From Fulvivirgaceae bacterium JP3-4 (GTDB lineage Bacteria; Bacteroidota; Bacteroidia; Cytophagales; Cyclobacteriaceae), in NCBI GenBank assembly GCA_029309925.1, contig JARKND010000001.1, positions 1,364,001 to 1,428,000 of the forward strand: a DNA stretch of 64,000 nt, read 5' to 3'. The first letter of the stretch is position 1. Each line of letters starts with the position of its first letter. A program made the position numbers and the translations under genes. This document shows, in pieces, positions 1 to 64,000 of this stretch. The notes beneath the pieces were generated by a model. That model did no database searches and was not told the DNA's origin. It saw only the letters and a list, made by a program, of their open reading frames with translations.

Positions 1-1
1 T

Positions 2-1240
2 TATGCAAGGCTCAGGGAAGGTAAATCGCAGGCGAACTACGAAGACTTTGACCTTCATGAGTTATGTGAAAATCTTTACAGCGCTCATACAACCGCTGCG
101 GCAGATAAGGGGATTCATTTAGGCTTGGCCGTGGATAAGTCTGTGCCGAGAATGATTCGCAGCGATGCGCACAAACTCAGGCAGATATTGACAAATTTGC
201 TTAATAATGCGATTAAGTTTACTGAATCAGGCACCATTCAATTTACTGTCAACGCACAAGCAGGGAAAATTCGTTTCGAACTCACAGACACGGGAATGGG
301 AATACCAAACGATTTGCTTGAGGAAATATTTGAGCCATTCGTGCAGCAGCGGGAGACCGTTGCCAAACACAGTGGCTCCGGGCTCGGCCTTTCAATTGTG
401 AAAAGCCTTCTTTCCTTGCTCGGTGGATCTATTTCCGTTCAAAGTCGCCTCAACGAAGGATCCAAATTCGTGTTCACAATTCCCTGCGTCCCGGCAAGCG
501 ATGCCACGCCTTCGGCAAGCGGTGGAGATATAAGCGGGATGAAAATTCTTTTTGTCGATGACCTCCTGATAAGCCAGGATTTGCACAGAAGGCTTTTTGA
601 AAGAGCTGGTGCTCATTGCCAAGTTTGTTCCGATGTCAGACAGGCACTTATGCTTGGGGCAGATCAGGCGTTTGACGCGATCCTGTTAGACGTGCATATG
701 TCGGATCAGAATGGTCTGACGTTTGTTGCTTCGTTGAAAGCCAAATTTCCTGGCGCTGAAGTCATCATTTATACGGCAGATACATCAGATGATGTAATCA
801 AGACCGCAAAGGAATCCGGTGCCACCGAGTTTATCGGAAAGCCGGTTGAGTTCAGAATCCTGCTGGATATCATTGGCAGATACAGACGCAAGAGATTGTT
901 GGATCTATCTATTTACCAGGAATTATATCACACCGATCAGCGTGAATATTTCCGGGCAATTGCGCTTCTCATTGACGACTTTAAACTTTTCCGGACAGAA
1001 TTGAACCGATGTCTCGAAGAGCATGATGTGATGGGCTTGAAGAAAGTAATGCACCGGATAAAACCAATTGCAAAGCAAACAAAATGTGCAACGCTGGTAG
1101 AGTTTCTTTCAGGCGATGACCAGTTCGAATCTCCGCAGCAGTATGAACGATTGGCGAGCCATAGGCGCCAATTGACGGAACTGATAAATTCGATTCTCGC
1201 TGAACTGGCCGTAATCCAGGCACACGGAACAAGTCTCTGA
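2..1240 (+). CDS. Hybrid sensor histidine kinase, C-terminal part (ATPase-receiver-HPt)
   Basis: Partial gene: the frame is open from base 2, so the sensor and phosphoacceptor-His region lie to the left of the window. About 412 residues are visible. The HATPase_c domain comes first, with an N-box (LRQILTNLLNNAIKFT), G1 (DTGMGIP) and G2 (GSGLGLSIVKS). A receiver domain follows, with acidic pocket FVDD, phosphoacceptor Asp (ILLDVHM, codon 689-691), Thr in IYTAD and Lys in IGKPV. The last ~110 residues look like an HPt module with the candidate His in MHRIKP (codon 1052-1054). This order implies an internal His-Asp-His phosphorelay. The HPt call is weaker than the other two because the usual HxxKG motif reads HRIKP. 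No cognate output regulator is adjacent, so the target pathway is unknown. Confidence 0.9.
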   Translation, partial: YARLREGKSQANYEDFDLHELCENLYSAHTTAAADKGIHLGLAVDKSVPRMIRSDAHKLRQILTNLLNNAIKFTESGTIQFTVNAQAGKIRFELTDTGMGIPNDLLEEIFEPFVQQRETVAKHSGSGLGLSIVKSLLSLLGGSISVQSRLNEGSKFVFTIPCVPASDATPSASGGDISGMKILFVDDLLISQDLHRRLFERAGAHCQVCSDVRQALMLGADQAFDAILLDVHMSDQNGLTFVASLKAKFPGAEVIIYTADTSDDVIKTAKESGATEFIGKPVEFRILLDIIGRYRRKRLLDLSIYQELYHTDQREYFRAIALLIDDFKLFRTELNRCLEEHDVMGLKKVMHRIKPIAKQTKCATLVEFLSGDDQFESPQQYERLASHRRQLTELINSILAELAVIQAHGTSL

Positions 1241-1306
1241 ACGGTAAACGTTGAACTTCAAACCCGCAGGCCCTTACACGACCGTTGAATTAGTCCTCAT
1301 CGTGAA

Positions 1307-2321
1307 CTATTGTTCCTTCAATGCCTCGGTTGGATTTTGGTGCACTGCCTTAAGTGCTTGCAGACTTACAGTCACAAGGGGAATCAGGACAATCATCAAC
1401 GCTGCCCTGGCAACCAACTGCCAGGTTACGTCAATGTGATAAGCAAAGTTAGAAAGCCATCATCCGCTGCATACAGACTCAACGGTGCCGCAATAGCAAA
1501 TGCGATCGCCATAAGTAGCATATAATTACCGGAAATGTTGAGGATAAGATTCCGCGTCTCAGCACCCAAAACCTTCCGAATAGCAATCTCCTTAAACCGT
1601 TGTGTAGTGCTGTACACACCAGGCCGAAAAGTCCAAGACAGGCTACGATGATTGTGAGGATTGTAAAAAAGGTGAACAATGTCGAAAGCTTGTCCTCTGC
1701 TTTATACATCTGATCGAAGTTGGCGTTCAGGAAACGATAATCGAAAGGCCAACCTGTGCTAAGCGATGTCCAGACTGATTGCAGATGATTAATTGTTGCT
1801 GGCAAATCTTCACCGCGCACGCGTACCGCCATTGTGTTGTTGAATCTCGGGTAAATCCGGAGAACAACTGGAGCGATGTTTTCTTTAAGACTGTTCAGGT
1901 GAAAGTCTTTCACCACACCTACAATTTACCATACTTCAGTGAGTCGCTGTCCCACCTGTCCCGGGACAACGGGTGACCTATTGCTTTGTCAGGGACATCA
2001 AAACCTATCAGCCGGGCCGTTGTCTCCGTTATCATAAAAGCTTCGTTTTGGTCGGTGGGAAGGTCACGCGAAAAGGCTCGCCCTGAGCGCATTTCCAATC
2101 CCAACGTTTCAACGAAATCTTCATCCACCAGGAGTTGAGATGCATGTACCGGCTCTTTGGTGACATCATCGATGAAAACGTCCCCTGGCATTAGTCAGCC
2201 GATATGTTCTTTGAGGTGGAACGGAATCCAGAATGACTTCTTCACCCGGTGGCGACAAAAATTATTAGTAATTTGGTAACCATCACATAATTCGCGAGTT
2301 CTCCTTTCACGTGCTGTTCTC
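1307..2321 (-). pseudogene. Decayed MacB/FtsX-like ABC permease, C-terminal half
   Basis: Homology to the neighbouring permeases can be followed on the minus strand, but only by changing frame several times. From upstream to downstream: a PGEEV segment near 2246, the VDEDFVETLGLEMRSGR core segment, VGVVKDFHL at about 1915, the TM segment ending ACLGLFGLV at about 1617, EIAIRKVLGAE, then a last piece ending NPTEALKEQ with its stop at 1307-1309. At least four frame changes plus in-frame stops are needed, and the N-terminal half (first TM, first periplasmic core) is absent. This is therefore a decaying paralogue and not a single sequencing error. It lies back to back with the intact permease starting at 2397. 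The right boundary is approximate. Confidence 0.85.
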
Positions 2322-2396
2322 ATTATTGGTGTTGCGGGCAACATCAGCTGTACTACCAGAACCCGACTTAATGATACAAACTAAACTCTATTCCCT

Positions 2397-4766
2397 ATGA
2401 TCAAGCATTATCTGCAGGTTGCATGGCGGTCGCTTTTCCGCAAGAAAGCTTACGCATTTACAACGTTGACCGGGCTCTCCCTCGGATTGACAAGTTGCAT
2501 ACTCATCCTTCTGTTTGTTGTCGATGAGCTGAGCTTTGATCAGTATCATATTCGTAAGGATCGCATATACCGTCTGGCGACCACCATGGAAGGATCGGAG
2601 TTTGAAGGAATTGCGAAAGTGAATGGACCGTGGGGCCCTGCTGCCGCGCAAACAATTCCCGAAATAGAATCGATGGCTCGTATTGTGATGACTGGGCAGC
2701 TGTTAGTTGAAAACGGCCCGCTGCGATTGTACGAACCAAACGGATTTTACGCGGACTCCACTTTGTTTCAGATATTCAGCTACGCAATGGTTGAAGGTGA
2801 CGCCAGGAAAGCGCTCACTGGATTGAATACGATGGTCGTTACAAAGTCGTTTGCGAGAAAATACTTCGGTGAGACTTCCGCCCTCGGCAAGACTTTGCGT
2901 ATTGACGGCCAGACCGATTACCAGGTGACAGGCATCATTGAAGATGTGCCATCGGCCTCGCATTTCACATTCGATTATCTGCTCTCCATGCGGAGTCTGC
3001 AGCATCCGCAACGGGATAGCTGGACGCAGTGGAATCAGTTCTACACCTATTTCCTGGTGAGAGAAGGTGCCGATCCGAATTCTATCCCGGCAAAGATGAA
3101 GTCCATCATCGACAGGAACATGGACAAAGAAACATCAGCGCGATATAACCCCTTTCTCCAGCACCTGACCGGCATTCATTTGCGCTCACATCTCCATCGT
3201 GAGATCAATCCGAATTCCGATGTGATGTATATCTATATCTTTTCATCAATTGCTTTACTGATACTGATGATCTCCTGCGTCAATTTTGTAAACATGACGA
3301 CTGCGATTGCCTCTGTGAGGTCGAAAGAGATCGGTGTCCGGAAAGTGAATGGTGCGGCTCATAAACAGCTCGTCATCCAGTTCATGGCGGAAGTATTTCT
3401 CGTTTGTGTTATGTCGATGATGATTGCGTTAATGTTGACACTTGTTGCGTTGCCTGTGTTGAATGATCTCACCGGTAAGAGTATTCAGGCGGAGTATCTG
3501 TTGAGACCTGCGATTGCAATAGCAATTTTGGCTGTCACTCTCTTAACTGGCGTTCTTGCAGGAAGCTATCCCGCACTTTACCAGGCTTCGCTAAAACCGA
3601 TGCAGGTGCTGAAGGGGAGATGGACGCCTTCCGGCAGCAGTGGCCTGCGAAAAGCGCTTGTCGTTTTCCAATTCGCCTTGTCGTCCCTGCTGGTCATCGC
3701 AAGCGTTGTAATTTTCCAGCAGTTGCATTTTCTGCAGAACAAGTCGCTGGGGTTTGATCCCCACCAGTTACTTACTATACCAATTCAGTCCAATACACTC
3801 CGTGAGAACCATGAAACGGTGCGCAATGAGCTGTTGAATTTTCCGGGTGTATTAACGGTGTCGCTGTCAGGAAATATTCCCGGTGGAGGAGATTGGGGCA
3901 TCCCGACAGTGCCCGAAGGATTTTCGAGTGAGAACACGCCCCCAATCCGTATTATGGCAGTTGACGATCAGTTCTTAAAAACATATGGAATCGAGGTTAT
4001 TCAGGGGCGGGATTTCTCGCGCGATTTCGCGTCAGATTCGGGTGCATATGTAATCAATGAGGAGGCGGCAAAACAACTCGGCTGGACCGATCCACTTTCA
4101 AAAACATTCAGTATGCCCGCGGTGGGGCGCGGACCTGGTCGTGTGGTAGGTGTTGTGAAGGATTTTCATTTTCGTTCCATTCGCGAAAAAATCGGACCGC
4201 TTTTATTTTTTATGCCGCCACGCGAGTGGTATGCCATTTACTCTATTAAGATCGATGCAGCGCGGTCGGACGAGACTTTAGAATTTATTGAACAACAGTG
4301 GTCGCGTTTTGATCCGGATCATCCGTTCACCTATTCGTTTCTCGATGATCGTTTCCAATTGCTTTACCAGCAGGAGAGAAGGCTCGCGACTATCATCGGC
4401 TACTTCACCGGCATCGGAATATTTCTTGCGTGTCTCGGGTTATACAGTCTCGCATCGTATACCATACAGCAGCGCGTGAAGGAGATTGGTATCCGGAAAG
4501 TGATCGGGGCGTCCACGCAACAGATCGTTACCCTTTTGTCAAAACAGTATTTGCTGTTGGTGGTTATCGGATTTGCGCTTGGCACACCAGTCTCACTTTA
4601 TGTTCTTCAGCAGTGGCTGGATTCTTTTGCTTACCATGTCAGTTTCAACTTTCTGCTTGTGGGTGCCTGCGGGCTGGTATCTATAGCAATTGCTTTGCTG
4701 ACTGTTGGGCTTCGCGCGTTAAGAGCAGCCTCATCGAATCCGGCAGATTCGCTGCGAAGTGAATAA
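2397..4766 (+). CDS. MacB/FtsX-like ABC transporter permease
   Basis: A 789-residue protein with the two-fold architecture of the Bacteroidota MacB-like permeases. Each half has a TM segment, a periplasmic core, and FtsX-type TM helices. TM1 is at about 20-42, three helices lie at about 280-400, TM5 at about 425-445, and the last three helices are C-terminal. The coupling motifs EIGVRKVNGA and EIGIRKVIGA are in the two halves and would contact an ABC ATPase. No ATPase gene is adjacent, so the partner must be elsewhere or the protein has another role. Family knowledge suggests export of peptides, lipoproteins or drugs, or mechanotransmission across the envelope. The substrate is unknown. It is convergent with the next permease at 4837. 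Confidence 0.92.
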   Translation: MIKHYLQVAWRSLFRKKAYAFTTLTGLSLGLTSCILILLFVVDELSFDQYHIRKDRIYRLATTMEGSEFEGIAKVNGPWGPAAAQTIPEIESMARIVMTGQLLVENGPLRLYEPNGFYADSTLFQIFSYAMVEGDARKALTGLNTMVVTKSFARKYFGETSALGKTLRIDGQTDYQVTGIIEDVPSASHFTFDYLLSMRSLQHPQRDSWTQWNQFYTYFLVREGADPNSIPAKMKSIIDRNMDKETSARYNPFLQHLTGIHLRSHLHREINPNSDVMYIYIFSSIALLILMISCVNFVNMTTAIASVRSKEIGVRKVNGAAHKQLVIQFMAEVFLVCVMSMMIALMLTLVALPVLNDLTGKSIQAEYLLRPAIAIAILAVTLLTGVLAGSYPALYQASLKPMQVLKGRWTPSGSSGLRKALVVFQFALSSLLVIASVVIFQQLHFLQNKSLGFDPHQLLTIPIQSNTLRENHETVRNELLNFPGVLTVSLSGNIPGGGDWGIPTVPEGFSSENTPPIRIMAVDDQFLKTYGIEVIQGRDFSRDFASDSGAYVINEEAAKQLGWTDPLSKTFSMPAVGRGPGRVVGVVKDFHFRSIREKIGPLLFFMPPREWYAIYSIKIDAARSDETLEFIEQQWSRFDPDHPFTYSFLDDRFQLLYQQERRLATIIGYFTGIGIFLACLGLYSLASYTIQQRVKEIGIRKVIGASTQQIVTLLSKQYLLLVVIGFALGTPVSLYVLQQWLDSFAYHVSFNFLLVGACGLVSIAIALLTVGLRALRAASSNPADSLRSE

Positions 4767-4796
4767 ATATGGATGGGATGCGGGCGGGACAAACAA

Positions 4797-4812
4797 CCGC
4801 ACCGCTATGCGG
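4797..4812. terminator. Short GC hairpin between convergent permease genes
   Basis: A 5-bp stem (CCGCA/TGCGG) with a 6-nt loop lies in the 70-bp gap between the convergent stops at 4766 and 4837. There is no clear T-run. It may act as a bidirectional terminator, but the stem is short and could be chance. Confidence 0.3.
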
Positions 4813-4836
4813 CTTTGCTGAACATTAAATGATACG

Positions 4837-7203
4837 CTAATCATCTTTAAGCCCGTCAACAGGACTTGCTTTTCCAACGGCCCATACTTGTGTTGAAACT
4901 GTAAACAATAGAACGAGCAGTAAAATGACGATGGCTGGAAGCGCAACTGTAGTTGTAATCGGCATATGATAATAGTAAATGGAGTCGAATAGCATTTTGT
5001 TGACCACGTAGCTAAGCGGAGCTCCCAGGACAAATGAAATCAGGAAAAGAATGAGGTACTGCCAGATTATGCTGATGGCGATATCACCGACTTGCGCACC
5101 CAGAATTTTTCTTACTGAAAATTCTTTTCTTCTGCTCGCTACATTTAATGCGACCAAACCGTATAGCCCCATCGTTGCTAACAAGACGGCCATCACAGCA
5201 AAGACCTTCCATACCTTCGCATGCTTGTCCAGCTGTTCGTAGTACGTCCCCCATACATCTTCCTGGTATCCGCCATCAAACGGTGTCTCTGGGTAGAGTT
5301 TCGTCCAGTGGGCTTTCATGGCTGCGGCCATCTTTTGTTCAGAACCCGGGCGAACATTTACCGACAGGTACCTGACGTCCTCCGGTCGGGACAAAATAAA
5401 AATGGTTGGGTTTACTTTGCGGAAGAAACTGAAGCTGTGAAAGTCTTTCACAATTCCGGCAATTGAATATTCTATGCTGTCAATCCGGAAAGTGGTTGAT
5501 AACGGGTCGGCAAGCAGTGAGGCGAAAGCTTCGTTCACAATAGCAACACGGTTATCGCTTTCGCTTTCTTTTAGGAAACCACGGCCATCCAGCAGCGCAA
5601 GGCCCATCGTTTCAAAATAGTGAGCATCAACAGCCAACTGATCCACCTCAAGCTGTCGGTCAGGCATCTTTACAATGCTTTTTGAATGGATTCTTCCGAG
5701 ATGGTCGTGCGATCCCGACACAGACTCAACGTCAGGCTCCTGCAAAATAAGCGCTGACATTTTCTCGAACGCTGCACGGTCAGGCACTGCAACATAGAGG
5801 ACGTGATGTGGATCGTATCCCCAGCTCCTGTTTTTCATGAAGTCAGTATTTTGACTGAACATCACACCTGCGGTGATCAGTATGCACGCAAGTACGAGTT
5901 GGATTCCCAGGAAGATCCTGGTCACCGGGTTGTCGCTGCGCAAATTCACTGCGCCCTTCAATATGCCAGCAACCTGGACGCGTGAGATGTAGAGCGATGG
6001 GTAGAGGCCACTTGCAACCGCAGTGATCAGCATAATGGCAGGCAGATAGATCCATAAGTTTGGATCCATCCAGGTGAATTCAAAGTTATGGTGCGTAATG
6101 TTTTCTATCCAGGGTATAAATACGAAGGTGCCGAGCACCAGCCCGAGCGCAAGCGCAAAAGCTGTTGTTACTGCGTTCTCGATCAGGAACTGAACGATCA
6201 CAATCCGCCTTGTTGCGCCAACCGTTTTGCGAACGCCAATTTCTTTTAGCCTTTTCGCGGCAGACACAATCGCAATATTGATGTAGTTAAAGCATGATAG
6301 TGCCAGCATAAATATCGAAATGATAGCCACGAATATTATGGACTGATATTTCCCATCTGAGCTTGCAGAGATATCATCGCGGATCGCGCTCGATCGCTGG
6401 TGGAGTGTGGCTAGCGGCACAAATGAAAATGAGTCGATTGCCCAGTCCTCACGCACAACCTTATTATGCAGCGTTTTGTATTTGTCCATTCCGCTTCTGA
6501 CTGCCGGCAGGTCTGATGGTTTCTCGATTTGCACGAGCGTTGCGTTTACGAAATTCGTCCAGTCATGTTCGTCAATGTTGGGATCGGCATATTGGATGTT
6601 TTCCAGGTTAACCAGGAAGTCAAACCCAATGGTGCGGGCGTCCGGGAACTTCGCGGCAACACTACTCACCCTAAAAACCTTGGCTGTGTTCTCGTTGAAC
6701 TTCAGCAACAGGTCCTGGCCAATCGCATCGTGGTCACCAAAGTATTTTGCTGCCATATCTTCGCTCAGGATAATACTGTTCACATCCGACAAGGAGCCGG
6801 GGTTTCCGGATTTTAACGGGAAGGTGAACATCTCAAGAAACTCCGGATCCGTGAACCGTACGCGTTCATGAAATACCTGGTCGTTATTCTTTACCACGAC
6901 ATTTTGGTCGTCTATACGGCAAATGCGTTTCACCTGCGCGAAATCCTGTCGCACCATTTCGCCTAACGGCCGCGGTGTCATGCCGAATTCCTGCAACGAT
7001 CCGTCACGGGCAGATGAAAACGTGATGAGGTACACCTCGTTTCGATTTTTATGAAACTGATCCGTGTTGTACGTCCATCGCGCGAAAGCGTACGCGAACA
7101 TGGCTATCCCGATGGCGATCGCCAACCCAAAGATGTTGATAAATGAATTGATGGGTGTCTTGAGCAGGCCGCGCAACGCGATCTTCAGGTAATTAAAAAG
7201 CAT
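4837..7203 (-). CDS. MacB/FtsX-like ABC transporter permease
   Basis: A 788-residue paralogue of the 2397 gene, on the opposite strand and divergent in sequence. It begins directly with a membrane helix (NIFGLAIAIGIAMFAYAF) and has two periplasmic cores. The coupling motifs are EIGVRKTVGA in the first half and EFSVRKILGA in the second. Four C-terminal-half helices are visible, including QLVLACILITAGVMF and VMAVLLATMGLYGLVAL. It lacks the cytoplasmic permease-prefix domain found in the two PadR-linked paralogues. Expression could start in the 243-bp gap to its right (7204-7446), where no coding signal is evident, or depend on read-through from the PadR operon. No ATPase is nearby. Substrate unknown. 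Confidence 0.92.
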   Translation of the reverse strand: MLFNYLKIALRGLLKTPINSFINIFGLAIAIGIAMFAYAFARWTYNTDQFHKNRNEVYLITFSSARDGSLQEFGMTPRPLGEMVRQDFAQVKRICRIDDQNVVVKNNDQVFHERVRFTDPEFLEMFTFPLKSGNPGSLSDVNSIILSEDMAAKYFGDHDAIGQDLLLKFNENTAKVFRVSSVAAKFPDARTIGFDFLVNLENIQYADPNIDEHDWTNFVNATLVQIEKPSDLPAVRSGMDKYKTLHNKVVREDWAIDSFSFVPLATLHQRSSAIRDDISASSDGKYQSIIFVAIISIFMLALSCFNYINIAIVSAAKRLKEIGVRKTVGATRRIVIVQFLIENAVTTAFALALGLVLGTFVFIPWIENITHHNFEFTWMDPNLWIYLPAIMLITAVASGLYPSLYISRVQVAGILKGAVNLRSDNPVTRIFLGIQLVLACILITAGVMFSQNTDFMKNRSWGYDPHHVLYVAVPDRAAFEKMSALILQEPDVESVSGSHDHLGRIHSKSIVKMPDRQLEVDQLAVDAHYFETMGLALLDGRGFLKESESDNRVAIVNEAFASLLADPLSTTFRIDSIEYSIAGIVKDFHSFSFFRKVNPTIFILSRPEDVRYLSVNVRPGSEQKMAAAMKAHWTKLYPETPFDGGYQEDVWGTYYEQLDKHAKVWKVFAVMAVLLATMGLYGLVALNVASRRKEFSVRKILGAQVGDIAISIIWQYLILFLISFVLGAPLSYVVNKMLFDSIYYYHMPITTTVALPAIVILLLVLLFTVSTQVWAVGKASPVDGLKDD

Positions 7204-7446
7204 AAGCTCAGGGAATGGTTATGTCCCTTAATACGGAGAAGCGGACTATGCGTATCAGGCCGTCAACACAAGGTCTTTAACCGTCAACCAACAACGATTT
7301 TTTGGCGATCAAAAGCCGTTGTTCGTGTCTGGAAGATATCAGCTTCCTGATGCAATGTTGCTTGAAAGACTTGCCTAATGCCAGCTCGCCATGTAAGGCT
7401 CCATGATGTTGCTGCTTTTTAAATCTCCCGATGATTTGCGATACTG

Positions 7447-10098
7447 TTACTCGTATTTCAGTGTTTCCGCGGGCTTTGTAAATGCTGCCTTGAGGGTTTG
7501 GGAAGTGACCGAGACAAACGCGATGAGTGTCACGAGAACTCCCGAGATGAGAAACACCATAGGGTTCACATCCGTGTGATAAGGGAAGGAGTGGAGCCAC
7601 TGGGACATAAGCCACCAGCACAACGGCATGGCTAACAAAATCGCAACGGCTACTGGCTGCATGAATCCTTTGGATAAAAGCAGGATCACATTTGAGACAC
7701 TCGAGCCCAGCACTTTTCGAATACCGATTTCGCGTGTACGCTGGATCGCCATGAAAGAGGCAAGTCCAACCAGCCCCATTGACGCAATAATGATCGCCAG
7801 CACGGTGAAGATGGTAAACACCTGGCTGAACCGATTGTCACGATCATATTGCTTGTTGAAGAATTGATCGAGGAAGAAGTAGTCGAGGGGGTTGCCCGGG
7901 AAAAATGACTGCCACGGAACTTCGAGCCGGGCGATCACACCCTTGTAGTCATTTGTTTCAATTTTGACGGAGAAATAGCTGGAGGCGGTTCTCAGCCTGT
8001 AAGCATGAGGGATAACCTTCGCGCGCAGCGACATCTGATGATAGTTCGCCAGCACACCAACAACCTGCACGGTATCCCGGCCATGTCGCACCATTTGCCC
8101 AATCGCCTGCTCCGGGTTTGCAAATTCCAGTTCTTTCGATAACGCTTCGTTGATCAGAATACTTTTTTCATCATTGAACGACTCAGAGAAATTTCTTCCT
8201 GCTTTGATCGCAATGTTGAACTGTGGCACGTAGTCATAATCCATCCCCATGGTTGTTACTACATTGGCGCCTTCAGGTCCACCATTGATGCGCTGCAGTC
8301 CTGTTGTCCAATAGTTTTCCTCGCCAGGAATACTTGTTGACGCTGTGATGCCTTTGACTCCGGGTATCCGAAGGACTTCCGTTTTGAATGACTTATATTT
8401 GGATGCGTATAGCGAATCGGTTATCGAAGGCCCTTCGATAACAATCATCTCATTGATGTCAATTCCAAGATCTTTGTTCTTCATGTACTCGAGTTGGTCA
8501 TACACAATCAGCGACCCGCTGATCAGGAACACCGATGCCGCAAACTGGAAGACGACCAGGCTTTTTCTGAGATAGTTGCCTGCTGATGACTTGATCAGTT
8601 TTCCCTTGAGCACGACCACAGGTTTGAACGAGGATAAAACTACTGCCGGGTAAAATCCAGAAAGCAATGCACCCATAACGAACAGCAGACTCACCATCAG
8701 CCAGAACTCGCCTGCCAGCATATAGTCTAATGGTATTTGCCAGCCTGTCAGGTCGCAGAACGGAGTCCATAAAAGGCGCACCATCAGCAGCGCTACTATT
8801 GCAGCAGAAATATTCAGCAGTAAAGATTCGGTGAGGAACTGTCCGATCAACTGACCCTTTGCAGCACCAACAACCTTCCTGACGCCAACTTCATTTGCTC
8901 GCTTGAAGGATCTGGCAGTGGCAAGGTTTATATAGTTGATCCAGGCAATGAGCAAAATAAACACCGCGATAACACTCACTGCGTACACAGCATCTCCGTC
9001 CCGAAGATCCTGTGGCGAAGTCTCATAAAGTAAATTTGAATAGAGGTGAATATCCGTCAACGGTCTGAGGATAAATTCCTGCCTCCGGTTTTGTTTGTTC
9101 CATTCTTCTGCGCGGGTTTTTGCCAGATACGCATCCCACTTCGCTTGCAGAGAATTTACGTCCGTTCCCGGTTTCAGCAATACGAATGAGTAGAAGTCAT
9201 ACCAGTTCCACGATGTTTCAGATTCATTTTCTGTCCAGGCATTGATGGTTTCATAGGATACAAGAAAATCAAATTTGATGTGTGAGTTCTCTGGCACATT
9301 TGCGAACACGCCTGTCACTTCAAAGACAGATGCATCTCCCCGATGGAGCGTGAGTTGCTTTCCGATAGGATCTCCGGTCCCAAAATATTTGCTGGCTACG
9401 TTTTCAGAGATGATGATTTTGTTAACCCCCTTCAGGCATGTCCTTTCATTCCCTTTCAGCAGGCGAAAGTCGAACACTTCGAATAGTGATGTGTCGGCAA
9501 ACTGCATCCTGTCTTCACGGAAAACAATCGGGTCTTCTCCTGGCGCATCATAGCTGATCACACCGCCTATCGGCAGAAAGCGGGTAAATGCTTCTACTTC
9601 CGGAAAATTATTTTTCAAGGCAGCCGGGGCTGCCGGAACGGCTACCGCACTTTCAAAATTCAGCTGGCCGTTTTGCCATCCGTTATATTGAATGCGATAG
9701 ATATCGTTGGCACGTGAATGGAATTTGTCGAAGCTTGATTCGTACTTCACATACTGGAAGATCAGCGTGCTGGCTGTCATTCCCAGCGCGAGCCCGATGA
9801 TGTTGAGCAATGTATACACCCTTTGCCGATTGAAGTTCCGGAAAGCGATGGAGATGTAGTTGATGATCATGCTGAGCGAGATTATTTGGAAGGAAAATTT
9901 ATTTCGAAGAAGAATTCCGGGCCGGAGGAAGGAAAGGCCGTAAACTACAAATCGCCATCGCGCTTTCTTTACGCCAAATTTGTTGCTGTCGCGCTTAAAA
10001 CGCTGAAGCAAGTCCCCTTCAATTTCCTCGAGAAGCTGAGGGGGACATGCACGCTGCAAAACCCACAAGATCCATCCGGGATATTCTGGCTTCTCCAT
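7447..10098 (-). CDS. PadR-linked MacB/FtsX-like permease with N-terminal permease-prefix domain
   Basis: The ATG at 10098 is chosen. It follows the PadR stop by 2 nt and gives 883 residues, exactly the length of the paralogue at 26587. The longer alternative start at 10134 would overlap PadR by 34 nt. Residues 1-75 form a soluble prefix (PPQLLEEIEGDLLQRF, then a W/F-rich stretch and LRPGILLRN), the permease-prefix type known in Bacteroidota genes next to PadR regulators. Two MacB/FtsX halves follow, with coupling motifs EVGVRKVVGA and EIGIRKVLGS. Translation is very probably coupled to PadR. The role is inferred to be a regulated envelope permease that responds to a compound sensed by PadR. 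No ABC ATPase is linked. Confidence 0.92.
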   Translation of the reverse strand: MEKPEYPGWILWVLQRACPPQLLEEIEGDLLQRFKRDSNKFGVKKARWRFVVYGLSFLRPGILLRNKFSFQIISLSMIINYISIAFRNFNRQRVYTLLNIIGLALGMTASTLIFQYVKYESSFDKFHSRANDIYRIQYNGWQNGQLNFESAVAVPAAPAALKNNFPEVEAFTRFLPIGGVISYDAPGEDPIVFREDRMQFADTSLFEVFDFRLLKGNERTCLKGVNKIIISENVASKYFGTGDPIGKQLTLHRGDASVFEVTGVFANVPENSHIKFDFLVSYETINAWTENESETSWNWYDFYSFVLLKPGTDVNSLQAKWDAYLAKTRAEEWNKQNRRQEFILRPLTDIHLYSNLLYETSPQDLRDGDAVYAVSVIAVFILLIAWINYINLATARSFKRANEVGVRKVVGAAKGQLIGQFLTESLLLNISAAIVALLMVRLLWTPFCDLTGWQIPLDYMLAGEFWLMVSLLFVMGALLSGFYPAVVLSSFKPVVVLKGKLIKSSAGNYLRKSLVVFQFAASVFLISGSLIVYDQLEYMKNKDLGIDINEMIVIEGPSITDSLYASKYKSFKTEVLRIPGVKGITASTSIPGEENYWTTGLQRINGGPEGANVVTTMGMDYDYVPQFNIAIKAGRNFSESFNDEKSILINEALSKELEFANPEQAIGQMVRHGRDTVQVVGVLANYHQMSLRAKVIPHAYRLRTASSYFSVKIETNDYKGVIARLEVPWQSFFPGNPLDYFFLDQFFNKQYDRDNRFSQVFTIFTVLAIIIASMGLVGLASFMAIQRTREIGIRKVLGSSVSNVILLLSKGFMQPVAVAILLAMPLCWWLMSQWLHSFPYHTDVNPMVFLISGVLVTLIAFVSVTSQTLKAAFTKPAETLKYE

Positions 10099-10100
10099 TC

Positions 10101-10427
10101 TCAAACAAATTTCAATTGGGGGATCAATTTCCAAAGGTCAACCCGCGCCTCCTTCATTGCTCTTAGTGTGGCCATTCCCGAATTCGTTACTGTATAGATT
10201 CGTTTCCGTCTTCCCCCACGTTCTTTGGTTTCTCCACCGAGTTTTGATTTTACATATCCTTTGTCTTCAAGGCGATACAGTGTAACGTGCACTGCACTCA
10301 GGTTTACATCGCGCTTTAGCCGGCTTTCGATTTCCTCGGTAATAGCAGCGCCATACGCATCTTCCTGCAGGGCTGCGACCATTGTCAGCACAAGTTCTTC
10401 AAATTCGCCAAGAAATTCCTTTCCCAT
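10101..10427 (-). CDS. PadR family transcriptional regulator
   Basis: A 108-residue winged-helix protein. It opens with the typical GEFEELVLTMVAALQEDAYG and continues with an HTH region (VNLSAVHVTLYRLEDKGYV). The wing is GGETKERGGRRKRIYTVT, followed by a short C-terminal helix for dimerisation. PadR proteins are usually repressors released by small phenolic or antibiotic-like ligands, often acting on a linked transporter. Here the partner is the permease starting 2 nt downstream. The protein is clearly paralogous to the PadR at 26252 (shared GEFEELVL, AYG and GGRRKRIYT-type motifs). Autoregulation is likely; candidate operator sequences lie to its right. Confidence 0.93.
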   Translation of the reverse strand: MGKEFLGEFEELVLTMVAALQEDAYGAAITEEIESRLKRDVNLSAVHVTLYRLEDKGYVKSKLGGETKERGGRRKRIYTVTNSGMATLRAMKEARVDLWKLIPQLKFV

Positions 10428-10466
10428 TTGCTTATATTTTGTTAAGCTAATATAACATTAAAAATT

Positions 10467-10491
10467 CGATCTTTCCAAGCGGTAAAGATCG
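10467..10491. promoter_or_regulatory. Inverted repeat upstream of padR (candidate operator)
   Basis: Perfect 8-bp arms (CGATCTTT/AAAGATCG) are separated by 9 nt. The element begins 39 bp upstream of the PadR start codon at 10427, within the probable promoter region. Position and symmetry fit a dimeric repressor site. A hairpin unrelated to PadR is the alternative. Confidence 0.45.
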
Positions 10492-10637
10492 GTATTAACG
10501 TTCGGGTGTGTATTAATGATTGAACTAACGACTAATGTCAGTTATTAGGGCATGAACTTCGCAGCTCTTTAAGCTCTGGCGAGCTGGACAGTAATGTTTC
10601 GCGAAAGCTCTCAACTTCGCGTCTCGGCAATAAATTC

Positions 10638-11615
10638 CTACTTCATTCGCTGCTGAAAAAAATGGATGCGGTCTTTCATGTTATTGAAAAAGCGCGTGCG
10701 CTCGCGTTCCGCTGTCTTACTGATCAGCACCGATTTACCGATAAGGTTGTTCAGGTAGATTTCTGTTTGTTCGCAAAACGGCTCCTGCAATGTCAGCAGA
10801 AGGTTTAGCGCATTCTGATTCACATACACGCAGCGTGTCTCGCCCATCCTGGCAAAAACTGAATTATCAGAGATTAGAATTTCATTTTTATAAAGGTCGA
10901 ATTCGCCACCGAATTGTTTGGCGCCCAGTGCGGCTTCTTCCTGCACCTGGTCGAGCAAGGCAGCCAGTTGGCCGCAAAGGTGTGATGCGTCCCTGGGGTT
11001 TTCGAAGAAATTGCACTCATGATAGAATTCAATTTGCTTCAATGTGTCATAGATCACTTCTTCGTTCCAGATCTCTGTGCTCGGCAAGGACGCATAGCGT
11101 TTCCACACCTGCTGTGCTGTCGTAAGGAGAGAATCAGGCACGGCTTCGGCAGTGTACTTCTTTTTTTCATAGTCGGGGTAACCGATCAGTGTTTTCATCC
11201 AAAAGAAGTGCTTGAATGTGCAGAGATCCGGAAGTCTGAAATAATGGAAGACGGGCACATCTTTCGCGGAAAAGATCAGTTTCTTTTCAGCGAAGCCGGC
11301 CAGATGATCCAGGTTTTTCAAAATGGAATTCTGCCACTTCTCAAGGTTATAGTCATCGTACGTCACGACTCTCCTGTGGAACGTCACCATGTTTGAGTTG
11401 CTCGAAAACAGCTCATCGATGGATATCCCGAATCGGTCATACAGTATTTTCGCTTCGCCAAGGGAAAGAATGGTCTCACCGCGCATCCTTCGATAGGCAC
11501 TATCGCGGCTGATATTCAGCAGTTCGCTCAGCTCGTCCGCGAATGAGACGTTTGCAGGGAGCCTCGCCTTTACGCGTTCAAGAAAAATAGACTGTAAGCT
11601 GTCTGTGTGGATCAT
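10638..11615 (-). CDS. HTH-type transcriptional regulator with a large C-terminal effector domain
   Basis: The ATG at 11615 gives 325 residues beginning MIHTDSLQSIFLERV. The longer ORF to 11684 would run through a nested palindrome that looks like an operator, so the shorter start is preferred. Residues about 5-70 resemble an XRE/BetR-like helix-turn-helix (SFADELSELLNISRDSAYRRMRGE, then SLGEAKILYDRFGISIDELF). The remaining ~250 residues have no motif I recognise and may bind a ligand or partner. The type is common in Cytophagales. The gene is divergent from the 11840-14344 operon, which suggests local control of that operon and of itself. Function beyond DNA binding is inferred. Confidence 0.75.
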   Translation of the reverse strand: MIHTDSLQSIFLERVKARLPANVSFADELSELLNISRDSAYRRMRGETILSLGEAKILYDRFGISIDELFSSNSNMVTFHRRVVTYDDYNLEKWQNSILKNLDHLAGFAEKKLIFSAKDVPVFHYFRLPDLCTFKHFFWMKTLIGYPDYEKKKYTAEAVPDSLLTTAQQVWKRYASLPSTEIWNEEVIYDTLKQIEFYHECNFFENPRDASHLCGQLAALLDQVQEEAALGAKQFGGEFDLYKNEILISDNSVFARMGETRCVYVNQNALNLLLTLQEPFCEQTEIYLNNLIGKSVLISKTAERERTRFFNNMKDRIHFFQQRMK

Positions 11616-11637
11616 CGCGCGTGGGGAGTTGAGGGAA

Positions 11638-11675
11638 TTGCAAATAATACTACGAGTATTCCACTGAATTTGCAA
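11638..11675. promoter_or_regulatory. Nested palindrome upstream of the HTH regulator (candidate operator)
   Basis: An inner repeat AATACT-acg-AGTATT (11646-11660) is enclosed by outer arms TTGCAAAT (11638-11645) and ATTTGCAA (11668-11675). All arms are perfect. It begins 23 bp upstream of the start codon at 11615 and lies in the divergent promoter region shared with the gene at 11840. It fits an autoregulatory binding site. Confidence 0.55.
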
Positions 11676-11839
11676 TATGTGCAACTGGCGTTCACGGCTC
11701 CGCTATTCGTTACGACACCTGCAAAATTGAATTTTTACGCTGCCAAAGAACGAAACCCTGCCCAGCATGCCCTTGTGTAGGTTTATGGTGCAATAGAAAG
11801 AGCCATGAACGATTAGTAAAAAATATAAACCAACACTTT

Positions 11840-12547
11840 ATGAAAACCCTAATAGCAGTCACGTTTCTGGCGTGCGGTAACATCTTGCATGCACAGGAAC
11901 CAGTCAATGACCCTTATTTTCCTGCGCCCAGGCAAATCAACCTCGGACTCCTGATCACTTATTCGCCCGTCACACCACCGCCTGCAATCATTGCTGACGC
12001 TACCTACGGAATTACACCGCGTTTCTCTGTTGGGCTTGTGGGAGGCACAACCGGGGCTCTCGGATTGTATGGCATGAAGCTCAATGCTCAATTGTTTCGC
12101 GCGGAACAGTTCCGTATGCTTTTCCGGATGTTGAGTGTTTACTATCCTGAACGGAATGGACCTTTTCTTTTCGATCGCAGCTATAAGTATGTCATGCCCT
12201 GGATGCTTTCTATGGCTGTAACAGACCTCGAATGGAAAAATAAAAAAAACGTGCGGTTTTCGTTGGGGGCTGGAGTGCTTGAAACCCATTGCATTGACGA
12301 TATGAGAATGTGGTTCAATCCAAATCACGATCATCACGCGCTGGCAGATGACGGAAAAATGGGAGACGAAAAACTGATCGATGTGTTCATGACGCTTCAG
12401 GCGGCTGTATCAATTCCTGTTACGCAGCGGTTCACCTGTCGTGCAGAATCATTTGCAGTGTTCAACCGGAACGGGCTGATCAGGCGGGAGGTTTTCAAGG
12501 TGACCTTTCCTGTGAATACATACCTGTCTCTTATCTATTCTCTCTAA
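11840..12547 (+). CDS. Secreted or outer-membrane protein of unknown function
   Basis: A 235-residue protein with a signal peptide (MKTLIAVTFLACGNILHAQ, probable cleavage at 19-20). After it come alternating hydrophobic and polar stretches (INLGLLITYSPV, TPRFSVGLVGGTTG, RFSLGAGVLETH), which fit a small beta-barrel or barrel-like envelope protein. The C-terminus ends in an aromatic/hydrophobic strand (NTYLSLIYSL), as outer-membrane proteins often do. It is the first gene of a likely operon with the GNAT gene (17-nt gap) and the sterol-desaturase gene. I do not recognise the family, and the barrel assignment is inference. Confidence 0.7.
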   Translation: MKTLIAVTFLACGNILHAQEPVNDPYFPAPRQINLGLLITYSPVTPPPAIIADATYGITPRFSVGLVGGTTGALGLYGMKLNAQLFRAEQFRMLFRMLSVYYPERNGPFLFDRSYKYVMPWMLSMAVTDLEWKNKKNVRFSLGAGVLETHCIDDMRMWFNPNHDHHALADDGKMGDEKLIDVFMTLQAAVSIPVTQRFTCRAESFAVFNRNGLIRREVFKVTFPVNTYLSLIYSL

Positions 12548-12564
12548 GTATTAAACCCACCACT

Positions 12565-13176
12565 ATGAAAATCATCACCAATACCGCTGACGAGGCGCGC
12601 GCCCTCGACATTCTGCAGGATGCGTTCTCAAACGTTCCTGGCGTGACGTGGATGGTAGAACATACACGGAACGAGAAAGCATCTCTTCGGAAACTTTTAT
12701 CGTTTTGCTTTTGCGCAAGTGCGGATAAAAGCGGAGCATTTCTGACTTCTGACAGGAATGGAGTCGTATTCTTCTATCATCTTCAATCCAAGCCAAAAGT
12801 TCTAAAGCATTTTCTACGCTCGTTGTACGTCATGCTTGCAATCGTTGGTATAAAGCGAAGTATACAAATTATTCGAACACGGAAAATCATCGACAGCATT
12901 CGTCCGAAGAAAGGATGGTACGGGTGGTTTCTTGCCACTGCAAAAGATAAGTCCGGTATTCAGGCAGCGTATGAAATCAAGCGCGACATTTTCCGAATGG
13001 CTGACGCAACCAATGAGCCAATTTATGTGGAGACAACAGTGCCACGCATCAGGCACCTGTATGAACTCATCGGATTTTATGAATATGCAAAGCTGAAGCA
13101 TCCCTACAAAGACAATATCGAAATCTGGCTGATGAAGCGAGACCCCAAACCATTCAACGGCCATGAATCTGAATAA
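12565..13176 (+). CDS. GNAT-family N-acetyltransferase
   Basis: A 203-residue protein whose second half has GNAT fold features. There is a strand leading to GWYGWFLATAKDKSGIQAAYEI, standing where motif A (acetyl-CoA pyrophosphate loop) is expected. Then come PIYVETTVPRIRHLYELIGF and a final strand IEIWLMKRDP. The hallmark R/Q-x-x-G-x-G/A motif is not well conserved, so acceptor and even activity are uncertain. It sits between the envelope protein at 11840 and the desaturase at 13163, overlapping the latter by 14 nt, which implies co-translation. A role in modifying a lipid or envelope amine is possible but is inference only. Confidence 0.7.
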   Translation: MKIITNTADEARALDILQDAFSNVPGVTWMVEHTRNEKASLRKLLSFCFCASADKSGAFLTSDRNGVVFFYHLQSKPKVLKHFLRSLYVMLAIVGIKRSIQIIRTRKIIDSIRPKKGWYGWFLATAKDKSGIQAAYEIKRDIFRMADATNEPIYVETTVPRIRHLYELIGFYEYAKLKHPYKDNIEIWLMKRDPKPFNGHESE

Positions 13177-14344
13177 CGCAGTTAACATCTTTGCCGGTGT
13201 GTACACACTTTCTATCGCGCTTGAAATTCTTTTCAGCGTTCGTTCACATCGGGGGTTGTACGACTTCAATGACTCTATCGTCAATTTAGTGCTTGGAGTA
13301 CTTGCTGTCGCCATCCGGCTTGTGACGAAAGGTCTGTGGCTAGCCCTCTGGTTATATTTATATCAGTTTGCTCCGTTCAAAATTGGCAACAACGGGTGGT
13401 CATGGCTGGCGCTGTTTATCGCAAATGAATTCGTGTACTACTGGTTTCACAGGCTTAGCCATGAAAACAGATTTTTGTGGGCCGTACATGTTAACCATCA
13501 CTCCTCGGAAAAGCTGAATTTTACTACTGCTGCCAGAGTTCCGCTTCTCAATTTCATCTTTCATAATATATTCTGGATTCCGCTTGTGATGATAGGTTTC
13601 GATCCGGTGATGATTTTCACCGTTGAGTCGGTGGGATTCCTTTTTGCTTTCTATCAGCATACACAGCTCATTGGTAAACTACCTGTTGCTGATTGGGTGC
13701 TGAACACGCCAGCGCATCACCGCGTTCATCATGCGTGTAACCCGGAGTATCGGAATAAAAACTATGGCAATGTCCTTATCGTTTTTGATCGGTTATTCGG
13801 AACGTTTAAAGCGGAAGATGAAAAAGTTAAGCCTGTGTATGGTCTCGAGGAGAATCTTGGGACGTACAACCTCCTGACCGTAATCTTCCACGAATGGATA
13901 ACGATATGGAAAAAAAAGAGCATCGATATCGCGCAGCTGGAACGGGTCCTTCGTGGTGTTGTTATCACAGCGCTTTTATTGGCCGCTACCTACCACCTGA
14001 TTGAATTGTTCGCGGTGAGCGGAGAGGTTCAGACGATTCGACACACCGCCTTTCTGGTCATCGACATTGTTTGCGCATATGGGATGAAAAGACCATTTCC
14101 TTTTTTTCTTCCTGCGTTCGCTGCATTTACCTTGCAGCAATATTGCTCGCACGGATATGACCTCGTGCGAGCATGGGTAGATGTGGGCAGGGTAGATTGG
14201 GTTAGTGTAGGTGTATTGTTAGTTCTCCCTTGCGGGATTTGGTCGCTGATGAAAAGAGGTGGCAAACCTCGCGGTAATTTTAGTCAAGGCTGGCCATCGT
14301 CAATCTTGCGTTCACATGGTGTCAAAAAAAAGCTGTTGGGATAA
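13163..14344 (+). CDS. Sterol desaturase / fatty acid hydroxylase family protein
   Basis: A 393-residue integral membrane protein. Three histidine clusters typical of membrane di-iron hydroxylases are present: HRLSH, HVNHH and HHRVHH, at about residues 100-195. These ligate two irons that use O2 to hydroxylate or desaturate lipids. Hydrophobic segments flank the clusters, and at least three extra helices follow residue 255 (VITALLLAATYHLIELF and later). This C-terminal membrane extension is longer than in minimal members. The gene overlaps the GNAT gene, so the three genes from 11840 are probably one operon. The substrate (sterol, carotenoid, hopanoid, sphingoid base or fatty acid) cannot be read from the sequence. 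Confidence 0.88.
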   Translation: MNLNNAVNIFAGVYTLSIALEILFSVRSHRGLYDFNDSIVNLVLGVLAVAIRLVTKGLWLALWLYLYQFAPFKIGNNGWSWLALFIANEFVYYWFHRLSHENRFLWAVHVNHHSSEKLNFTTAARVPLLNFIFHNIFWIPLVMIGFDPVMIFTVESVGFLFAFYQHTQLIGKLPVADWVLNTPAHHRVHHACNPEYRNKNYGNVLIVFDRLFGTFKAEDEKVKPVYGLEENLGTYNLLTVIFHEWITIWKKKSIDIAQLERVLRGVVITALLLAATYHLIELFAVSGEVQTIRHTAFLVIDIVCAYGMKRPFPFFLPAFAAFTLQQYCSHGYDLVRAWVDVGRVDWVSVGVLLVLPCGIWSLMKRGGKPRGNFSQGWPSSILRSHGVKKKLLG

Positions 14345-14369
14345 AATGATTTGTTCGACAAACGAAAAA

Positions 14370-15272
14370 TCAATCGAGCTTTCCATCCAGCCAGTGAATA
14401 ATGTTCAGCAACAGCTGTGGATTGTGCCGCGCCTGTGGCTCATTCATTCCGAATGGCCTTCTTTGTGGCCCGCCTAGTTGCGCTGAGAACATTGCAGCTT
14501 CTGCGGAGATCACCACTCGTCCTTTTCCTTCTTTAAAGAAGACGCTGTGAAAAAGTCCGCCTGCGTTGATATAGGCTGTGGTGTCTGAAAATTGCCCGGC
14601 CACTTTAGGAAAGAGCACTCGATGATCATTATTGAATTGAATGATCCCTGTGTATTGTCGGTTGGGAAGAAAAGCATGGCCACCAAAGATTGTGATGGTA
14701 TCGACCCGCTCACTGGCATTCCTTCCATTTGTCAACACACTCGACATCAGCTGACCGGAAGCTCGCGTAAACGTTTCGTGTCCTTCCTTTGTGTAGATCG
14801 CATACCCATTGTACATGTTGACGTTAAAGGCATCAGCGATATTTCGTGCAGCGCCCGGACACGGCATATGATCCACAATCAGAAACAGGGAGCCGCCATC
14901 CTGCACCCACCGCTTCAGAGCCGAAGCTTCTTCTACAGTGAACGCTGACGGTGTCGGAAGTTGCCAGTTGTCATTTTCAGCACTCGCATTTGCGATCACC
15001 AGAAACCTGATGTCTTTCAATGATGCATCCGTAAATTGTTTTGTACTTCCGGCCACGCGGTACCCATCATTTTTCAACACCTCACCAAAAGTATAATATC
15101 GGGTCCCAAGCGTGTGAAAGTTGTGATGCGCCTCATCTACATAAACCACAGGGCCGTCTTTCTTCGGATACTCTGGCTTTTTCGGTTTATAGTTAAAGGC
15201 ACTGTCAGCAACCTGTTGTGCAGATCCTGATATCGCAAAAAGGGGAAAAAGAAAAATAAGTAGTCGTCTCAT
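14370..15272 (-). CDS. DUF4350-like secreted protein
   Basis: A 300-residue protein with a signal peptide (LLIFLFPLFAISGSAQQ). The body has the Rossmann-like pattern of DUF4350/glutamine-amidotransferase-like proteins: VVYVDEAHHNFHTLGTRY at the start, IRFLVIANAS, a helix with WVQDGGSLFLIVDHMPCPGAA, and a late GKGRVVISAEAAMF strand. A catalytic triad is not apparent. It may recognise or process a cell-envelope ligand, but no function is known to me. It is convergent with the desaturase (25-nt gap) and has its own upstream region. Confidence 0.7.
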   Translation of the reverse strand: MRRLLIFLFPLFAISGSAQQVADSAFNYKPKKPEYPKKDGPVVYVDEAHHNFHTLGTRYYTFGEVLKNDGYRVAGSTKQFTDASLKDIRFLVIANASAENDNWQLPTPSAFTVEEASALKRWVQDGGSLFLIVDHMPCPGAARNIADAFNVNMYNGYAIYTKEGHETFTRASGQLMSSVLTNGRNASERVDTITIFGGHAFLPNRQYTGIIQFNNDHRVLFPKVAGQFSDTTAYINAGGLFHSVFFKEGKGRVVISAEAAMFSAQLGGPQRRPFGMNEPQARHNPQLLLNIIHWLDGKLD

Positions 15273-15434
15273 GTGGTCAAGTTAAGGTGGTATACTTCAC
15301 ACTTTAACGCATGGGTAGCTGGCAAGTTGCGCGAGAATTGGTAGTGTTTTATTCACCTGCACCTTTGTTCCCCTTGCGCGTTGTTTAGGCGGCAGGGTCG
15401 CCACAGAAAAAACCGGGATGGACCTTACAGGAGC

Positions 15435-16271
15435 TCAACTTGCGACCGAAACGCTGATTGCCACCACGAGCACAAAGACCGCCAGCGTTACGAACATCGT
15501 CCAGAAAAATGCGATGATGGATTTGGCAATTGTTTTAAGCCAGGATTGCTGGTGAACGTACTTTAACGACAGCAAGACGTAGACGATGATCGCCAGCAAC
15601 ACAATGTCCGAAAGCCATGCGCGTGTAGCCGGGGCCGCGATGTTGATCAGCCACACGATGCTGAGGACGATATAAATGAACGATTGCACATGCATGGTGT
15701 AGGTGAGATGGTCCATGTAATATGTGCGCGACCTTCGGTATAGTAACTTGAATCCAAGCGCATAGAGCGGAAGCAAAAAGAACGAGATGTACTTGAACTG
15801 ATAGAAAAAGTTTCCGAAGGCAACTTTGAAATCATTCACTTCTTTCAGGTCTTTTTCAGAAAGGAGTTTTTTCTTCTCGGCTTCTGAAAGCTTTTGCGGG
15901 TTACCGGCATCGTCTGTGACGATCGTAGTTTCATCCGCCAGATCCTTTTCAAATTTCTTGTAGTAGGCGTTTGCAACCAATACCGTCATGATGGTGACGA
16001 AGAAGAACAGACGCAGCGGGTGAATATAGCTGACGCGCCTGCCCTCGATGTATTGCCTTGTCAGGAAGCCGGGTTTGGTGAATAGCGGTATGATGCTGCG
16101 GAAAAACTTTGAATCAAAGTGAAAGAAGTCCCCAACCACATGAACAACCATATGGAAGAAATTTTCTTTCAGCTCAAGATTTTCCTGGCCGCAGGTTCCG
16201 CAAAAATGTTCGTTGACGATTGATCCACAATTAAGACAATGATTGTCTGAACGGTACCTTTTATGACTCAT
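15435..16271 (-). CDS. DUF3667 membrane protein with N-terminal zinc ribbon
   Basis: A 278-residue protein. It starts with a CxxC...CxxC zinc ribbon (HCLNCGSIVNEHFCGTCGQ, residues about 12-30), then the hallmark FFHFDSKFFRSIIPLFTKPGFLTRQYIEGRR of DUF3667. About five TM helices follow (PLRLFFFVTIMTVLVANAYY, YISFFLLPLYALGF, SFIYIVLSIVWLINI, DIVLLAIIVYVLLSL, IIAFFWTMFVTLAVFVLVVAI). A charged loop of about 50 residues sits between TM1 and TM2. The family is widespread in Bacteroidota with unknown function. It appears to be a single-gene unit. Confidence 0.88.
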   Translation of the reverse strand: MSHKRYRSDNHCLNCGSIVNEHFCGTCGQENLELKENFFHMVVHVVGDFFHFDSKFFRSIIPLFTKPGFLTRQYIEGRRVSYIHPLRLFFFVTIMTVLVANAYYKKFEKDLADETTIVTDDAGNPQKLSEAEKKKLLSEKDLKEVNDFKVAFGNFFYQFKYISFFLLPLYALGFKLLYRRSRTYYMDHLTYTMHVQSFIYIVLSIVWLINIAAPATRAWLSDIVLLAIIVYVLLSLKYVHQQSWLKTIAKSIIAFFWTMFVTLAVFVLVVAISVSVAS

Positions 16272-16359
16272 TTATCGCAGGAGGTTTAACATTAAAAGTA
16301 CTGAACAAAAGCTTTGGTTAAAACTGAGTCATAGTATATTGTTAGGAGCAGAATGCTTA

Positions 16360-16860
16360 CTAATCTTTTTTTTTCATCTGATCAATGACGCCTCCGACAT
16401 TGACAATCGACCAGCTTTCAACAATTTGACCGTTAGCGATGCGGTAAATAAAAGATTCCTTGTACGAAACCTTGTTTCCGCTTGCGGGTACTCCCAAAAA
16501 ATCGTTACGATGAGTACCTGCTGCGGAACAATACATAGCTACCTTGTCACCTTCTGCAAGGATCACATCAATAGAATAATGCAGATCAGGAAAGGCGTTC
16601 AAGAGGCTTTTCAGAAAGGTTAGCCGTGAGCCATCTTTTCCTCCGTAAGTCGTGTTGCCGTGCATGCCATGGAACGCACAATCCTCAGCAAATAATTCTG
16701 GTACCAATTCAAGCTTCCTTCCATTGATGGCTTCGTTCAGGTAGCGGACTGCGATACTTTTTAACTTGTCTGACGACTCATTCGCAACTTGTGCCCGGGC
16801 GACAATTCCTGACAGCATCATCCCAGCTGCCAACGTGAGAACCGGATAAATTCTTCTCAT
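16360..16860 (-). CDS. SnoaL-like (ester cyclase family) secreted protein
   Basis: A 166-residue protein with a signal peptide ending near ARAQ (residue 24). An NTF2-like alpha+beta barrel of the SnoaL/ester-cyclase type follows: helix AVRYLNEAINGRKLELVPELF, then DCAFHGMHG, FLKSLLNAFPDLHYSIDVILAEGDKVAMYCSA, and a last strand GQIVESWSIVNVGGVIDQM. SnoaL-like proteins bind small hydrophobic ligands, and only some are enzymes. Export to the periplasm suggests a binding or detoxifying role. Substrate unknown. The next gene to the left on the same strand is unrelated DUF3667. Confidence 0.8.
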   Translation of the reverse strand: MRRIYPVLTLAAGMMLSGIVARAQVANESSDKLKSIAVRYLNEAINGRKLELVPELFAEDCAFHGMHGNTTYGGKDGSRLTFLKSLLNAFPDLHYSIDVILAEGDKVAMYCSAAGTHRNDFLGVPASGNKVSYKESFIYRIANGQIVESWSIVNVGGVIDQMKKKD

Positions 16861-17034
16861 TATGGTTTATTTTTCGTTTGCAAACACGGAGTATGGAGTT
16901 CTTGACATTCGAATCAAAAAAAATTGCATCACCGTGCAGTTCCCGAAATACATTCGATGAAATTTGAACTAGCTGTAAACTAATATTCATCTGCGTTGCA
17001 CGGACATGGTTCTTTCCGCCAGGGAGATCCCGAT

Positions 17035-17469
17035 TTACTGTTTCACCGCACCGGCATAGGTCTGACGCAGGATTTTACCATCCCGAATGATGAAGCTGTC
17101 TGTAGCATAGGATAGTTCAAATTTTGGTGTTTTTGCCTGCCAGAGGATGTACGCTACATCCTGCAACACGACAGTCTTTGTCATTGTAAACGTTATTGAA
17201 TCTTTAGGGAACAGTTTGAACGCACCTTCAAAATTCTTGCGGATCTCTGCCAGGCCGCGCGCTGTGCCATCCGGAGTGACGACAATCGACTCCTCACTGT
17301 AATCGGCCATCGTGGCCTCGATGTCATTGTTCTTAAATGCCTCAAGGTGGTGCTCGAGTACTTCGCGCGTTTTTGCCTCATCAATTGAAGATGTTGTCTG
17401 TTGTGATTCTTTAGGTGTGCAGGCAGCAAAGCTTGCTGCGATCATAAATGCGATGATCTTGTTTTTCAT
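17035..17469 (-). CDS. DUF4440/NTF2-like lipoprotein
   Basis: A 144-residue protein with a lipoprotein signal (lipobox SFAAC, Cys at about 16). An NTF2-like fold follows: AKTREVLEHHLEAFKNNDIEATMADYSEESIVV, a central EIRKNFEGAFKLFPKDS helix and strands TMTKTVVLQDVAYILWQA and ATDSFIIRDGKILRQTYAG. It is distantly similar in fold to the SnoaL-like protein at 16360, on the same strand with a 174-bp gap, and the two could act on related ligands. It should be anchored to the outer or inner membrane. No catalytic residues were recognised. Confidence 0.8.
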   Translation of the reverse strand: MKNKIIAFMIAASFAACTPKESQQTTSSIDEAKTREVLEHHLEAFKNNDIEATMADYSEESIVVTPDGTARGLAEIRKNFEGAFKLFPKDSITFTMTKTVVLQDVAYILWQAKTPKFELSYATDSFIIRDGKILRQTYAGAVKQ

Positions 17470-17694
17470 AGGACCAGGGTTTTTTAGTTAAGGAAAGTGA
17501 TTTCAACAATTTAATAGTTAGATAGCAAAAAGTAAAGAATTCCTTTCGACCTGAATCGAATCAATGGTTTACCATTGAAAATATGTTAGCCGCCTTCCAT
17601 TTTCTGAACATATCGTCTGGTTCAATTCATGAAAATCTTGCTTATCTTAGGTATACTGCGAACATATTCGCAATCAGTACGTATTAGGATACCG

Positions 17695-18870
17695 ATGAAT
17701 GCTCTGTTGTTTATCGTTGCCGCGGGAATTCTGCAAGCCTTCTTTCTTGCGTTTGTAATCTATTACAACCCTGACAGCGATAAATCTGTCAACCGTTTCT
17801 TATCGCTTTACCTCGTGACGCTTTGCATTCCAATGCTTGCGCCTATCATTCAATTTTTTTTTACCTGGCAGCTCCTGTTTATTCTCGATCCGTTTTTGTT
17901 GCTATCAGCACCGCTGCTCTATTTATATGTATGCAGTTTCAAGGAGAAGATCACGGCACGAAAAGCGTGGCCACACTTCATCCTGTTCTTCATGTTCGCA
18001 GCCTATAACTACTATATGTATGTTTCTTTCGGCAGCAAGTATCCGCCATCGCATCAGATTCCCGCAGAATTGATTGCCCTTCCTTCGGCTAAAATCCGCG
18101 TAGTGATCCGGATGGGGCAGATGCTCACCTATGTGTACCTTGGCAGCAAAGTTTTAACTTCCTATCAGCGTTCGATTCAGCATCTTTTTTCTGAAACGAG
18201 TAAGATCAATCTTGGATGGGTTCGCTGGCTCATCAATGGCTATTTCATCCTCACTATTGTGATGGGCCTTCTTTACTTACTCATTTTGCAGAATCCTGAC
18301 CAATTCTGGCTGATTGTAATGATCAACACTGCGATTGTCACTCCTTATATATATGCGGTCGCATTTAAAGGCTCAAGGCAACCGATGCTCTGGCAGATCC
18401 GTCATGGGATGGACAAAGATGAGGTCATCCAGCAAATGCATGATGCCGAAGAATCGGAACAGGTCACTTCGCATCAGGCTGATAAAACTCCGAAGAACAC
18501 GCTGAGTGCTGAGAAAAGAGACGAGATCGTTGACAATGTGGTCGCGTTGATGTCTGTCGAAAAGATTTATCTGCAGACAGAACTTACACTTCAGGACCTG
18601 GGTGAAAAGCTGAATGTACCGTACTATCAGGTTTCACAGGCGATCAATGAAGGTATGCAAAAAAGCTTTTACGACCTGGTGAATGGCTACCGCGTAGAAG
18701 AAGCAAAACGTTTGCTCTCCGATCCGGCCTCGTCTAACAGTAAGATTCTGGCAATTGGTCTCGACTCAGGATTTAATTCCAAAACTACTTTCAATACAGT
18801 GTTCAAAAAATTTACCGGCCTCACGCCAAGTGATTACAGGGAAACGCAAAAGCAAACCGCTGAAGTTTGA
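17695..18870 (+). CDS. AraC-family regulator with N-terminal membrane domain
   Basis: The start at 17695 (MNALLFIVAAG) is preferred because it begins directly in a TM helix, as in this Bacteroidota family; an upstream start at 17629 would add 22 residues. The protein is 391 residues. Residues 1-240 carry about seven TM helices. A cytoplasmic linker follows and the last ~100 residues are an AraC DNA-binding domain with two HTHs (LQDLGEKLNVPYYQVSQAIN and ILAIGLDSGFNSKTTFNTVF, then TGLTPSDYRE). This layout suggests a one-component membrane sensor that regulates from the membrane. It lies just upstream of the RND efflux operon, so control of 19262-26060 is a reasonable inference. Confidence 0.88.
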   Translation: MNALLFIVAAGILQAFFLAFVIYYNPDSDKSVNRFLSLYLVTLCIPMLAPIIQFFFTWQLLFILDPFLLLSAPLLYLYVCSFKEKITARKAWPHFILFFMFAAYNYYMYVSFGSKYPPSHQIPAELIALPSAKIRVVIRMGQMLTYVYLGSKVLTSYQRSIQHLFSETSKINLGWVRWLINGYFILTIVMGLLYLLILQNPDQFWLIVMINTAIVTPYIYAVAFKGSRQPMLWQIRHGMDKDEVIQQMHDAEESEQVTSHQADKTPKNTLSAEKRDEIVDNVVALMSVEKIYLQTELTLQDLGEKLNVPYYQVSQAINEGMQKSFYDLVNGYRVEEAKRLLSDPASSNSKILAIGLDSGFNSKTTFNTVFKKFTGLTPSDYRETQKQTAEV

Positions 18871-19261
18871 TGCATTTCTGTAACCGCATTTCGCGGTCAG
18901 TTTCCTACACTTCAATTTCCAATTTTGACAAGTCGCTGAAACGCCAGCCTTCCTCAGCAACGGCAGCACATTCAGTCCGTATTTCTTCACCACGAACGGA
19001 GGGCAGCAGCGCGTGGATCGAACTTTCAAATCCGAACCAAAACCGCGTTCGGATTTGCTAAACCGAACCAATTCGCACGTCCGGACGCAAGATTCTGCCG
19101 TAAAACCTGCCATTCGCGAAAACAAAAATGAAACAGTCATCTGGTACTTGTTGCAACGCAGAGCCCAATTCCAAACAGTTGTCAGGCTCGGATCACGCTG
19201 GTCATCAGAGAATGTGAGTGAAAATTTAAGCTAACAGAGTTAAACCCTAAAATTTATTGTC
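18871..19261. other. Intergenic region upstream of RND efflux operon
   Basis: 391 bp between the AraC-type gene and the tolC-like gene. ORFs in it have no recognisable domain and atypical composition, so no gene is called. It contains the inverted repeat at 19028-19056 and presumably the promoter of the efflux operon. Confidence 0.6.
19028..19056. promoter_or_regulatory. Perfect inverted repeat upstream of efflux operon
   Basis: Arms AAATCCGAAC (19028-19037) and GTTCGGATTT (19047-19056) are perfect over 10 bp with a 9-nt spacer. It is 206 bp upstream of the tolC-like GTG. It may be an operator or a stem-loop terminator for the AraC-type gene, but no T-run follows. Confidence 0.45.
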
Positions 19262-20593
19262 GTGAAAAAAGTACTTACACTATTCGTTTTCCTCGTGCTC
19301 ATGTTTCTCTACATGGGCGCTGCAGCGCAGACATATTCACTTGATGAGTGCATCAACATAACGCTGCAAAACAATCAACAGCTGAAAAACAGTCAGCTTG
19401 AGATCAGCGCTGCCGATTATCGCATCAAGGAAGTTAAAAGTGCATTGATGCCAACCATCGATGTCGTAGGCCAGTTGCAATACTACAAAGACCTACCATC
19501 GCAATATGCGCCAGCTTCGGCTTTCGGTGGTCCTGACGGCCAATATAAGAAGCTTACGATGGCGATGGCACAGACGACCAATGCAAGCTTGCAGATGTCT
19601 CAGATGTTGTACAGCGAGTCCGTTCGCACCGGTATTAAAGCTGCAAAAGCGTATCGCGAAACTTCTGAGCTGCAGCAGAGTCTGGTTCGTGAAAATCTTG
19701 TGTACAACGTCACGGCTACCTACTTCAGAGTGCAGGTCCTCAACGACAACCTCAGCAGACTTGCAGACAACATTGAGAACTTCAAAAAAACGACTGCAAT
19801 TGATTCCGTATTAAAAGACAACGAGCTCGTGTCAGCGAATGTCCACAACCGGATGCTCATCGGCCTGGAGAACCTGAAGAACCAGTATGAAAATCAAAAG
19901 CTGGCACTTGATCAAAACATTACGCAGTTGAAAGTTCTGATGAACCTGGACATGAACGAAACACTTGAAGTCAGCAAGTTCGAACATGCTGATGTGTTGG
20001 AGTCGCCCGTCCAGGCGGACATCGAGGAACGTGCTGATATTCTTCTTCAGAAGTCACAGGTTCAGCTGGCGCAGCTGGATAAAAAGAGTATCGCTGCCGG
20101 ATATTTTCCCACGCTGAGCAACCGCTTCAACTATGGTTACACCGGTTACTATGATGAGTTTGCTCCGCACAAGCAGATCAATAACGACTGGATAACAAGC
20201 AGCTCGATGACGCTGACACTGAAGATACCTGTGTTCGATGGTTTCCAAAAGCAAAACCAGCTTCGTCAGAAAGAAATAGCGGTGCAGAAAAATACAAACA
20301 CGCTGTCATTGATGAAAGCCAATGCCAATAAGGAAGTGGAAGATGCAACGAGGAACTATTATGCAAACAAAAATCTGACAGTCAACAGCCTTCATAGCCT
20401 TGAGCTTGCCGAGAAGGTATTTTCAAGCGCGCAGTCGGAATACGAAAATGGAATTACGTCTGCAACTGAACTTCTCAACGCCCAGAATGATCTTTCAAAC
20501 GCCAGAAATAATTACAGTACGGCCTTGTTGAACATGAAACTTGCTGAGCTGTCATTGAAGAAAGCCAATGGAACTTTACTCGTATCGAAATAA
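19262..20593 (+). CDS. TolC-family outer membrane efflux protein
   Basis: The start codon is GTG. The 443-residue product has a signal peptide (LVLMFLYMGAAAQ) and mature start TYSLDECINITLQNNQQLKNSQLEI, typical of TolC/OEP proteins. Two repeats of long coiled helices and beta strands (SNRFNYGYTGYYD and SSSMTLTLKIPVFDGFQKQNQLRQKE) match the channel/barrel duplication. TolC trimers form the outer-membrane exit duct of tripartite efflux pumps. It is followed after 37 nt by the adaptor gene and then by the RND pump, completing the complex. No RBS of the Shine-Dalgarno type is evident, as usual in Bacteroidota. Confidence 0.92.
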   Translation: MKKVLTLFVFLVLMFLYMGAAAQTYSLDECINITLQNNQQLKNSQLEISAADYRIKEVKSALMPTIDVVGQLQYYKDLPSQYAPASAFGGPDGQYKKLTMAMAQTTNASLQMSQMLYSESVRTGIKAAKAYRETSELQQSLVRENLVYNVTATYFRVQVLNDNLSRLADNIENFKKTTAIDSVLKDNELVSANVHNRMLIGLENLKNQYENQKLALDQNITQLKVLMNLDMNETLEVSKFEHADVLESPVQADIEERADILLQKSQVQLAQLDKKSIAAGYFPTLSNRFNYGYTGYYDEFAPHKQINNDWITSSSMTLTLKIPVFDGFQKQNQLRQKEIAVQKNTNTLSLMKANANKEVEDATRNYYANKNLTVNSLHSLELAEKVFSSAQSEYENGITSATELLNAQNDLSNARNNYSTALLNMKLAELSLKKANGTLLVSK

Positions 20594-20630
20594 GCCTGCT
20601 CATTTTAATTAAATAAAAAAATCAAACATA

Positions 20631-21686
20631 ATGAAAACTAAATTTATCATAGGATCTCTTGCCGCGGTAATTATTGTGTCTGCTGCCTTCAAACTTCGCA
20701 GCAACAAGCACACCGTTGAAGAAAACGTTTTTCGCCCTGATGCAAACAAAACGGTGCCGGTGCAGACTGCTGCGGTAGAAACGAAAGCCCTGAGCAAAAC
20801 AATCAACTACACAGGCACATTCGCGCCCAATCGTGAGGTGCTGATGATTCCCCAGGTACATGGGCAGGTCACAGGCGTCTACTTCAACGAAGGCGATTTC
20901 GTTGCCAAAGGAAAATTGCTGGTCCAGATTGATGATGATTTGGTACAGGCACAACATGGCGCTGCTGTATCCAATTATGAAACAGCGAAGCGCAATCTTT
21001 CCCGCTATGAAAATGCATCGGTGAGCGGAGGAGTGAGTCAGGCCCAGCTCGACAACCTGAAACTGAACTTCAGCAATGCAGAGGCGCAACTGAAACAACT
21101 CCGTAAGCAGATCGAGCTTGCAAAGATCAGTGCTCCTTTTGCAGGAACGATCACGCTCCGCGATGTTGAGCCAGGTTCTGTCGTGGGAAACGGTGTTGTC
21201 GCACGGATTACGGACCTCACTCAGTTGAAGCTCGAAATTTCCGTTCCCGAAAAGGAAGTAAACTTTTTTCGCGAAGGTGAAACCGTGGAAATCACCACTG
21301 ACATTTATCCATCAAAGAAAATTGTCGGCAAGGTCGAGCACGTGGCTGACATTGGTGACCCTGCGCATAACTACCTCGTGAGATTGCTTGTGCGAAACAG
21401 CAATCCTTCCGTCATCTTGAAGGCAGGCATGTATGGCACAACGATGCTGAAGACAGGCTCCGATAAAAATGGATTGTTCATTCCGCGCGCAGCGTTGCTC
21501 GGATCGGCCAAGAACCCGCAGGTGTTTGTTGTCAAGAGCGGCAAGGCGTCACTCAAACAAATCCGTACCGGTTTCGCGATCGATGATTCAATCGAGGTGC
21601 TGGCCGGATTGACGGAAGGTGAAATTGTTGTGACAACAGGTCATATCAATCTTGCGGATGGCTCAAATGTGACCGTTGTAAAATAG
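20631..21686 (+). CDS. RND efflux periplasmic adaptor (HlyD/AcrA type)
   Basis: A 351-residue membrane fusion protein with an N-terminal signal anchor (FIIGSLAAVIIVSAAFKL) and no lipobox. The split biotinyl-lipoyl motif is visible: VHGQVTGVYFNEGDFVAKGKLLVQ and ISAPFAGTITLRDVEPGSVV, on either side of a short coiled hairpin (residues about 105-165). Beta-barrel and membrane-proximal domains follow (GETVEITTDIYPSKKIVGKV, ILKAGMYGTTML, EVLAGLTEGEIVVTTGHINL). It would bridge the RND pump at 21712 and the TolC protein at 19262. The gap to the pump gene is 25 nt. Confidence 0.93.
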   Translation: MKTKFIIGSLAAVIIVSAAFKLRSNKHTVEENVFRPDANKTVPVQTAAVETKALSKTINYTGTFAPNREVLMIPQVHGQVTGVYFNEGDFVAKGKLLVQIDDDLVQAQHGAAVSNYETAKRNLSRYENASVSGGVSQAQLDNLKLNFSNAEAQLKQLRKQIELAKISAPFAGTITLRDVEPGSVVGNGVVARITDLTQLKLEISVPEKEVNFFREGETVEITTDIYPSKKIVGKVEHVADIGDPAHNYLVRLLVRNSNPSVILKAGMYGTTMLKTGSDKNGLFIPRAALLGSAKNPQVFVVKSGKASLKQIRTGFAIDDSIEVLAGLTEGEIVVTTGHINLADGSNVTVVK

Positions 21687-21711
21687 TGCTCGTTTCAAAA
21701 ATGTATTCATC

Positions 21712-24700
21712 ATGAACTTAACAGAAATATCAATTAAACGTCCTTCAATCATCATCGTAATTTTTTCGATCCTGATGTTGGGTGGTGCATATTGCTACAC
21801 CACGTTGCGCTACGAGCTGCTGCCACCGATGGAAGTTCCAACGCTCGTGATCACGACTCCTTATCCTGGTGCTGCACCGTCAGAGGTCGAACAATCCGTG
21901 ACAAAAAATATTGAAGACATTGTCTCATCGCTGGATGGAGTGAAAAGTATCTTATCTCAGTCGTATGAAGGCGTCTCGGTACTCATTGTTGAATTCAGTA
22001 CCGGGACTGACACAGAATCGAAACAACAGGAAGCACAGCGCGCCATCAATAATATCCTGAGCACCTTGCCGGAAGATGTGGAGTCGCCTTCGATATCGAA
22101 GGTTTCACCAAGTGATCAGCCGATCATCGATTTGATCGTAGTGGGTGATCTTGGTGCACGCGAAGCCTATGATATCGTGGAGAATGAATTGCTTCCGCAG
22201 ATACAGCAGATCCAGGGAATAGGCGAGACGCGCTTGCTTGGCGGCCAGAAGCGCGAGATAAAAGTGAATGTTGACAAAGACAAGCTTGCTCATTTCAATT
22301 TGTCTTTGTCTCAGGTGACGGATGCGATCAATTTTGCAAACATGGATTTTCCAACAGGCAAAGTGAAGGATCGCGATGATCAGATTACGGTAAGGCTCGC
22401 GGGTAAATTCACTACCCTCGCTGAAATCAAAGACCTTGTCGTTAAAACGGAGGGTGGAAGCTCAGTTCGCGTGCGTGATGTAGCGGATGTTGTGGATGGG
22501 GCAAGGGAGCAGAGTTCCATCAGCCGCTTTAACGGGAAAGAAGGTATTGGCATAAGTATAAAAAAGCAGAGTGAGGCAAACGCGGTGAAGATCAGTGAAC
22601 AGCTGCGAAAGAAGATCGCGTCAATGGAGGACAAGTATAAAGGGCGTGGATTGCAGATCATCATTGCCGATGATACCTCGGAGTTTACACTTGAGGCTGC
22701 CAATGCCGTAACGCACGATCTGATGATTGCTGTAATACTCGTTGCCGCTGTGATGCTATTGTTTCTCCATAGTTTAAGGGATTCACTTATTGTCCTGGTG
22801 GCGATTCCTGCCTCATTGTTGTCGACTTTCATTGCGATGTACATTTTCGGTTACTCGCTTAACCTGATGACGTTGCTTGCGATGTCGCTGGTGATCGGAA
22901 TCCTTGTCGATGACTCGATCGTGGTGCTTGAAAATATTCACAGACACCTTCACATGGGCAAAGACAAAGTGCAGGCAACGCTTGATGGGAGAAAGGAAAT
23001 CGGATTCTCTGCAATGGCGATTACGCTCGTGGACGTTGTCGTGTTCATGCCGATTGCCATGATTGACACAATCATCGGTGACGTGCTGCGTCAATATTCT
23101 GTAACGATCGTGGTGTCAACACTCATGAGTTTGTTCGTGTGCTTTACGATCACACCGTGGCTGGCCTCTCGTTTCGGTCAGGTGACACACCTCAATCCGA
23201 AAAATTACTTTCACCGTTTCCTGATGGTCTTTGAATCGTATTTGAACAAGCTGACGGGTTGGTACACCAACCAACTTCGCTGGACGTTACGTCACAAGAC
23301 TATTACTGGAGTTGCGGTCATCGGTGCGTTTGTTGCCACGGGGGTAATCATGAGCATGGGAATTCTTGGTCAGGAGATGGTTGCGTCAGGTGACCGTGGC
23401 AAACTGCAGTTGAAGCTGGAATACGACAAGCGGACTTCACTGACTGAAAATAATATCAGAACGCTGGAGATTGAAAACTTCCTGAGATCACAGCCGGAAG
23501 TAAAGTCAGTTTTGTCGAATGTGGGTGGAGCGAGTTCGTCTGGTGTTATCGCCACAATCGGAAGCGAAAACAAGACCGAACTTACGGTTAGTCTTGTTCC
23601 CGCCAACGAGCGCGAAGTGAAGACTTCCGATTTTATGATCCGCGTCAGGAAACAACTCGAGTCTGCTTATCCCGGTCTTGAGGTGAATTCTTCGGTTATT
23701 GGAATTACAAAGTCGGAGGAGCCGATTCAGATCGTGCTGAATAGTGAGGTTGCCGAAGATCTTGTAAAAGCCACAAAGCAGCTTGAAAAAATGATTAAGA
23801 ACCTGCCAGGGGCCAATGATGTATCGGTAAGTGTGGAAGACGGGAACCCTGAGTTGATGGTAAGCCTCGACCGCGAAAAAATGGCGCAGCTAGGTTTGAG
23901 CGTAGGGCAGGTAGGCGCAACGTTGCAAAATGCTTACACTGGAAATACCGATGCGAAATTTCGCGCAGCTAACAACGAATACGACATCAACGTAAGGCTT
24001 GATGAATTCGATCGCGATAACCCATCAGACGTAGAGGGTATCACGTTTGTGAACAACAAAAAGGAAAAGATTGCCCTGAGCCAGTTTGCTACGTTGCAGC
24101 AAAGCAGCGGTCCGTCCATGCTCGAGCGGAAAGACCGCAGAACATCCGTGACCATTAAGAGTAACGTGCTTGGCGTTACCTCAGGCACACTTGCGCAGTC
24201 AATCAACCAGGAGCTGATAAAAAATCCACTCCCTTCAACTGTTGAGATGAAATGGACGGGTGATATCGAACGGCAGGGTGATTCGTTCGCTGCATTGGGA
24301 TTGGCATTGGCTACCGCGATCTTACTTGTGTATCTGGTAATGGTAGTGCTGTACGATAGTTTCGTCTATCCATTTGTGGTGTTGTTCTCTGTTCCGGTTG
24401 CATTGATCGGTGCCTTGATCGCGCTGAACCTTGCTATGAGCACGCTCAGCATTTTTACGATGCTTGGAATTATCATGCTCATCGGTCTTGTGTTGAAGAA
24501 CGGAATCCTGATCGTTGATTTTACCAATCAGCGAAAGCTTGAAGGCCAATCTACTTTTGACGCGCTGATCGATGCCGGGAATGCACGCTTGCGTCCGATC
24601 CTGATGACAACGATCGCGATGGTAATTGGTATGCTTCCGATCGCCATGGCAGGAGGTGCTGGTTCTGAATGGAAAAATGGTCTTGCCATTGTCATGATCG

Positions 24701-24882
24701 GTGGGTTGCTTTCATCGCTTATGCTGACCGTGTTCGTTGTACCGATGGTTTATTACATCGTTGACAGACTAAAGGAGAAAATGAGCGCACCTAAAAGGAC
24801 TGTTGAAGTTGATCAACAGCTTGTCGCTGAAACGATACCTGTTCACCAGGCTGATTACGCAACTACTCAAACAATTTTATAA
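21712..24882 (+). CDS. RND efflux pump, inner membrane permease (AcrB/HAE1 type)
   Basis: A 1056-residue pump of normal family length. N-terminal region: IKRPSIIIVIFSILMLGGAY. TM4 has the proton-relay acidic pair (GILVDDSIVVLENIHRHL) and TM10 has the conserved Lys (LVLKNGILIVDFTNQ). The porter motif SQSYEGVSVLIVEFSTGTD is present in the first large loop. These features indicate proton-driven export of drugs, metals or lipidic compounds. Homotrimer assembly with the neighbouring adaptor and TolC is expected. The tail ends with a charged cytoplasmic stretch. The substrate cannot be predicted. The cyclase gene follows only 20 nt downstream. Confidence 0.95.
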   Translation: MNLTEISIKRPSIIIVIFSILMLGGAYCYTTLRYELLPPMEVPTLVITTPYPGAAPSEVEQSVTKNIEDIVSSLDGVKSILSQSYEGVSVLIVEFSTGTDTESKQQEAQRAINNILSTLPEDVESPSISKVSPSDQPIIDLIVVGDLGAREAYDIVENELLPQIQQIQGIGETRLLGGQKREIKVNVDKDKLAHFNLSLSQVTDAINFANMDFPTGKVKDRDDQITVRLAGKFTTLAEIKDLVVKTEGGSSVRVRDVADVVDGAREQSSISRFNGKEGIGISIKKQSEANAVKISEQLRKKIASMEDKYKGRGLQIIIADDTSEFTLEAANAVTHDLMIAVILVAAVMLLFLHSLRDSLIVLVAIPASLLSTFIAMYIFGYSLNLMTLLAMSLVIGILVDDSIVVLENIHRHLHMGKDKVQATLDGRKEIGFSAMAITLVDVVVFMPIAMIDTIIGDVLRQYSVTIVVSTLMSLFVCFTITPWLASRFGQVTHLNPKNYFHRFLMVFESYLNKLTGWYTNQLRWTLRHKTITGVAVIGAFVATGVIMSMGILGQEMVASGDRGKLQLKLEYDKRTSLTENNIRTLEIENFLRSQPEVKSVLSNVGGASSSGVIATIGSENKTELTVSLVPANEREVKTSDFMIRVRKQLESAYPGLEVNSSVIGITKSEEPIQIVLNSEVAEDLVKATKQLEKMIKNLPGANDVSVSVEDGNPELMVSLDREKMAQLGLSVGQVGATLQNAYTGNTDAKFRAANNEYDINVRLDEFDRDNPSDVEGITFVNNKKEKIALSQFATLQQSSGPSMLERKDRRTSVTIKSNVLGVTSGTLAQSINQELIKNPLPSTVEMKWTGDIERQGDSFAALGLALATAILLVYLVMVVLYDSFVYPFVVLFSVPVALIGALIALNLAMSTLSIFTMLGIIMLIGLVLKNGILIVDFTNQRKLEGQSTFDALIDAGNARLRPILMTTIAMVIGMLPIAMAGGAGSEWKNGLAIVMIGGLLSSLMLTVFVVPMVYYIVDRLKEKMSAPKRTVEVDQQLVAETIPVHQADYATTQTIL

Positions 24883-24902
24883 AGTATTAAAGTAACACAA
24901 AA

Positions 24903-26060
24903 ATGTTCCGCCTCCGTATGAACCGGTTCTTCAGGATTAATTTTAAGTGGATAGCGATCAGTATAGTTACATGGACATTGTCAAAACAATTGTTCCTGTC
25001 CATTAAGTTATGGGGGCTTGATGACACTGTGTTCTACAGGGCGGATATTTCTGTTGGGTTATTATTTGTTTCAGTTTTAATGTCAGGTATCATTGACGGA
25101 TTTGCATTTGGTCTGGTTGACTGCTTGTTTGACACCTATTTCAAAACAACAAGGTTCGCTGGTCGCGTTGCAGCGAAGACGCTTGTGAACCTGGCCATCG
25201 GTCTTTCGCTAACCGCAACACTGGTGCCGATGTTTGCCAATCTTTCGGATGAGATTGCGAAAAATATTGTCGCTCATATGATGGCGCTCCCGAACCTTAT
25301 CATTCTGTCCGTCTACATGCTGGTGATAACTTTTTTGCTGCAACTTTCAAAGGCAGCGGCATTGTGGATCCAGACTAACGATCTGTTGCAGATCCTTTCA
25401 CTGCCGGGAGACGCGGTCGAGGAAGATCGCATATTTATGTTTGTCGACATGAAATCATCGACAATGCATGCCGAGCAAATGGGAGCAGCCAGGTACAGTG
25501 CCTTTATTCGGGATTGTTTCGTTGACATGACCAAAGCTGCAGACAGAACAAAAGCTGAAATTTATCAATATGTAGGTGATGAAGTGGTTTTCACATGGAA
25601 GACATCGGACGTCAATTTCAGAAGATCGATCGAGCATTATTATTTCTTTCTTCAGAATCTGGAAGCGCGGGCACGTTATTACAAAAAACATTACAACACC
25701 ATACCGCAATTTAAAGCAGGGATCCATCATGGTAAAGTGATTCGAACACAGGTTGGGTCATTGCGCAAGTCGATTGCGTTTCATGGCGATGTCGTGAATA
25801 CCGCTTCGAGGATTCAGGGAAAATGCAACGAACTCAATCGGGATCTGCTGGTGTCGACAGCAATTCTCGATGGACTGCCGGAAATGTACACTGCGGATTT
25901 CGAAGGTGCTTATCAATTGAAAGGGAAGAACCAGGAGATAAATCTGTTTAGCATTCATCCACCAGCAGGAATCATTTCAAGCGGAGCCGCAGCGACTCAA
26001 AAGATAAGGCTTCACAAGACCAGAATGCCGTTGGTAAAGCTGCGGTTGAATGCGTTCTGA
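24903..26060 (+). CDS. Membrane-bound class III adenylate/guanylate cyclase
   Basis: A 385-residue protein with four TM helices in residues about 12-160 and a C-terminal class III cyclase domain (about 175-360). Metal-binding Asp are seen in FVDMKSSTMHAEQMG and YVGDEVVFTW. The substrate/transition-state region is GDVVNTASRIQGKC (Asn and Arg present), and the GIHHGKV motif is intact. It should make cAMP (or cGMP) at the inner face of the membrane. The start lies 20 nt after the RND pump stop, which indicates the same transcript. A C-terminal basic tail (KIRLHKTRMPLVKLRLNAF) follows the domain. Nucleotide specificity residues were not resolved. Confidence 0.88.
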   Translation: MFRLRMNRFFRINFKWIAISIVTWTLSKQLFLSIKLWGLDDTVFYRADISVGLLFVSVLMSGIIDGFAFGLVDCLFDTYFKTTRFAGRVAAKTLVNLAIGLSLTATLVPMFANLSDEIAKNIVAHMMALPNLIILSVYMLVITFLLQLSKAAALWIQTNDLLQILSLPGDAVEEDRIFMFVDMKSSTMHAEQMGAARYSAFIRDCFVDMTKAADRTKAEIYQYVGDEVVFTWKTSDVNFRRSIEHYYFFLQNLEARARYYKKHYNTIPQFKAGIHHGKVIRTQVGSLRKSIAFHGDVVNTASRIQGKCNELNRDLLVSTAILDGLPEMYTADFEGAYQLKGKNQEINLFSIHPPAGIISSGAAATQKIRLHKTRMPLVKLRLNAF

Positions 26061-26187
26061 CAGATCCTGGATTTCCGACAGGGGCTGGACAATCCAGCGG
26101 GAGTTAGCGCTGCCAAAAAACACAGCATAGTTGAATATGGACCTGCGATCCAACATCAGCCCTGCGTTCTCGAATTAATTATTTTAT

Positions 26188-26242
26188 CTGCAATTGCGAA
26201 TAATATAGTTTTTCCTATATTTACTGCAATTACGAATAATAT
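26188..26242. promoter_or_regulatory. Direct repeat upstream of padR (candidate operator pair)
   Basis: Two 19-bp copies of CTGCAATTRCGAATAATAT (26188-26206 and 26224-26242) differ at one base and are spaced 36 bp start to start. They end 9 bp before the PadR ATG at 26252. A TATATTTA stretch between them resembles the -7 box TAnnTTTG. The arrangement fits repressor binding on both sides of the core promoter. Confidence 0.55.
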
Positions 26243-26251
26243 CGCTCACGT

Positions 26252-26590
26252 ATGAAAAAAACGAAGTTGGGGGAGTTTGAAGAGCTTGTGTTACTGACAG
26301 TTGCGTCTTTACAGTCGGAAGCTTATGGTGTGGAGATCAAGCGCGAACTTGAAAGCCGGCTGAAAGAAAGATTAAGTGTAGGTTCGATTCAATCCGCGCT
26401 GAAGCGGATGGAGGAAAAAGGTTTTCTCACATCTGAATTCGGTGAAGCAACACAGAAGCGTGGCGGCAAACGCAAACGCATTTACACGACAACTTCTTAC
26501 GCCCACAAAGTTTTAAATGAGATGAAAGAGATTCGTGCGGGCTTGTGGAATTCTATCCCTGCGCTCTCGCACGAGCTCAAACTGATATGA
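26252..26590 (+). CDS. PadR family transcriptional regulator
   Basis: A 112-residue winged-helix regulator, paralogue of the one at 10101. Landmarks are GEFEELVLLTVASLQSEAYGVEI at the N-terminus, the recognition region SVGSIQSALKRMEEKGFL, and the wing ATQKRGGKRKRIYTTT. The downstream permease ATG overlaps its stop (ATGA), so the pair is translationally coupled. The probable role is a repressor controlling the permease in response to a ligand. The 19-bp direct repeat in front of the gene is the likely operator. The ligand is unknown. Confidence 0.93.
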   Translation: MKKTKLGEFEELVLLTVASLQSEAYGVEIKRELESRLKERLSVGSIQSALKRMEEKGFLTSEFGEATQKRGGKRKRIYTTTSYAHKVLNEMKEIRAGLWNSIPALSHELKLI

Positions 26591-29238
26591 GTGTTAACAA
26601 TTCTATCCAGCCACCGCAGTGGCCGCTGAAGTTACTGCGGACGTTTGTCAAGGATGAGTACCTCGAGGAAATCGAAGGGGACATGGAAGAATTGTTTCTG
26701 ATCAATGCGGAGGAGAAATCGCTGTCACGCGCCAGATGGATTTACACGGTTGAGATGGTCAAACTTCTCAGGCCTGTCCTGTTAAAGAATTTCAGTTCGT
26801 CACCCACCTTTAATCAATACGCTATGTTCAAAAACTATTTTAAGATCGCGTGGAGAAACCTCATCAAAAAGACCGCGTATTCAGCCATCAACATTTTTGG
26901 TCTGGCTCTTGGCATAGCCTGTTGCCTCCTGATATTTCTGTATGTTCAGCACGAGCTCTCTTACGACAACTATCATGAAAATGGCCACAGGATTTATCGT
27001 GTGACACACGGTTGGAAAGAATCTGAAGAAAAAGGTGCAAAGTCTCCTTATCCGCACTGGGTGTGGGGGAATGCGCCAATTGGTCCAGCTTTAAAGAATG
27101 AATTTCCCGAAGTCGAGAAGGTTGTTCAGTTCTCTGGCCGCGCAGATATTTTGCTGACTTACGAAGATAAGATGTATCAGGAGGAAGGCATCTTCTTTAT
27201 GGACTCCACAGTATTCGATGTTTTCAGCTGGACATTGGTAAAAGGCAATCCTAAGACTGCTCTGGCGGAGCCGTTCAGCATTGTGCTGACGGAAAGCACA
27301 GCACGCAAATACTTCGGTGATGAAGATCCGATAGGAAAAACGTTCAAAAGTACAGGCTCTGCCGGCCGGGGCAATGCAGGTGATTATACCGTGACTGGCG
27401 TGATGAGAGAAGTTCCAGCCAACTCGCACTTCAGGTTTGATGTTCTGGTTTCAATGAACACTTTCCGCAAATCGGTGCCTCAGGTTTTTGATGCATGGGG
27501 GTATGTTGATTTCTATACTTACTTTCTTGTCAACGAGAAATTTGACGAAGCATCATTCAGAAAAAAATTTCCGGATTTTGCCGAACGTGTAAATCAGGAC
27601 AAGCATTATGTTGTTGATATAGAACCGCTGAAAGACATGTACCTGCGCACGACTGCTGACCGACAGCCCGGGGAAACCGGAAGTCTTTCCAACATCTATG
27701 TCTTTTCCATTGTTGGTTTGTTCATCCTCGCCATTGCCATCATTAATTTCATGAATTTGTCCACCGCGCGATCGATGGAGCGCGGGAAGGAAGTTGGCGT
27801 TCGCAAGTCCATTGGAGCTGATCGCAGCAGCCTGATCTCGCAATTCCTGGGAGAATCATTTGTTATCGTTTTCTTCTCTGTGATCGTTGCGTTGATTCTG
27901 GCTTACATTGCTTTGCCCTACATGGTGAACTTCACAGGAAAAGAACTTTCCATTGGAAGCGTGCTGAACTGGCAGGGCGTGTCGACCTTCGTTGCGGCCA
28001 TGATCGTCATCGGATTGATCGCGGGTTCTTACCCCGCTTTCGTTCTGTCAGGCTTCAACCCTGTGCTAATCCTCAAAGGAATAAAACGCTCGCATACGGG
28101 TGGGGCAAACCTGAGACGGGCACTTGTTGTGTTTCAATTCACGTTATCAATCGCCCTGATTGCCGGAACGATCATTGTATACTTCCAGATGAATTTCGTG
28201 CTCGATAAAGACCTCGGATTTGACCGCGAGCAAATGGTCGTGCTGGACTATAATTATGATGGGTCGGTTACTGAAAAGTCTGAAGTGCTGAAAGCCGAAA
28301 TGGAACGAAACCCAAACGTGATTTCGGTGGCATTTTCGAGAAGTGTTCCGGGTAGTTATTATCCGCATGCTTATACGGAGATTGAGAATCCTGAAGGCAA
28401 GGTCGAAGGTAAGGGTCAGCCAATCTTTCAGGTTGGTTTAGACTTTGTCGATCATTTTGGAATGGAGCTTATCGCAGGCAGATCGTATTCGCGGAAGTAC
28501 CCGACAGATTCAGCACGCGCGTTGATTGTCAACGAGGCGGCAGCGAAACAATATGGCTACTCGAATCCAGCTGATATTGTCGGAAAGAAATTCAGTCAGT
28601 GGGGCAGGGAAGGTGAGGTTATCGGAGTGGTGCGCGACTTCAATTTCACATCCTTGCATCGGGACATCGAACCGCTGACGTTGCCGTTCCAGGCATACGC
28701 AAGCCGATACGCCACGGTGAAGATCAAACCGGAGAATGTCACGGAAACTATTGCAGCGCTGGAGAAGGTGTGGAAGCAGGTTGTTCCGCAACGGCCTTTC
28801 CTCTACAGTTTCCTCGATGATACTTTCAATCGTCAGTACAAAGCAGATTTCATCTTCAGAAGATTGTTCACTACGTTTTCATGCCTTGCAATTTTTATAG
28901 CATGTCTCGGTCTTCTCGGCCTTGCAACCTACACCGCAGAGCAACGCACGAAGGAAATTGGCATCCGCAAAGTGCTAGGGGCCGATGTTAAGAGTATCAT
29001 TGGATTATTGTCGCGTGATTTTATTGTCCTCGTGCTGATCTCCATTGCTATCGCGACTCCTGTTGCGTGGTACGCGATGACGCGCTGGCTGGAAGGTTTT
29101 GCATACCGGATGGATATCAGTCCGTGGTCTTTTGTCCTTGCAGGTGCCTCTGCTGTGTTCATCGCCCTATTGACGATCAGTTACCAGTCTGTCAAGGCAG
29201 CGTTAGTAAATCCGGTGTCTTCATTGCGAAGTGAGTGA
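26587..29238 (+). CDS. PadR-linked MacB/FtsX-like permease with N-terminal permease-prefix domain
   Basis: The start ATG at 26587 overlaps the PadR stop and gives 883 residues, equal to the paralogue at 7447-10098. The upstream start at 26545 would sit inside PadR and is rejected. Residues 1-80 form the soluble prefix (DEYLEEIEGDMEELFLINAEE, WIYTVEMVKLLRPVLLKN). A MacB-like permease follows: TM1 at about 105-130 (INIFGLALGIACCLLIFLY), motifs EVGVRKSIGADRSSLISQF and EIGIRKVLGADVKSIIGLL, and eight TM helices in total. No ATPase is nearby. The two PadR-permease cassettes are duplicated modules with diverged sequence. Confidence 0.92.
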   Translation: MSVNNSIQPPQWPLKLLRTFVKDEYLEEIEGDMEELFLINAEEKSLSRARWIYTVEMVKLLRPVLLKNFSSSPTFNQYAMFKNYFKIAWRNLIKKTAYSAINIFGLALGIACCLLIFLYVQHELSYDNYHENGHRIYRVTHGWKESEEKGAKSPYPHWVWGNAPIGPALKNEFPEVEKVVQFSGRADILLTYEDKMYQEEGIFFMDSTVFDVFSWTLVKGNPKTALAEPFSIVLTESTARKYFGDEDPIGKTFKSTGSAGRGNAGDYTVTGVMREVPANSHFRFDVLVSMNTFRKSVPQVFDAWGYVDFYTYFLVNEKFDEASFRKKFPDFAERVNQDKHYVVDIEPLKDMYLRTTADRQPGETGSLSNIYVFSIVGLFILAIAIINFMNLSTARSMERGKEVGVRKSIGADRSSLISQFLGESFVIVFFSVIVALILAYIALPYMVNFTGKELSIGSVLNWQGVSTFVAAMIVIGLIAGSYPAFVLSGFNPVLILKGIKRSHTGGANLRRALVVFQFTLSIALIAGTIIVYFQMNFVLDKDLGFDREQMVVLDYNYDGSVTEKSEVLKAEMERNPNVISVAFSRSVPGSYYPHAYTEIENPEGKVEGKGQPIFQVGLDFVDHFGMELIAGRSYSRKYPTDSARALIVNEAAAKQYGYSNPADIVGKKFSQWGREGEVIGVVRDFNFTSLHRDIEPLTLPFQAYASRYATVKIKPENVTETIAALEKVWKQVVPQRPFLYSFLDDTFNRQYKADFIFRRLFTTFSCLAIFIACLGLLGLATYTAEQRTKEIGIRKVLGADVKSIIGLLSRDFIVLVLISIAIATPVAWYAMTRWLEGFAYRMDISPWSFVLAGASAVFIALLTISYQSVKAALVNPVSSLRSE

Positions 29239-29370
29239 TCGTTTAACATGCAGTTCATTTTTCATTTGTGAATGGACAAGCGGGTCGTTGCAACGTTTAT
29301 TTTTGTATATTCCATTGCAAAATAAACCCCCTTCTTGTCTCACCTTGCCGGGACGTTAACGACCACCACT

Positions 29371-30747
29371 ATGAAAACAATCGCTGCGATTAGTCTGCTG
29401 ACGCTTTGTGTGTCGGCAATGGCTCAACAAAAAGAGACTTTCGACCTGGCGACCTATACCGTCCCGCCTGGCTGGCAGAAAGTCAACGCTACGGCTAGTG
29501 TCAGGGGATATGCAATTACCAACAATCAGACACGCACCTATTGTCAGCTGGCAGTATATGCAAGTACGAACAGCAAGGGAACTTTGCAGGCAGATTTTGC
29601 AAGTGAATGGCAGGAACTGGTAGTGAAAGTTTACAAGCCAGCGTCATCACCGCAGATGACGCCTTCTGAATCAAAGGATGGATGGCAGGCGCAGGCTGGA
29701 GTAGCACCATTCGAATTCAATGGCGCACAATCCGCTGCGATGCTTGTCACGAGCAGTGGCTATGGCCGATGCATGAGTGTGGTGATCGCAACCAACACCA
29801 GTGACTACGAACAGGAGATCCAGAAATTCCTCGAATCGTTCGATCTCTCAAAGCCTGCGGTCACCAGTAGCACCGTTGCAAACACCACGGTTATAACGCA
29901 GCCTTCCGGTTCAAAATCTACTGCAAGTGACGGCTTTCGTTTTTCGACTACTAACTTTGATGACGGGTGGACCAGTACCATTGCTGCCGACTGGGTTCGC
30001 GTTTCAAAAGGTAACATCGTTGTGCTGCTGCATTTGAATGCTCATCAGGTGGATGTATCAAGTGGCGACCATGTTACAATTTCTAACAATGCATGGAATA
30101 CACTTGTAGCGCCCCGGTACAGCAACCTATCAAATTATCACGTCCTGGGCTCCACTCTCAACTATGAACGACCGTCATTGATTTCAGGGGACGTCACGGA
30201 TACCCAGACAGAAAAGCGCGTATATGTATCGTTGTTCAAAAAAGGTAAAAGTGGCTGGATGGAAATCATCTGTCCCGACAAAGTTACTTTTGTCAATGCG
30301 TTCGGTGTAGACGCTGCGAAGGTTGACTACTATGCGGATGATGCCATCTGGTCAAAGCTTCTCCCGTTGCCTGGCTACAATAAGTTCGCGGTTGACGCGG
30401 TGGACCTGAAGGGCACGTGGTCGAACAATTTTTCGGCAGCAACGCAGTACGTCAACGCCTATACGGGAGCAAATGCCGGTATGGACTCACACTCCTCAAC
30501 CGAAAATTTTGAATTCGGCCCCGGTAACACATACAAATGGAATATAGCGTCAGCGAGTGGATTCGTTGGTAATCTTAAATACCAGGGAGCAAAATCCAAC
30601 GGAACATTTTCAGTACCGAATAACTGGCAAGTCGCATTTTCAGACATTGAAGGAAAGCCAAAGACTTACAACGCTTTTTTTACAGTTGTGAAGGGAGGAA
30701 GAATTCTGTGGCTCGGTGACACCGGATTTGGCAAAGTTGAGCAATAG
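29371..30747 (+). CDS. Secreted protein of unknown function
   Basis: The start at 29371 (MKTIAAISLLTLCVSAMAQQ) gives a clean signal peptide, while the upstream ATG at 29335 adds 12 residues before it. The mature protein is about 440 residues, rich in Ser, Thr, Asn and aromatic residues. It contains repeated short strands such as YTVPPGWQKVNA and FDDGWTSTIAADWVRV, two WQ/W-bearing segments, and no recognisable enzyme motif. A C-terminal segment with WSNNFSAATQYVNAYTG resembles Bacteroidota lipocalin-like or beta-sandwich proteins, but this is a guess. It is convergent with the Ohr gene and separated by a hairpin. Confidence 0.7.
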   Translation: MKTIAAISLLTLCVSAMAQQKETFDLATYTVPPGWQKVNATASVRGYAITNNQTRTYCQLAVYASTNSKGTLQADFASEWQELVVKVYKPASSPQMTPSESKDGWQAQAGVAPFEFNGAQSAAMLVTSSGYGRCMSVVIATNTSDYEQEIQKFLESFDLSKPAVTSSTVANTTVITQPSGSKSTASDGFRFSTTNFDDGWTSTIAADWVRVSKGNIVVLLHLNAHQVDVSSGDHVTISNNAWNTLVAPRYSNLSNYHVLGSTLNYERPSLISGDVTDTQTEKRVYVSLFKKGKSGWMEIICPDKVTFVNAFGVDAAKVDYYADDAIWSKLLPLPGYNKFAVDAVDLKGTWSNNFSAATQYVNAYTGANAGMDSHSSTENFEFGPGNTYKWNIASASGFVGNLKYQGAKSNGTFSVPNNWQVAFSDIEGKPKTYNAFFTVVKGGRILWLGDTGFGKVEQ

Positions 30748-30763
30748 AAATTTAAGCCAAAAA

Positions 30764-30787
30764 AAATGACCCCAGGCGGAGTCATTT
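30764..30787. terminator. Bidirectional terminator hairpin
   Basis: Arms AAATGAC and GTCATTT pair perfectly and extend inwards to 10 bp with one mismatch around the loop CCCAGGCGGA. It lies between the convergent stops at 30747 and 30807. An A-run on the left of the stem would serve as a T-run for minus-strand transcripts. Confidence 0.7.
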
Positions 30788-30806
30788 GACATTTGATAAT
30801 TTCTAA

Positions 30807-31235
30807 TTAAACCAGACTAATCTGTACGGCAACATTTCCGCGAATGGCTTTCGAATAAGGACATGCACCATGCGCGAAGTCGACCAGTTTCTGTGCAAGA
30901 TCTTTCTCAATCCCTGGCAGACTTACATATAGTCTCGCCTGCAGCGAGTACCCTGTCTCGTCTGACACCAGGTCAACCTCCGCATCAATCGCTGTATCTT
31001 TCGGAAGAATGACATGCATCTTCCGCGCGCCAATTCCCAACGCTCCTTCAAAGCATGCAGACCAGCCTGCTGCAAATAATTGTTCCGGGTTCGTGCCAAC
31101 GCCATCGGTGCCAGGCGTTGATAGGGTAATATCCAGGTTGCCGTCACTGCTAACGGCTACACCATGTTCGCGGCCACCGGTAGTATGCGTTTTACCCGTG
31201 TACACGATCTTCTTTGTTTTTGTTGCTGTTTCCAT
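30807..31235 (-). CDS. ohr: Organic hydroperoxide resistance protein (Ohr/OsmC family)
   Basis: The start at 31235 (METATKTKKIVYTGKTHTTGG) gives 142 residues, the usual Ohr length; upstream in-frame starts are rejected. The two redox Cys are in AGWSACFEGAL and HGACPYSKAIRGN. The GTDGVGTNPEQLFAAGW region is characteristic. Ohr reduces organic hydroperoxides using dihydrolipoamide-type reductants and protects against lipid peroxides. It is the last gene of a minus-strand run after TetR, SDR and MFS (40-nt gap to MFS), which suggests common control, though it may have its own promoter. Confidence 0.93.
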   Translation of the reverse strand: METATKTKKIVYTGKTHTTGGREHGVAVSSDGNLDITLSTPGTDGVGTNPEQLFAAGWSACFEGALGIGARKMHVILPKDTAIDAEVDLVSDETGYSLQARLYVSLPGIEKDLAQKLVDFAHGACPYSKAIRGNVAVQISLV

Positions 31236-31275
31236 TTTGCAAAATTTAAATGATAATGTTTTGTGAGAATTATTT

Positions 31276-32511
31276 TTACGACACAACCACGCTGCTATTA
31301 GCTGATTGGGTCTGGCTGATTTCGACTTTGCGTTTATAGCGCACGAACAATAAGAATGAGCTGACGACAAGCCCAGCGATGATCAGGTATCCTCCAGCAA
31401 GCACGATAGGCGTCTTCACTTCAAGGATCCCGACAAGTGAGTAACTGACAATGGATGTAATGACATAAAGACCACCGCCAGTCAGGCCACTCACAATTCC
31501 GGCATGGGTTGAGAAGCGACCGAACGCATAAGCGTAGAACGTGTTAAAGGTAAAACCGGAAACGATGTGCAGCAGAAATACCACGGTCATCATGAGAGCA
31601 AACGAAGGCATGAGCGTCATGGCGCCAAGTAATGCAATCGGCAAGGTCATCAGCAAAGGCCCCGCAATGCTCATTTTTGCATAGATCGTTTTTTGGATGG
31701 TTGCTTTGCTGATTAATCCGCCTGCGAGGATTGCAAGACCTGACAATAAAGATGCGTTTCCTGTCATCACCGGTGACTGATGAAATACTTTCTCGATAAT
31801 GAAAGGGCTCGCCATATTGAACACCATCACCATAGAGTAAGAGAGACCGAGGATTGCCAGTGTCATTGCATAATCAGGAGTTGTGAGTTTCGTTGAGTAC
31901 GCGCGAAACAATGAGCGGACATTGAACGAGTGGTATTCCTTGATCGTTTCCCCGCTATACTTCAGCTCAAGCGCTATCAGAATTACTGTTGCGAAGCCGA
32001 GGAAGTAGAAGTTTGATTGCCAACCGAAATAGTAATGGAGAAAACCTCCAATGAAAGGTGCGATAATAGGGGCGAGGGCCCAGATGATGGAGAAGAGGCT
32101 TGTATAATGCCTGAGCTTTTCTCCAGTGTAGATATCAAGAATAAAAGCGCGCTTGCTAACCACAATCAGCGCAACTGTCAGCCCCTGGACAACGCGCATT
32201 GCAAGAAGGACGGTGATGCTGTTTGAAATGGCGATGACGAAACATGAAATTGCAAAAATGAAGAGGGCCGATAACGTAAGGCGATAGCGCCCGAACTTAT
32301 CGACCAGGCTCCCAGCGAAAAGCTGTCCTGCACCACTGCTGATGATGAAGACGACCAGTGATAACTGAATGTCGGCTTTATTGGTTCCAAAGAAACCCAC
32401 CATGGTTGGAAACGATGGCAGATAGATGTCGGTGGCAAATCCGGAAAGTGGAATGAGTGCAAACGCCAGGATCGTGCTGATCACTGTGTACTGAGGATTC
32501 AATTGTTTCAT
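31276..32511 (-). CDS. MFS drug transporter, Bcr/CflA-like
   Basis: A 411-residue major facilitator with 12 predicted TM helices. The signature of the Bcr/CflA-type drug exporters is present near the N-terminus (GFATDIYLPSFPTM), followed by the motif-A region (SLVDKFGRYRLTLSAL) and a motif-C-like ALAPIIAPFIGGFLHYYFGW. It likely exports drugs or dipeptide-like molecules by proton antiport. Start MKQLNPQYTVIS lies 15 nt after the SDR stop, so the two are co-transcribed. The TetR regulator upstream of SDR probably controls both. Confidence 0.9.
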   Translation of the reverse strand: MKQLNPQYTVISTILAFALIPLSGFATDIYLPSFPTMVGFFGTNKADIQLSLVVFIISSGAGQLFAGSLVDKFGRYRLTLSALFIFAISCFVIAISNSITVLLAMRVVQGLTVALIVVSKRAFILDIYTGEKLRHYTSLFSIIWALAPIIAPFIGGFLHYYFGWQSNFYFLGFATVILIALELKYSGETIKEYHSFNVRSLFRAYSTKLTTPDYAMTLAILGLSYSMVMVFNMASPFIIEKVFHQSPVMTGNASLLSGLAILAGGLISKATIQKTIYAKMSIAGPLLMTLPIALLGAMTLMPSFALMMTVVFLLHIVSGFTFNTFYAYAFGRFSTHAGIVSGLTGGGLYVITSIVSYSLVGILEVKTPIVLAGGYLIIAGLVVSSFLLFVRYKRKVEISQTQSANSSVVVS

Positions 32512-32526
32512 CTGTGTAATTCAAAT

Positions 32527-33276
32527 TTATTGAAGTGGAAGTCCGTTTAATGCCAGCATTGCTTTGTCGGGTCTGCCAAGAAAATTCCGGTAAAGTTGTT
32601 CGGTCGAAGCAATTCTGACTTCGTAATTATCAGTTGCCATGCCTAGCATCAACTCCATTGCCACTTCTGCAGGAGAGATCTTGTTGTCTGATTTAATGTC
32701 TTTCGCGAACTCGGTGTCGACAAGCGGTGGCATCACTTCGAACACTTTTATAGCTGATTTGTCAAGACTTAGGCGCAGTGACTGCGTATAGGAGTGCAAC
32801 GCTGCTTTACTTGCGCTGTAGGTTGGGAGGGAAAGTCCGGGTGCGAATGCTACAATCGAGGTGACGTTGACTACAGCAGCGTCTTTGTTCTTTTTCAGAA
32901 CCGGAAGAAGGCCGGTGGTCAGGTTTACAACTCCGAAGTAATTGGTTTCCATTTCGTCTCGCGCGATTTGTAGTGCATCTTCTGATTGTGCGATATCATG
33001 GATCCGTGCGTGACCCGCGTTGTTGACAAGGACATTCAGGTCGGGGAAATCATTGGTGATTTGTTGAACAAGGGCAGCTACATCCTCTTCACGTGTGACG
33101 TCTGCAACGATGTAATGTGCATCGCCATCCAGTTGTGCCAGTGCTGCCTTGAGCTTTTCCTCATTCCGGGCGGTAATGATTACCTTGTTGCCCTTCCTTG
33201 AAAATAGTTTGGCGATTTCCAGCCCGATGCCGGAACCGCCTCCGGTGATAAGCATTGAATTGTTTGTTGTTTTCAT
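32527..33276 (-). CDS. Short-chain dehydrogenase/reductase (SDR family)
   Basis: A 249-residue classical SDR. The Rossmann motif TGGGSGIG (residues about 11-18), NNAG and the catalytic YSASK (Tyr and Lys at about 155-159, with a Ser in NVTSIV upstream) are all present. Family members reduce carbonyls or oxidise alcohols with NAD(P)H; DltE-like proteins are close in layout. The substrate is unknown. The start codon is immediately preceded by a 14-bp palindrome (33284-33297) and the gene is 15 nt from MFS. It may detoxify a reactive aldehyde or quinone that the TetR protein senses. Confidence 0.9.
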   Translation of the reverse strand: MKTTNNSMLITGGGSGIGLEIAKLFSRKGNKVIITARNEEKLKAALAQLDGDAHYIVADVTREEDVAALVQQITNDFPDLNVLVNNAGHARIHDIAQSEDALQIARDEMETNYFGVVNLTTGLLPVLKKNKDAAVVNVTSIVAFAPGLSLPTYSASKAALHSYTQSLRLSLDKSAIKVFEVMPPLVDTEFAKDIKSDNKISPAEVAMELMLGMATDNYEVRIASTEQLYRNFLGRPDKAMLALNGLPLQ

Positions 33277-33283
33277 GATAATT

Positions 33284-33297
33284 AGACCGAGCGGTCT
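33284..33297. promoter_or_regulatory. Palindromic TetR operator in front of the SDR-MFS genes
   Basis: AGACCG-AG-CGGTCT is a perfect inverted repeat, 7 bp upstream of the SDR start codon. A matching copy (AGACCGTTTGGTCT) lies upstream of the tetR gene, which supports recognition by that TetR protein. Confidence 0.75.
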
Positions 33298-33315
33298 TTT
33301 TTGTTTGAAAAAAAA

Positions 33316-33897
33316 TCAGAATGAACCTATTTCAGTTTTTAAAGTTTCAACGATGGTTTTCATCGGAGCCAGGCTTCCGGTGACGCGGGAAGTAAACATT
33401 GCGCCTTCGATCATCGTAAACATCTTCAGCGCAAAGCGTCCGGAGTCTATTTTCTTGCTGAATTCCCCGGTACTTTTTCCCTCATTCACCACTTTTTCTA
33501 TCCTTTGCTGGCTTCTTTTTATCGCCTTGGCCACGTTCTGCCGGATTGCCGGGTTAGTATCGTCAGCTTCAACGCCAAAATTCAACAAGGGGCAGCCTCC
33601 CGCTTCGCTGCTGACCACGCGCTGCTGATAGTAATCCAAAAGTGCATAGAGTTTATCCTTAGCAGTGTCTTTATTGGCTATTGCGTTATCGAGCCCTTTA
33701 CCTACTGATCCGGCCAGGTAGTTGAACACTTCAAGACAGATCTCGTCTTTATTCTCGAAATTCCCATATATCCCACCTTTTGCGAGCTTTGTCGCCTCCA
33801 TCAGGTCGGCTATAGACGTACCTGAAACGCCTCTTTTATTAATGATGGCTGCGGATTGCTCAATAATAAACTGCCTTGTTCTTTCGGATTTTTTCAT
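33316..33897 (-). CDS. TetR/AcrR family transcriptional repressor
   Basis: A 193-residue protein. The N-terminal HTH is intact (FIIEQSAAIINKRGVSGTSIADLMEATKLAKGGIYGNFENKDEI, residues about 9-52). The ligand-binding C-terminal domain is helical and contains a Cys in AGGCPLLNFG, a region where the YxAF/AcrR-type members often bind ligands. Upstream and downstream lie two near-identical palindromes. The gene is followed by SDR, MFS and Ohr on the same strand. This suggests autoregulation and repression of a detoxification/efflux set. The inducer is unknown but probably an electrophile or hydrophobic compound. Confidence 0.92.
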   Translation of the reverse strand: MKKSERTRQFIIEQSAAIINKRGVSGTSIADLMEATKLAKGGIYGNFENKDEICLEVFNYLAGSVGKGLDNAIANKDTAKDKLYALLDYYQQRVVSSEAGGCPLLNFGVEADDTNPAIRQNVAKAIKRSQQRIEKVVNEGKSTGEFSKKIDSGRFALKMFTMIEGAMFTSRVTGSLAPMKTIVETLKTEIGSF

Positions 33898-33904
33898 GAC
33901 GGGT

Positions 33905-33912
33905 CAAATTTA
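33905..33912 (-). promoter_or_regulatory. Predicted -7 promoter element of tetR
   Basis: The minus-strand sequence TAAATTTG matches the Bacteroidota -7 consensus TAnnTTTG exactly. It sits 8 bp upstream of the tetR start, and the operator at 33920-33933 lies directly upstream of it, where it would block sigma binding. Confidence 0.5.
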
Positions 33913-33919
33913 ATAAAAA

Positions 33920-33933
33920 AGACCGTTTGGTCT
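33920..33933. promoter_or_regulatory. Palindromic TetR operator upstream of tetR
   Basis: AGACC-GTTT-GGTCT, an inverted repeat with 5-bp arms, is 22 bp upstream of the tetR start codon. It shares 12 of 14 bases with the site at 33284. Confidence 0.75.
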
Positions 33934-34336
33934 GTTTTACGTAAAGGGCGGATGGATAGTTCCCTGTTTGCCACAAATGTTTTGGAAAGCTGATATTTGA
34001 CCACTTCCGGCCTGTTTCGAAAGACACCTTGAGCCAATGACTCAGCCGGATTCCAAGGATCCGAAAACTTCTGTTATCGTTGGTCCGGGCTGAATTTTGT
34101 TCAAATCTGTTCCAGAAGCCTCATGGTTGACATAGCGAATGTCAGGCCGAGACTCAGATCGCAGACGATTTATCACTATTTGCAGACTGTTTCGATCACA
34201 GTCTGTCTAATGTGACTTTGCAACAGGACATATGAGAAGGTACTGTGTCATGCTTTCCTTCGTTTGGCTTTGAATAGGTACCTTGTATTGAAATCATCGC
34301 TTCGAATAACGGCACATGTTTTTTTAACACCGCATT
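33934..34336. other. Intergenic region with no detected gene
   Basis: About 400 bp between the divergent tetR and uvrA-like genes. I see no convincing ORF, RNA or repeat; it should hold the promoter of the uvrA-like gene. Confidence 0.5.
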
Positions 34337-36874
34337 ATGGTACGGGACGTTCAGCAGCAGGAAATTGATGATGGCGGATATGTTGATGTTCGTGGCGCAA
34401 GCGAGCACAACCTCAAAAATGTTTCGCTTCAGATTCCGCGGAATTCGCTGGTAGTCTTTACTGGCGTTTCGGGCTCAGGAAAATCATCGTTGGCATTCGG
34501 AACACTGTACGCTGAAGCACAGAGGCGCTATCTCGAGTCGGTTTCTCCTTATGCCCGCAGGCTATTTCACCAGATGTCTGTCCCTAAAGTTGAACAGATT
34601 ACAGGTCTTCCTCCTGCGGTGGCGCTGCAGCAACAGCGGGGTGCGCCATCAACGCGATCTTCGGTGGGAAGCGTCACTACACTTTCCAATTTATTACGCA
34701 TGTTGTATTCGCGTGCGGGTGACTATCCGAAAGGTCAGTCAATTCTCTATGCTGAGTCGTTTTCAGCTAACACTCCGCAGGGTGCATGCCCAACCTGCCA
34801 CGGACTCGGGCGCGTGTACGAAGTAACTGAACAGTCAATGGTTCCTGATGATTCACTTTCCATTCGCGAGAAGGCGATTGCTGCATGGCCTTCTGCGTGG
34901 CAGGGTCAGAATCTCCGCGATATACTCACCACGCTTGGTTATAATATCGACAAACCATGGCGGGATATTCCTAAAAAGGATCGCGACTGGATTTTGTTTA
35001 CCGATGAGCAGCCGGTGGTTCCGGTTTTTGCCGGCTTCAACCTGCGCGAAGTGAAGCAGGCCTTGAAGAGCAAAATGGAACCGAGTTATATGGGCACATT
35101 CATTGGGGCAAGAAAATATGTGATGACTACGTTTGCCACAACGCAGAGTCAGCTGATGAAGAAACGGGTTTCCCGGTTTATGCTCAGCACCGAGTGTCCT
35201 GAATGTCGTGGTAAACGTCTTCGCAGGGAATCGCTTCGTGTTAAATTTGCGGGCCTTGACATTGCTGAAATGTCACGACTGCCGATGAAGCAATTGTCGC
35301 AACTTCTGCAACCATTCGCAGCTGCGAAAGTCATTGAAGCCGATGATCATCCTGAAAAACTCATTGTCTCTCAGCGCATAGCAGAGGACCTCGTATCGAG
35401 GCTGAGAGTATTACTCGATCTTGGTCTTGGGTATCTTACGCTTGAGCGCAGCACACCAACGTTATCTCCTGGCGAACTGCAGCGTCTGCGGCTTGCCACA
35501 CAGGTCCATTCAAATTTATTTGGTGTTGTCTATGTGCTCGATGAACCCAGCGCTGGCCTGCATCCGGCAGACACCGAGGCACTATTGCGTGCCCTGGACG
35601 GATTGAAGTCATCAGGTAATTCCATTTTTGTTGTCGAACATGAGCTTGATGTGATTCGCCATGCAGACTGGATTGTAGATGTCGGGCCGGGGGCTGGAGA
35701 GGCTGGTGGTGAGATCCTGTACAGCGGACCCCTGGAAGGACTTAAAAAAATTGAGCGATCGCAAACGCGTCATTTTCTATTCAATGAGAAGGACGAGTAT
35801 CATGCGCCTTTCAGAAAGCCAACGCAATGGTTACAGCTTCGAGGTGTAACGCGCAACAATGTTCAGAATCTTGATGTTGATTTTCCACTTGGCGTTTTTA
35901 CGAGTATTACTGGCGTATCCGGTTCCGGAAAATCAACGCTTGTGAGCCAGGTGCTGGTGGAACTCGTCTCTCAGCATCTGGGTCAAACCGTTATTGTTTC
36001 GGAATCACCGGAAAATCCGCTTGAGGAAAATGTGGTGGAGACGTTGGGAGGTGAGATTGTGAGCGGCCTTGAACATATCGGGCGCATGGTAGTGGTGGAT
36101 CAGAAACCGATTGGAAGAACACCGCGCTCGAACCTTGCGACCTATACAGGCTTATTCGATTATGTCCGAAAGCTGTTTGCAACAACGAAGATGGCACGTG
36201 AAAGGCGATACGATGCGGGGCGGTTTTCATTCAATGTGGCGAAGGGAAGATGTGAGAACTGCGAGGGCGAAGGGTTTGTGATGGTCGAACTGCTCTTTCT
36301 GCCAAGTGTATACGTACCTTGTCCGGTCTGCCATGGGGCGAGGTATAACGCTAAGACGCTTGAAGTAAAATACAAGGGAAAAAACATTGCGGACGTATTG
36401 TCGATGACGGTTGATGAAGCATGGGCTTTCTTCAGTGAGGAAGAGCATATTCACCGGACGCTGAATGTGGTCCGTGAAGTAGGCCTTGGGTACTTGCGTC
36501 TCGGGCAGTCCGCTACCGAACTCTCCGGTGGAGAAGCGCAGCGTATCAAACTTGCCACGGAGCTTCAGCGCGTGCAGCGGGGAGATACTTTATATATTCT
36601 GGACGAGCCCACTACCGGCCTTCATCCCAGCGATGTCAGGAAGTTACTGAAACAATTGCATGGCCTCGTTGACGCTGGTAATAGCGTCATCGTGGTAGAG
36701 CACGATATGCATGTTGTTGCCTCGAGTGACTGGGTGATTGACATTGGTCCTGGAGCAGGAGACGAAGGCGGGAAGATTGTTTTTCAGGGAACGCCAGAAG
36801 AGATGGTCAAGACAGAAAATGGAAAGACATCACGCTATCTTGCAGCTGAATCAGCTCAGGTGCCTGCACGGTAA
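34337..36874 (+). CDS. UvrA-like ABC-type ATPase lacking the UvrB-binding domain (UvrA2 type)
   Basis: An 845-residue protein with two ABC ATPase halves. Walker A motifs are GVSGSGKSSLAFGTLYAEAQRRY (residues about 43-65) and GVSGSGKSTLV in the second half. ABC signatures are LSPGELQRLRLA (atypical) and LSGGEAQRIKLA. Zinc-binding CxxC pairs occur in CPTCHGLG, CPECRGKR, CENCEGEG and CPVCHGARYN. The stretch between the first Walker A and the first CxxC is only about 100 residues. Canonical UvrA has about 240 there, including the UvrB-binding domain. The protein is therefore a UvrA2-type paralogue, known from Deinococcus and Streptomyces (DrrC-like), where it relates to drug tolerance or damage response. 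Its partner is unknown. Confidence 0.88.
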   Translation: MVRDVQQQEIDDGGYVDVRGASEHNLKNVSLQIPRNSLVVFTGVSGSGKSSLAFGTLYAEAQRRYLESVSPYARRLFHQMSVPKVEQITGLPPAVALQQQRGAPSTRSSVGSVTTLSNLLRMLYSRAGDYPKGQSILYAESFSANTPQGACPTCHGLGRVYEVTEQSMVPDDSLSIREKAIAAWPSAWQGQNLRDILTTLGYNIDKPWRDIPKKDRDWILFTDEQPVVPVFAGFNLREVKQALKSKMEPSYMGTFIGARKYVMTTFATTQSQLMKKRVSRFMLSTECPECRGKRLRRESLRVKFAGLDIAEMSRLPMKQLSQLLQPFAAAKVIEADDHPEKLIVSQRIAEDLVSRLRVLLDLGLGYLTLERSTPTLSPGELQRLRLATQVHSNLFGVVYVLDEPSAGLHPADTEALLRALDGLKSSGNSIFVVEHELDVIRHADWIVDVGPGAGEAGGEILYSGPLEGLKKIERSQTRHFLFNEKDEYHAPFRKPTQWLQLRGVTRNNVQNLDVDFPLGVFTSITGVSGSGKSTLVSQVLVELVSQHLGQTVIVSESPENPLEENVVETLGGEIVSGLEHIGRMVVVDQKPIGRTPRSNLATYTGLFDYVRKLFATTKMARERRYDAGRFSFNVAKGRCENCEGEGFVMVELLFLPSVYVPCPVCHGARYNAKTLEVKYKGKNIADVLSMTVDEAWAFFSEEEHIHRTLNVVREVGLGYLRLGQSATELSGGEAQRIKLATELQRVQRGDTLYILDEPTTGLHPSDVRKLLKQLHGLVDAGNSVIVVEHDMHVVASSDWVIDIGPGAGDEGGKIVFQGTPEEMVKTENGKTSRYLAAESAQVPAR

Positions 36875-36875
36875 A

Positions 36876-36957
36876 TAGCCACCAAGACACGAAGGCTCCG
36901 AGGCGCACAAAGGTTTTCTTCTTCGTGGTACTTCGAGTCTTGGTGTCTTGGTGGCTA
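36876..36957. repeat. Long intergenic hairpin repeat (CCAAGACAC/GTGTCTTGG type)
   Basis: Perfect 15-bp ends, TAGCCACCAAGACAC (36876-36890) and GTGTCTTGGTGGCTA (36943-36957), with weaker pairing inward (CTCCGAGG against the CTTCGAGT side). The motif recurs with about 7-bp periodicity of the AAGACAC kind. Such elements are common intergenic repeats in environmental bacteria. Here it lies between convergent genes, where it could terminate both transcripts. Confidence 0.7.
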
Positions 36958-36962
36958 CGACC

Positions 36963-39900
36963 CTAATGTTTCACGACCAGCTGCACGCGCGAACTTTCCG
37001 TACCAGACTGAATCTGAAGAATATAAATTCCCTCAGGCCAGTCGCTCACGTTTACATCCGTCTCTTTCCCGGCCTTCATCTCGAAAGATTTCAGAACAAC
37101 ACCCTGCATGTTTGAAATCCGGATCTGCAGCGGACCATCATGGTCGTTGCCAATCGTCACCATATGTGACGCTGAATTAGGATACATTGTAATCAGTGAT
37201 GTTTTGGTCTTATCAGCAGGCCTCACAATTGCTGACGTGATGGAGGTGGAAACTTCATCTTCATCCTTCGCGCTTACGCGATAAGAATAGAATTTACCAG
37301 CCGAAATATTTGAATCGGTAAACATTTCCGACCCGGCAGTAACCTCTGCCACGACAGAAAATGAACTTTGCTGATTGCCATGCGCAACAGCACGCTCTAT
37401 AATATAGGCTGTTTCATGTTGCGAATTATCGATCCACGACAGTGCGATTGTCTTCTTACCCTGAGCTTCCGCAGTGAGATCGGAAGGTGCGTTTAGTTCA
37501 AGATTCACAAGCGCTGTATTGCTCCAGTCTGATGCAGGTTGCACATCGCTCACAGTTTGAACACGGTAAGAGTATGTCACGCCATCCACCACGCTTTCAT
37601 CCGTATAAGAAACGACATCCAGCCCTGCCGTTGCAATTGTTGTAAAGGAAGATTCATTTTCTGCCTGTCGTTGTAAGACGTAACCAGTCTCACCATCGGA
37701 GTTATCATTCCACGAAAGTGAAACACCGCTTGCTGCAATTTGTGCAGTAAGGTTTGTCGGTGTTCCGATATATACCGGAGTATACACAAGTCCCTTTTCA
37801 GGAAAGTCGACAACCTGATCGATGAAGATGTGGAACTGCCCGGGCTCCAGGTGGATTGTCTGTGACGTTGACGAGAAGTTGTATGCTCTTCCAGAGAAAT
37901 AGTCATACCATGTACCGGTGTGCTGGAAGCCTCCTTGCATGGTGCCTGAAGTAACGCCAAAATTTCCAAGGATGGTCACGTTCATATCCGCATGGCTCAC
38001 GCTGATCCTTCGGAACTGACCGTTCGGTGTCCACGAAAAACTTCCCTGCTCGAAAATTTCATTGTAATCGTTAACAAGGTTGATAATTGCCGCAGTTGCT
38101 TTATAAAGTTTGATGCGCTCCGGGTCCTGATGGTAATTCAGTCCATCCTGATCACCCCACGGAATCGGCTTGTTGCCCACGCGGCCGTTGAAGTTGATAG
38201 AGATATCATATCCGAGTTCACCGAACTGCCAGAGCATCTTCGGGCCAGGCAATGGATAGAAGAATGCTGATGCAAGCTTTACGCGTTCGAGGGCAGTGTC
38301 TTCATTGCGAATGTTATAATCTCCGCTTGACAGGCCTTCACTTAACGCCCGGACCATAAGTCTTTCTTCATCGTGACTCTCCATGTAAGGCACGAGGTGC
38401 TTGCCGTTCCAATTACGCGTGCCCGACAATGCCCAGTTCAGGTCTGTGTTTGTCTGGCCGTTCACAACGCTGTTGTAAGCGTGATTCATATTCCCCCACA
38501 GCATGATGCCATAGTCGGCAAGAACTTTTTCCTCGCTGTTGTCTGCAAGGTGTTCAAAGATCACGTATGCATCCGGGTCTGTTTGCCAGATCACATCCGT
38601 CATGCGTGTAAGGATATTGATCCGCGACTGATCATACGCGCTCCAGGCGCCAACGTCATTCGGGTTATTGACTTGCGTAAAACCTTTTGAGAGATCGAAC
38701 CGGAATCCATCGAAATGATATTCATCCAGCCAGTAGCGGTTTACGTCATCGACATAACGCTTGGTATATGCGCTTTCATGGTTAAAATCATAGCCGACAT
38801 TGAACGGGTGTGTGGGATCCTGGTTGAACCACGGACTTTGCGCTGTTGGTTTGCCATTCGCCTGATCGAAGTACATGCGCACCATAGGGCTTTGTCCAAA
38901 CTGGTGATTCAATACCATGTCGAGCAATACTACAAAACCCTGTTTGTGCGCCTCGTTTATAAAGGCTTTCAGGTCATTCTTCGTTCCATAGTATTTGTCT
39001 GGCGCAAAAAGATATGACGGATTGTAGCCCCAGCTCTCGTTGCCTTCGAATTCCATGATGGGCAGAAGCTCGATCGCATTCACTCCGAGACGTTTCAGAT
39101 AGGAGAGTGTATCGGCAAGGTCGCGGTAGCTGTGCGATGCAAGGAAGTCGCGCACGAGAAGTTCATAGATAACGAGGTCTTCCTTTGCTGGCTGTCCTCC
39201 TGCAACGGTCGGATGTGTCCACTGGAATGATTGTTGCCCTGTCTGAAGCACCGTAGCGATGCCGTTGTCCCTGTCGTTGTAGGAAACTGGATTTGGGTAG
39301 ACATCAGCCGGAATATTCTGGTCATTGAACGGATCGGCAACCTTATCCGCATAAGGATCACCGATTTTGATGGTGCCGTCAACCCAGTATTGAAACACAT
39401 ATTCTTTTTGCGGAATGAGGTTGGCAAGTGAGATCCAGAAATACTCTCCATCGGGTGTCTGGTTCATCTGGGAAGTTTCAGAAATCTCCCAGTTGTTGAA
39501 GTCGCCAACCGCATAGACAAACTTCTTGTTCGGGGCGAGTAGCACCAGCGTTGCTTTTGTCGGGTCGTTTGCATCGTAGTTAATGCCGTTCTTCACGCCA
39601 GCAGGCAACGCTGCGATCGTGTTGGGCTGCCGCACGATTACATCGAGATCTTTTAATGATGATACGGTGCTTTCGGCCAGGACCGCAGTGACCCGCAACT
39701 GCAATGAAGCTGATTGCGTGACCGCATAATTGTATGAAATCGTTTGTGCGTTGACAGCCTCCGCAACTACTTCGAAGCCATTGCCACTGTTAATTTCGAG
39801 TGAGATCGTGCCTGCCGTGGAAGAGGTTTCTGCGCTGATGCTGATCTGTTCGCCACTTAATGCGAAGATCTGCGATGAAAGTGGAGAGGTAAATCGCGTG

Positions 39901-41549
39901 AAGTCACCGGCATCGATGTTCACGAAAATGTCTCCATCCGTTGCAGACTTTCCAGTCTGGGCGCCATTTGCACTTCGGAAAACCATTCCGATCCGGAATA
40001 CCGGCACACCTTCATCGACATTAAAGTATTGTCTTATACTCGGGATTGTAATCTGCCACTTATTTTCCTCTCCGTCAACACGCGTCATCTGACCGATCCC
40101 GTCATCCTGTCCCCAATTCCCCACCACATTGCTCCATCCGGTTCCATCAAATCCGGAGAGAATAACACCAGCATGCATGTAAACTTTATCAGCACCCCGC
40201 AGCCCTGACACGCCTTGAGCAGCGTCATAAGTGATTGTGACAGGTTCATCTGCTGTTGGAACTGCTGGATTGAGTGTGACGATTGCATCAACGACAGTGC
40301 CGGTGACCTGGAAGCTGTACTCGCGTGTGACATCATTGAAAGTAATGTCGTAAAATCCAGCGGGTACCGGAATGTTCGGCCCATCCTGCGAACCTGTTCC
40401 AGACGGAAAAGCAGTAGCACCCCAGTTGACAGTCCAGCTATTGTTCGCGCGGAATTTAGCCTCTCCATTAAACAGCCTGGTGTTGGTGAGTTTCCACGTG
40501 TGGCCATCGGGTTGTACGTTCATTGGTGTTGATGCATCCCAGCCGTTGCTCGTTGCGGTACCGATTATGCCAACGGTCGCGTACGTAGCAGGGTTCAGTT
40601 TAATAATGCTGTAGGTGCTTGCATGGTCATCGAAGCTGATGGAATAATAAGCTGACTCTGGGATCTGAATGTTCGGTCCGTTCGGAATTGCGCTGCCGGA
40701 AGGGAATGCGTTGCCGCCCCAGTTTACATCCCACGAGTTATTCGCGCGGAATTTAAGTTCGCCTGCGGTCAAATACGTTGTCAGGCTCCATGCATTTGCA
40801 GAACTGCCAGGCTTCATTGGCGTTGACGCGTTCCAACCTTGTGCGGTAGCGCTTCCGATAATTCCAACTGTCGCATACGTGACTGGATTCAGATTCGTGA
40901 AGAAGTATTCACGAGTGAAATCGTTGAACGTCACCTCATATTCGCCTGCAGGTACGGGAATGTTCGCACCGTTTTGAAATGCCGTTCCGCCAGGAAAAGA
41001 ATTATTACCCCAGTTTACATCCCAGCTGTTGTTTGCTCTGAATTTTGCTTCTCCGTTAGATAGTGTGATCGTGAGTGACCATTGGTGTGGATCGGCAGGG
41101 TTTTGAACCATGGGGGTTGAGGCATCCCAGCCATTTGAAGTTGCGCTGCCGATTAGCCCGACCGTTGTGTAGATCTGTGCTTCATTGAGCTGGAAGTTAT
41201 ATGCTCCGGTGATGTCATTAAAGGAGACTGTATAGTAGCCTGAAGCGGAAATAGGAATGTTCGGTCCGTTTTGTACTCCGGTGCCTGAAGGAAAACCCCC
41301 AGCGCCCCAGTTGACGGACCAGTTGTCGTTCGCGCGAAACTTTGCTTCGCCTGCCGTGAGCATCAGCGTGAGCGACCACTGGTGTGGATCCGCGGGATTG
41401 CTGAGTTCCATCGGGGTTGATGCGTTCCATCCCTGGGCTGTTGCCGAGCCGATGATGCCTACAGTTTCATAGATCGTCTGAGCCGAGATGGCGGTTGCCG
41501 TCAAAACAAACGCCAGCACCAGACGGAGTTTCAGATAGAAATTTGTCAT
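36963..41549 (-). CDS. Secreted multidomain alpha-amylase family glycoside hydrolase (GH13) with starch-binding repeats and T9SS tail
   Basis: 1528 residues. Signal peptide 1-23. Four tandem SusE/SusF-like starch-binding repeats of about 98 residues start at residues 26, 126, 224 and 322 (each with a VGxIGxATxxGWxxSTPM-type opening). Next are a second starch-binding-like region (about 420-545), an Ig-like segment, and a CBM48/E-set-like domain (VYAVGDFNNWE, about 655-750). The GH13 barrel is about 785-1235, with the four conserved regions: VLLDMVLNH, GFRFDLSKG (nucleophile Asp), VIFEHLAD (acid/base Glu) and ESHDEER. Two FN3 domains (about 1254-1340, 1350-1440) and a Por-type sorting domain (about 1448-1528) follow. 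Starch or glycogen degradation at the cell surface is expected. Sub-specificity is unknown. Confidence 0.93.
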   Translation of the reverse strand: MTNFYLKLRLVLAFVLTATAISAQTIYETVGIIGSATAQGWNASTPMELSNPADPHQWSLTLMLTAGEAKFRANDNWSVNWGAGGFPSGTGVQNGPNIPISASGYYTVSFNDITGAYNFQLNEAQIYTTVGLIGSATSNGWDASTPMVQNPADPHQWSLTITLSNGEAKFRANNSWDVNWGNNSFPGGTAFQNGANIPVPAGEYEVTFNDFTREYFFTNLNPVTYATVGIIGSATAQGWNASTPMKPGSSANAWSLTTYLTAGELKFRANNSWDVNWGGNAFPSGSAIPNGPNIQIPESAYYSISFDDHASTYSIIKLNPATYATVGIIGTATSNGWDASTPMNVQPDGHTWKLTNTRLFNGEAKFRANNSWTVNWGATAFPSGTGSQDGPNIPVPAGFYDITFNDVTREYSFQVTGTVVDAIVTLNPAVPTADEPVTITYDAAQGVSGLRGADKVYMHAGVILSGFDGTGWSNVVGNWGQDDGIGQMTRVDGEENKWQITIPSIRQYFNVDEGVPVFRIGMVFRSANGAQTGKSATDGDIFVNIDAGDFTRFTSPLSSQIFALSGEQISISAETSSTAGTISLEINSGNGFEVVAEAVNAQTISYNYAVTQSASLQLRVTAVLAESTVSSLKDLDVIVRQPNTIAALPAGVKNGINYDANDPTKATLVLLAPNKKFVYAVGDFNNWEISETSQMNQTPDGEYFWISLANLIPQKEYVFQYWVDGTIKIGDPYADKVADPFNDQNIPADVYPNPVSYNDRDNGIATVLQTGQQSFQWTHPTVAGGQPAKEDLVIYELLVRDFLASHSYRDLADTLSYLKRLGVNAIELLPIMEFEGNESWGYNPSYLFAPDKYYGTKNDLKAFINEAHKQGFVVLLDMVLNHQFGQSPMVRMYFDQANGKPTAQSPWFNQDPTHPFNVGYDFNHESAYTKRYVDDVNRYWLDEYHFDGFRFDLSKGFTQVNNPNDVGAWSAYDQSRINILTRMTDVIWQTDPDAYVIFEHLADNSEEKVLADYGIMLWGNMNHAYNSVVNGQTNTDLNWALSGTRNWNGKHLVPYMESHDEERLMVRALSEGLSSGDYNIRNEDTALERVKLASAFFYPLPGPKMLWQFGELGYDISINFNGRVGNKPIPWGDQDGLNYHQDPERIKLYKATAAIINLVNDYNEIFEQGSFSWTPNGQFRRISVSHADMNVTILGNFGVTSGTMQGGFQHTGTWYDYFSGRAYNFSSTSQTIHLEPGQFHIFIDQVVDFPEKGLVYTPVYIGTPTNLTAQIAASGVSLSWNDNSDGETGYVLQRQAENESSFTTIATAGLDVVSYTDESVVDGVTYSYRVQTVSDVQPASDWSNTALVNLELNAPSDLTAEAQGKKTIALSWIDNSQHETAYIIERAVAHGNQQSSFSVVAEVTAGSEMFTDSNISAGKFYSYRVSAKDEDEVSTSITSAIVRPADKTKTSLITMYPNSASHMVTIGNDHDGPLQIRISNMQGVVLKSFEMKAGKETDVNVSDWPEGIYILQIQSGTESSRVQLVVKH
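40299..41474 (-). repeat. Four tandem ~294-300 bp coding repeats (starch-binding modules)
   Basis: The units begin at residues 26, 126, 224 and 322 of the amylase. They share a core motif of GEAKFRANNSWxVNWG and PNIPxPAGxY type, with clear sequence similarity but not identity. They suggest duplication of one starch-binding module. Confidence 0.85.
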
Positions 41550-41794
41550 AAGGTAGATTGAAAGGTGGTTTGGGAAAGGGAAGTAAAGAACATTCGGCCG
41601 TCATCGCAAACGATTTAGTGTGGAAAATTCGCGCATTCATTACCGGTGACGCTACCGCAAACGGTTGCGACATTTTTCGATCAACTAGTTAGTGAGGCGA
41701 TCCATCGCAAAAGAGAAACTAAATGACCCCGAAAAATGCGAAGCGTCCCGACCGTGATAGCAAAGCGATTTTGAAATTTCTGAAACCCTTGTTA

Positions 41795-41811
41795 ACTTAA
41801 CACCGTTAAGT
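41795..41811. promoter_or_regulatory. Palindromic operator upstream of tetR (efflux operon)
   Basis: ACTTAAC-acc-GTTAAGT is a perfect inverted repeat ending 15 bp before the tetR start codon. A near-identical copy is at 42470-42486, directly in front of the tolC-like gene. Confidence 0.75.
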
Positions 41812-41826
41812 AAATCGATTGAGGCC

Positions 41827-42453
41827 ATGACGGTAGCAAAACGGAAGGAAAAACATAAAGAAGATTTGCGCGGCAAGATCTTGCAGAGCGCGCGCGAACT
41901 GTTTATGGATCGTGGCTTCGAACATACATCCATCCGGAACATTGCAGAGAAGATAGATTACTCGCCAACGACTATTTATCTCTATTTCAAAGATAAAGAC
42001 GACATCTTCTACGCTTTGCATCAGGAGGGGTTTATCATCCTGAATCAATATTTCAAATCACTCGGACTGGTGGAAGATCCGTTTGAGCGTTTGAAGGCAA
42101 TCAGCAGGGCTTATATCCAGTTTGCCATTGAGAATGGGGAATACTATGATCTCATGTTCATTGTTCGTTCGCCCATGAATGCGCTGGACAAAGAGAGCAA
42201 CGAATGGACAGAGGGGGACAATGCATTTAACTTCCTGGTTGCAACCATCCAGGAGTGTATTGATAAAGGCTATTTTCAGGGAATGCATACGGAAATTCTT
42301 TCTTTCACGGTCTGGGCGATGGTGCATGGCATTGTCTCGCTCGAGATCCGCAATCGCTGCAAGGTGGTGAGTGCCTTGAACCAGGAAAATCTGGCCTTCA
42401 AAGCGAATAATATGGTTATCGAAATTCTTGAAAGAATGCACAATAAAAAGTAA
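41827..42453 (+). CDS. TetR/AcrR family repressor of the downstream efflux operon
   Basis: A 208-residue protein with the AcrR-type HTH (ILQSARELFMDRGFEHTSIRNIAEKIDYSPTTIYLYFKDKDDIF, residues about 17-62). The C-terminal helical domain would bind the inducer. The gene is in the same direction as the efflux genes that follow, with a 42-nt gap that contains an operator. A second operator lies before the gene itself. Autoregulation and repression of tolC-adaptor-pump by a pump substrate is the standard model, and this layout supports it. Confidence 0.93.
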   Translation: MTVAKRKEKHKEDLRGKILQSARELFMDRGFEHTSIRNIAEKIDYSPTTIYLYFKDKDDIFYALHQEGFIILNQYFKSLGLVEDPFERLKAISRAYIQFAIENGEYYDLMFIVRSPMNALDKESNEWTEGDNAFNFLVATIQECIDKGYFQGMHTEILSFTVWAMVHGIVSLEIRNRCKVVSALNQENLAFKANNMVIEILERMHNKK

Positions 42454-42469
42454 AATTTTTTGTCCTTGT

Positions 42470-42486
42470 ACTTAACACTGTTAACT
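42470..42486. promoter_or_regulatory. Palindromic operator in front of the tolC-like gene
   Basis: ACTTAAC-act-GTTAACT; the inner TTAAC/GTTAA arms are perfect, and 15 of 17 bases match the site at 41795. It lies 9 bp upstream of the ATG at 42496. Confidence 0.75.
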
Positions 42487-42495
42487 AAATTAACG

Positions 42496-43851
42496 ATGAA
42501 AACTTTATCCCCCTTCACGTACCTGCTCGGCTGTTTCTTACTGCTGGTTGGCAACATAGCTGGTGCCCAATCATCGCTTGACAAATACCTGCGCGATGGA
42601 CTTGAAAACAATATCGTTGTGCAGCAGAAAACGCTTTCTGTTGCTCAGGCAGACCATGCGCTGGCAATCTCACGCAATCTTTTCCTTCCCTCCGTACAAT
42701 TGTTGGCGGATTACACATCAGGAGACGGTGGTCGTAGCATAGCCTTGCCCGTTGGCGACCTGCTTAATCCCGTGTACCAGTCGTTGAACCAACTCACGCA
42801 GTCGGATGCGTTTCCGCAGATCCAGAACGTAGAGCAGAATTTTTTTCCAAAGGACTTTTACGATGCAAGAATCCGCACTGCGCTTCCGATCGTCAACACA
42901 GATCTGGTCGTCAATCGAAATATCAAGTCGAAGCAAGTGGTCCTTGCCGACTACGAGGTGAAGCGATACAAACGCCAGCTCATCTTCGATATTACTGAAG
43001 CGTATTTTAAGCACCTCGAAGCTGCACAGGCCGTGAAGATATACGAAGGTGCGCTTTCAATCGTGACGAAGAATGTGGAGATCAATGAATCGCTGAAGCG
43101 AAATGGCAAAGGACTTCCAGCGCAGGTGCTGCGTTCACAAAGTGAAATGGAGAAAGTGAAAGCGGAATTGAACAGTGCCCGCAGCAGTTTCTCCAATAGT
43201 CGCAAATATTTCAATTTCCTGCTGAACCGGGACCTTGATTCATCGATCGAAATTGATGACAATTTCGCAGATGTCAGTGGCCTTGATTCACTCGCAACGA
43301 ACACTACCAGTCGCGAGGAACTGGTGATGGCGAAAGTTGCCAATGAGGTAAGCGAGTCTGTTGTACGCCTCCAGCAGCTTAAGCGTTTGCCGAAGCTGAG
43401 TGCGTTTGTCGACCTGGGCTCCCAGGCTTCGGGCTGGCAATTCAACGATCAGTCTCAATATTACCTGTTCGGTGTGCAACTAGCCGTCCCGTTGTTCCAG
43501 GGTTTTACAAATCAACTTTCCATCAGGCAGGCGCGACTTGATGTTAAAGCCTCGGAATTGTCACTTGCCAACACCTCGCGCGCAGTGATGCTGTCGTCCG
43601 AGATGGCGATGAACGACCTCCTGAATGCAAATGCAAACTATGTCGCATCGAAAAAACAACTGCAGGCGGCATCCAGTTATTTCAAGCTCATCGAAACGGG
43701 TTATGGCGAGGGCGTGAATACACTGATCGAGTTTCTCGATGCCCGTAACCAGCTTACCACATCGCAGCTTCTCAATAACGTTAGCCGCTTTGAGCTGTTC
43801 ATCGCGAAAGCAAAATTTGATAAAGAGAATCCAACAAACGAACTGAAATAA
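42496..43851 (+). CDS. TolC-family outer membrane efflux protein
   Basis: The ATG at 42496 gives 451 residues with a clean signal peptide (LLGCFLLLVGNIAGAQ). The ORF extension to a TTG at 42460 runs through the operator and is rejected. The mature protein starts SSLDKYLRDGLENNIVVQQKT, and the two halves have the OEP helical hairpins and strands typical of TolC. It has little similarity to the TolC at 19262, so it belongs to a separate pump. The adaptor gene starts 12 nt later, and the permease is further downstream. Confidence 0.92.
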   Translation: MKTLSPFTYLLGCFLLLVGNIAGAQSSLDKYLRDGLENNIVVQQKTLSVAQADHALAISRNLFLPSVQLLADYTSGDGGRSIALPVGDLLNPVYQSLNQLTQSDAFPQIQNVEQNFFPKDFYDARIRTALPIVNTDLVVNRNIKSKQVVLADYEVKRYKRQLIFDITEAYFKHLEAAQAVKIYEGALSIVTKNVEINESLKRNGKGLPAQVLRSQSEMEKVKAELNSARSSFSNSRKYFNFLLNRDLDSSIEIDDNFADVSGLDSLATNTTSREELVMAKVANEVSESVVRLQQLKRLPKLSAFVDLGSQASGWQFNDQSQYYLFGVQLAVPLFQGFTNQLSIRQARLDVKASELSLANTSRAVMLSSEMAMNDLLNANANYVASKKQLQAASSYFKLIETGYGEGVNTLIEFLDARNQLTTSQLLNNVSRFELFIAKAKFDKENPTNELK

Positions 43852-43863
43852 AATTATCCCCCA

Positions 43864-44931
43864 ATGAAAAAATACACAATCCAGCTTGCCGGTCTTGGCG
43901 TGATCGCCCTGCTACTGGCTGTATCGGTCACTTCCTGCACAGACGGGACGAGCAGCCCGGCACCCATCGTCAAGAGAAGTGACCCTGTACCTGTAAAAGT
44001 AATGGAGGTGAAGGGTCAGGAGAAGGCAGTGGCGATCCAGTCATCAGGAAAGATTACGACTGACAATGAAACATTCCTTTCCTTCAAAGTTGCCGGAGTA
44101 ATTGAAAGCGTTTTGGTTGAGGAAGGAGACGCGATCAGAAAGGGTCAGCTCCTGGCGACCATCGACCAGCGCGAAATTAACGCCATCGTTGCGCAGGCGA
44201 AGCTAGGGTATGAAAAAAGCCTGAGAGATTTCACACGTGTTGAGCGCTTGTACAAGGACAGTGTCGCCACGCTGGAGCAGGTGCAAAATGCCAAAACAGC
44301 GCTTGATCTCGCGACTCAGCAACTCGATGCCGCTACCTTTAACAGGCAGTTTTCGAAGATCGTAGCGCAGCACGATGGTTTCGTTCTCAAAAAATTCGTG
44401 AATGCGGGGCAAGTGATTGGTATCGGTGATCCTGTGTTCATCACGAACGGGACATCACCGAACAAATGGATACTCCGCATAAATGTTACTGACAAGCAAT
44501 GGGCGATGATCCGACTGCAGGACAAAGCGGAAGTGAAGCTGGATGCGTTTCCGGGAATGATCTACGAAGCGAAAGTTTTGCGCAAATCTGAAACTTCTGA
44601 CCCTGCGACCGGCACATTCAACGTTGATCTTCAGGTAAAAAATGGTGCGTCAACTTTTGCATCGGGTATGTTTGCCTCGGCTTCCATCATCACAAAAAAT
44701 ATTGCCAATGTCTGGTCGCTGCCTTATGAAGCAGTGCTCGATGCAAATGGAAACGAGGGTTTCGTGTTTGTCACACCTGACTACAAAAAGGCCGTCAGAC
44801 AATCCGTCACAATTTCAGGAATTGACCAGGACCGCGTTCTGATTACAGACGGCCTGGAAAATATTCCCGCGGTTATTGTTTCGGGCAGTGCCTACCTGAC
44901 TGATATGAGCGAGATCACCATCATAAAATAA
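43864..44931 (+). CDS. RND efflux periplasmic adaptor, lipoprotein
   Basis: 355 residues with a lipoprotein signal (lipobox SVTSC, Cys at about 24), unlike the anchor-type adaptor at 20631. Lipoyl halves are visible (VAGVIESVLVEEGDAIRKGQLLATI and IVAQHDGFVLKKFVNAGQVI) around a helical hairpin. The distal beta-barrel and membrane-proximal domains follow (KAEVKLDAFPGMIYEAKVL, ASGMFASASIITKN). It links the TolC protein upstream and the RND pump 7 nt downstream. The set is probably a metal- or drug-exporting tripartite pump controlled by the TetR protein at 41827. Confidence 0.93.
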   Translation: MKKYTIQLAGLGVIALLLAVSVTSCTDGTSSPAPIVKRSDPVPVKVMEVKGQEKAVAIQSSGKITTDNETFLSFKVAGVIESVLVEEGDAIRKGQLLATIDQREINAIVAQAKLGYEKSLRDFTRVERLYKDSVATLEQVQNAKTALDLATQQLDAATFNRQFSKIVAQHDGFVLKKFVNAGQVIGIGDPVFITNGTSPNKWILRINVTDKQWAMIRLQDKAEVKLDAFPGMIYEAKVLRKSETSDPATGTFNVDLQVKNGASTFASGMFASASIITKNIANVWSLPYEAVLDANGNEGFVFVTPDYKKAVRQSVTISGIDQDRVLITDGLENIPAVIVSGSAYLTDMSEITIIK

Positions 44932-44938
44932 TCGGGCG

Positions 44939-47900
44939 ATGAAAATTTCAACATACGCAGTAAAAAACTATCAGTTTACTCTGATCATGTTTCTGATGGC
45001 GGCAGCCGTTGGTGTTACTACACTTTTCAACATGCCGCGCAGCGAAGATCCTGAAACGGAAGCTCCACAGTTTGCCATTGTGGTGGTTTATCCCGGCACG
45101 AGCCCCAAGGATATGGAAGAACTTGTGGTTGATCCGGTTGAGGAGCGCGTCAATGAACTCGAAGACATTAAGCGGATCAGGACGAACATCAATGATGGTT
45201 TAGCCGTGATTCGTGTGGAGTACAAATACGAAAGCGACCCGGATGAGAAATACCAGGAGCTTGTTCGTGAAGTAGGTTCTCTTCGCAATGAACTGCCTCA
45301 GGAGATCTTCAGCATCGACATCAATAAATTTCAGCCCTCGGATGTGAATGTTGTTCAGATAGCGCTAATCTCAGAGAATGCATCACGAACCAAATTGAAA
45401 TATCACAGTGAAAAGCTGAAAGAGCAGCTCGAAAAAATTCCGATGCTCAAGAACGTGGAGGTACAGGGTTTGCCGGAGCAGATCATCAGGGTGGACCTTC
45501 GCCTTGAGAAGATTGCACAGATGCGAATTCCGCTGAATGCAATTATCGGCAGTATTCAAAGCGAGATGGCAAACATCCCGGGTGGAAGTGTGGTGGCAGG
45601 TACAAAGTCATTCAATATCAAGACGAGCGGTAATTTCAAATCGATGGATGAAATAAAACATACGATCGTTTATACTGCGAATGGAAGAAACATTCTGCTG
45701 CGTGATGTGGCTGATGCATATTCGACATTCGATGAGACGAAACACATTACCCGGCTGAATGGCCACCGTGCAGTATTTGTTGTAGCTGCGCAGAAGCCAG
45801 GCTTCAATATATCCGATACGCAGAAAAAATATTTGCCGGTGATTGAAAATTTTCAGCAGTCCCTTCCGGGGAACATTGACCTCGTCCATCACTTCGATCA
45901 GGCTGAAAATGTGAACAAAAGATTAAGTGGTCTCGGCACGGATTTCCTGATCGCGATCGCACTGGTAGCGTTGACGTTGTTGCCACTGGGGCTCCGCGCT
46001 GCACTCATTGTAATGATATCTATTCCGTTGTCACTTGCGATCGGACTTGTTCTGCTTGATGTGATGGGAATCAGTCTCAACCAGCTCAGCATTGTCGGAC
46101 TTGTTGTTGCGCTGGGTCTCCTGGTTGACGACAGTATTGTGGTTGTGGAAAATATTGAGCGTTGGATTCGTGAAGGCCATAGCCGCTTTGAAGCTACGAT
46201 CAAGGCAACCTCTCAGATCGGACTGGCTGTGATCGGATGTACAACAACACTGATCATCGCCTTTATGCCATTGGTGTTTCTGCCGGAGGGCGCAGGCGAC
46301 TTCATTCGCGGTTTGCCACTGGCGGTGATTATGTCGGTGCTGGCATCGATGCTGGTTTCGCTTACGGTAATTCCGTTTTTGTCAAGTCGCTTGCTGAAAG
46401 ACAAAGGTCATGGGGAAAATGTTTTTCTCAAGACCCTGCAGAAATTCATCCACGCCAGCTACTCGCGTATTCTTGACAAGGCGCTGAAGCATCCCGTCAT
46501 CACACTGGTGATCGCAGGCGTTATCTTTTTTGGCTCATTGCAATTGTTCCCCGTCATCGGCTTCAGCCTGTTTCCGGCATCTGAAAAGCCACAGTTCATT
46601 ATCAATACAATAACGCCTTTGCAGACAAACCTGGAAAAGACTGACTCCGTGACCTTGTATGTTGAAGACAAGCTGAGTGCGATTCCTGAAATAAAGTATT
46701 TTGCTTCAAACGTGGGGAAGGGCAACCCGCGTGTCTACTATAATGTGATTCAGGAGAATGAGCGAACAGATTTCTCTCAGATCTTCGTGCAGCTGGAGGA
46801 AAATACAAGTGCGGATCGCAAGCTTGAGATCATCAATTCACTTCGCGACCAGTTCAGAAGTTATCCTGATGCAAGAATTGAAGTGAAGAATTTTGAGCAG
46901 GGTCCGCCAATCGTTGCACCCGTTGAAGTGCGCCTTCTGGGCGACAACCTCGACACCTTGCGTAATTTATCTGCGCGTGTCGAGCAGTTGCTGAAAGAGA
47001 CAGAAGGGACTATTTATGTCAACAACCCGGTGAGCAACCTCAAGAGCGATATCCGTGTGGCCATCAACCAGGAGAAAGCGAGAATGAGCGGAATCAACAC
47101 AGTTGATATCGATCGTACCGTTCGCCTTGCGATTGCCGGCCTCGATCTTGGTCATTTCTCAGACAATGACGGTGAAGACTTCACCGTGCTGCTCACAACC
47201 GCCAGACAGGAACGTGCAACACTCAAATCATTCAACAACGTTTTCGTGAACAATCAACATGGTGCGGCAATCCCGCTTGAACACGTTGCTGAACTGAAGC
47301 TCGAAACATCGCCTTTGAGCATTGATCACTACAACAAGGTGCGCATGGTGTCTGTCTCAAGCTTTGTTGAAAAAGGTTATCTGAATGAGACGGTGATCAA
47401 CGAAGTTGTAAATAAAATGGAAGCTCTTCACTTGCCACACGGATATTCTTACGTGATGGGAGGGGACGTAGAAGCGAGCCAGGAATCCTTTGGCGGATTG
47501 GAGACAGTAATCCTTATCACGGTGTTCCTCTTCATTGCAGTGCTTGTGCTGATGTTCAAGACATTCAAGAGCATGCTCATCGTGCTAAGTGTGATACCAC
47601 TTGGCATAGTTGGTGCGGTACTCGGCTTACTGTTCACGGGGAATCCATTGTCATTCGTTGCCATCATCGGGCTGATCGCACTGGCTGGCGTTGAAGTTAA
47701 AAATTCAATTTTGCTCGTAGACTTTACAAATCAGCTGCGTCAGCAGGGTATGACAGTTGATGACGCCATTCGTGAGGCGGGTGAGGTGAGATTTCTCCCG
47801 ATCATTCTTACATCGCTGACGGCCATTGGTGGATTGCTGCCGATCGCGCTGTCGGTCAATCCATTGATTTCGCCTCTGGCTGTTGTGTTGATCGGTGGTC

Positions 47901-47986
47901 TGATCAGTTCCACCTTGCTTTCAAGAATTGTTACCCCAGTGGTGTACAAGCTGATTCCACCACGTGTGGCTGCGAGTGAAAATTAG
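44939..47986 (+). CDS. RND efflux pump, inner membrane permease
   Basis: A 1015-residue RND protein. TM4 carries the proton-relay acidic pair (GLLVDDSIVVVENIERW) and TM10 the Lys (GVEVKNSILLVDFTNQ). The N-terminal KNYQFTLIMFLMAAAVGVTTLFNMPRSEDPE motif is typical of an AcrB/HAE1 subgroup common in Bacteroidota (the PRSEDPE signature). The gap of 7 nt to the adaptor gene and the shared operator indicate one operon with 42496. It is divergent from the pump at 21712, so the two systems probably handle different substrates. A strong terminator hairpin follows. Confidence 0.95.
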   Translation: MKISTYAVKNYQFTLIMFLMAAAVGVTTLFNMPRSEDPETEAPQFAIVVVYPGTSPKDMEELVVDPVEERVNELEDIKRIRTNINDGLAVIRVEYKYESDPDEKYQELVREVGSLRNELPQEIFSIDINKFQPSDVNVVQIALISENASRTKLKYHSEKLKEQLEKIPMLKNVEVQGLPEQIIRVDLRLEKIAQMRIPLNAIIGSIQSEMANIPGGSVVAGTKSFNIKTSGNFKSMDEIKHTIVYTANGRNILLRDVADAYSTFDETKHITRLNGHRAVFVVAAQKPGFNISDTQKKYLPVIENFQQSLPGNIDLVHHFDQAENVNKRLSGLGTDFLIAIALVALTLLPLGLRAALIVMISIPLSLAIGLVLLDVMGISLNQLSIVGLVVALGLLVDDSIVVVENIERWIREGHSRFEATIKATSQIGLAVIGCTTTLIIAFMPLVFLPEGAGDFIRGLPLAVIMSVLASMLVSLTVIPFLSSRLLKDKGHGENVFLKTLQKFIHASYSRILDKALKHPVITLVIAGVIFFGSLQLFPVIGFSLFPASEKPQFIINTITPLQTNLEKTDSVTLYVEDKLSAIPEIKYFASNVGKGNPRVYYNVIQENERTDFSQIFVQLEENTSADRKLEIINSLRDQFRSYPDARIEVKNFEQGPPIVAPVEVRLLGDNLDTLRNLSARVEQLLKETEGTIYVNNPVSNLKSDIRVAINQEKARMSGINTVDIDRTVRLAIAGLDLGHFSDNDGEDFTVLLTTARQERATLKSFNNVFVNNQHGAAIPLEHVAELKLETSPLSIDHYNKVRMVSVSSFVEKGYLNETVINEVVNKMEALHLPHGYSYVMGGDVEASQESFGGLETVILITVFLFIAVLVLMFKTFKSMLIVLSVIPLGIVGAVLGLLFTGNPLSFVAIIGLIALAGVEVKNSILLVDFTNQLRQQGMTVDDAIREAGEVRFLPIILTSLTAIGGLLPIALSVNPLISPLAVVLIGGLISSTLLSRIVTPVVYKLIPPRVAASEN

Positions 47987-47996
47987 AATTTGCAAA

Positions 47997-48038
47997 ATGA
48001 ACACTGACGTGCCATTTTGTAGCATTGTCAGTGTTCAT
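47997..48038. terminator. Terminator hairpin after the RND operon
   Basis: Perfect 12-bp arms (ATGAACACTGAC and GTCAGTGTTCAT) with an 18-nt loop start 10 bp after the pump stop codon, followed by TTCTTT. It should end the efflux transcript, and may end transcripts from the other side. Confidence 0.8.
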
Positions 48039-48067
48039 GTTCTTTAAATGAGTTGGCTCGTTGACTT

Positions 48068-48218
48068 TTACTTCAGATCCATCACGCAGCGAAATCCCAG
48101 ATTATTTGACGCGCTGTTAATTTCACCTTTTCCGCGACTGCCAGCTTTGTACCGGATGCAATAGTCATCGCTGGCACATGAACGAACCTCCGCGCACGGT
48201 TATCAGGTTTACCAGTCA
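48068..48218 (-). pseudogene. Decayed formylglycine-generating-enzyme (SUMF1) family gene, C-terminal end
   Basis: The minus strand encodes VRGGSFMC, then, after a frame change at about 48170, SDDYCIRYKAGSRGKGEI and NNLGFRCVMDLK with a stop at 48068-48070. RGGSF, the two Cys-containing motifs and LGFRCV are hallmarks of the C-terminus of FGE/SUMF1 proteins, which oxidise a Cys or bind ligands. Upstream the frame is broken by stops (48180-48290), so only a fragment remains. It appears to be a degraded gene left after recombination. The extent to the right is uncertain. Confidence 0.8.
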
Positions 48219-48536
48219 CGAAGTGATCAGTAATCTTCCGTCCGTTCTCGAAATAATTACCCGGTCGCTGACTCCGCGCGATTGAGCCGCACACACTCCC
48301 TTCTCCTTTAGGAGAAGCGGCAGGGGATGAGGTGACGCAGGTCTCATTCCCGGCTCGGTTATTTCCAGCCAACGTTCTCATTCATGTTTACCTGTTCAAC
48401 GCAAGCAGGCATTTCGCATTCAACATCTTTTTACACGCTTGTCGATTACTTTATTGCACGCATGCGCAAATAAGGACACTCTTTGTCAGCTCGGATGTAT
48501 ATGCTCGAAGAAGTGTGATGCACCAGGTGCACGACA
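48219..48536. other. Gap with short palindrome and possible gene remnants
   Basis: It contains an inverted repeat CTTCTCC-ttta-GGAGAAG (48300-48317) within a GGCAGGGGATGAGGTG context, a form seen in intergenic repeats of Bacteroidota. It could also hold more of the decayed FGE-like gene. No intact ORF is supported. Confidence 0.4.
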
Positions 48537-49208
48537 TTACGACAATGCCTTAAACAATAAATCCTCAAGGAACTGACCTGTGAACTCGGCCCTGTTCTTT
48601 GGCGTTGCGTCTGTCAATCTGGGCAGGTTGAGACTAAAATATTGCTGATGGTGTGACGCTTCAATCAGTGTTGTGCTCAGCGATTTTGGATATTTGTATT
48701 TTGGATTGTAAGCGGAGATGACGGTTGCAATTTTAGCGCAAAGATCTTTATAAGGCTTAAACACTTGATCCTTATTGATCTCACTTACCTCTTTGACGAG
48801 ATATACTTTGCTGCTCTCCGCGATTACAATCGCGTTAAGATTTTTCTTGTTGTAGTCGAACTTGCCAGTACTTTCAGGAAGCTCGTGCGTGAGCAGTTTT
48901 ACGATCAGTTTCAGCCGTTCCTTGTTGTCTTTAATGTTCGTAAGCGTATAATCAACGAGGAACTCCATATAATTCCAGTACCAGTTAAGAATATAGAGGA
49001 GTAGCCGATGCTTGTTTTCGAAATAACGGTAGATTGTAGCTTCCGTGCTGCCAATTTCAGCTGCGAGTTTTTTGAAGGTAAACTGTTCGAACCCGAGTTC
49101 GTAGACCAGGTCAATGGCGTTTTTGACAATTTCGCGGCCCACCTCTGTGCTTTCGGGGTCGCGCAGGTAGATTTTATCATTGACTTTAAAAGTAACCTGA
49201 AAGTCCAT
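48537..49208 (-). CDS. TetR/AcrR family regulator
   Basis: The start at 49208 (MDFQVTFKVNDKIYL) gives 223 residues; the ORF extension to 49247 is not needed. The HTH is intact (IVKNAIDLVYELGFEQFTFKKLAAEIGSTEATIYRYFENKHRLL). The C-terminal domain is helical and Lys-rich (NKERLKLIVKLLTHEL, YNPKYKYPKSLSTTLIEASHHQQYF). It is divergent from the bestrophin-like gene at 49336, and an inverted repeat (49276-49292) lies between them. It probably represses that gene and the carbonic anhydrase downstream. The ligand is unknown. Confidence 0.9.
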   Translation of the reverse strand: MDFQVTFKVNDKIYLRDPESTEVGREIVKNAIDLVYELGFEQFTFKKLAAEIGSTEATIYRYFENKHRLLLYILNWYWNYMEFLVDYTLTNIKDNKERLKLIVKLLTHELPESTGKFDYNKKNLNAIVIAESSKVYLVKEVSEINKDQVFKPYKDLCAKIATVISAYNPKYKYPKSLSTTLIEASHHQQYFSLNLPRLTDATPKNRAEFTGQFLEDLLFKALS

Positions 49209-49275
49209 AATTGAGACAAATATCACGAAATGATAATAGTTTCGCAACCACTATATAAATTAATACATTTATTAT

Positions 49276-49292
49276 TGATAGTAATACTATCA
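49276..49292. promoter_or_regulatory. Inverted repeat between tetR and the bestrophin gene (candidate operator)
   Basis: TGATAGT-aat-ACTATCA is a perfect 7-bp inverted repeat with a 3-nt spacer. It lies 17 bp upstream of the predicted -7 box of the bestrophin gene, near its -33 region. The position suits TetR repression of that promoter. Confidence 0.65.
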
Positions 49293-49308
49293 TTTATCAA
49301 AGTTTTTA

Positions 49309-49316
49309 TATATTTG
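49309..49316 (+). promoter_or_regulatory. Predicted -7 element of the bestrophin promoter
   Basis: TATATTTG matches TAnnTTTG and is 19 bp upstream of the start ATG at 49336. It supports a promoter facing the bestrophin-carbonic anhydrase pair. Confidence 0.55.
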
Positions 49317-49335
49317 CCGCTGCAATACCGTTCAT

Positions 49336-50229
49336 ATGCTTTTAAATAAGGGAATTCCGTTTTCGTACATCGTAAGAAAAGTAAAACTGGAGTTGCTTTT
49401 TGTGACCGCAATCGGGATTGTGGTGTATTATGCAACGAGCCTGTTCAAGGACTACATTCCGCCAATGCCAATCGCAATCCCGGCATTCCTCGGAACAGCA
49501 ATCTCAGTGATCCTGTCCTTTAAACTGAATCAGTCTTATGATCGGTGGTGGGAAGCGCGAAAGATATGGGGCAGTATTGTAAACGACAGCAGGAATCTCG
49601 TCTTACAACTCCAGGCGTTTTTGAAGCCCGGAAATGATGACACCATCAGAAAGCTCACTTTTCGCCAGATCGCCTGGTGTTTTGCCCTGGGGAGGTCGCT
49701 GCGGGAGTTGGAGCCACTCCAAAACCTGAACGAGTATTTAAGTGAACAGGAATTGGACAAAATACGCGGGCACAGAAATAAGCCGCTCGCAATCCTTCAA
49801 CTCAATGTCAGAGATCTGTCCGAACTTAAACAAAAAGGGGAGATCGATGTTTTTAGTCTGGTACAGCTAAATACAACTTTAGTAAATCTCACAAATTCTA
49901 TGGGCATGGCGGAACGAATTAAGTCAACTGTATTTCCTGCGACATACAGACTTTTCCTTCACGGTTTCATCTATCTGTTTGTAACAACCCTCTCGATATC
50001 ACTAAGCGATATATCCAGTTACTTTGAAATTCCGCTGTTGATCCTGATCTCTTCTGCATTCTTCCTGCTGGAGCGGACTGCCACACACCTTCAGGATCCA
50101 TTTAGCAACAAGCCTACAGATACGGCCATGACCGCGATCGCGTCTACGATCGAGATCAATCTGAAGCAGTTGATTGGTGAAAAGCAGGTACCACAGCCAC
50201 AGACACCGAAAGAGTATTATCTAATGTAA
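49336..50229 (+). CDS. Bestrophin family ion channel (UPF0187)
   Basis: A 297-residue membrane protein. The start MLLNKGIPFSYIVRKVKLELLFVTAIGIVVYYATS leads to the bestrophin core, including the motif KLNQSYDRWWEARKIWGSIVNDSRNL (residues about 62-88), conserved in the bestrophin/RFP-TM family. C-terminal helices include FIYLFVTTLSISLSDI and LLILISSAFFLLERTATHLQDPF. Family members form pentameric anion channels that can pass bicarbonate or chloride. The carbonic anhydrase gene is 12 nt downstream, which favours bicarbonate as the permeant ion here. Bacterial homologues have also been reported as sodium-permeable, so the ion is not proven. Confidence 0.9.
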   Translation: MLLNKGIPFSYIVRKVKLELLFVTAIGIVVYYATSLFKDYIPPMPIAIPAFLGTAISVILSFKLNQSYDRWWEARKIWGSIVNDSRNLVLQLQAFLKPGNDDTIRKLTFRQIAWCFALGRSLRELEPLQNLNEYLSEQELDKIRGHRNKPLAILQLNVRDLSELKQKGEIDVFSLVQLNTTLVNLTNSMGMAERIKSTVFPATYRLFLHGFIYLFVTTLSISLSDISSYFEIPLLILISSAFFLLERTATHLQDPFSNKPTDTAMTAIASTIEINLKQLIGEKQVPQPQTPKEYYLM

Positions 50230-50241
50230 CAACTAAGCAAT

Positions 50242-50871
50242 ATGCGCACACAATCAAAGGAAACACAAAGTCACCTTACACCTGATCTTGCGATTCAAAT
50301 CCTGAAAGATGGCAATGGACGCTTCATTCAAAACCTGAAAGCGAACCGGAACTTACTGCAGCAGGTGAACGAAACGTCAACGGGTCAATATCCTTTCGCT
50401 ACCATCCTCAGTTGTATCGATAGCCGTACATCGGCAGAGCTCATTTTCGACCAGGGACTTGGTGATATCTTCAGCATCCGCATTGCCGGAAACATTCTGA
50501 ACGAAGATATTCTTGGCAGCATGGAATTCGCCACAAAAGTTGTGGGAACAAAGGTGATCGTTGTGCTTGGCCATACAAAGTGTGGCGCAATTGTGGGTGC
50601 CTGCAATCATGTTGAGATGGGGCACCTGACAACGTTGCTGAACAAGATTCAGCCTGCGATTTATAATGAGAAACAAACAAAAGATAATCGCACAGGTTCG
50701 AATGCAATGTTCGTACACAACGTGACAGAGATCAATGTTCACCTCACCATCGAAAGAATAAGAAGGGAAAGCCCGATCATTGCAGAACTGGAAAAGACAG
50801 GTCAGATTAAAATTGTCGGAGGCATGTATGACGTAGAAACCGGAGCGGTCACATTTTTCGACAAAAACTAA
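50242..50871 (+). CDS. Beta-class carbonic anhydrase
   Basis: A 209-residue protein. Zinc ligands are Cys in ILSCIDSR and His and Cys in VLGHTKCGAIVGAC; the catalytic Asp-Arg pair is in the CIDSR motif. GDIFSIRIAGN follows as in beta-CA. It catalyses CO2 + H2O to bicarbonate + H+ in the cytoplasm. No secretion signal is seen. The gap to the bestrophin gene is 12 nt, so the two should be co-transcribed. The likely job is to couple CO2 hydration with anion movement across the membrane, in pH or carbon supply. Confidence 0.94.
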   Translation: MRTQSKETQSHLTPDLAIQILKDGNGRFIQNLKANRNLLQQVNETSTGQYPFATILSCIDSRTSAELIFDQGLGDIFSIRIAGNILNEDILGSMEFATKVVGTKVIVVLGHTKCGAIVGACNHVEMGHLTTLLNKIQPAIYNEKQTKDNRTGSNAMFVHNVTEINVHLTIERIRRESPIIAELEKTGQIKIVGGMYDVETGAVTFFDKN

Positions 50872-50923
50872 CGCTGGCGATGTAAGCACCACAGTGCCGA
50901 TGAATGAGTGGAATTTTAAGCTT

Positions 50924-50955
50924 AGCCCTGATCGTAAAGACAGGGCTTTTTCTTT
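50924..50955 (+). terminator. Rho-independent terminator after carbonic anhydrase
   Basis: Stem AGCCCTG (50924-50930) and CAGGGCT (50941-50947) with a 10-nt loop, followed by TTTTCTTT. It is a strong terminator, 53 nt after the carbonic anhydrase stop. Confidence 0.85.
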
Positions 50956-51328
50956 GCTGGTACGCGAAGCCGGCATTTCAAATGTTTTTCTTTAAACAAT
51001 TCTCTTTTATAATCTTCCGAGTCCACGGTTTAACCAACCGGGACCCTGCTTAATCAACAGATTGTGTGGTTAACGGTTGTGTGCGTGTGTCTTATGCTTG
51101 CACAACAGGCCGAATGTATTAGTGTTTGTACTAGGATACCAGTTATAATAGCGGTACCTTTAGTTATCAGATTGTGATATTTATTTCTCTTCGAACGCCC
51201 GCCTCTGGCATCGGACATTTTTAATTCTCTCGCAATTAATCCCTGAGTTTGAGTTCGCTGCACTGCAGGGAATTAGAAATTATACTAACCTGTGACGGAC
51301 ACAGGCTTCGATTTTAACATGTAGTATT
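50956..51328 (+). other. Long leader region with hairpins before the helicase-like gene
   Basis: About 370 bp without a supported gene. Two small hairpins lie close to the start codon: TCCCTG (51240-51245) with CAGGGA (51266-51271), and CCTGTG (51289-51294) with CACAGG (51300-51305). This could be a structured 5' leader. The promoter position is not clear. Confidence 0.4.
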
Positions 51329-51913
51329 ATGACAATACAAACTATACGCCATCAGAATATTTTATCAGCACCTTTATCACGAGTGCCGGACGTGCGTAGC
51401 CCGGCTGACTTTGCAATTCCAGAACCACTTGGTGCCTCCGCGGTTCAGCAGTTCGTTTACGTGACAGGGGAGCAATTGAAGAGCCCGTTAACGGTGAAGC
51501 TACTTGCCGCCAGGCCCGCAATCAATGTTTTGATTTATGTCAGAACAAATTTCGCTGCAGACACCCTGGCGGAATATCTGAATCGCAGCGGGATCACTGC
51601 AGAATCTGTTCACGGAAACAAGAGCCAGCGCACAAAATCCCGGACCGTTTCAAATTTCATGAAAGGGTCGACCAGCGTCATTGTTGCCACAGAGAGTGCT
51701 GCATCGGCAATGGATGCCGAGGTGTCGACAGTCGTCAATTACGATCTGCCCTTATCGGCAGAAACCTACAGCAAACGGATAGAACGCTACAGCCAAACCG
51801 GAAAACTGAGACAAGTAATTTCACTGTGTGACATCTGCGACCAGCCGCGTCTTATCAACATCAAAAGGGCTTTACCGGATCAAATACAAATCGCTGAACA
51901 CGAGAACGTGTAA
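51329..51913 (+). CDS. Orphan DEAD-box helicase C-terminal domain (RhlE-like), degenerate motifs
   Basis: A 194-residue protein equivalent to only the second RecA-like domain of RhlE-type helicases. There is no domain 1, so no Walker A or DEAD motif. Residues about 62-85 correspond to motif IV (INVLIYVRTNFAADTLAEYL), then HGNKSQRTKSRTVSNFMKG, motif V (VIVATESAASAMD, in place of ATDIAARGID) and motif VI (YSKRIERYSQTGK, in place of YVHRIGRTGRAG). The arginine finger is lost, so ATP hydrolysis is unlikely. RNA binding or partner regulation is possible. It starts the cluster that runs to the sigma factor at 53751. Confidence 0.85.
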   Translation: MTIQTIRHQNILSAPLSRVPDVRSPADFAIPEPLGASAVQQFVYVTGEQLKSPLTVKLLAARPAINVLIYVRTNFAADTLAEYLNRSGITAESVHGNKSQRTKSRTVSNFMKGSTSVIVATESAASAMDAEVSTVVNYDLPLSAETYSKRIERYSQTGKLRQVISLCDICDQPRLINIKRALPDQIQIAEHENV

Positions 51914-51961
51914 CTAGAATAGAGTCAGCGTAGATTTCTTTATTCATCAAAATAAAAACTC

Positions 51962-52276
51962 ATGTCAATTCACATCGGAAAACCATATAGGATTATCCCA
52001 ATAAGATATAAGCGCTATAACGCACATTACAATATTCCATCTGACAGTTGTCTTGTCATTCCCTTAAAGCAGTTTGGCGATGAGTCACTTTGTGATATTC
52101 GCTGGGAAGACCTGAACGGTGTGTTGCAGGTAATCCACAATGCAATGTTTGTATCTCAAAACCTCATTCCGCTGAACGCTATTCTTCACGACAAGTTGTT
52201 TGACATCTGGGACCACTACTACAACAAGGTTCGTTCGGGAGTCGTATCACTCGTCAATGGACCTCAGGTCGCTTAG
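51962..52276 (+). CDS. Hypothetical protein (104 aa)
   Basis: 104 residues, start ATG at 51962, no signal or TM segment. It has a basic N-terminus (GKPYRIIPIRYKRYNAHY), and a helical C-terminal half (ILHDKLFDIWDHYYNKVRSG). No family was recognised. It is 48 nt downstream of the helicase-domain gene and 47 nt before the RRM gene, all in one direction. It may be co-expressed with them and possibly binds nucleic acid, but this is inference only. Confidence 0.65.
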   Translation: MSIHIGKPYRIIPIRYKRYNAHYNIPSDSCLVIPLKQFGDESLCDIRWEDLNGVLQVIHNAMFVSQNLIPLNAILHDKLFDIWDHYYNKVRSGVVSLVNGPQVA

Positions 52277-52323
52277 TCTACCTGCTTATAGAAGTTTCTG
52301 TGAATAAACCACAATCGACATTT

Positions 52324-52578
52324 ATGAATCTGTTTGTTTCAAATATCAGCCCGGTAGTAAAGGAAGACGCTCTCAAAATGCTTTTTTCTGAATTTGGTGA
52401 AGTACGCTCCGTGAAGATTATAGGAGACAAATTCACCGGACATTCCAAAGGTTTTGGTTTTGTCGATATGCAGGATGACAGTGAAGCGCAAAAGGCGATA
52501 GAGAAACTCAGCAATGCGGAATTCTTCGGAAAAAAACTCATTGTATCGAAGGCGCGACCGAAAACAACGGCTTTATAG
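52324..52578 (+). CDS. RRM-type RNA-binding protein
   Basis: An 84-residue single RRM domain. RNP2 is LFVSNI (residues 3-8) and RNP1 is KGFGFVDM (about 43-50), with the usual beta-alpha-beta-beta-alpha-beta order. The ATG at 52324 is preferred over the GTG at 52300 because the domain begins immediately with MNLFVSN. Single-RRM proteins of this kind in Bacteroidota and cyanobacteria bind RNA, often in cold or stress responses. The stop is 8 nt before the next gene. Confidence 0.93.
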   Translation: MNLFVSNISPVVKEDALKMLFSEFGEVRSVKIIGDKFTGHSKGFGFVDMQDDSEAQKAIEKLSNAEFFGKKLIVSKARPKTTAL

Positions 52579-52586
52579 CATTAAAG

Positions 52587-52859
52587 ATGGCTCAAAGGAT
52601 TATCGACAGAAGTCGTGTGGGAGATGTTTTGCAACATCTTTATACGTGTGATGTTGACATCACGATTTCGCTCATATCGAAAGTGGGCTATTTCTATCTG
52701 GGAGTGAACGACAAACGTGTGCCACTTCACGGTACCTCTATAGAAGAGGCGGTAACCGATCTTGCTTTTAAGGTGGCAAGTGAGTTTCCAGCGTCTGAAT
52801 TTGCAACGTGGTGGGTCAATAATTTCCGTGAAGATGATATCAATCGACAAACGATTTAG
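52587..52859 (+). CDS. Hypothetical protein (90 aa)
   Basis: A 90-residue soluble protein of mixed alpha/beta character: DVLQHLYTCDVDITISLIS, VGYFYLGVNDKRVPLHGTSIEEAVTDLAFKVAS, then a tail with FATWWVNNFREDD. No motif was recognised. The context, 8 nt after the RRM gene and 31 nt before the sigma factor, places it in the same transcript. An anti-sigma or sigma-associated role cannot be excluded but has no direct support. Confidence 0.6.
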   Translation: MAQRIIDRSRVGDVLQHLYTCDVDITISLISKVGYFYLGVNDKRVPLHGTSIEEAVTDLAFKVASEFPASEFATWWVNNFREDDINRQTI

Positions 52860-52890
52860 TAGGGATTAACTCTTATCAAACAGTTTGAAA

Positions 52891-53751
52891 ATGCGACAAC
52901 TTAAGATTACCAAACAGATCACGAACCGTGAAAGCCAGTCACTGGATAAATACCTGCAGGAAATCGGAAAAGTAGACCTCATTACTTCTGAAGAAGAAGT
53001 AGATCTTGCCAGACGTATTGCAGAAGGTGACAACTCAGCGTTGGACAAGCTGACAAAAGCTAACCTTCGCTTCGTGGTTTCGGTAGCGAAGCAGTATCAG
53101 AACTATGGTTTGACGCTGGGTGACCTGATCAACGAAGGGAACCTTGGCTTGATTAAGGCGGCTAAAAGGTTCGATGCCACCCGTGGCTTCAAATTTATTT
53201 CTTATGCAGTCTGGTGGATTCGCCAGTCAATTATGCAAAGTCTGGCGGAACAGTCACGCATCGTGCGCTTGCCGCTCAATCGCGTGAGCAGTCTCAATAA
53301 GATCCTGAAAACTTTTTCCGTTCTCGAACAAACCTATCAGCGTGAACCTTCGATTGCTGAACTTGCCGAAACGATTGGCGTGACGGAGGAAGACATCGCA
53401 CAGGATCAAAGGCATTCTGGCCGCCACCTTTCAGTTGACGCTCCATTTCAGGAAGGAGAGGACAACTCGCTGCTGGAATTGCTTTTTGATGCCACCAATG
53501 AAATGCCAGATGCAACTTTGATATCGGATTCACTTAAGCTTGAGATTCAGCGGGCGTTTTCAAAGCTGAGCTTCCGCGAGGCTGAAGTGATGACGCACTA
53601 TTATGGCCTCGATGGCAATCCGCCAATGAATCTGGAAGATCTTGGTGAAAAATTCCATCTGACAAGAGAACGTGTCAGGCAGATAAAAGAAGTAGCAACG
53701 AAACGATTGCGAAAGTCGCGAAACTCTGCTTTAAAATCCTATCTGGGATAA
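52891..53751 (+). CDS. RpoD/SigA-type sigma factor, paralogue of the housekeeping sigma
   Basis: The ATG at 52891 ([30 protein letters not shown]) matches the conserved start of Bacteroidota RpoD; a TTG six bases earlier is rejected. 286 residues, normal length. Region 2 is intact ([38 protein letters not shown], then [28 protein letters not shown]). Region 3 and 4 diverge from the usual: [22 protein letters not shown] and a region 4.2 of [26 protein letters not shown]. It is probably an alternative sigma for a subset of promoters. It ends the cluster of RNA-related genes. Confidence 0.9.
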
Positions 53752-53793
53752 ACGACAATTCATCCTACTCCGCGTCAGGGGAAAAATAAGATG

Positions 53794-54183
53794 TCAGTTT
53801 TTTGCTATCACTGAGCGAACTGATTCCAATAGATTGGTGAGGTTGTCCTCTTTAACAACATATCCGATCGCTCCCATTTTCTGTGTTGCATCACGATCTG
53901 AATCTTGTGTTGAATCAGTGTAAATGCAAACAGGTATATTCTTCAGCTTTGTCGATGCCTGTAATTTTTTAAGCATCTGCTTCCCGCTGCCCGCCCTGAA
54001 TTGCAGCTCCAGGAAAATAACGTCTGGTAAAACACTTTCCTCTTCAAGCAAAAAATCCAAAGCAGATTCAGTACTGAATGACTTCAGGCAAGTGTGGGTG
54101 GGATCGATCCGCCTGATGATTTCGCGGAATCGTTCATGCTGGTTCCGATCATTATCAATTAACATTATTGTCATACTGTCCAT
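53794..54183 (-). CDS. Stand-alone pseudo-receiver domain protein
   Basis: A 129-residue receiver fold. The conserved Lys (YVVKED) and Thr (IYTDST) positions are present, but the phosphoacceptor Asp is replaced by Glu (IFLELQF where FLDLNMP is expected). The acidic pocket reads IDND in place of VDDD. It is therefore unlikely to be phosphorylated normally and may mimic the phosphorylated state or act by protein binding. It is convergent with the sigma factor gene (42-nt gap) and divergent from the acyltransferase gene. The partner is unknown. Confidence 0.88.
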   Translation of the reverse strand: MDSMTIMLIDNDRNQHERFREIIRRIDPTHTCLKSFSTESALDFLLEEESVLPDVIFLELQFRAGSGKQMLKKLQASTKLKNIPVCIYTDSTQDSDRDATQKMGAIGYVVKEDNLTNLLESVRSVIAKN

Positions 54184-54282
54184 GACTGGTAAGGTACTGC
54201 TAATAATTCATGTGCCAGCGTGCTCATAAACATAAAGTTCCGCATTTAAAGCATACGGTGTTCTCTGCATTTCCAATTTTTT

Positions 54283-54305
54283 TATTCGGTGTCGGTCACC
54301 GAATA
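54283..54305. promoter_or_regulatory. Inverted repeat in the divergent region before the acyltransferase gene
   Basis: TATTCGGTG-tcggt-CACCGAATA is a perfect 9-bp inverted repeat, 34 bp upstream of the acyltransferase start at 54340. It may be an operator for the divergent pair. Confidence 0.45.
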
Positions 54306-54339
54306 CTCGGGCAATGAAGTTATCTTTTAATGTATTATA

Positions 54340-55551
54340 TTGTCTCCACCTGACATTTCCAATGAAGCTGGAGTTGTCACGGACCAACTCAAAGATTGCT
54401 TGAACGATCTATTTGCAACTAACCTTGTGCTGGCCAGGCGCAACGCGCATATCTCGGCCCTTGATGGTTTTCGGGGACTAGCCGTACTGATGGTATTGCT
54501 CTACCATATCTTTCCGTATTTCAAGGCATTTTATTTCGGATGGGCCGGAGTGGATCTGTTCTTCGTGCTCTCTGGTTTTCTGATCACTGGAATTCTGCTC
54601 GACACACGTGACGAAGAGGGGTACTACAGGAATTATCTTGCACGCAGAACACTGCGCATCTTTCCGCTCTATTATACATTTCTTATTCTCTTTTTTGTTG
54701 GTTTCTTTTTTGCAGGTATTGGAGAGGTGGTTCCCGGTTATGAGTACCTGACATCACATCAACTATGGTACTGGCTGTATGTTCAAAACTGGCTCGCGAT
54801 GTTTGACGAGAACTTTCCGGCAATGAATTTTCTCAGCCACTTCTGGTCGCTCGCCATCGAAGAGCAATTTTACATATTCTGGCCTATCGTTGTTTTTTAT
54901 GTGAGGCCAGGCAAACTTCTCTATGTTACTTTGTTCCTCATTGTAACGAGCCTTTGCCTGCGGCTGTACTTCCTCTCATATCCGGAGTTATTTGCCAAAG
55001 TCTATATTTTTACTCCGACCAGACTTGACGGCCTTGCGATCGGCAGCGCCATGGCCTGTATGGTCAGAAATCCGCGTGCAATTGAATGGTTGAACAGCAA
55101 CGTGAAGAAAATTTTCTTTTTATCAGGAGCTGTTATTGTCGTGACAATTGCTTACACCAGGTCATTAAGCTTTTCAAACGTATTGATCGCAACGTATGGA
55201 TATACAGTAATCGATCTTTTCTTTGGATGTCTTATTCTTATCGGATTATCGCAGCATCAGGGAAATGTCATCAGGCGCATCGCACAAACGAGGATACTAA
55301 CCATCATGGGAAAATATTCTTACGGACTCTATGTCTATCATCTTGCACTGTATCGTCTACTCGGTGAACGCCTGAATTCACTCACAAACTCCGCTGTGCT
55401 ATCATCGATCCTCATCTTCACAGGCAGTTTTGTGATCGCTTATTTGTCATTTCACGGTATCGAAAAACATTTTCTGAAATTAAAATCGAAGTTTTCGCGC
55501 CCCGCGATGCGCGTTCAGGCATTGGCAAGCCAGGAAAAATCATCCGTGTAG
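54340..55551 (+). CDS. Acyltransferase family 3 (OafA/YrhL-like) membrane protein
   Basis: A 403-residue acyltransferase. The conserved His is in VLLYHIF (residues about 57-63), and GVDLFFVLSGFLITGIL and RRTLRIFPLYY are the family signature. About ten TM helices are present. Members acylate sugars on lipopolysaccharide, peptidoglycan or exopolysaccharide at the periplasmic side. No ATG fits the frame before the domain. The TTG at 54340 is the best start candidate, but the real one may be a later GTG. The next gene starts 31 nt after it in the same direction. Confidence 0.85.
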   Translation: MSPPDISNEAGVVTDQLKDCLNDLFATNLVLARRNAHISALDGFRGLAVLMVLLYHIFPYFKAFYFGWAGVDLFFVLSGFLITGILLDTRDEEGYYRNYLARRTLRIFPLYYTFLILFFVGFFFAGIGEVVPGYEYLTSHQLWYWLYVQNWLAMFDENFPAMNFLSHFWSLAIEEQFYIFWPIVVFYVRPGKLLYVTLFLIVTSLCLRLYFLSYPELFAKVYIFTPTRLDGLAIGSAMACMVRNPRAIEWLNSNVKKIFFLSGAVIVVTIAYTRSLSFSNVLIATYGYTVIDLFFGCLILIGLSQHQGNVIRRIAQTRILTIMGKYSYGLYVYHLALYRLLGERLNSLTNSAVLSSILIFTGSFVIAYLSFHGIEKHFLKLKSKFSRPAMRVQALASQEKSSV

Positions 55552-55582
55552 ACATTCAGACATCGTTAATAGCAGCAGCACT

Positions 55583-57151
55583 ATGAAAAAGATCTTAGAG
55601 AAAATTGCACGGATTTACTGCCTGATAATTTGTTGTTGTTTCAGCGAGTTTGCTTTAGCGCAGGATTCTGAGGCTATCCGGCCACGCATCATCATTACCG
55701 CAGACCCTGAATTGGACGATAACAACTCTATGATCCGCTTTCTGCTCTACAGCAGCGACCTGCAGGTGGAAGGCCTCATTTATACAAGCAGTCAGTTTCA
55801 CTGGAAGGGCGATGGTAAAGGTACTCGTTGGTTTGTCCCTGGCCGTGAGTATGCACGTTTTGGTCTCGACAAATGCCCCTGCGAATCCTGGCGATGGGCC
55901 AAGGACGAACGTTTCATTCACGACATTGTTGATGCCTATGCGAAATCATATCCTAATCTGAAAGTTCACAACGCCAGCTATCCGAGTCCGGAAGAACTCA
56001 GGTCAAAGATCCGCTATGGGAATATTGAGTTTGATGGAGATATTTCAAAGGATTCTCCGGGCTCAGACCTGATCAAGTCGCTTATCCTTGACGACAAGCC
56101 GGGCCAACTGTTCATTACTGCCTGGGGAGGCCACAGTAGTATAGCCCGCGCGTTAAAATCAATCCAGGATCAATATCAGAACACAACACAGTGGGAAGCG
56201 ATCCGTTCAAAAATTTTCCGAAAAGTAGTGTTGCTGCCATCGGGCGATCAGGATGACATGTATGCTAAATATATCAAACCGAACTGGAGCGGGATCGAGT
56301 ACAGAACTTTCGGAAACGGACCCAACTACGGGTATGGAGCCCAACTCCGTGCGAAACCGGAAGACAGTCCTCTGCTCACACCATCGTGGATGAAAGAAAA
56401 TATCCTCGACAGGGGTCCACTCGGTTCTCTTTATCGCGTTTGGGGTGATGGAAAGCAAATGGTGAAAGATGATATGATGGATTATTTCGGCATGAGTGGG
56501 TATACCGATGACCAGTTGAGAAAAATGGGATACGTGGTATGGATGCCGGTGCAGCCGAAGAACTCATGGCTCGGGGAGGGCGACAATCATACGTTTATGA
56601 ATATGCTTGGAAATGGACTCCGTGCCTTTGAAGATCCATCTTTCGGTGGATGGGGAGGCCGTGGTACACGCTCCCAGAATTTTTCATTCAGCATGAGCGA
56701 CACTTCGCAGCAGGCCATGGTAGCAGCCCTGAGTTCCGCAAATAGAAATGCAGGTAACTATCCTAACTTTTTCCCCGCTGCACAAAATGATTTTGCAGCC
56801 CGCATGAAATGGGCTGTAACTCCAAGGTTTGAAGATGCAAACCATGAACCTGTGGTAATGATCGAAGGCCCACTGCATGTGATGGCGTCTGCGGGTGAAA
56901 CGATCAGGCTGAATGGTAAGGTATCAGACCCAGATCAGAACGAAGTTTCGCTGCGTTGGTGGCAGTTCAGGGCCGGCACTTATGCCAATGACGTGACGAT
57001 CGTCAATGAGACTTCAGTGGCATGCCGCGTCACCATCCCAAAGGACGCGCTAGCAGGTCAGACGATACACATCATCCTTCAGGCAACCGATGACGGCAAA
57101 CCATCGCTCACGAGGTATCAACGGGTTATCATAACCGTGCGTGAAAAGTAA
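55583..57151 (+). CDS. DUF1593 protein (nucleoside-hydrolase-like), secreted
   Basis: 522 residues with a signal peptide (CLIICCCFSEFALAQ). The catalytic domain starts RPRIIITADPELDDNNSMIRFLLYSSDLQVEGLIYTSSQ (residues about 33-72), which is the metal-binding DxxxDD motif of nucleoside-hydrolase-like DUF1593 proteins. A C-terminal Ig/FN3-like region (about 435-520) has a PDQNEVSLRWWQFRAGTY stretch. These proteins are suggested to cleave glycosidic bonds of cell-wall or plant polysaccharides; the substrate is not known. It is possibly co-transcribed with the upstream acyltransferase (31-nt gap), though the functional link is unclear. Confidence 0.88.
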   Translation: MKKILEKIARIYCLIICCCFSEFALAQDSEAIRPRIIITADPELDDNNSMIRFLLYSSDLQVEGLIYTSSQFHWKGDGKGTRWFVPGREYARFGLDKCPCESWRWAKDERFIHDIVDAYAKSYPNLKVHNASYPSPEELRSKIRYGNIEFDGDISKDSPGSDLIKSLILDDKPGQLFITAWGGHSSIARALKSIQDQYQNTTQWEAIRSKIFRKVVLLPSGDQDDMYAKYIKPNWSGIEYRTFGNGPNYGYGAQLRAKPEDSPLLTPSWMKENILDRGPLGSLYRVWGDGKQMVKDDMMDYFGMSGYTDDQLRKMGYVVWMPVQPKNSWLGEGDNHTFMNMLGNGLRAFEDPSFGGWGGRGTRSQNFSFSMSDTSQQAMVAALSSANRNAGNYPNFFPAAQNDFAARMKWAVTPRFEDANHEPVVMIEGPLHVMASAGETIRLNGKVSDPDQNEVSLRWWQFRAGTYANDVTIVNETSVACRVTIPKDALAGQTIHIILQATDDGKPSLTRYQRVIITVREK

Positions 57152-57355
57152 TTGAAATTTACCCGCAATCGGTCCTTCTTGACTTATCACTTAGCAACGG
57201 AGTGGCTATTCGCGAAACGATGATGGGGTGGCTTACGTGCCGTGGACAAGCAATCTGTTCAACCCTTGTGGCGTTTGCTCCCTTCAAGCAGAAACAAAAA
57301 GTTTGCTGTAGCTATAATTCCACACACACCGATGTAGTTGTATTGAAATTTGTTT

Positions 57356-57371
57356 TTATCTTTAAAGATAA
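57356..57371. promoter_or_regulatory. Perfect 16-bp palindrome before the receiver gene
   Basis: TTATCTTTAAAGATAA is self-complementary and lies 12 bp before the start ATG at 57384. It could be an operator or, being AT-rich, a chance structure. Confidence 0.35.
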
Positions 57372-57383
57372 TTTCATTCGAAT

Positions 57384-57773
57384 ATGCAAAAAGGCCCGCT
57401 GGAGACAGTGCTCTATGTCGATGACGACCCGGATGACCAGGAGTTTTTTATGACAAGCCTCTCCGAGGCGAGGCCAAACATTAAGTGCTTCGCGGCAAAG
57501 GATGGTGGCAGCGCATTCGAATTACTAAAGAGTATTCCACTTCCCAGCTACATTTTTATCGATCTTCATTTGCCACGGGTCAACGGCATCGAAGTGCTGA
57601 GAAAATTAAAAGGGACAACGGAATTCGCTTCCATTCCCACCTATATCCTTTCCACCACACTCTACGAGCCTCATGCAGTCACCATCCGCGAGCTTGGAGG
57701 AAATGGGTTGCTTCGGAAACCAGGCTCACTACTCGACTTCAGAGAACTCTTTGATTCTGTTTTTAAGCGGTAA
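57384..57773 (+). CDS. Single-domain response regulator (CheY-like)
   Basis: A 129-residue receiver. The acidic pocket (YVDDDPDD), phosphoacceptor Asp (IFIDLHLP), Ser/Thr (ILSTTLY) and Lys (LLRKPGS) are all present, unlike the receiver at 53794. No output domain is attached, so it may transfer phosphate in a relay or bind a partner directly. The PAS kinase at 58247 is a candidate donor, about 470 bp downstream on the same strand. This pairing is inference. Confidence 0.93.
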   Translation: MQKGPLETVLYVDDDPDDQEFFMTSLSEARPNIKCFAAKDGGSAFELLKSIPLPSYIFIDLHLPRVNGIEVLRKLKGTTEFASIPTYILSTTLYEPHAVTIRELGGNGLLRKPGSLLDFRELFDSVFKR

Positions 57774-58246
57774 GCTAGTTCTTAGTAATTAGTGCGAACC
57801 GTTTTCCATAGCCTGGAAGCACCTACCACATTCTGCTACAACTTTTATTAAGAACACCCGTTAGTCACGGAATTCAGTGAGAGGATTTCCGTTATTTTTT
57901 TTCAACACAAATGGCAGAATGCCTGGCCTTCTTCAAGTGATACTTCAATGTAAATATTCTGAACGGAAATTATTTATCGATCGTTCAGTGGTGAAATCAG
58001 TTCATATACCGAACAAAATTCTGAAAAAACCTTAAAAGCAAACTTCCAAAAAATCGATTCACGGAAAAAGTGACAGTCATTTTATTGTGAATGTTATCCA
58101 AAAGTTAAGTGTTTACGTAATAGGGCAGAGTACCTGAAACGCGGGTAACTCGAGATATCCTTTTCAACCCGAGGAATCGTAAACCTGACTGAGAACGAAG
58201 TTTCTGCTTGCCGTAAAAAATTATCCTCTCGATAGCAACAGAAACT
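57774..58246. other. Intergenic region before the PAS kinase gene
   Basis: About 470 bp, AT-rich, without a convincing ORF on either strand. A TGAACG/CGTTCA inverted repeat with a 17-nt spacer lies around 57959-57987. No RNA gene was recognised. Confidence 0.45.
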
Positions 58247-59776
58247 ATGTTTATAAAACCAATTATACCGGAGATGAGCATGTTGGAAAATGCGGACGTA
58301 GGCGTGTGGCAGGATCTGTTTACATCGATTATTGAAGATGCTGATTCGAACATTTTGTTGCTGGATGATGAATTCAGAGTGATAAACCTGAACTCCGGCT
58401 TCTACTGGATCTTTTTCGAAACATACGGCATCGAGCTGAAGCGCGGCACTTCTATCCTGGAGTCGATGGAAGGTGTTAATCGTTCACTCACGCAGGAATG
58501 GAAGGAGCGATGTATTACCGCGTTGAGCGGAACGGCTCTGAAAGTTGAAGACGTTTTCGAACTTGAAGGCAGAAAATACTATTGGGAGATTCACTTCAAG
58601 TCGGTCACCCGCCCTGACACTTCGCAGGTAATTTCTATTTTCAGCCGTGATATCACGGTCCGCAAAGCCTATCAGAAAAAAATTCTGGAAGACGAAGCTA
58701 ATCTACGTTCGATTCTTAATACGATTGATGACAGCGTGTGGCTCGTGAATACGAACTACGAGCTGATTGACTTTAACAAGGAATTTTTCAAAGCATACAA
58801 GCTGGCTTTTGGTGTCAAGCTGTCGAAGGGTAAAAACATACTTGATCTCCTGCCTGACGATGCACCCGACCTGAAAGAGATGTGGCGCGTACGCTATGAA
58901 AGTGGTCTCCGCGGAAGGACAGGGAAATACGTTGATACATATCACGTTGATAAAGAGTGGAGGACCTATGAGATCAGAACGTATCCCATTATTGAGAATT
59001 CCAGAGTGACAGGCCTCACCGTTTACTCACGCGATATTACGATTCAGACCAGGACTGAAGACCTTTTGAAGCGCCAAAACGAAGAACTGATAAAGATCAA
59101 TTCTGAGCTTGATCGTTTTGTATACAGCGCGTCCCATGATCTTCGCGCCCCGTTGATGTCGGTGAAAGGCTTGCTCAACATGATCAAGATCGATCCTGAC
59201 CGCAAGAACGTTGAGCACTACCTGAGCCTGATCGAGCGTAGTGTCAGCAAGCTCGATCATTTTATATCGGATATTATCAACTACTCTCGTAACTCGCGAA
59301 TGGATCTCATGGCGAAAGAGATCAACTTCCATGAACTGCTCCAGGAGTCGATCGACTCTTTAAAATTCATGGAGGGTGCGGAAAAGGTGCGCACTATCCG
59401 CGATATCAAGATTGATGCGCCATTCTATTCGGACTACAGCCGGCTTCTGATCATATTCAATAACATTATTTCAAATGCCGTGCGCTACCGCGATTCGTGG
59501 AAAGACGATTCGTGGCTCAAGGTACGGATTCACACCACTGAAGAGTCGGTACACATTCAGTTCAGCGACAACGGAGTCGGGATTGCGGATGAGTATGTTG
59601 AGAAGGTATTTAAGATGTTTTTTCGCGCGAATGCCGACAGCAAGGGCTCAGGTCTTGGTCTCTATATCGTAAAGAGCGCATGCGAGAAACTCAACGGCAC
59701 AATCCATGTGAGTTCAAAACTCGGGGAAGGAACCGTTTTTCGCATTGACATTCCGAACAGCAAACCTGCGCATTAG
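58247..59776 (+). CDS. PAS-domain sensor histidine kinase
   Basis: A 509-residue kinase. Two PAS domains lie at about residues 20-140 and 150-275 (DSNILLLDDEFRVINLNSGFYW and DDSVWLVNTNYELIDFNKEFF). Next are the HisKA domain with the phosphoacceptor His (FVYSASHDLRAPLMSVKGLL, about residue 302), and the ATPase with N-box (IIFNNIISNAVRY), G1 (FSDNGVGIADEY) and G2 (GSGLGLYIVKSACEKL). There is no TM segment, so it should be a cytoplasmic sensor. The preceding single-domain regulator (57384) may be its partner. It overlaps by 4 nt the convergent barrel gene. Confidence 0.93.
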   Translation: MFIKPIIPEMSMLENADVGVWQDLFTSIIEDADSNILLLDDEFRVINLNSGFYWIFFETYGIELKRGTSILESMEGVNRSLTQEWKERCITALSGTALKVEDVFELEGRKYYWEIHFKSVTRPDTSQVISIFSRDITVRKAYQKKILEDEANLRSILNTIDDSVWLVNTNYELIDFNKEFFKAYKLAFGVKLSKGKNILDLLPDDAPDLKEMWRVRYESGLRGRTGKYVDTYHVDKEWRTYEIRTYPIIENSRVTGLTVYSRDITIQTRTEDLLKRQNEELIKINSELDRFVYSASHDLRAPLMSVKGLLNMIKIDPDRKNVEHYLSLIERSVSKLDHFISDIINYSRNSRMDLMAKEINFHELLQESIDSLKFMEGAEKVRTIRDIKIDAPFYSDYSRLLIIFNNIISNAVRYRDSWKDDSWLKVRIHTTEESVHIQFSDNGVGIADEYVEKVFKMFFRANADSKGSGLGLYIVKSACEKLNGTIHVSSKLGEGTVFRIDIPNSKPAH

Positions 59777-60612
59777 TTCTTCCGCTTCTTCTTCGGGTTT
59801 GACTTCGACTTGCTGAATGATTTGGTATGTTTTACTTCAATAAAGCGTGCAATGCCCACACTGAGGCTTACAAACATTTCTCTCCGGTCACCGTGGAGGT
59901 CATACAGTTTTGCATTTGTTTTGGTCTGAGAGCGATAAGCATCATCCCGTGTCTCATTGAATCCATAGTTTGCGCGCAGATCAAACGATACACGCCATGC
60001 CTGCTTAAAGTCCCAGTCTGAACGAAAGCCGACAGACGCGAATAGCTGGAACGTTTTCAAATCCTGTCGGCTGACAATCTCCACCTTCGACAGGGATGGC
60101 GCCAGAACACCATCATACTCAACAACGTAGTCGGGCGGAAGAATTGGAAACACCTCGGTTGGAAAGCGATACTTTGCGCTGTTATGCGTAACAGTCTCGT
60201 TCCCATCGAGAAGGTATGCGGCTGCCACCCCGGCAACAACACTGACTTTTAGCGAAGAGACATCAATCGCGTGAAGTTTCAAAGACACTGGTACCTGAAC
60301 GTATTTCAGATTGATGCCACGCTTACCTTCAACGCCACCAGTGATGTTCACAATGTTCATATCCTGGCCGATATTGATGATAGATGGTGTGATGACAAAT
60401 CCGTATCCCTGGTAGTCGAGGCCGAAGGAAATACCAAGGGGCAGAAGTTTTACCTGATTGGGCTGCTCGTAGCGGGAATCGCGATTGATGCCTGAATCAA
60501 AAGTGTAAGGTGACGTCAGCCCGGTGAAAATGCCGAATGAGATTTCTTTCTGTTGTCCCTTTACGATGGCAAAGACGCCAGTAAAAAAAATGACGAAAGC
60601 AAGCGATCTCAT
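59773..60612 (-). CDS. Outer membrane beta-barrel protein (PorT-like)
   Basis: The start at 60612 (MRSLAFVIFFTGVFAIVKGQ) gives 279 residues and a signal peptide; the ORF start at 60639 adds 9 residues that are not needed. The mature chain has alternating strands such as ISFGIFTGLTSPYT, GYGFVITPSIINIGQ, LKVSVVAGVAAAYLL and WRVSFDLRANYGF, as in PorT/OMP_b-brl proteins of Bacteroidota. The C-terminus is basic (KSKSNPKKKRKN), which is unusual after the last strand. It is single-copy, with its own promoter to the right. Confidence 0.82.
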   Translation of the reverse strand: MRSLAFVIFFTGVFAIVKGQQKEISFGIFTGLTSPYTFDSGINRDSRYEQPNQVKLLPLGISFGLDYQGYGFVITPSIINIGQDMNIVNITGGVEGKRGINLKYVQVPVSLKLHAIDVSSLKVSVVAGVAAAYLLDGNETVTHNSAKYRFPTEVFPILPPDYVVEYDGVLAPSLSKVEIVSRQDLKTFQLFASVGFRSDWDFKQAWRVSFDLRANYGFNETRDDAYRSQTKTNAKLYDLHGDRREMFVSLSVGIARFIEVKHTKSFSKSKSNPKKKRKN

Positions 60613-60681
60613 CGGGGGATACGTGGGGGGATTACCCACTAAAATAATAAATTCTTTCGAATAGGGCAGGGTCGAATTCTG

Positions 60682-61389
60682 CTATGCCAGGTTGTGATAG
60701 ACGTTTTGCACATCGTCATCTGCTTCGAGCAGCTCGATGAGCTTCAACACTTCATCCTGTTCGGCTTCAGTAAGCTCTTTCGTTGTCGTAGGGATATACT
60801 GTAATTCCGAACTTTTTGCATCAAGATGTTTTGACTCCAGGAATTTCTGCATGTGGCCGAACTCCGTAAACTTTGTGTATACGATAATTTCGTCTTCACC
60901 TCTTTCGATGTCTTCGGCACCGGCATCGATCAGATCGAGTTCCAGCTCATCAAGGTTGAGTTTAGCGGGATCGAATTTGAACACACCCCTGCGCTCAAAC
61001 ATGAAAACCACAGAGCCTGAATTGCCCATGCTTCCCCCGTTCTTTGCAAAGATGAGACGGACATTTGCAACCGTGCGGGTAGGGTTGTCTGTAGCGCATT
61101 CTACAATAAGCGGAACTCCGTGCGGGCCGTAGCCTTCATATGTTACTTCCTGGAAATCCTTTTCGTCCTTGCTGGAGGCGCGTTTTATAGCTGCTTCCAC
61201 GCGATCCTTCGGCATATTCGCGCCCTTGGCGTTCTGAATGGCCAGCCGGAGCTTGGGGTTGTTTTCAGGTAAGGGGCCACCTTGCTTCACCGCGATAGCG
61301 ATATCTTTTCCAATACGCGTGAAGGCTTTGGCCATGCGGTCAAAGCGAGCAAACATTTTGTGCTTCCGTTTTTCGAAAATGCGACCCAT
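60682..61389 (-). CDS. yebC: YebC/PmpR family transcriptional/translation regulator (TACO1 type)
   Basis: 235 residues, start ATG at 61389 (MGRIFEKRKHKMFARFDRMAKAFTRIGKDI), which matches Bacteroidota members; 8 residues upstream in the ORF are rejected. Signature sections are NPKLRLAIQNAKGANMPKDRVEAAIKRAS, YEGYGPHGVPLIVECATDNPTRTVANVRLIFAKNGGSMG and SVVFMFERRGVF. The family binds DNA or, as recent work on TACO1/YebC indicates, the ribosome to relieve proline-rich stalls. It is monocistronic here, ending 43 bp before the barrel protein start region. Confidence 0.95.
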   Translation of the reverse strand: MGRIFEKRKHKMFARFDRMAKAFTRIGKDIAIAVKQGGPLPENNPKLRLAIQNAKGANMPKDRVEAAIKRASSKDEKDFQEVTYEGYGPHGVPLIVECATDNPTRTVANVRLIFAKNGGSMGNSGSVVFMFERRGVFKFDPAKLNLDELELDLIDAGAEDIERGEDEIIVYTKFTEFGHMQKFLESKHLDAKSSELQYIPTTTKELTEAEQDEVLKLIELLEADDDVQNVYHNLA

Positions 61390-61449
61390 AGTGCGAGGTT
61401 TTACGGCCCGCAAAATAATAGCGTTCTCCGAAACGTCAAAACGCTGAAG

Positions 61450-62643
61450 TTACTTTGCTGGCTGTGGCGACACTGCGGCCCGTTTTGCCTTTTCCCACAC
61501 AACTGACTGCTGGCCCCTGCAATAACGCTTGAATCCTGCGTACACCGCCAGGTTCATAACGGAAAAATAGTACGGAACAAAGAATCCTTTGATCGAGATC
61601 TCGCGGTCGCGGAGTGCATATCCGATCGCGGCAATGCAATAAAACACAACCTGTGCAGCAAGAACACCGGTATAAAACCATGAGCCCTGCAAGGCGAGCC
61701 AGATATTGGCAAGAAAGATCAACGGCAGAAACAAGGGTGCAAGGGTCCACCGGAGGACGCGGTGTGAAATATACTGGAAACTCAAAATTCCATGCTTAAA
61801 AGGATTCAACAGGGGTTTTAACTTTACGATCGCCTGAAACCCTCCGGCACATATTCTCACTTTGCGTTTCCACTCTTCATCTACATTAGCAGACGCAGTT
61901 TCAATCGCGTAAGCTTCCGGTTCGTACATAAAACGATAGCCTGACGCGGCAATGTTCATCGAAAGAACAAAATCCTCGATGATGATATTTTCTTCTGGCT
62001 CCTGGTAAAGTTTCGTTCTTACGGAAAATAATTCACCCGCGGCTCCAACGATCGAATACACCTCAGCATCCTTCTTCTTAAGGAAAGACTCATATTTCCA
62101 GTAGAGTCCTTCTCCGGCACCCGAAGCATTGTCTTCAGCCTTCTTGAAGATCCGCTTTTCCCCTGCGACACCTCCTACAGTCTTGTCCTGGTAGTGTCTG
62201 ACAATGTTGCGGAGAGCTTGCTTGTTAAGTGTAGTGTTTGCATCACAGAAGATTACAATGGGAGTCTGTACGGCTTTCATCACGCGATTGACAGCGTGAA
62301 TCTTTCCTCTGCGCTGCGGTTCATGAAACAGCTTTACGGCATGAAATTTTTTTACAAGCTCAGGGGTACTATCCGTAGATCCGTCAGTCACGATAAAGAT
62401 TGACAATTTGTTTTTGGGATAGTCGAGTTGCAATGTGTTCACAATTTTCTCCTCGATGTAATTTTCTTCATTGTATGCCGCGATCAGTACAGTTATTTCC
62501 GGTAAATGGTTGTCAGTCTGGTCAGCCACACGGGGTCTGCGCTTCAGCTTCGAGAGAATATAGATCACAAAGCCATAACCCACATATGTGTAAAAAACAA
62601 TGGCAACGCCAACCCAGAATAGAATAAGGGCAAAAGTGGTCAT
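61450..62643 (-). CDS. Family 2 glycosyltransferase, membrane processive type
   Basis: A 397-residue GT2 with one N-terminal TM helix (TFALILFWVGVAIVFYTYVGYGF) and three or four C-terminal helices. The catalytic domain begins ITVLIAAYNEENYIEEKI (residues about 48-65). Nucleotide- and metal-binding motifs are VTDGSTDST and FCDANTTL, the acceptor Asp is in IIIEDFVLSM, and the usual QxxRW is represented by RKVRICAGGFQ. It probably polymerises or transfers sugars for exopolysaccharide or a glycolipid. The substrate sugar is unknown, and no polysaccharide cluster is adjacent. It is divergent from the repeat protein at 62701. Confidence 0.9.
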   Translation of the reverse strand: MTTFALILFWVGVAIVFYTYVGYGFVIYILSKLKRRPRVADQTDNHLPEITVLIAAYNEENYIEEKIVNTLQLDYPKNKLSIFIVTDGSTDSTPELVKKFHAVKLFHEPQRRGKIHAVNRVMKAVQTPIVIFCDANTTLNKQALRNIVRHYQDKTVGGVAGEKRIFKKAEDNASGAGEGLYWKYESFLKKKDAEVYSIVGAAGELFSVRTKLYQEPEENIIIEDFVLSMNIAASGYRFMYEPEAYAIETASANVDEEWKRKVRICAGGFQAIVKLKPLLNPFKHGILSFQYISHRVLRWTLAPLFLPLIFLANIWLALQGSWFYTGVLAAQVVFYCIAAIGYALRDREISIKGFFVPYYFSVMNLAVYAGFKRYCRGQQSVVWEKAKRAAVSPQPAK

Positions 62644-62700
62644 GATTCGATTGGTTTTGAACTGTGGAAAAAAAGTAACATCAACTTTTAAGATTTATTT

Positions 62701-64000
62701 GTGAGCACCGTTAATACTTCATTTGTTAGTTGTGGGCGTCTCAAACGCGATATTGTGTTGTGGTTCGGGATTTCAATTCTAACAATCTTGTGCCACGACA
62801 GGCTTCTCAATACTGCCTCAGAATACACGAAAGATCTTTCTGGCGTTTTGGCGGTAAGTCTTCGATCCCCGATCGATGCTGTTCCCGATGACCGAAGACC
62901 GAAGGCCAATGACGATCAGATGAGTACCAACGAAGAAATTCCTGTAAACATCAATATTCTTGCGAACGATACGCAGGAAGGCGATCGCGATGATGATGAT
63001 GATGAAAGCGCAATCGATCCGACCTCCATCGACCTCAATCCCGACACGGAGGTTGACGATAAGATTGTGATCAACCCAAGTGGAACCTTTTCCGTGAACA
63101 ACGATGGAATTCTTACGTACACCCCGCTGCTGAATTACTTTGGCAATTCACGCATCAGCTACAACGTGAGAAATTTCCGTGGCGAAAAATCAAACAAAGC
63201 CAACATCACTGCTTCAGTCGCCAACACCAATGATCCGCCTGTCATTACTGGCCAGAATCCCGATCCCCTTGTTACCAATGAAGACGTACCTCTCACGATC
63301 GGGTTTTCTCACCTGGCAGTCACAGATCCGGACAACAGTTATCCAACAGGGTTTTCCCTCTCTGTCGCGGCCGGGACGAATTACACCGTTAATAACAACG
63401 TGATCACGCCTGCAGCAAATTACTCGGGACCGCTCTCAGTGCCAGTCACGGTAAACGATGGCACTGCATCGAGCAATCAGTACGTATTAAACGTGACCGT
63501 AAATACGGTGAATGATGTGCCGATCATCACCGCGCAAAATCCAAATCCGATAAATGCCACCGAAGAACAGGCGTTCACCATCGATGTCGCGAACCTCTCT
63601 ATTACCGACCCGGATGACACTTACCCCGGGGATTTCACGATCAGTATCGGGACCGGTGCCAACTTCACGGCTTCCGGAAATTCCGTAACGCCTGCAGCAA
63701 ATTTTTCAGGGCCATTAACTGTGCCGGTGACCGTCAGCGATGGTGCAGCAAGCAGTGCAGTTTTTAACGTTGCAGTAACCGTGGCCAATGTTAACGATGC
63801 TCCGGTGATTACAGGGCAGGCTCCTTTAACCACGGGTGAAGATCAGGCTATCGCGATTGCTTTCTCGCACCTGACTGTTCAGGATCCCGATGACCCGTAT
63901 CCCACCGGTTTTGCGATGACATTGCAGGATGGCGACAATTATTCTATCAGTGGTACAACGGTGACCCCGGACGCAGATTTTTCCGGAGCATTGAGTGTGC
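62701..64000 (+). CDS. Surface repeat protein with Ig/cadherin-like modules, 5' part
   Basis: Partial gene, open to the window end, so it is not closed by a stop. The start is GTG at 62701; an in-frame TAA at 62689 rules out an earlier start. Residues 1-45 include a hydrophobic segment (IVLWFGISILTIL), then an Asp-rich stretch (GDRDDDDDESAIDP). A first module contains LLNYFGNSRISYNV. Then come repeats of exactly 94 codons (282 bp), starting with NDPPVITG, NDVPIITA and NDAPVITG at 63229, 63511 and 63793. Each carries a TDPD-type Ca-site-like motif and a TPAANxSGPL-type strand, as in tandem Ig/cadherin-like repeats of adhesins. A surface adhesin or gliding-related protein is likely. Confidence 0.85.
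   Translation, partial: MSTVNTSFVSCGRLKRDIVLWFGISILTILCHDRLLNTASEYTKDLSGVLAVSLRSPIDAVPDDRRPKANDDQMSTNEEIPVNINILANDTQEGDRDDDDDESAIDPTSIDLNPDTEVDDKIVINPSGTFSVNNDGILTYTPLLNYFGNSRISYNVRNFRGEKSNKANITASVANTNDPPVITGQNPDPLVTNEDVPLTIGFSHLAVTDPDNSYPTGFSLSVAAGTNYTVNNNVITPAANYSGPLSVPVTVNDGTASSNQYVLNVTVNTVNDVPIITAQNPNPINATEEQAFTIDVANLSITDPDDTYPGDFTISIGTGANFTASGNSVTPAANFSGPLTVPVTVSDGAASSAVFNVAVTVANVNDAPVITGQAPLTTGEDQAIAIAFSHLTVQDPDDPYPTGFAMTLQDGDNYSISGTTVTPDADFSGALSV
63229..64000 (+). repeat. Tandem 282-bp coding repeats in the surface protein
   Basis: Units start at 63229, 63511 and 63793, each 282 bp (94 codons), without frame shifts. The third unit runs past the window end, so the total number is unknown. 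Protein-level similarity is clear; DNA identity is only moderate. Confidence 0.85.

Follow-up and report, generated by a model that had tools for sequence, protein, structure and literature searches.

A predicted TetR-regulated bestrophin-carbonic anhydrase operon in Bacteroidota and its putative link to inorganic carbon

Genes and control signals of the locus

The 64-kb stretch of DNA from Fulvivirgaceae bacterium JP3-4 that was analysed here (the window) contains a gene for a TetR-family repressor of 223 aa (48537-49208, minus strand), divergent from two plus-strand genes that encode a bestrophin-family channel of 297 aa (49336-50229) and a beta-carbonic anhydrase (CA) of 209 aa (50242-50871). 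The bestrophin stop codon ends at 50229 and the CA begins with the ATG at 50242, which leaves a gap of 12 nt, and 127 bp separate the TetR start codon from that of bestrophin. All three reading frames are real, and both their arrangement and the 12-nt spacing agree with the initial annotation; that they form a TetR-regulated bestrophin-CA unit is virtually certain.

The TetR start was set at the ATG at 49208 because the MDFQV.. start is common to the homologues, and the part of the frame that extends upstream to 49247 is probably noncoding. The protein combines a TetR_N helix-turn-helix domain (PF00440, E=4.7e-9) with an all-helical fold in its AF2 model (pLDDT 93), the nearest folds being AmtR, QacR, SlmA, AibR, and FadR. 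The bestrophin belongs to Bestrophin_2 (PF25539, E=1.3e-58; 199.2 bits against a curated cut-off of 27), PF01062 being the wrong Pfam model for this protein. It matches the Klebsiella bestrophin KpBest (4wd7) in sequence, with E=7e-32 and 27-28% identity, and its AF2 model shares the KpBest fold (TM 0.84, rmsd 2.1). The CA (PF00484, E=1.1e-40) also matches NF011765 with 262.8 bits (cut-off 221), starting from model position 44, and has 2a5v as its nearest solved structure. Its zinc ligands and catalytic dyad are complete (C58, D60, R62, H111, and C114), and the active-site residues are conserved in 23 of 23 bestrophin-linked CAs. No signal peptide is evident on the window CA, which therefore presumably acts in the cytoplasm.

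A terminator-like hairpin with a T-rich tail (50924-50947, plus strand; MFE -14 kcal/mol, z=-2.55), missed by a simple scan that admits only loops of 3-8, marks the end of the operon. Farther downstream, the frame at 51329-51913 encodes a 194-aa RhlE-like protein whose match to DEAD-box RNA helicases is confined to their C-terminal helicase domain; the N-terminal DEAD domain was not found in this frame.

Between the divergent genes lie the two elements pointed out in the initial annotation, namely, a perfect 17-bp palindrome, TGATAGTAATACTATCA (49276-49292), which is the predicted operator, and a Bacteroidota -7 box, TATATTTG (49309-49316, plus strand), which starts 16 nt downstream of the palindrome. 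Judging by the Bacteroidota promoter consensus, with its -7 and -33 boxes, the palindrome is predicted to overlie the -33 region of the bestrophin promoter, an overlap that is the classical position of a repressor. The palindrome alone is weak evidence because the window holds four further perfect odd 17-bp palindromes. Those at 1898-1914 and 5436-5452 share GTGAAAGTCTTTCAC, a likeness explained by coding because they are located within FtsX-like coding sequence and encode a VKDFH motif.

Recurrence of the unit and of its operator

The gene-neighbour survey that the initial annotation had proposed as a check covered Bacteroidota genomes whose bestrophins resemble that of the window, that is, named genomes with the closest bestrophins and surveys of further relatives, and it bears out the co-occurrence of bestrophin and CA in other genomes. 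The TetR-bestrophin-CA triad is present in 18 loci, window counted (17 further; two with identical proteins), with full triads in Flavobacterium, Sediminibacterium, metagenome-assembled genomes (MAGs) of Chitinophaga and Segetibacter, Crocinitomicaceae and Cyclobacteriaceae MAGs, and others; six additional loci combine bestrophin and CA without TetR. Among the 105 loci of this bestrophin clade, CA is the commonest conserved neighbour (25 loci) and TetR the second (17), and no other conserved partner is common to the bestrophins without a CA neighbour. The coupling between the two genes is tight, 12-28 nt in nearly all pairs, and in 59 relatives, a bestrophin and a CA of any subfamily occur within 1 kb of each other in 5 cases, against about 0.16 expected. 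On a tree of 104 bestrophins, the CA linkage is almost wholly confined to one 49-member clade and requires 12 changes, compared to 21.1 after shuffling (none of 500 shuffles was as low). Changes in TetR linkage accompany changes in CA linkage (6:0 among independent pairs in most pairings). Close orthologues, such as the one at locus L061 (68% identity), can lack both neighbours inside their 5-kb flanks. At another locus, L310 (G151:C13), a CA 87% identical to that of the window has no intact bestrophin or TetR alongside; upstream of it, a short frame (..TFDAVAFKKL) is a possible leftover of a TetR gene. A bestrophin-CA unit that is predicted to be switchable is a feature of many soil and water Bacteroidota, including the source organism.

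The palindrome follows the TetR gene. Each of the 17 TetR-bearing triads inspected, window counted, retains it, with 9 of its 17 positions invariant, whereas all six bestrophin-CA pairs without TetR lack it; this pattern of retention with TetR and loss without it rules out a chance palindrome. The TAnnTTTG form of the -7 box recurs as well, starting 16-19 nt past the palindrome in 12 of the 17 triads. We infer from the conserved site that TetR dimers would occupy the palindrome, at the -33 region, and keep bestrophin and CA from being transcribed until a ligand lifts the repression. Some triads have a second, weaker site closer to the TetR start, which suggests that TetR may also regulate its own gene. 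That the repressor is the master of a wide regulon was rejected: the 5.8-Mb genome contains a single copy of the perfect palindrome, and once two mismatches are allowed, the site count does not rise above that of the control.

Other partners of the repressor and of the carbonic anhydrase

All triads carry a TetR of one subfamily, which was found in 57 of 396 Bacteroidota genomes. Most of its members head a TetR-ABC transporter-HlyD operon that is preceded by the same palindrome, in many cases 24 nt upstream of the TetR start; across Bacteroidota, this autoregulated export operon, with the operator TAATAGTAnTACTATTA, is the usual setting of the subfamily (L228-L287). A variant of the exporter operon, detected in two genomes, encodes a CutA1-like small protein along with an ABC-membrane/HlyD-like protein; a TetR of this subfamily is encoded divergently, and the operator is again the same (L169 777-3013 in G428 and L170 1-2234 in G438). 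The remaining TetRs adjoin bestrophin-CA, CA alone, CA divergent from an ABC operon, SulP, or SulP-CA. In the set of 80 loci from which the TetR tree was built, using full frames, a near-perfect site (score at most 2) is present at 49, the mean score of shuffled sequences being 5.2. In the related sites TGTTAGT..ACTAACT and AGACAGT..ACTGTCA, both arms change symmetrically, as expected for the operator of a dimer, and the subfamily as a whole appears, by its sequences, to share one operator. The TetRs of bestrophin-CA loci form two separate clades, and a single clade is rejected (AU p=4e-5, in a test framed after the two flavours had already been noticed); the subfamily therefore joined bestrophin-CA on two or more occasions, or else was swapped.

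Because most members of the subfamily control an ABC-HlyD exporter, the TetR ligand need not be related to CO2. The commonest partner of the repressor, with the same operator, being such an exporter, and the TetR model resembling QacR, FadR, AibR, and SlmA, the unit could belong to a general response to envelope stress or toxic compounds, in which TetR, like QacR and FadR, would respond to a lipophilic compound and bestrophin-CA would be one output among several. We consider this improbable: the subfamily pairs with CA or SulP-CA repeatedly, independently, and far above chance, and the fold matches are too broad to predict a ligand.

The relatives of the CA present another facet of the locus. 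Of 60 loci of its subfamily, drawn from the same taxonomic family, 31 have a SulP gene next to the CA (on its upstream side with a single exception) and four have a bestrophin there; a fifth bestrophin is found at a distance of 1.3 kb, next to a SulP-CA pair. The same TetR subfamily accompanies eight SulP-CA operons. The SulP from the divergent SulP-CA locus L259 has as its nearest solved structure 6ki1, which we take to be the cyanobacterial bicarbonate transporter BicA. BicA-like SulP permeases are active HCO3- importers in cyanobacteria. The bestrophin thus occupies the slot of these permeases in sister operons, and this observed exchange is the best evidence for an anion or bicarbonate role. 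The source genome itself has three CA-transporter loci, namely, the bestrophin-CA operon, a SulP-CA operon, and a SulP-CA fusion; the fusion encodes 725 aa at L371 2891-5065 (G000:C1), and the SulP-CA operon is located at L372 748-2951. None of the other bestrophins of this genome lies beside a CA.

The transported ion, its direction, and known systems

The genomic context favours an anion, and the channel probably carries one whose transport is functionally linked to the CA. The pore itself is less telling. Animal bestrophins, with the neck I-F-F, conduct anions including HCO3- (PMC8496536), as do the human proteins (PMC8496536, PMC6708349). The window bestrophin has the neck T54/V58/F62 (T-V-F), without the middle Phe of the animal type. 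In KpBest, the only solved bacterial bestrophin, the neck is I-I-F and the channel conducts Na+, and the I66F replacement switches it to Cl- (PMC8496536); the equivalent of I66 is V58, so that the middle residue is aliphatic in both. The plant VCCN1, with the neck P-L-F, conducts anions (PMC9076864), and the animal-type motif is therefore not required for anion selectivity. With KpBest and VCCN1 pointing in opposite directions, the neck does not decide the ion; neck residues are also alike in CA-linked and unlinked bestrophins, except that T54 is stricter.

Given KpBest and V58, the window protein might be a Na+ or non-selective channel, with the CA serving general pH or ion stress, so that the two genes would share a stress signal rather than a substrate, a possibility with which the control of ABC-HlyD exporters by the same TetR subfamily is compatible. 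The anion selectivity of VCCN1, the replacement of SulP anion permeases by bestrophin beside the CA, and the tightness of the CA coupling make this reading doubtful.

The account that we prefer, an inorganic-carbon operon repressed by TetR, seems somewhat better than an even bet as a whole explanation. Through the bestrophin pentamer, an anion (HCO3- being the likeliest) would cross the membrane passively, and at the mouth of the channel, CO2 and HCO3- would be equilibrated by the cytoplasmic CA. Through a passive HCO3- channel in an inside-negative plasma membrane, the flow of HCO3- is outward. Under that potential, CO2 would enter or be produced, HCO3- would leave, and H+ would be kept, and the outcome would be the venting of inorganic carbon along with acidification or buffering of the cytoplasm. 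The RuBisCO large subunit was not found in the source genome, whereas control genomes gave a signal, and DabA was not found there either. A carbon-concentrating mechanism (CCM) linked to RuBisCO is thus ruled out, and because neither protein is present and the passive path runs outward, we favour inducible CO2/HCO3-/pH homeostasis over carbon supply, with the balance tilting slightly toward efflux or a pH role rather than uptake. On the same grounds, the initial suggestion of a bacterial analogue of the algal bestrophin-CA carbon supply is not supported, and the analogy with the algal CCM is weak. The broader proposal of regulated bicarbonate transport coupled to CO2 hydration survives in part: the module is regulated, and the recurrence of its CA and TetR subfamilies beside a BicA-like SulP, where the bestrophin would otherwise stand, makes a link to CO2 or bicarbonate likely, bicarbonate itself being a candidate ion.

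Uptake could nevertheless serve anaplerotic carboxylases at low CO2, the channel admitting HCO3- and the CA equalising it with CO2. Sister operons do pair BicA-like importers with the same CA and TetR subfamilies, and the algal bestrophins BST1-3 are induced at low CO2 (PMC6708349). Bicarbonate acquisition of this kind is nonetheless unlikely, given that an inside-negative potential opposes HCO3- entry and cannot be overcome by a passive anion channel, that RuBisCO and DabA are lacking, and that the genome already has the SulP-CA fusion and operon. A bolder form of the homeostasis reading, in which the TetR subfamily senses inorganic carbon or pH and gates an HCO3--conducting bestrophin coupled to CA, as a CO2/HCO3- venting valve of heterotrophic Bacteroidota, is offered only tentatively; if true, it would give a bacterial bestrophin its first physiological role.

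Bacterial bestrophins serve as structural models for human disease channels, and in the open-access literature searched, we found no natural role for any of them. Nor did that search, which is not proof of absence, yield a paper on an operon of bestrophin and CA in bacteria, whether or not a TetR gene accompanies it, consistent with the initial remark that the triad was not known as a described system. The pairing with CA gives a bacterial bestrophin a testable job, the first found in the literature searched; the conserved CA operon, predicted operator, and SulP-bearing sisters offer a direct route to testing whether bestrophins began as bicarbonate channels, and Bacteroidota gain a candidate regulator of CO2/pH physiology.

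Pairs of a transporter and a CA are already known, namely, SulP-CA and the algal bestrophins with CAH3 (PMC6708349). The Chlamydomonas CCM resembles the window unit in being regulated and in its functional pairing of bestrophin (BST1-3) with carbonic anhydrase, but there, an alpha-CA in the thylakoid lumen feeds RuBisCO and HCO3- flows toward the lumen, whereas here, in a genome without RuBisCO, a plasma-membrane bestrophin would work with a cytoplasmic beta-CA. KpBest has the same fold and differs in being a Na+ channel with a distinct neck. DAB2/MpsAB likewise combine a membrane protein with a CA-type subunit for bacterial CO2/HCO3-, but the proteins are unrelated, and DabA is absent from the source genome. 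In SulP-CA operons and fusions, a CA of the same beta-CA subfamily comes immediately after an anion transporter gene, and a TetR of the subfamily seen here is present in some; there, the transporter is a SulP permease and TetR is encoded downstream, whereas here, a bestrophin channel precedes the CA and TetR is divergent.
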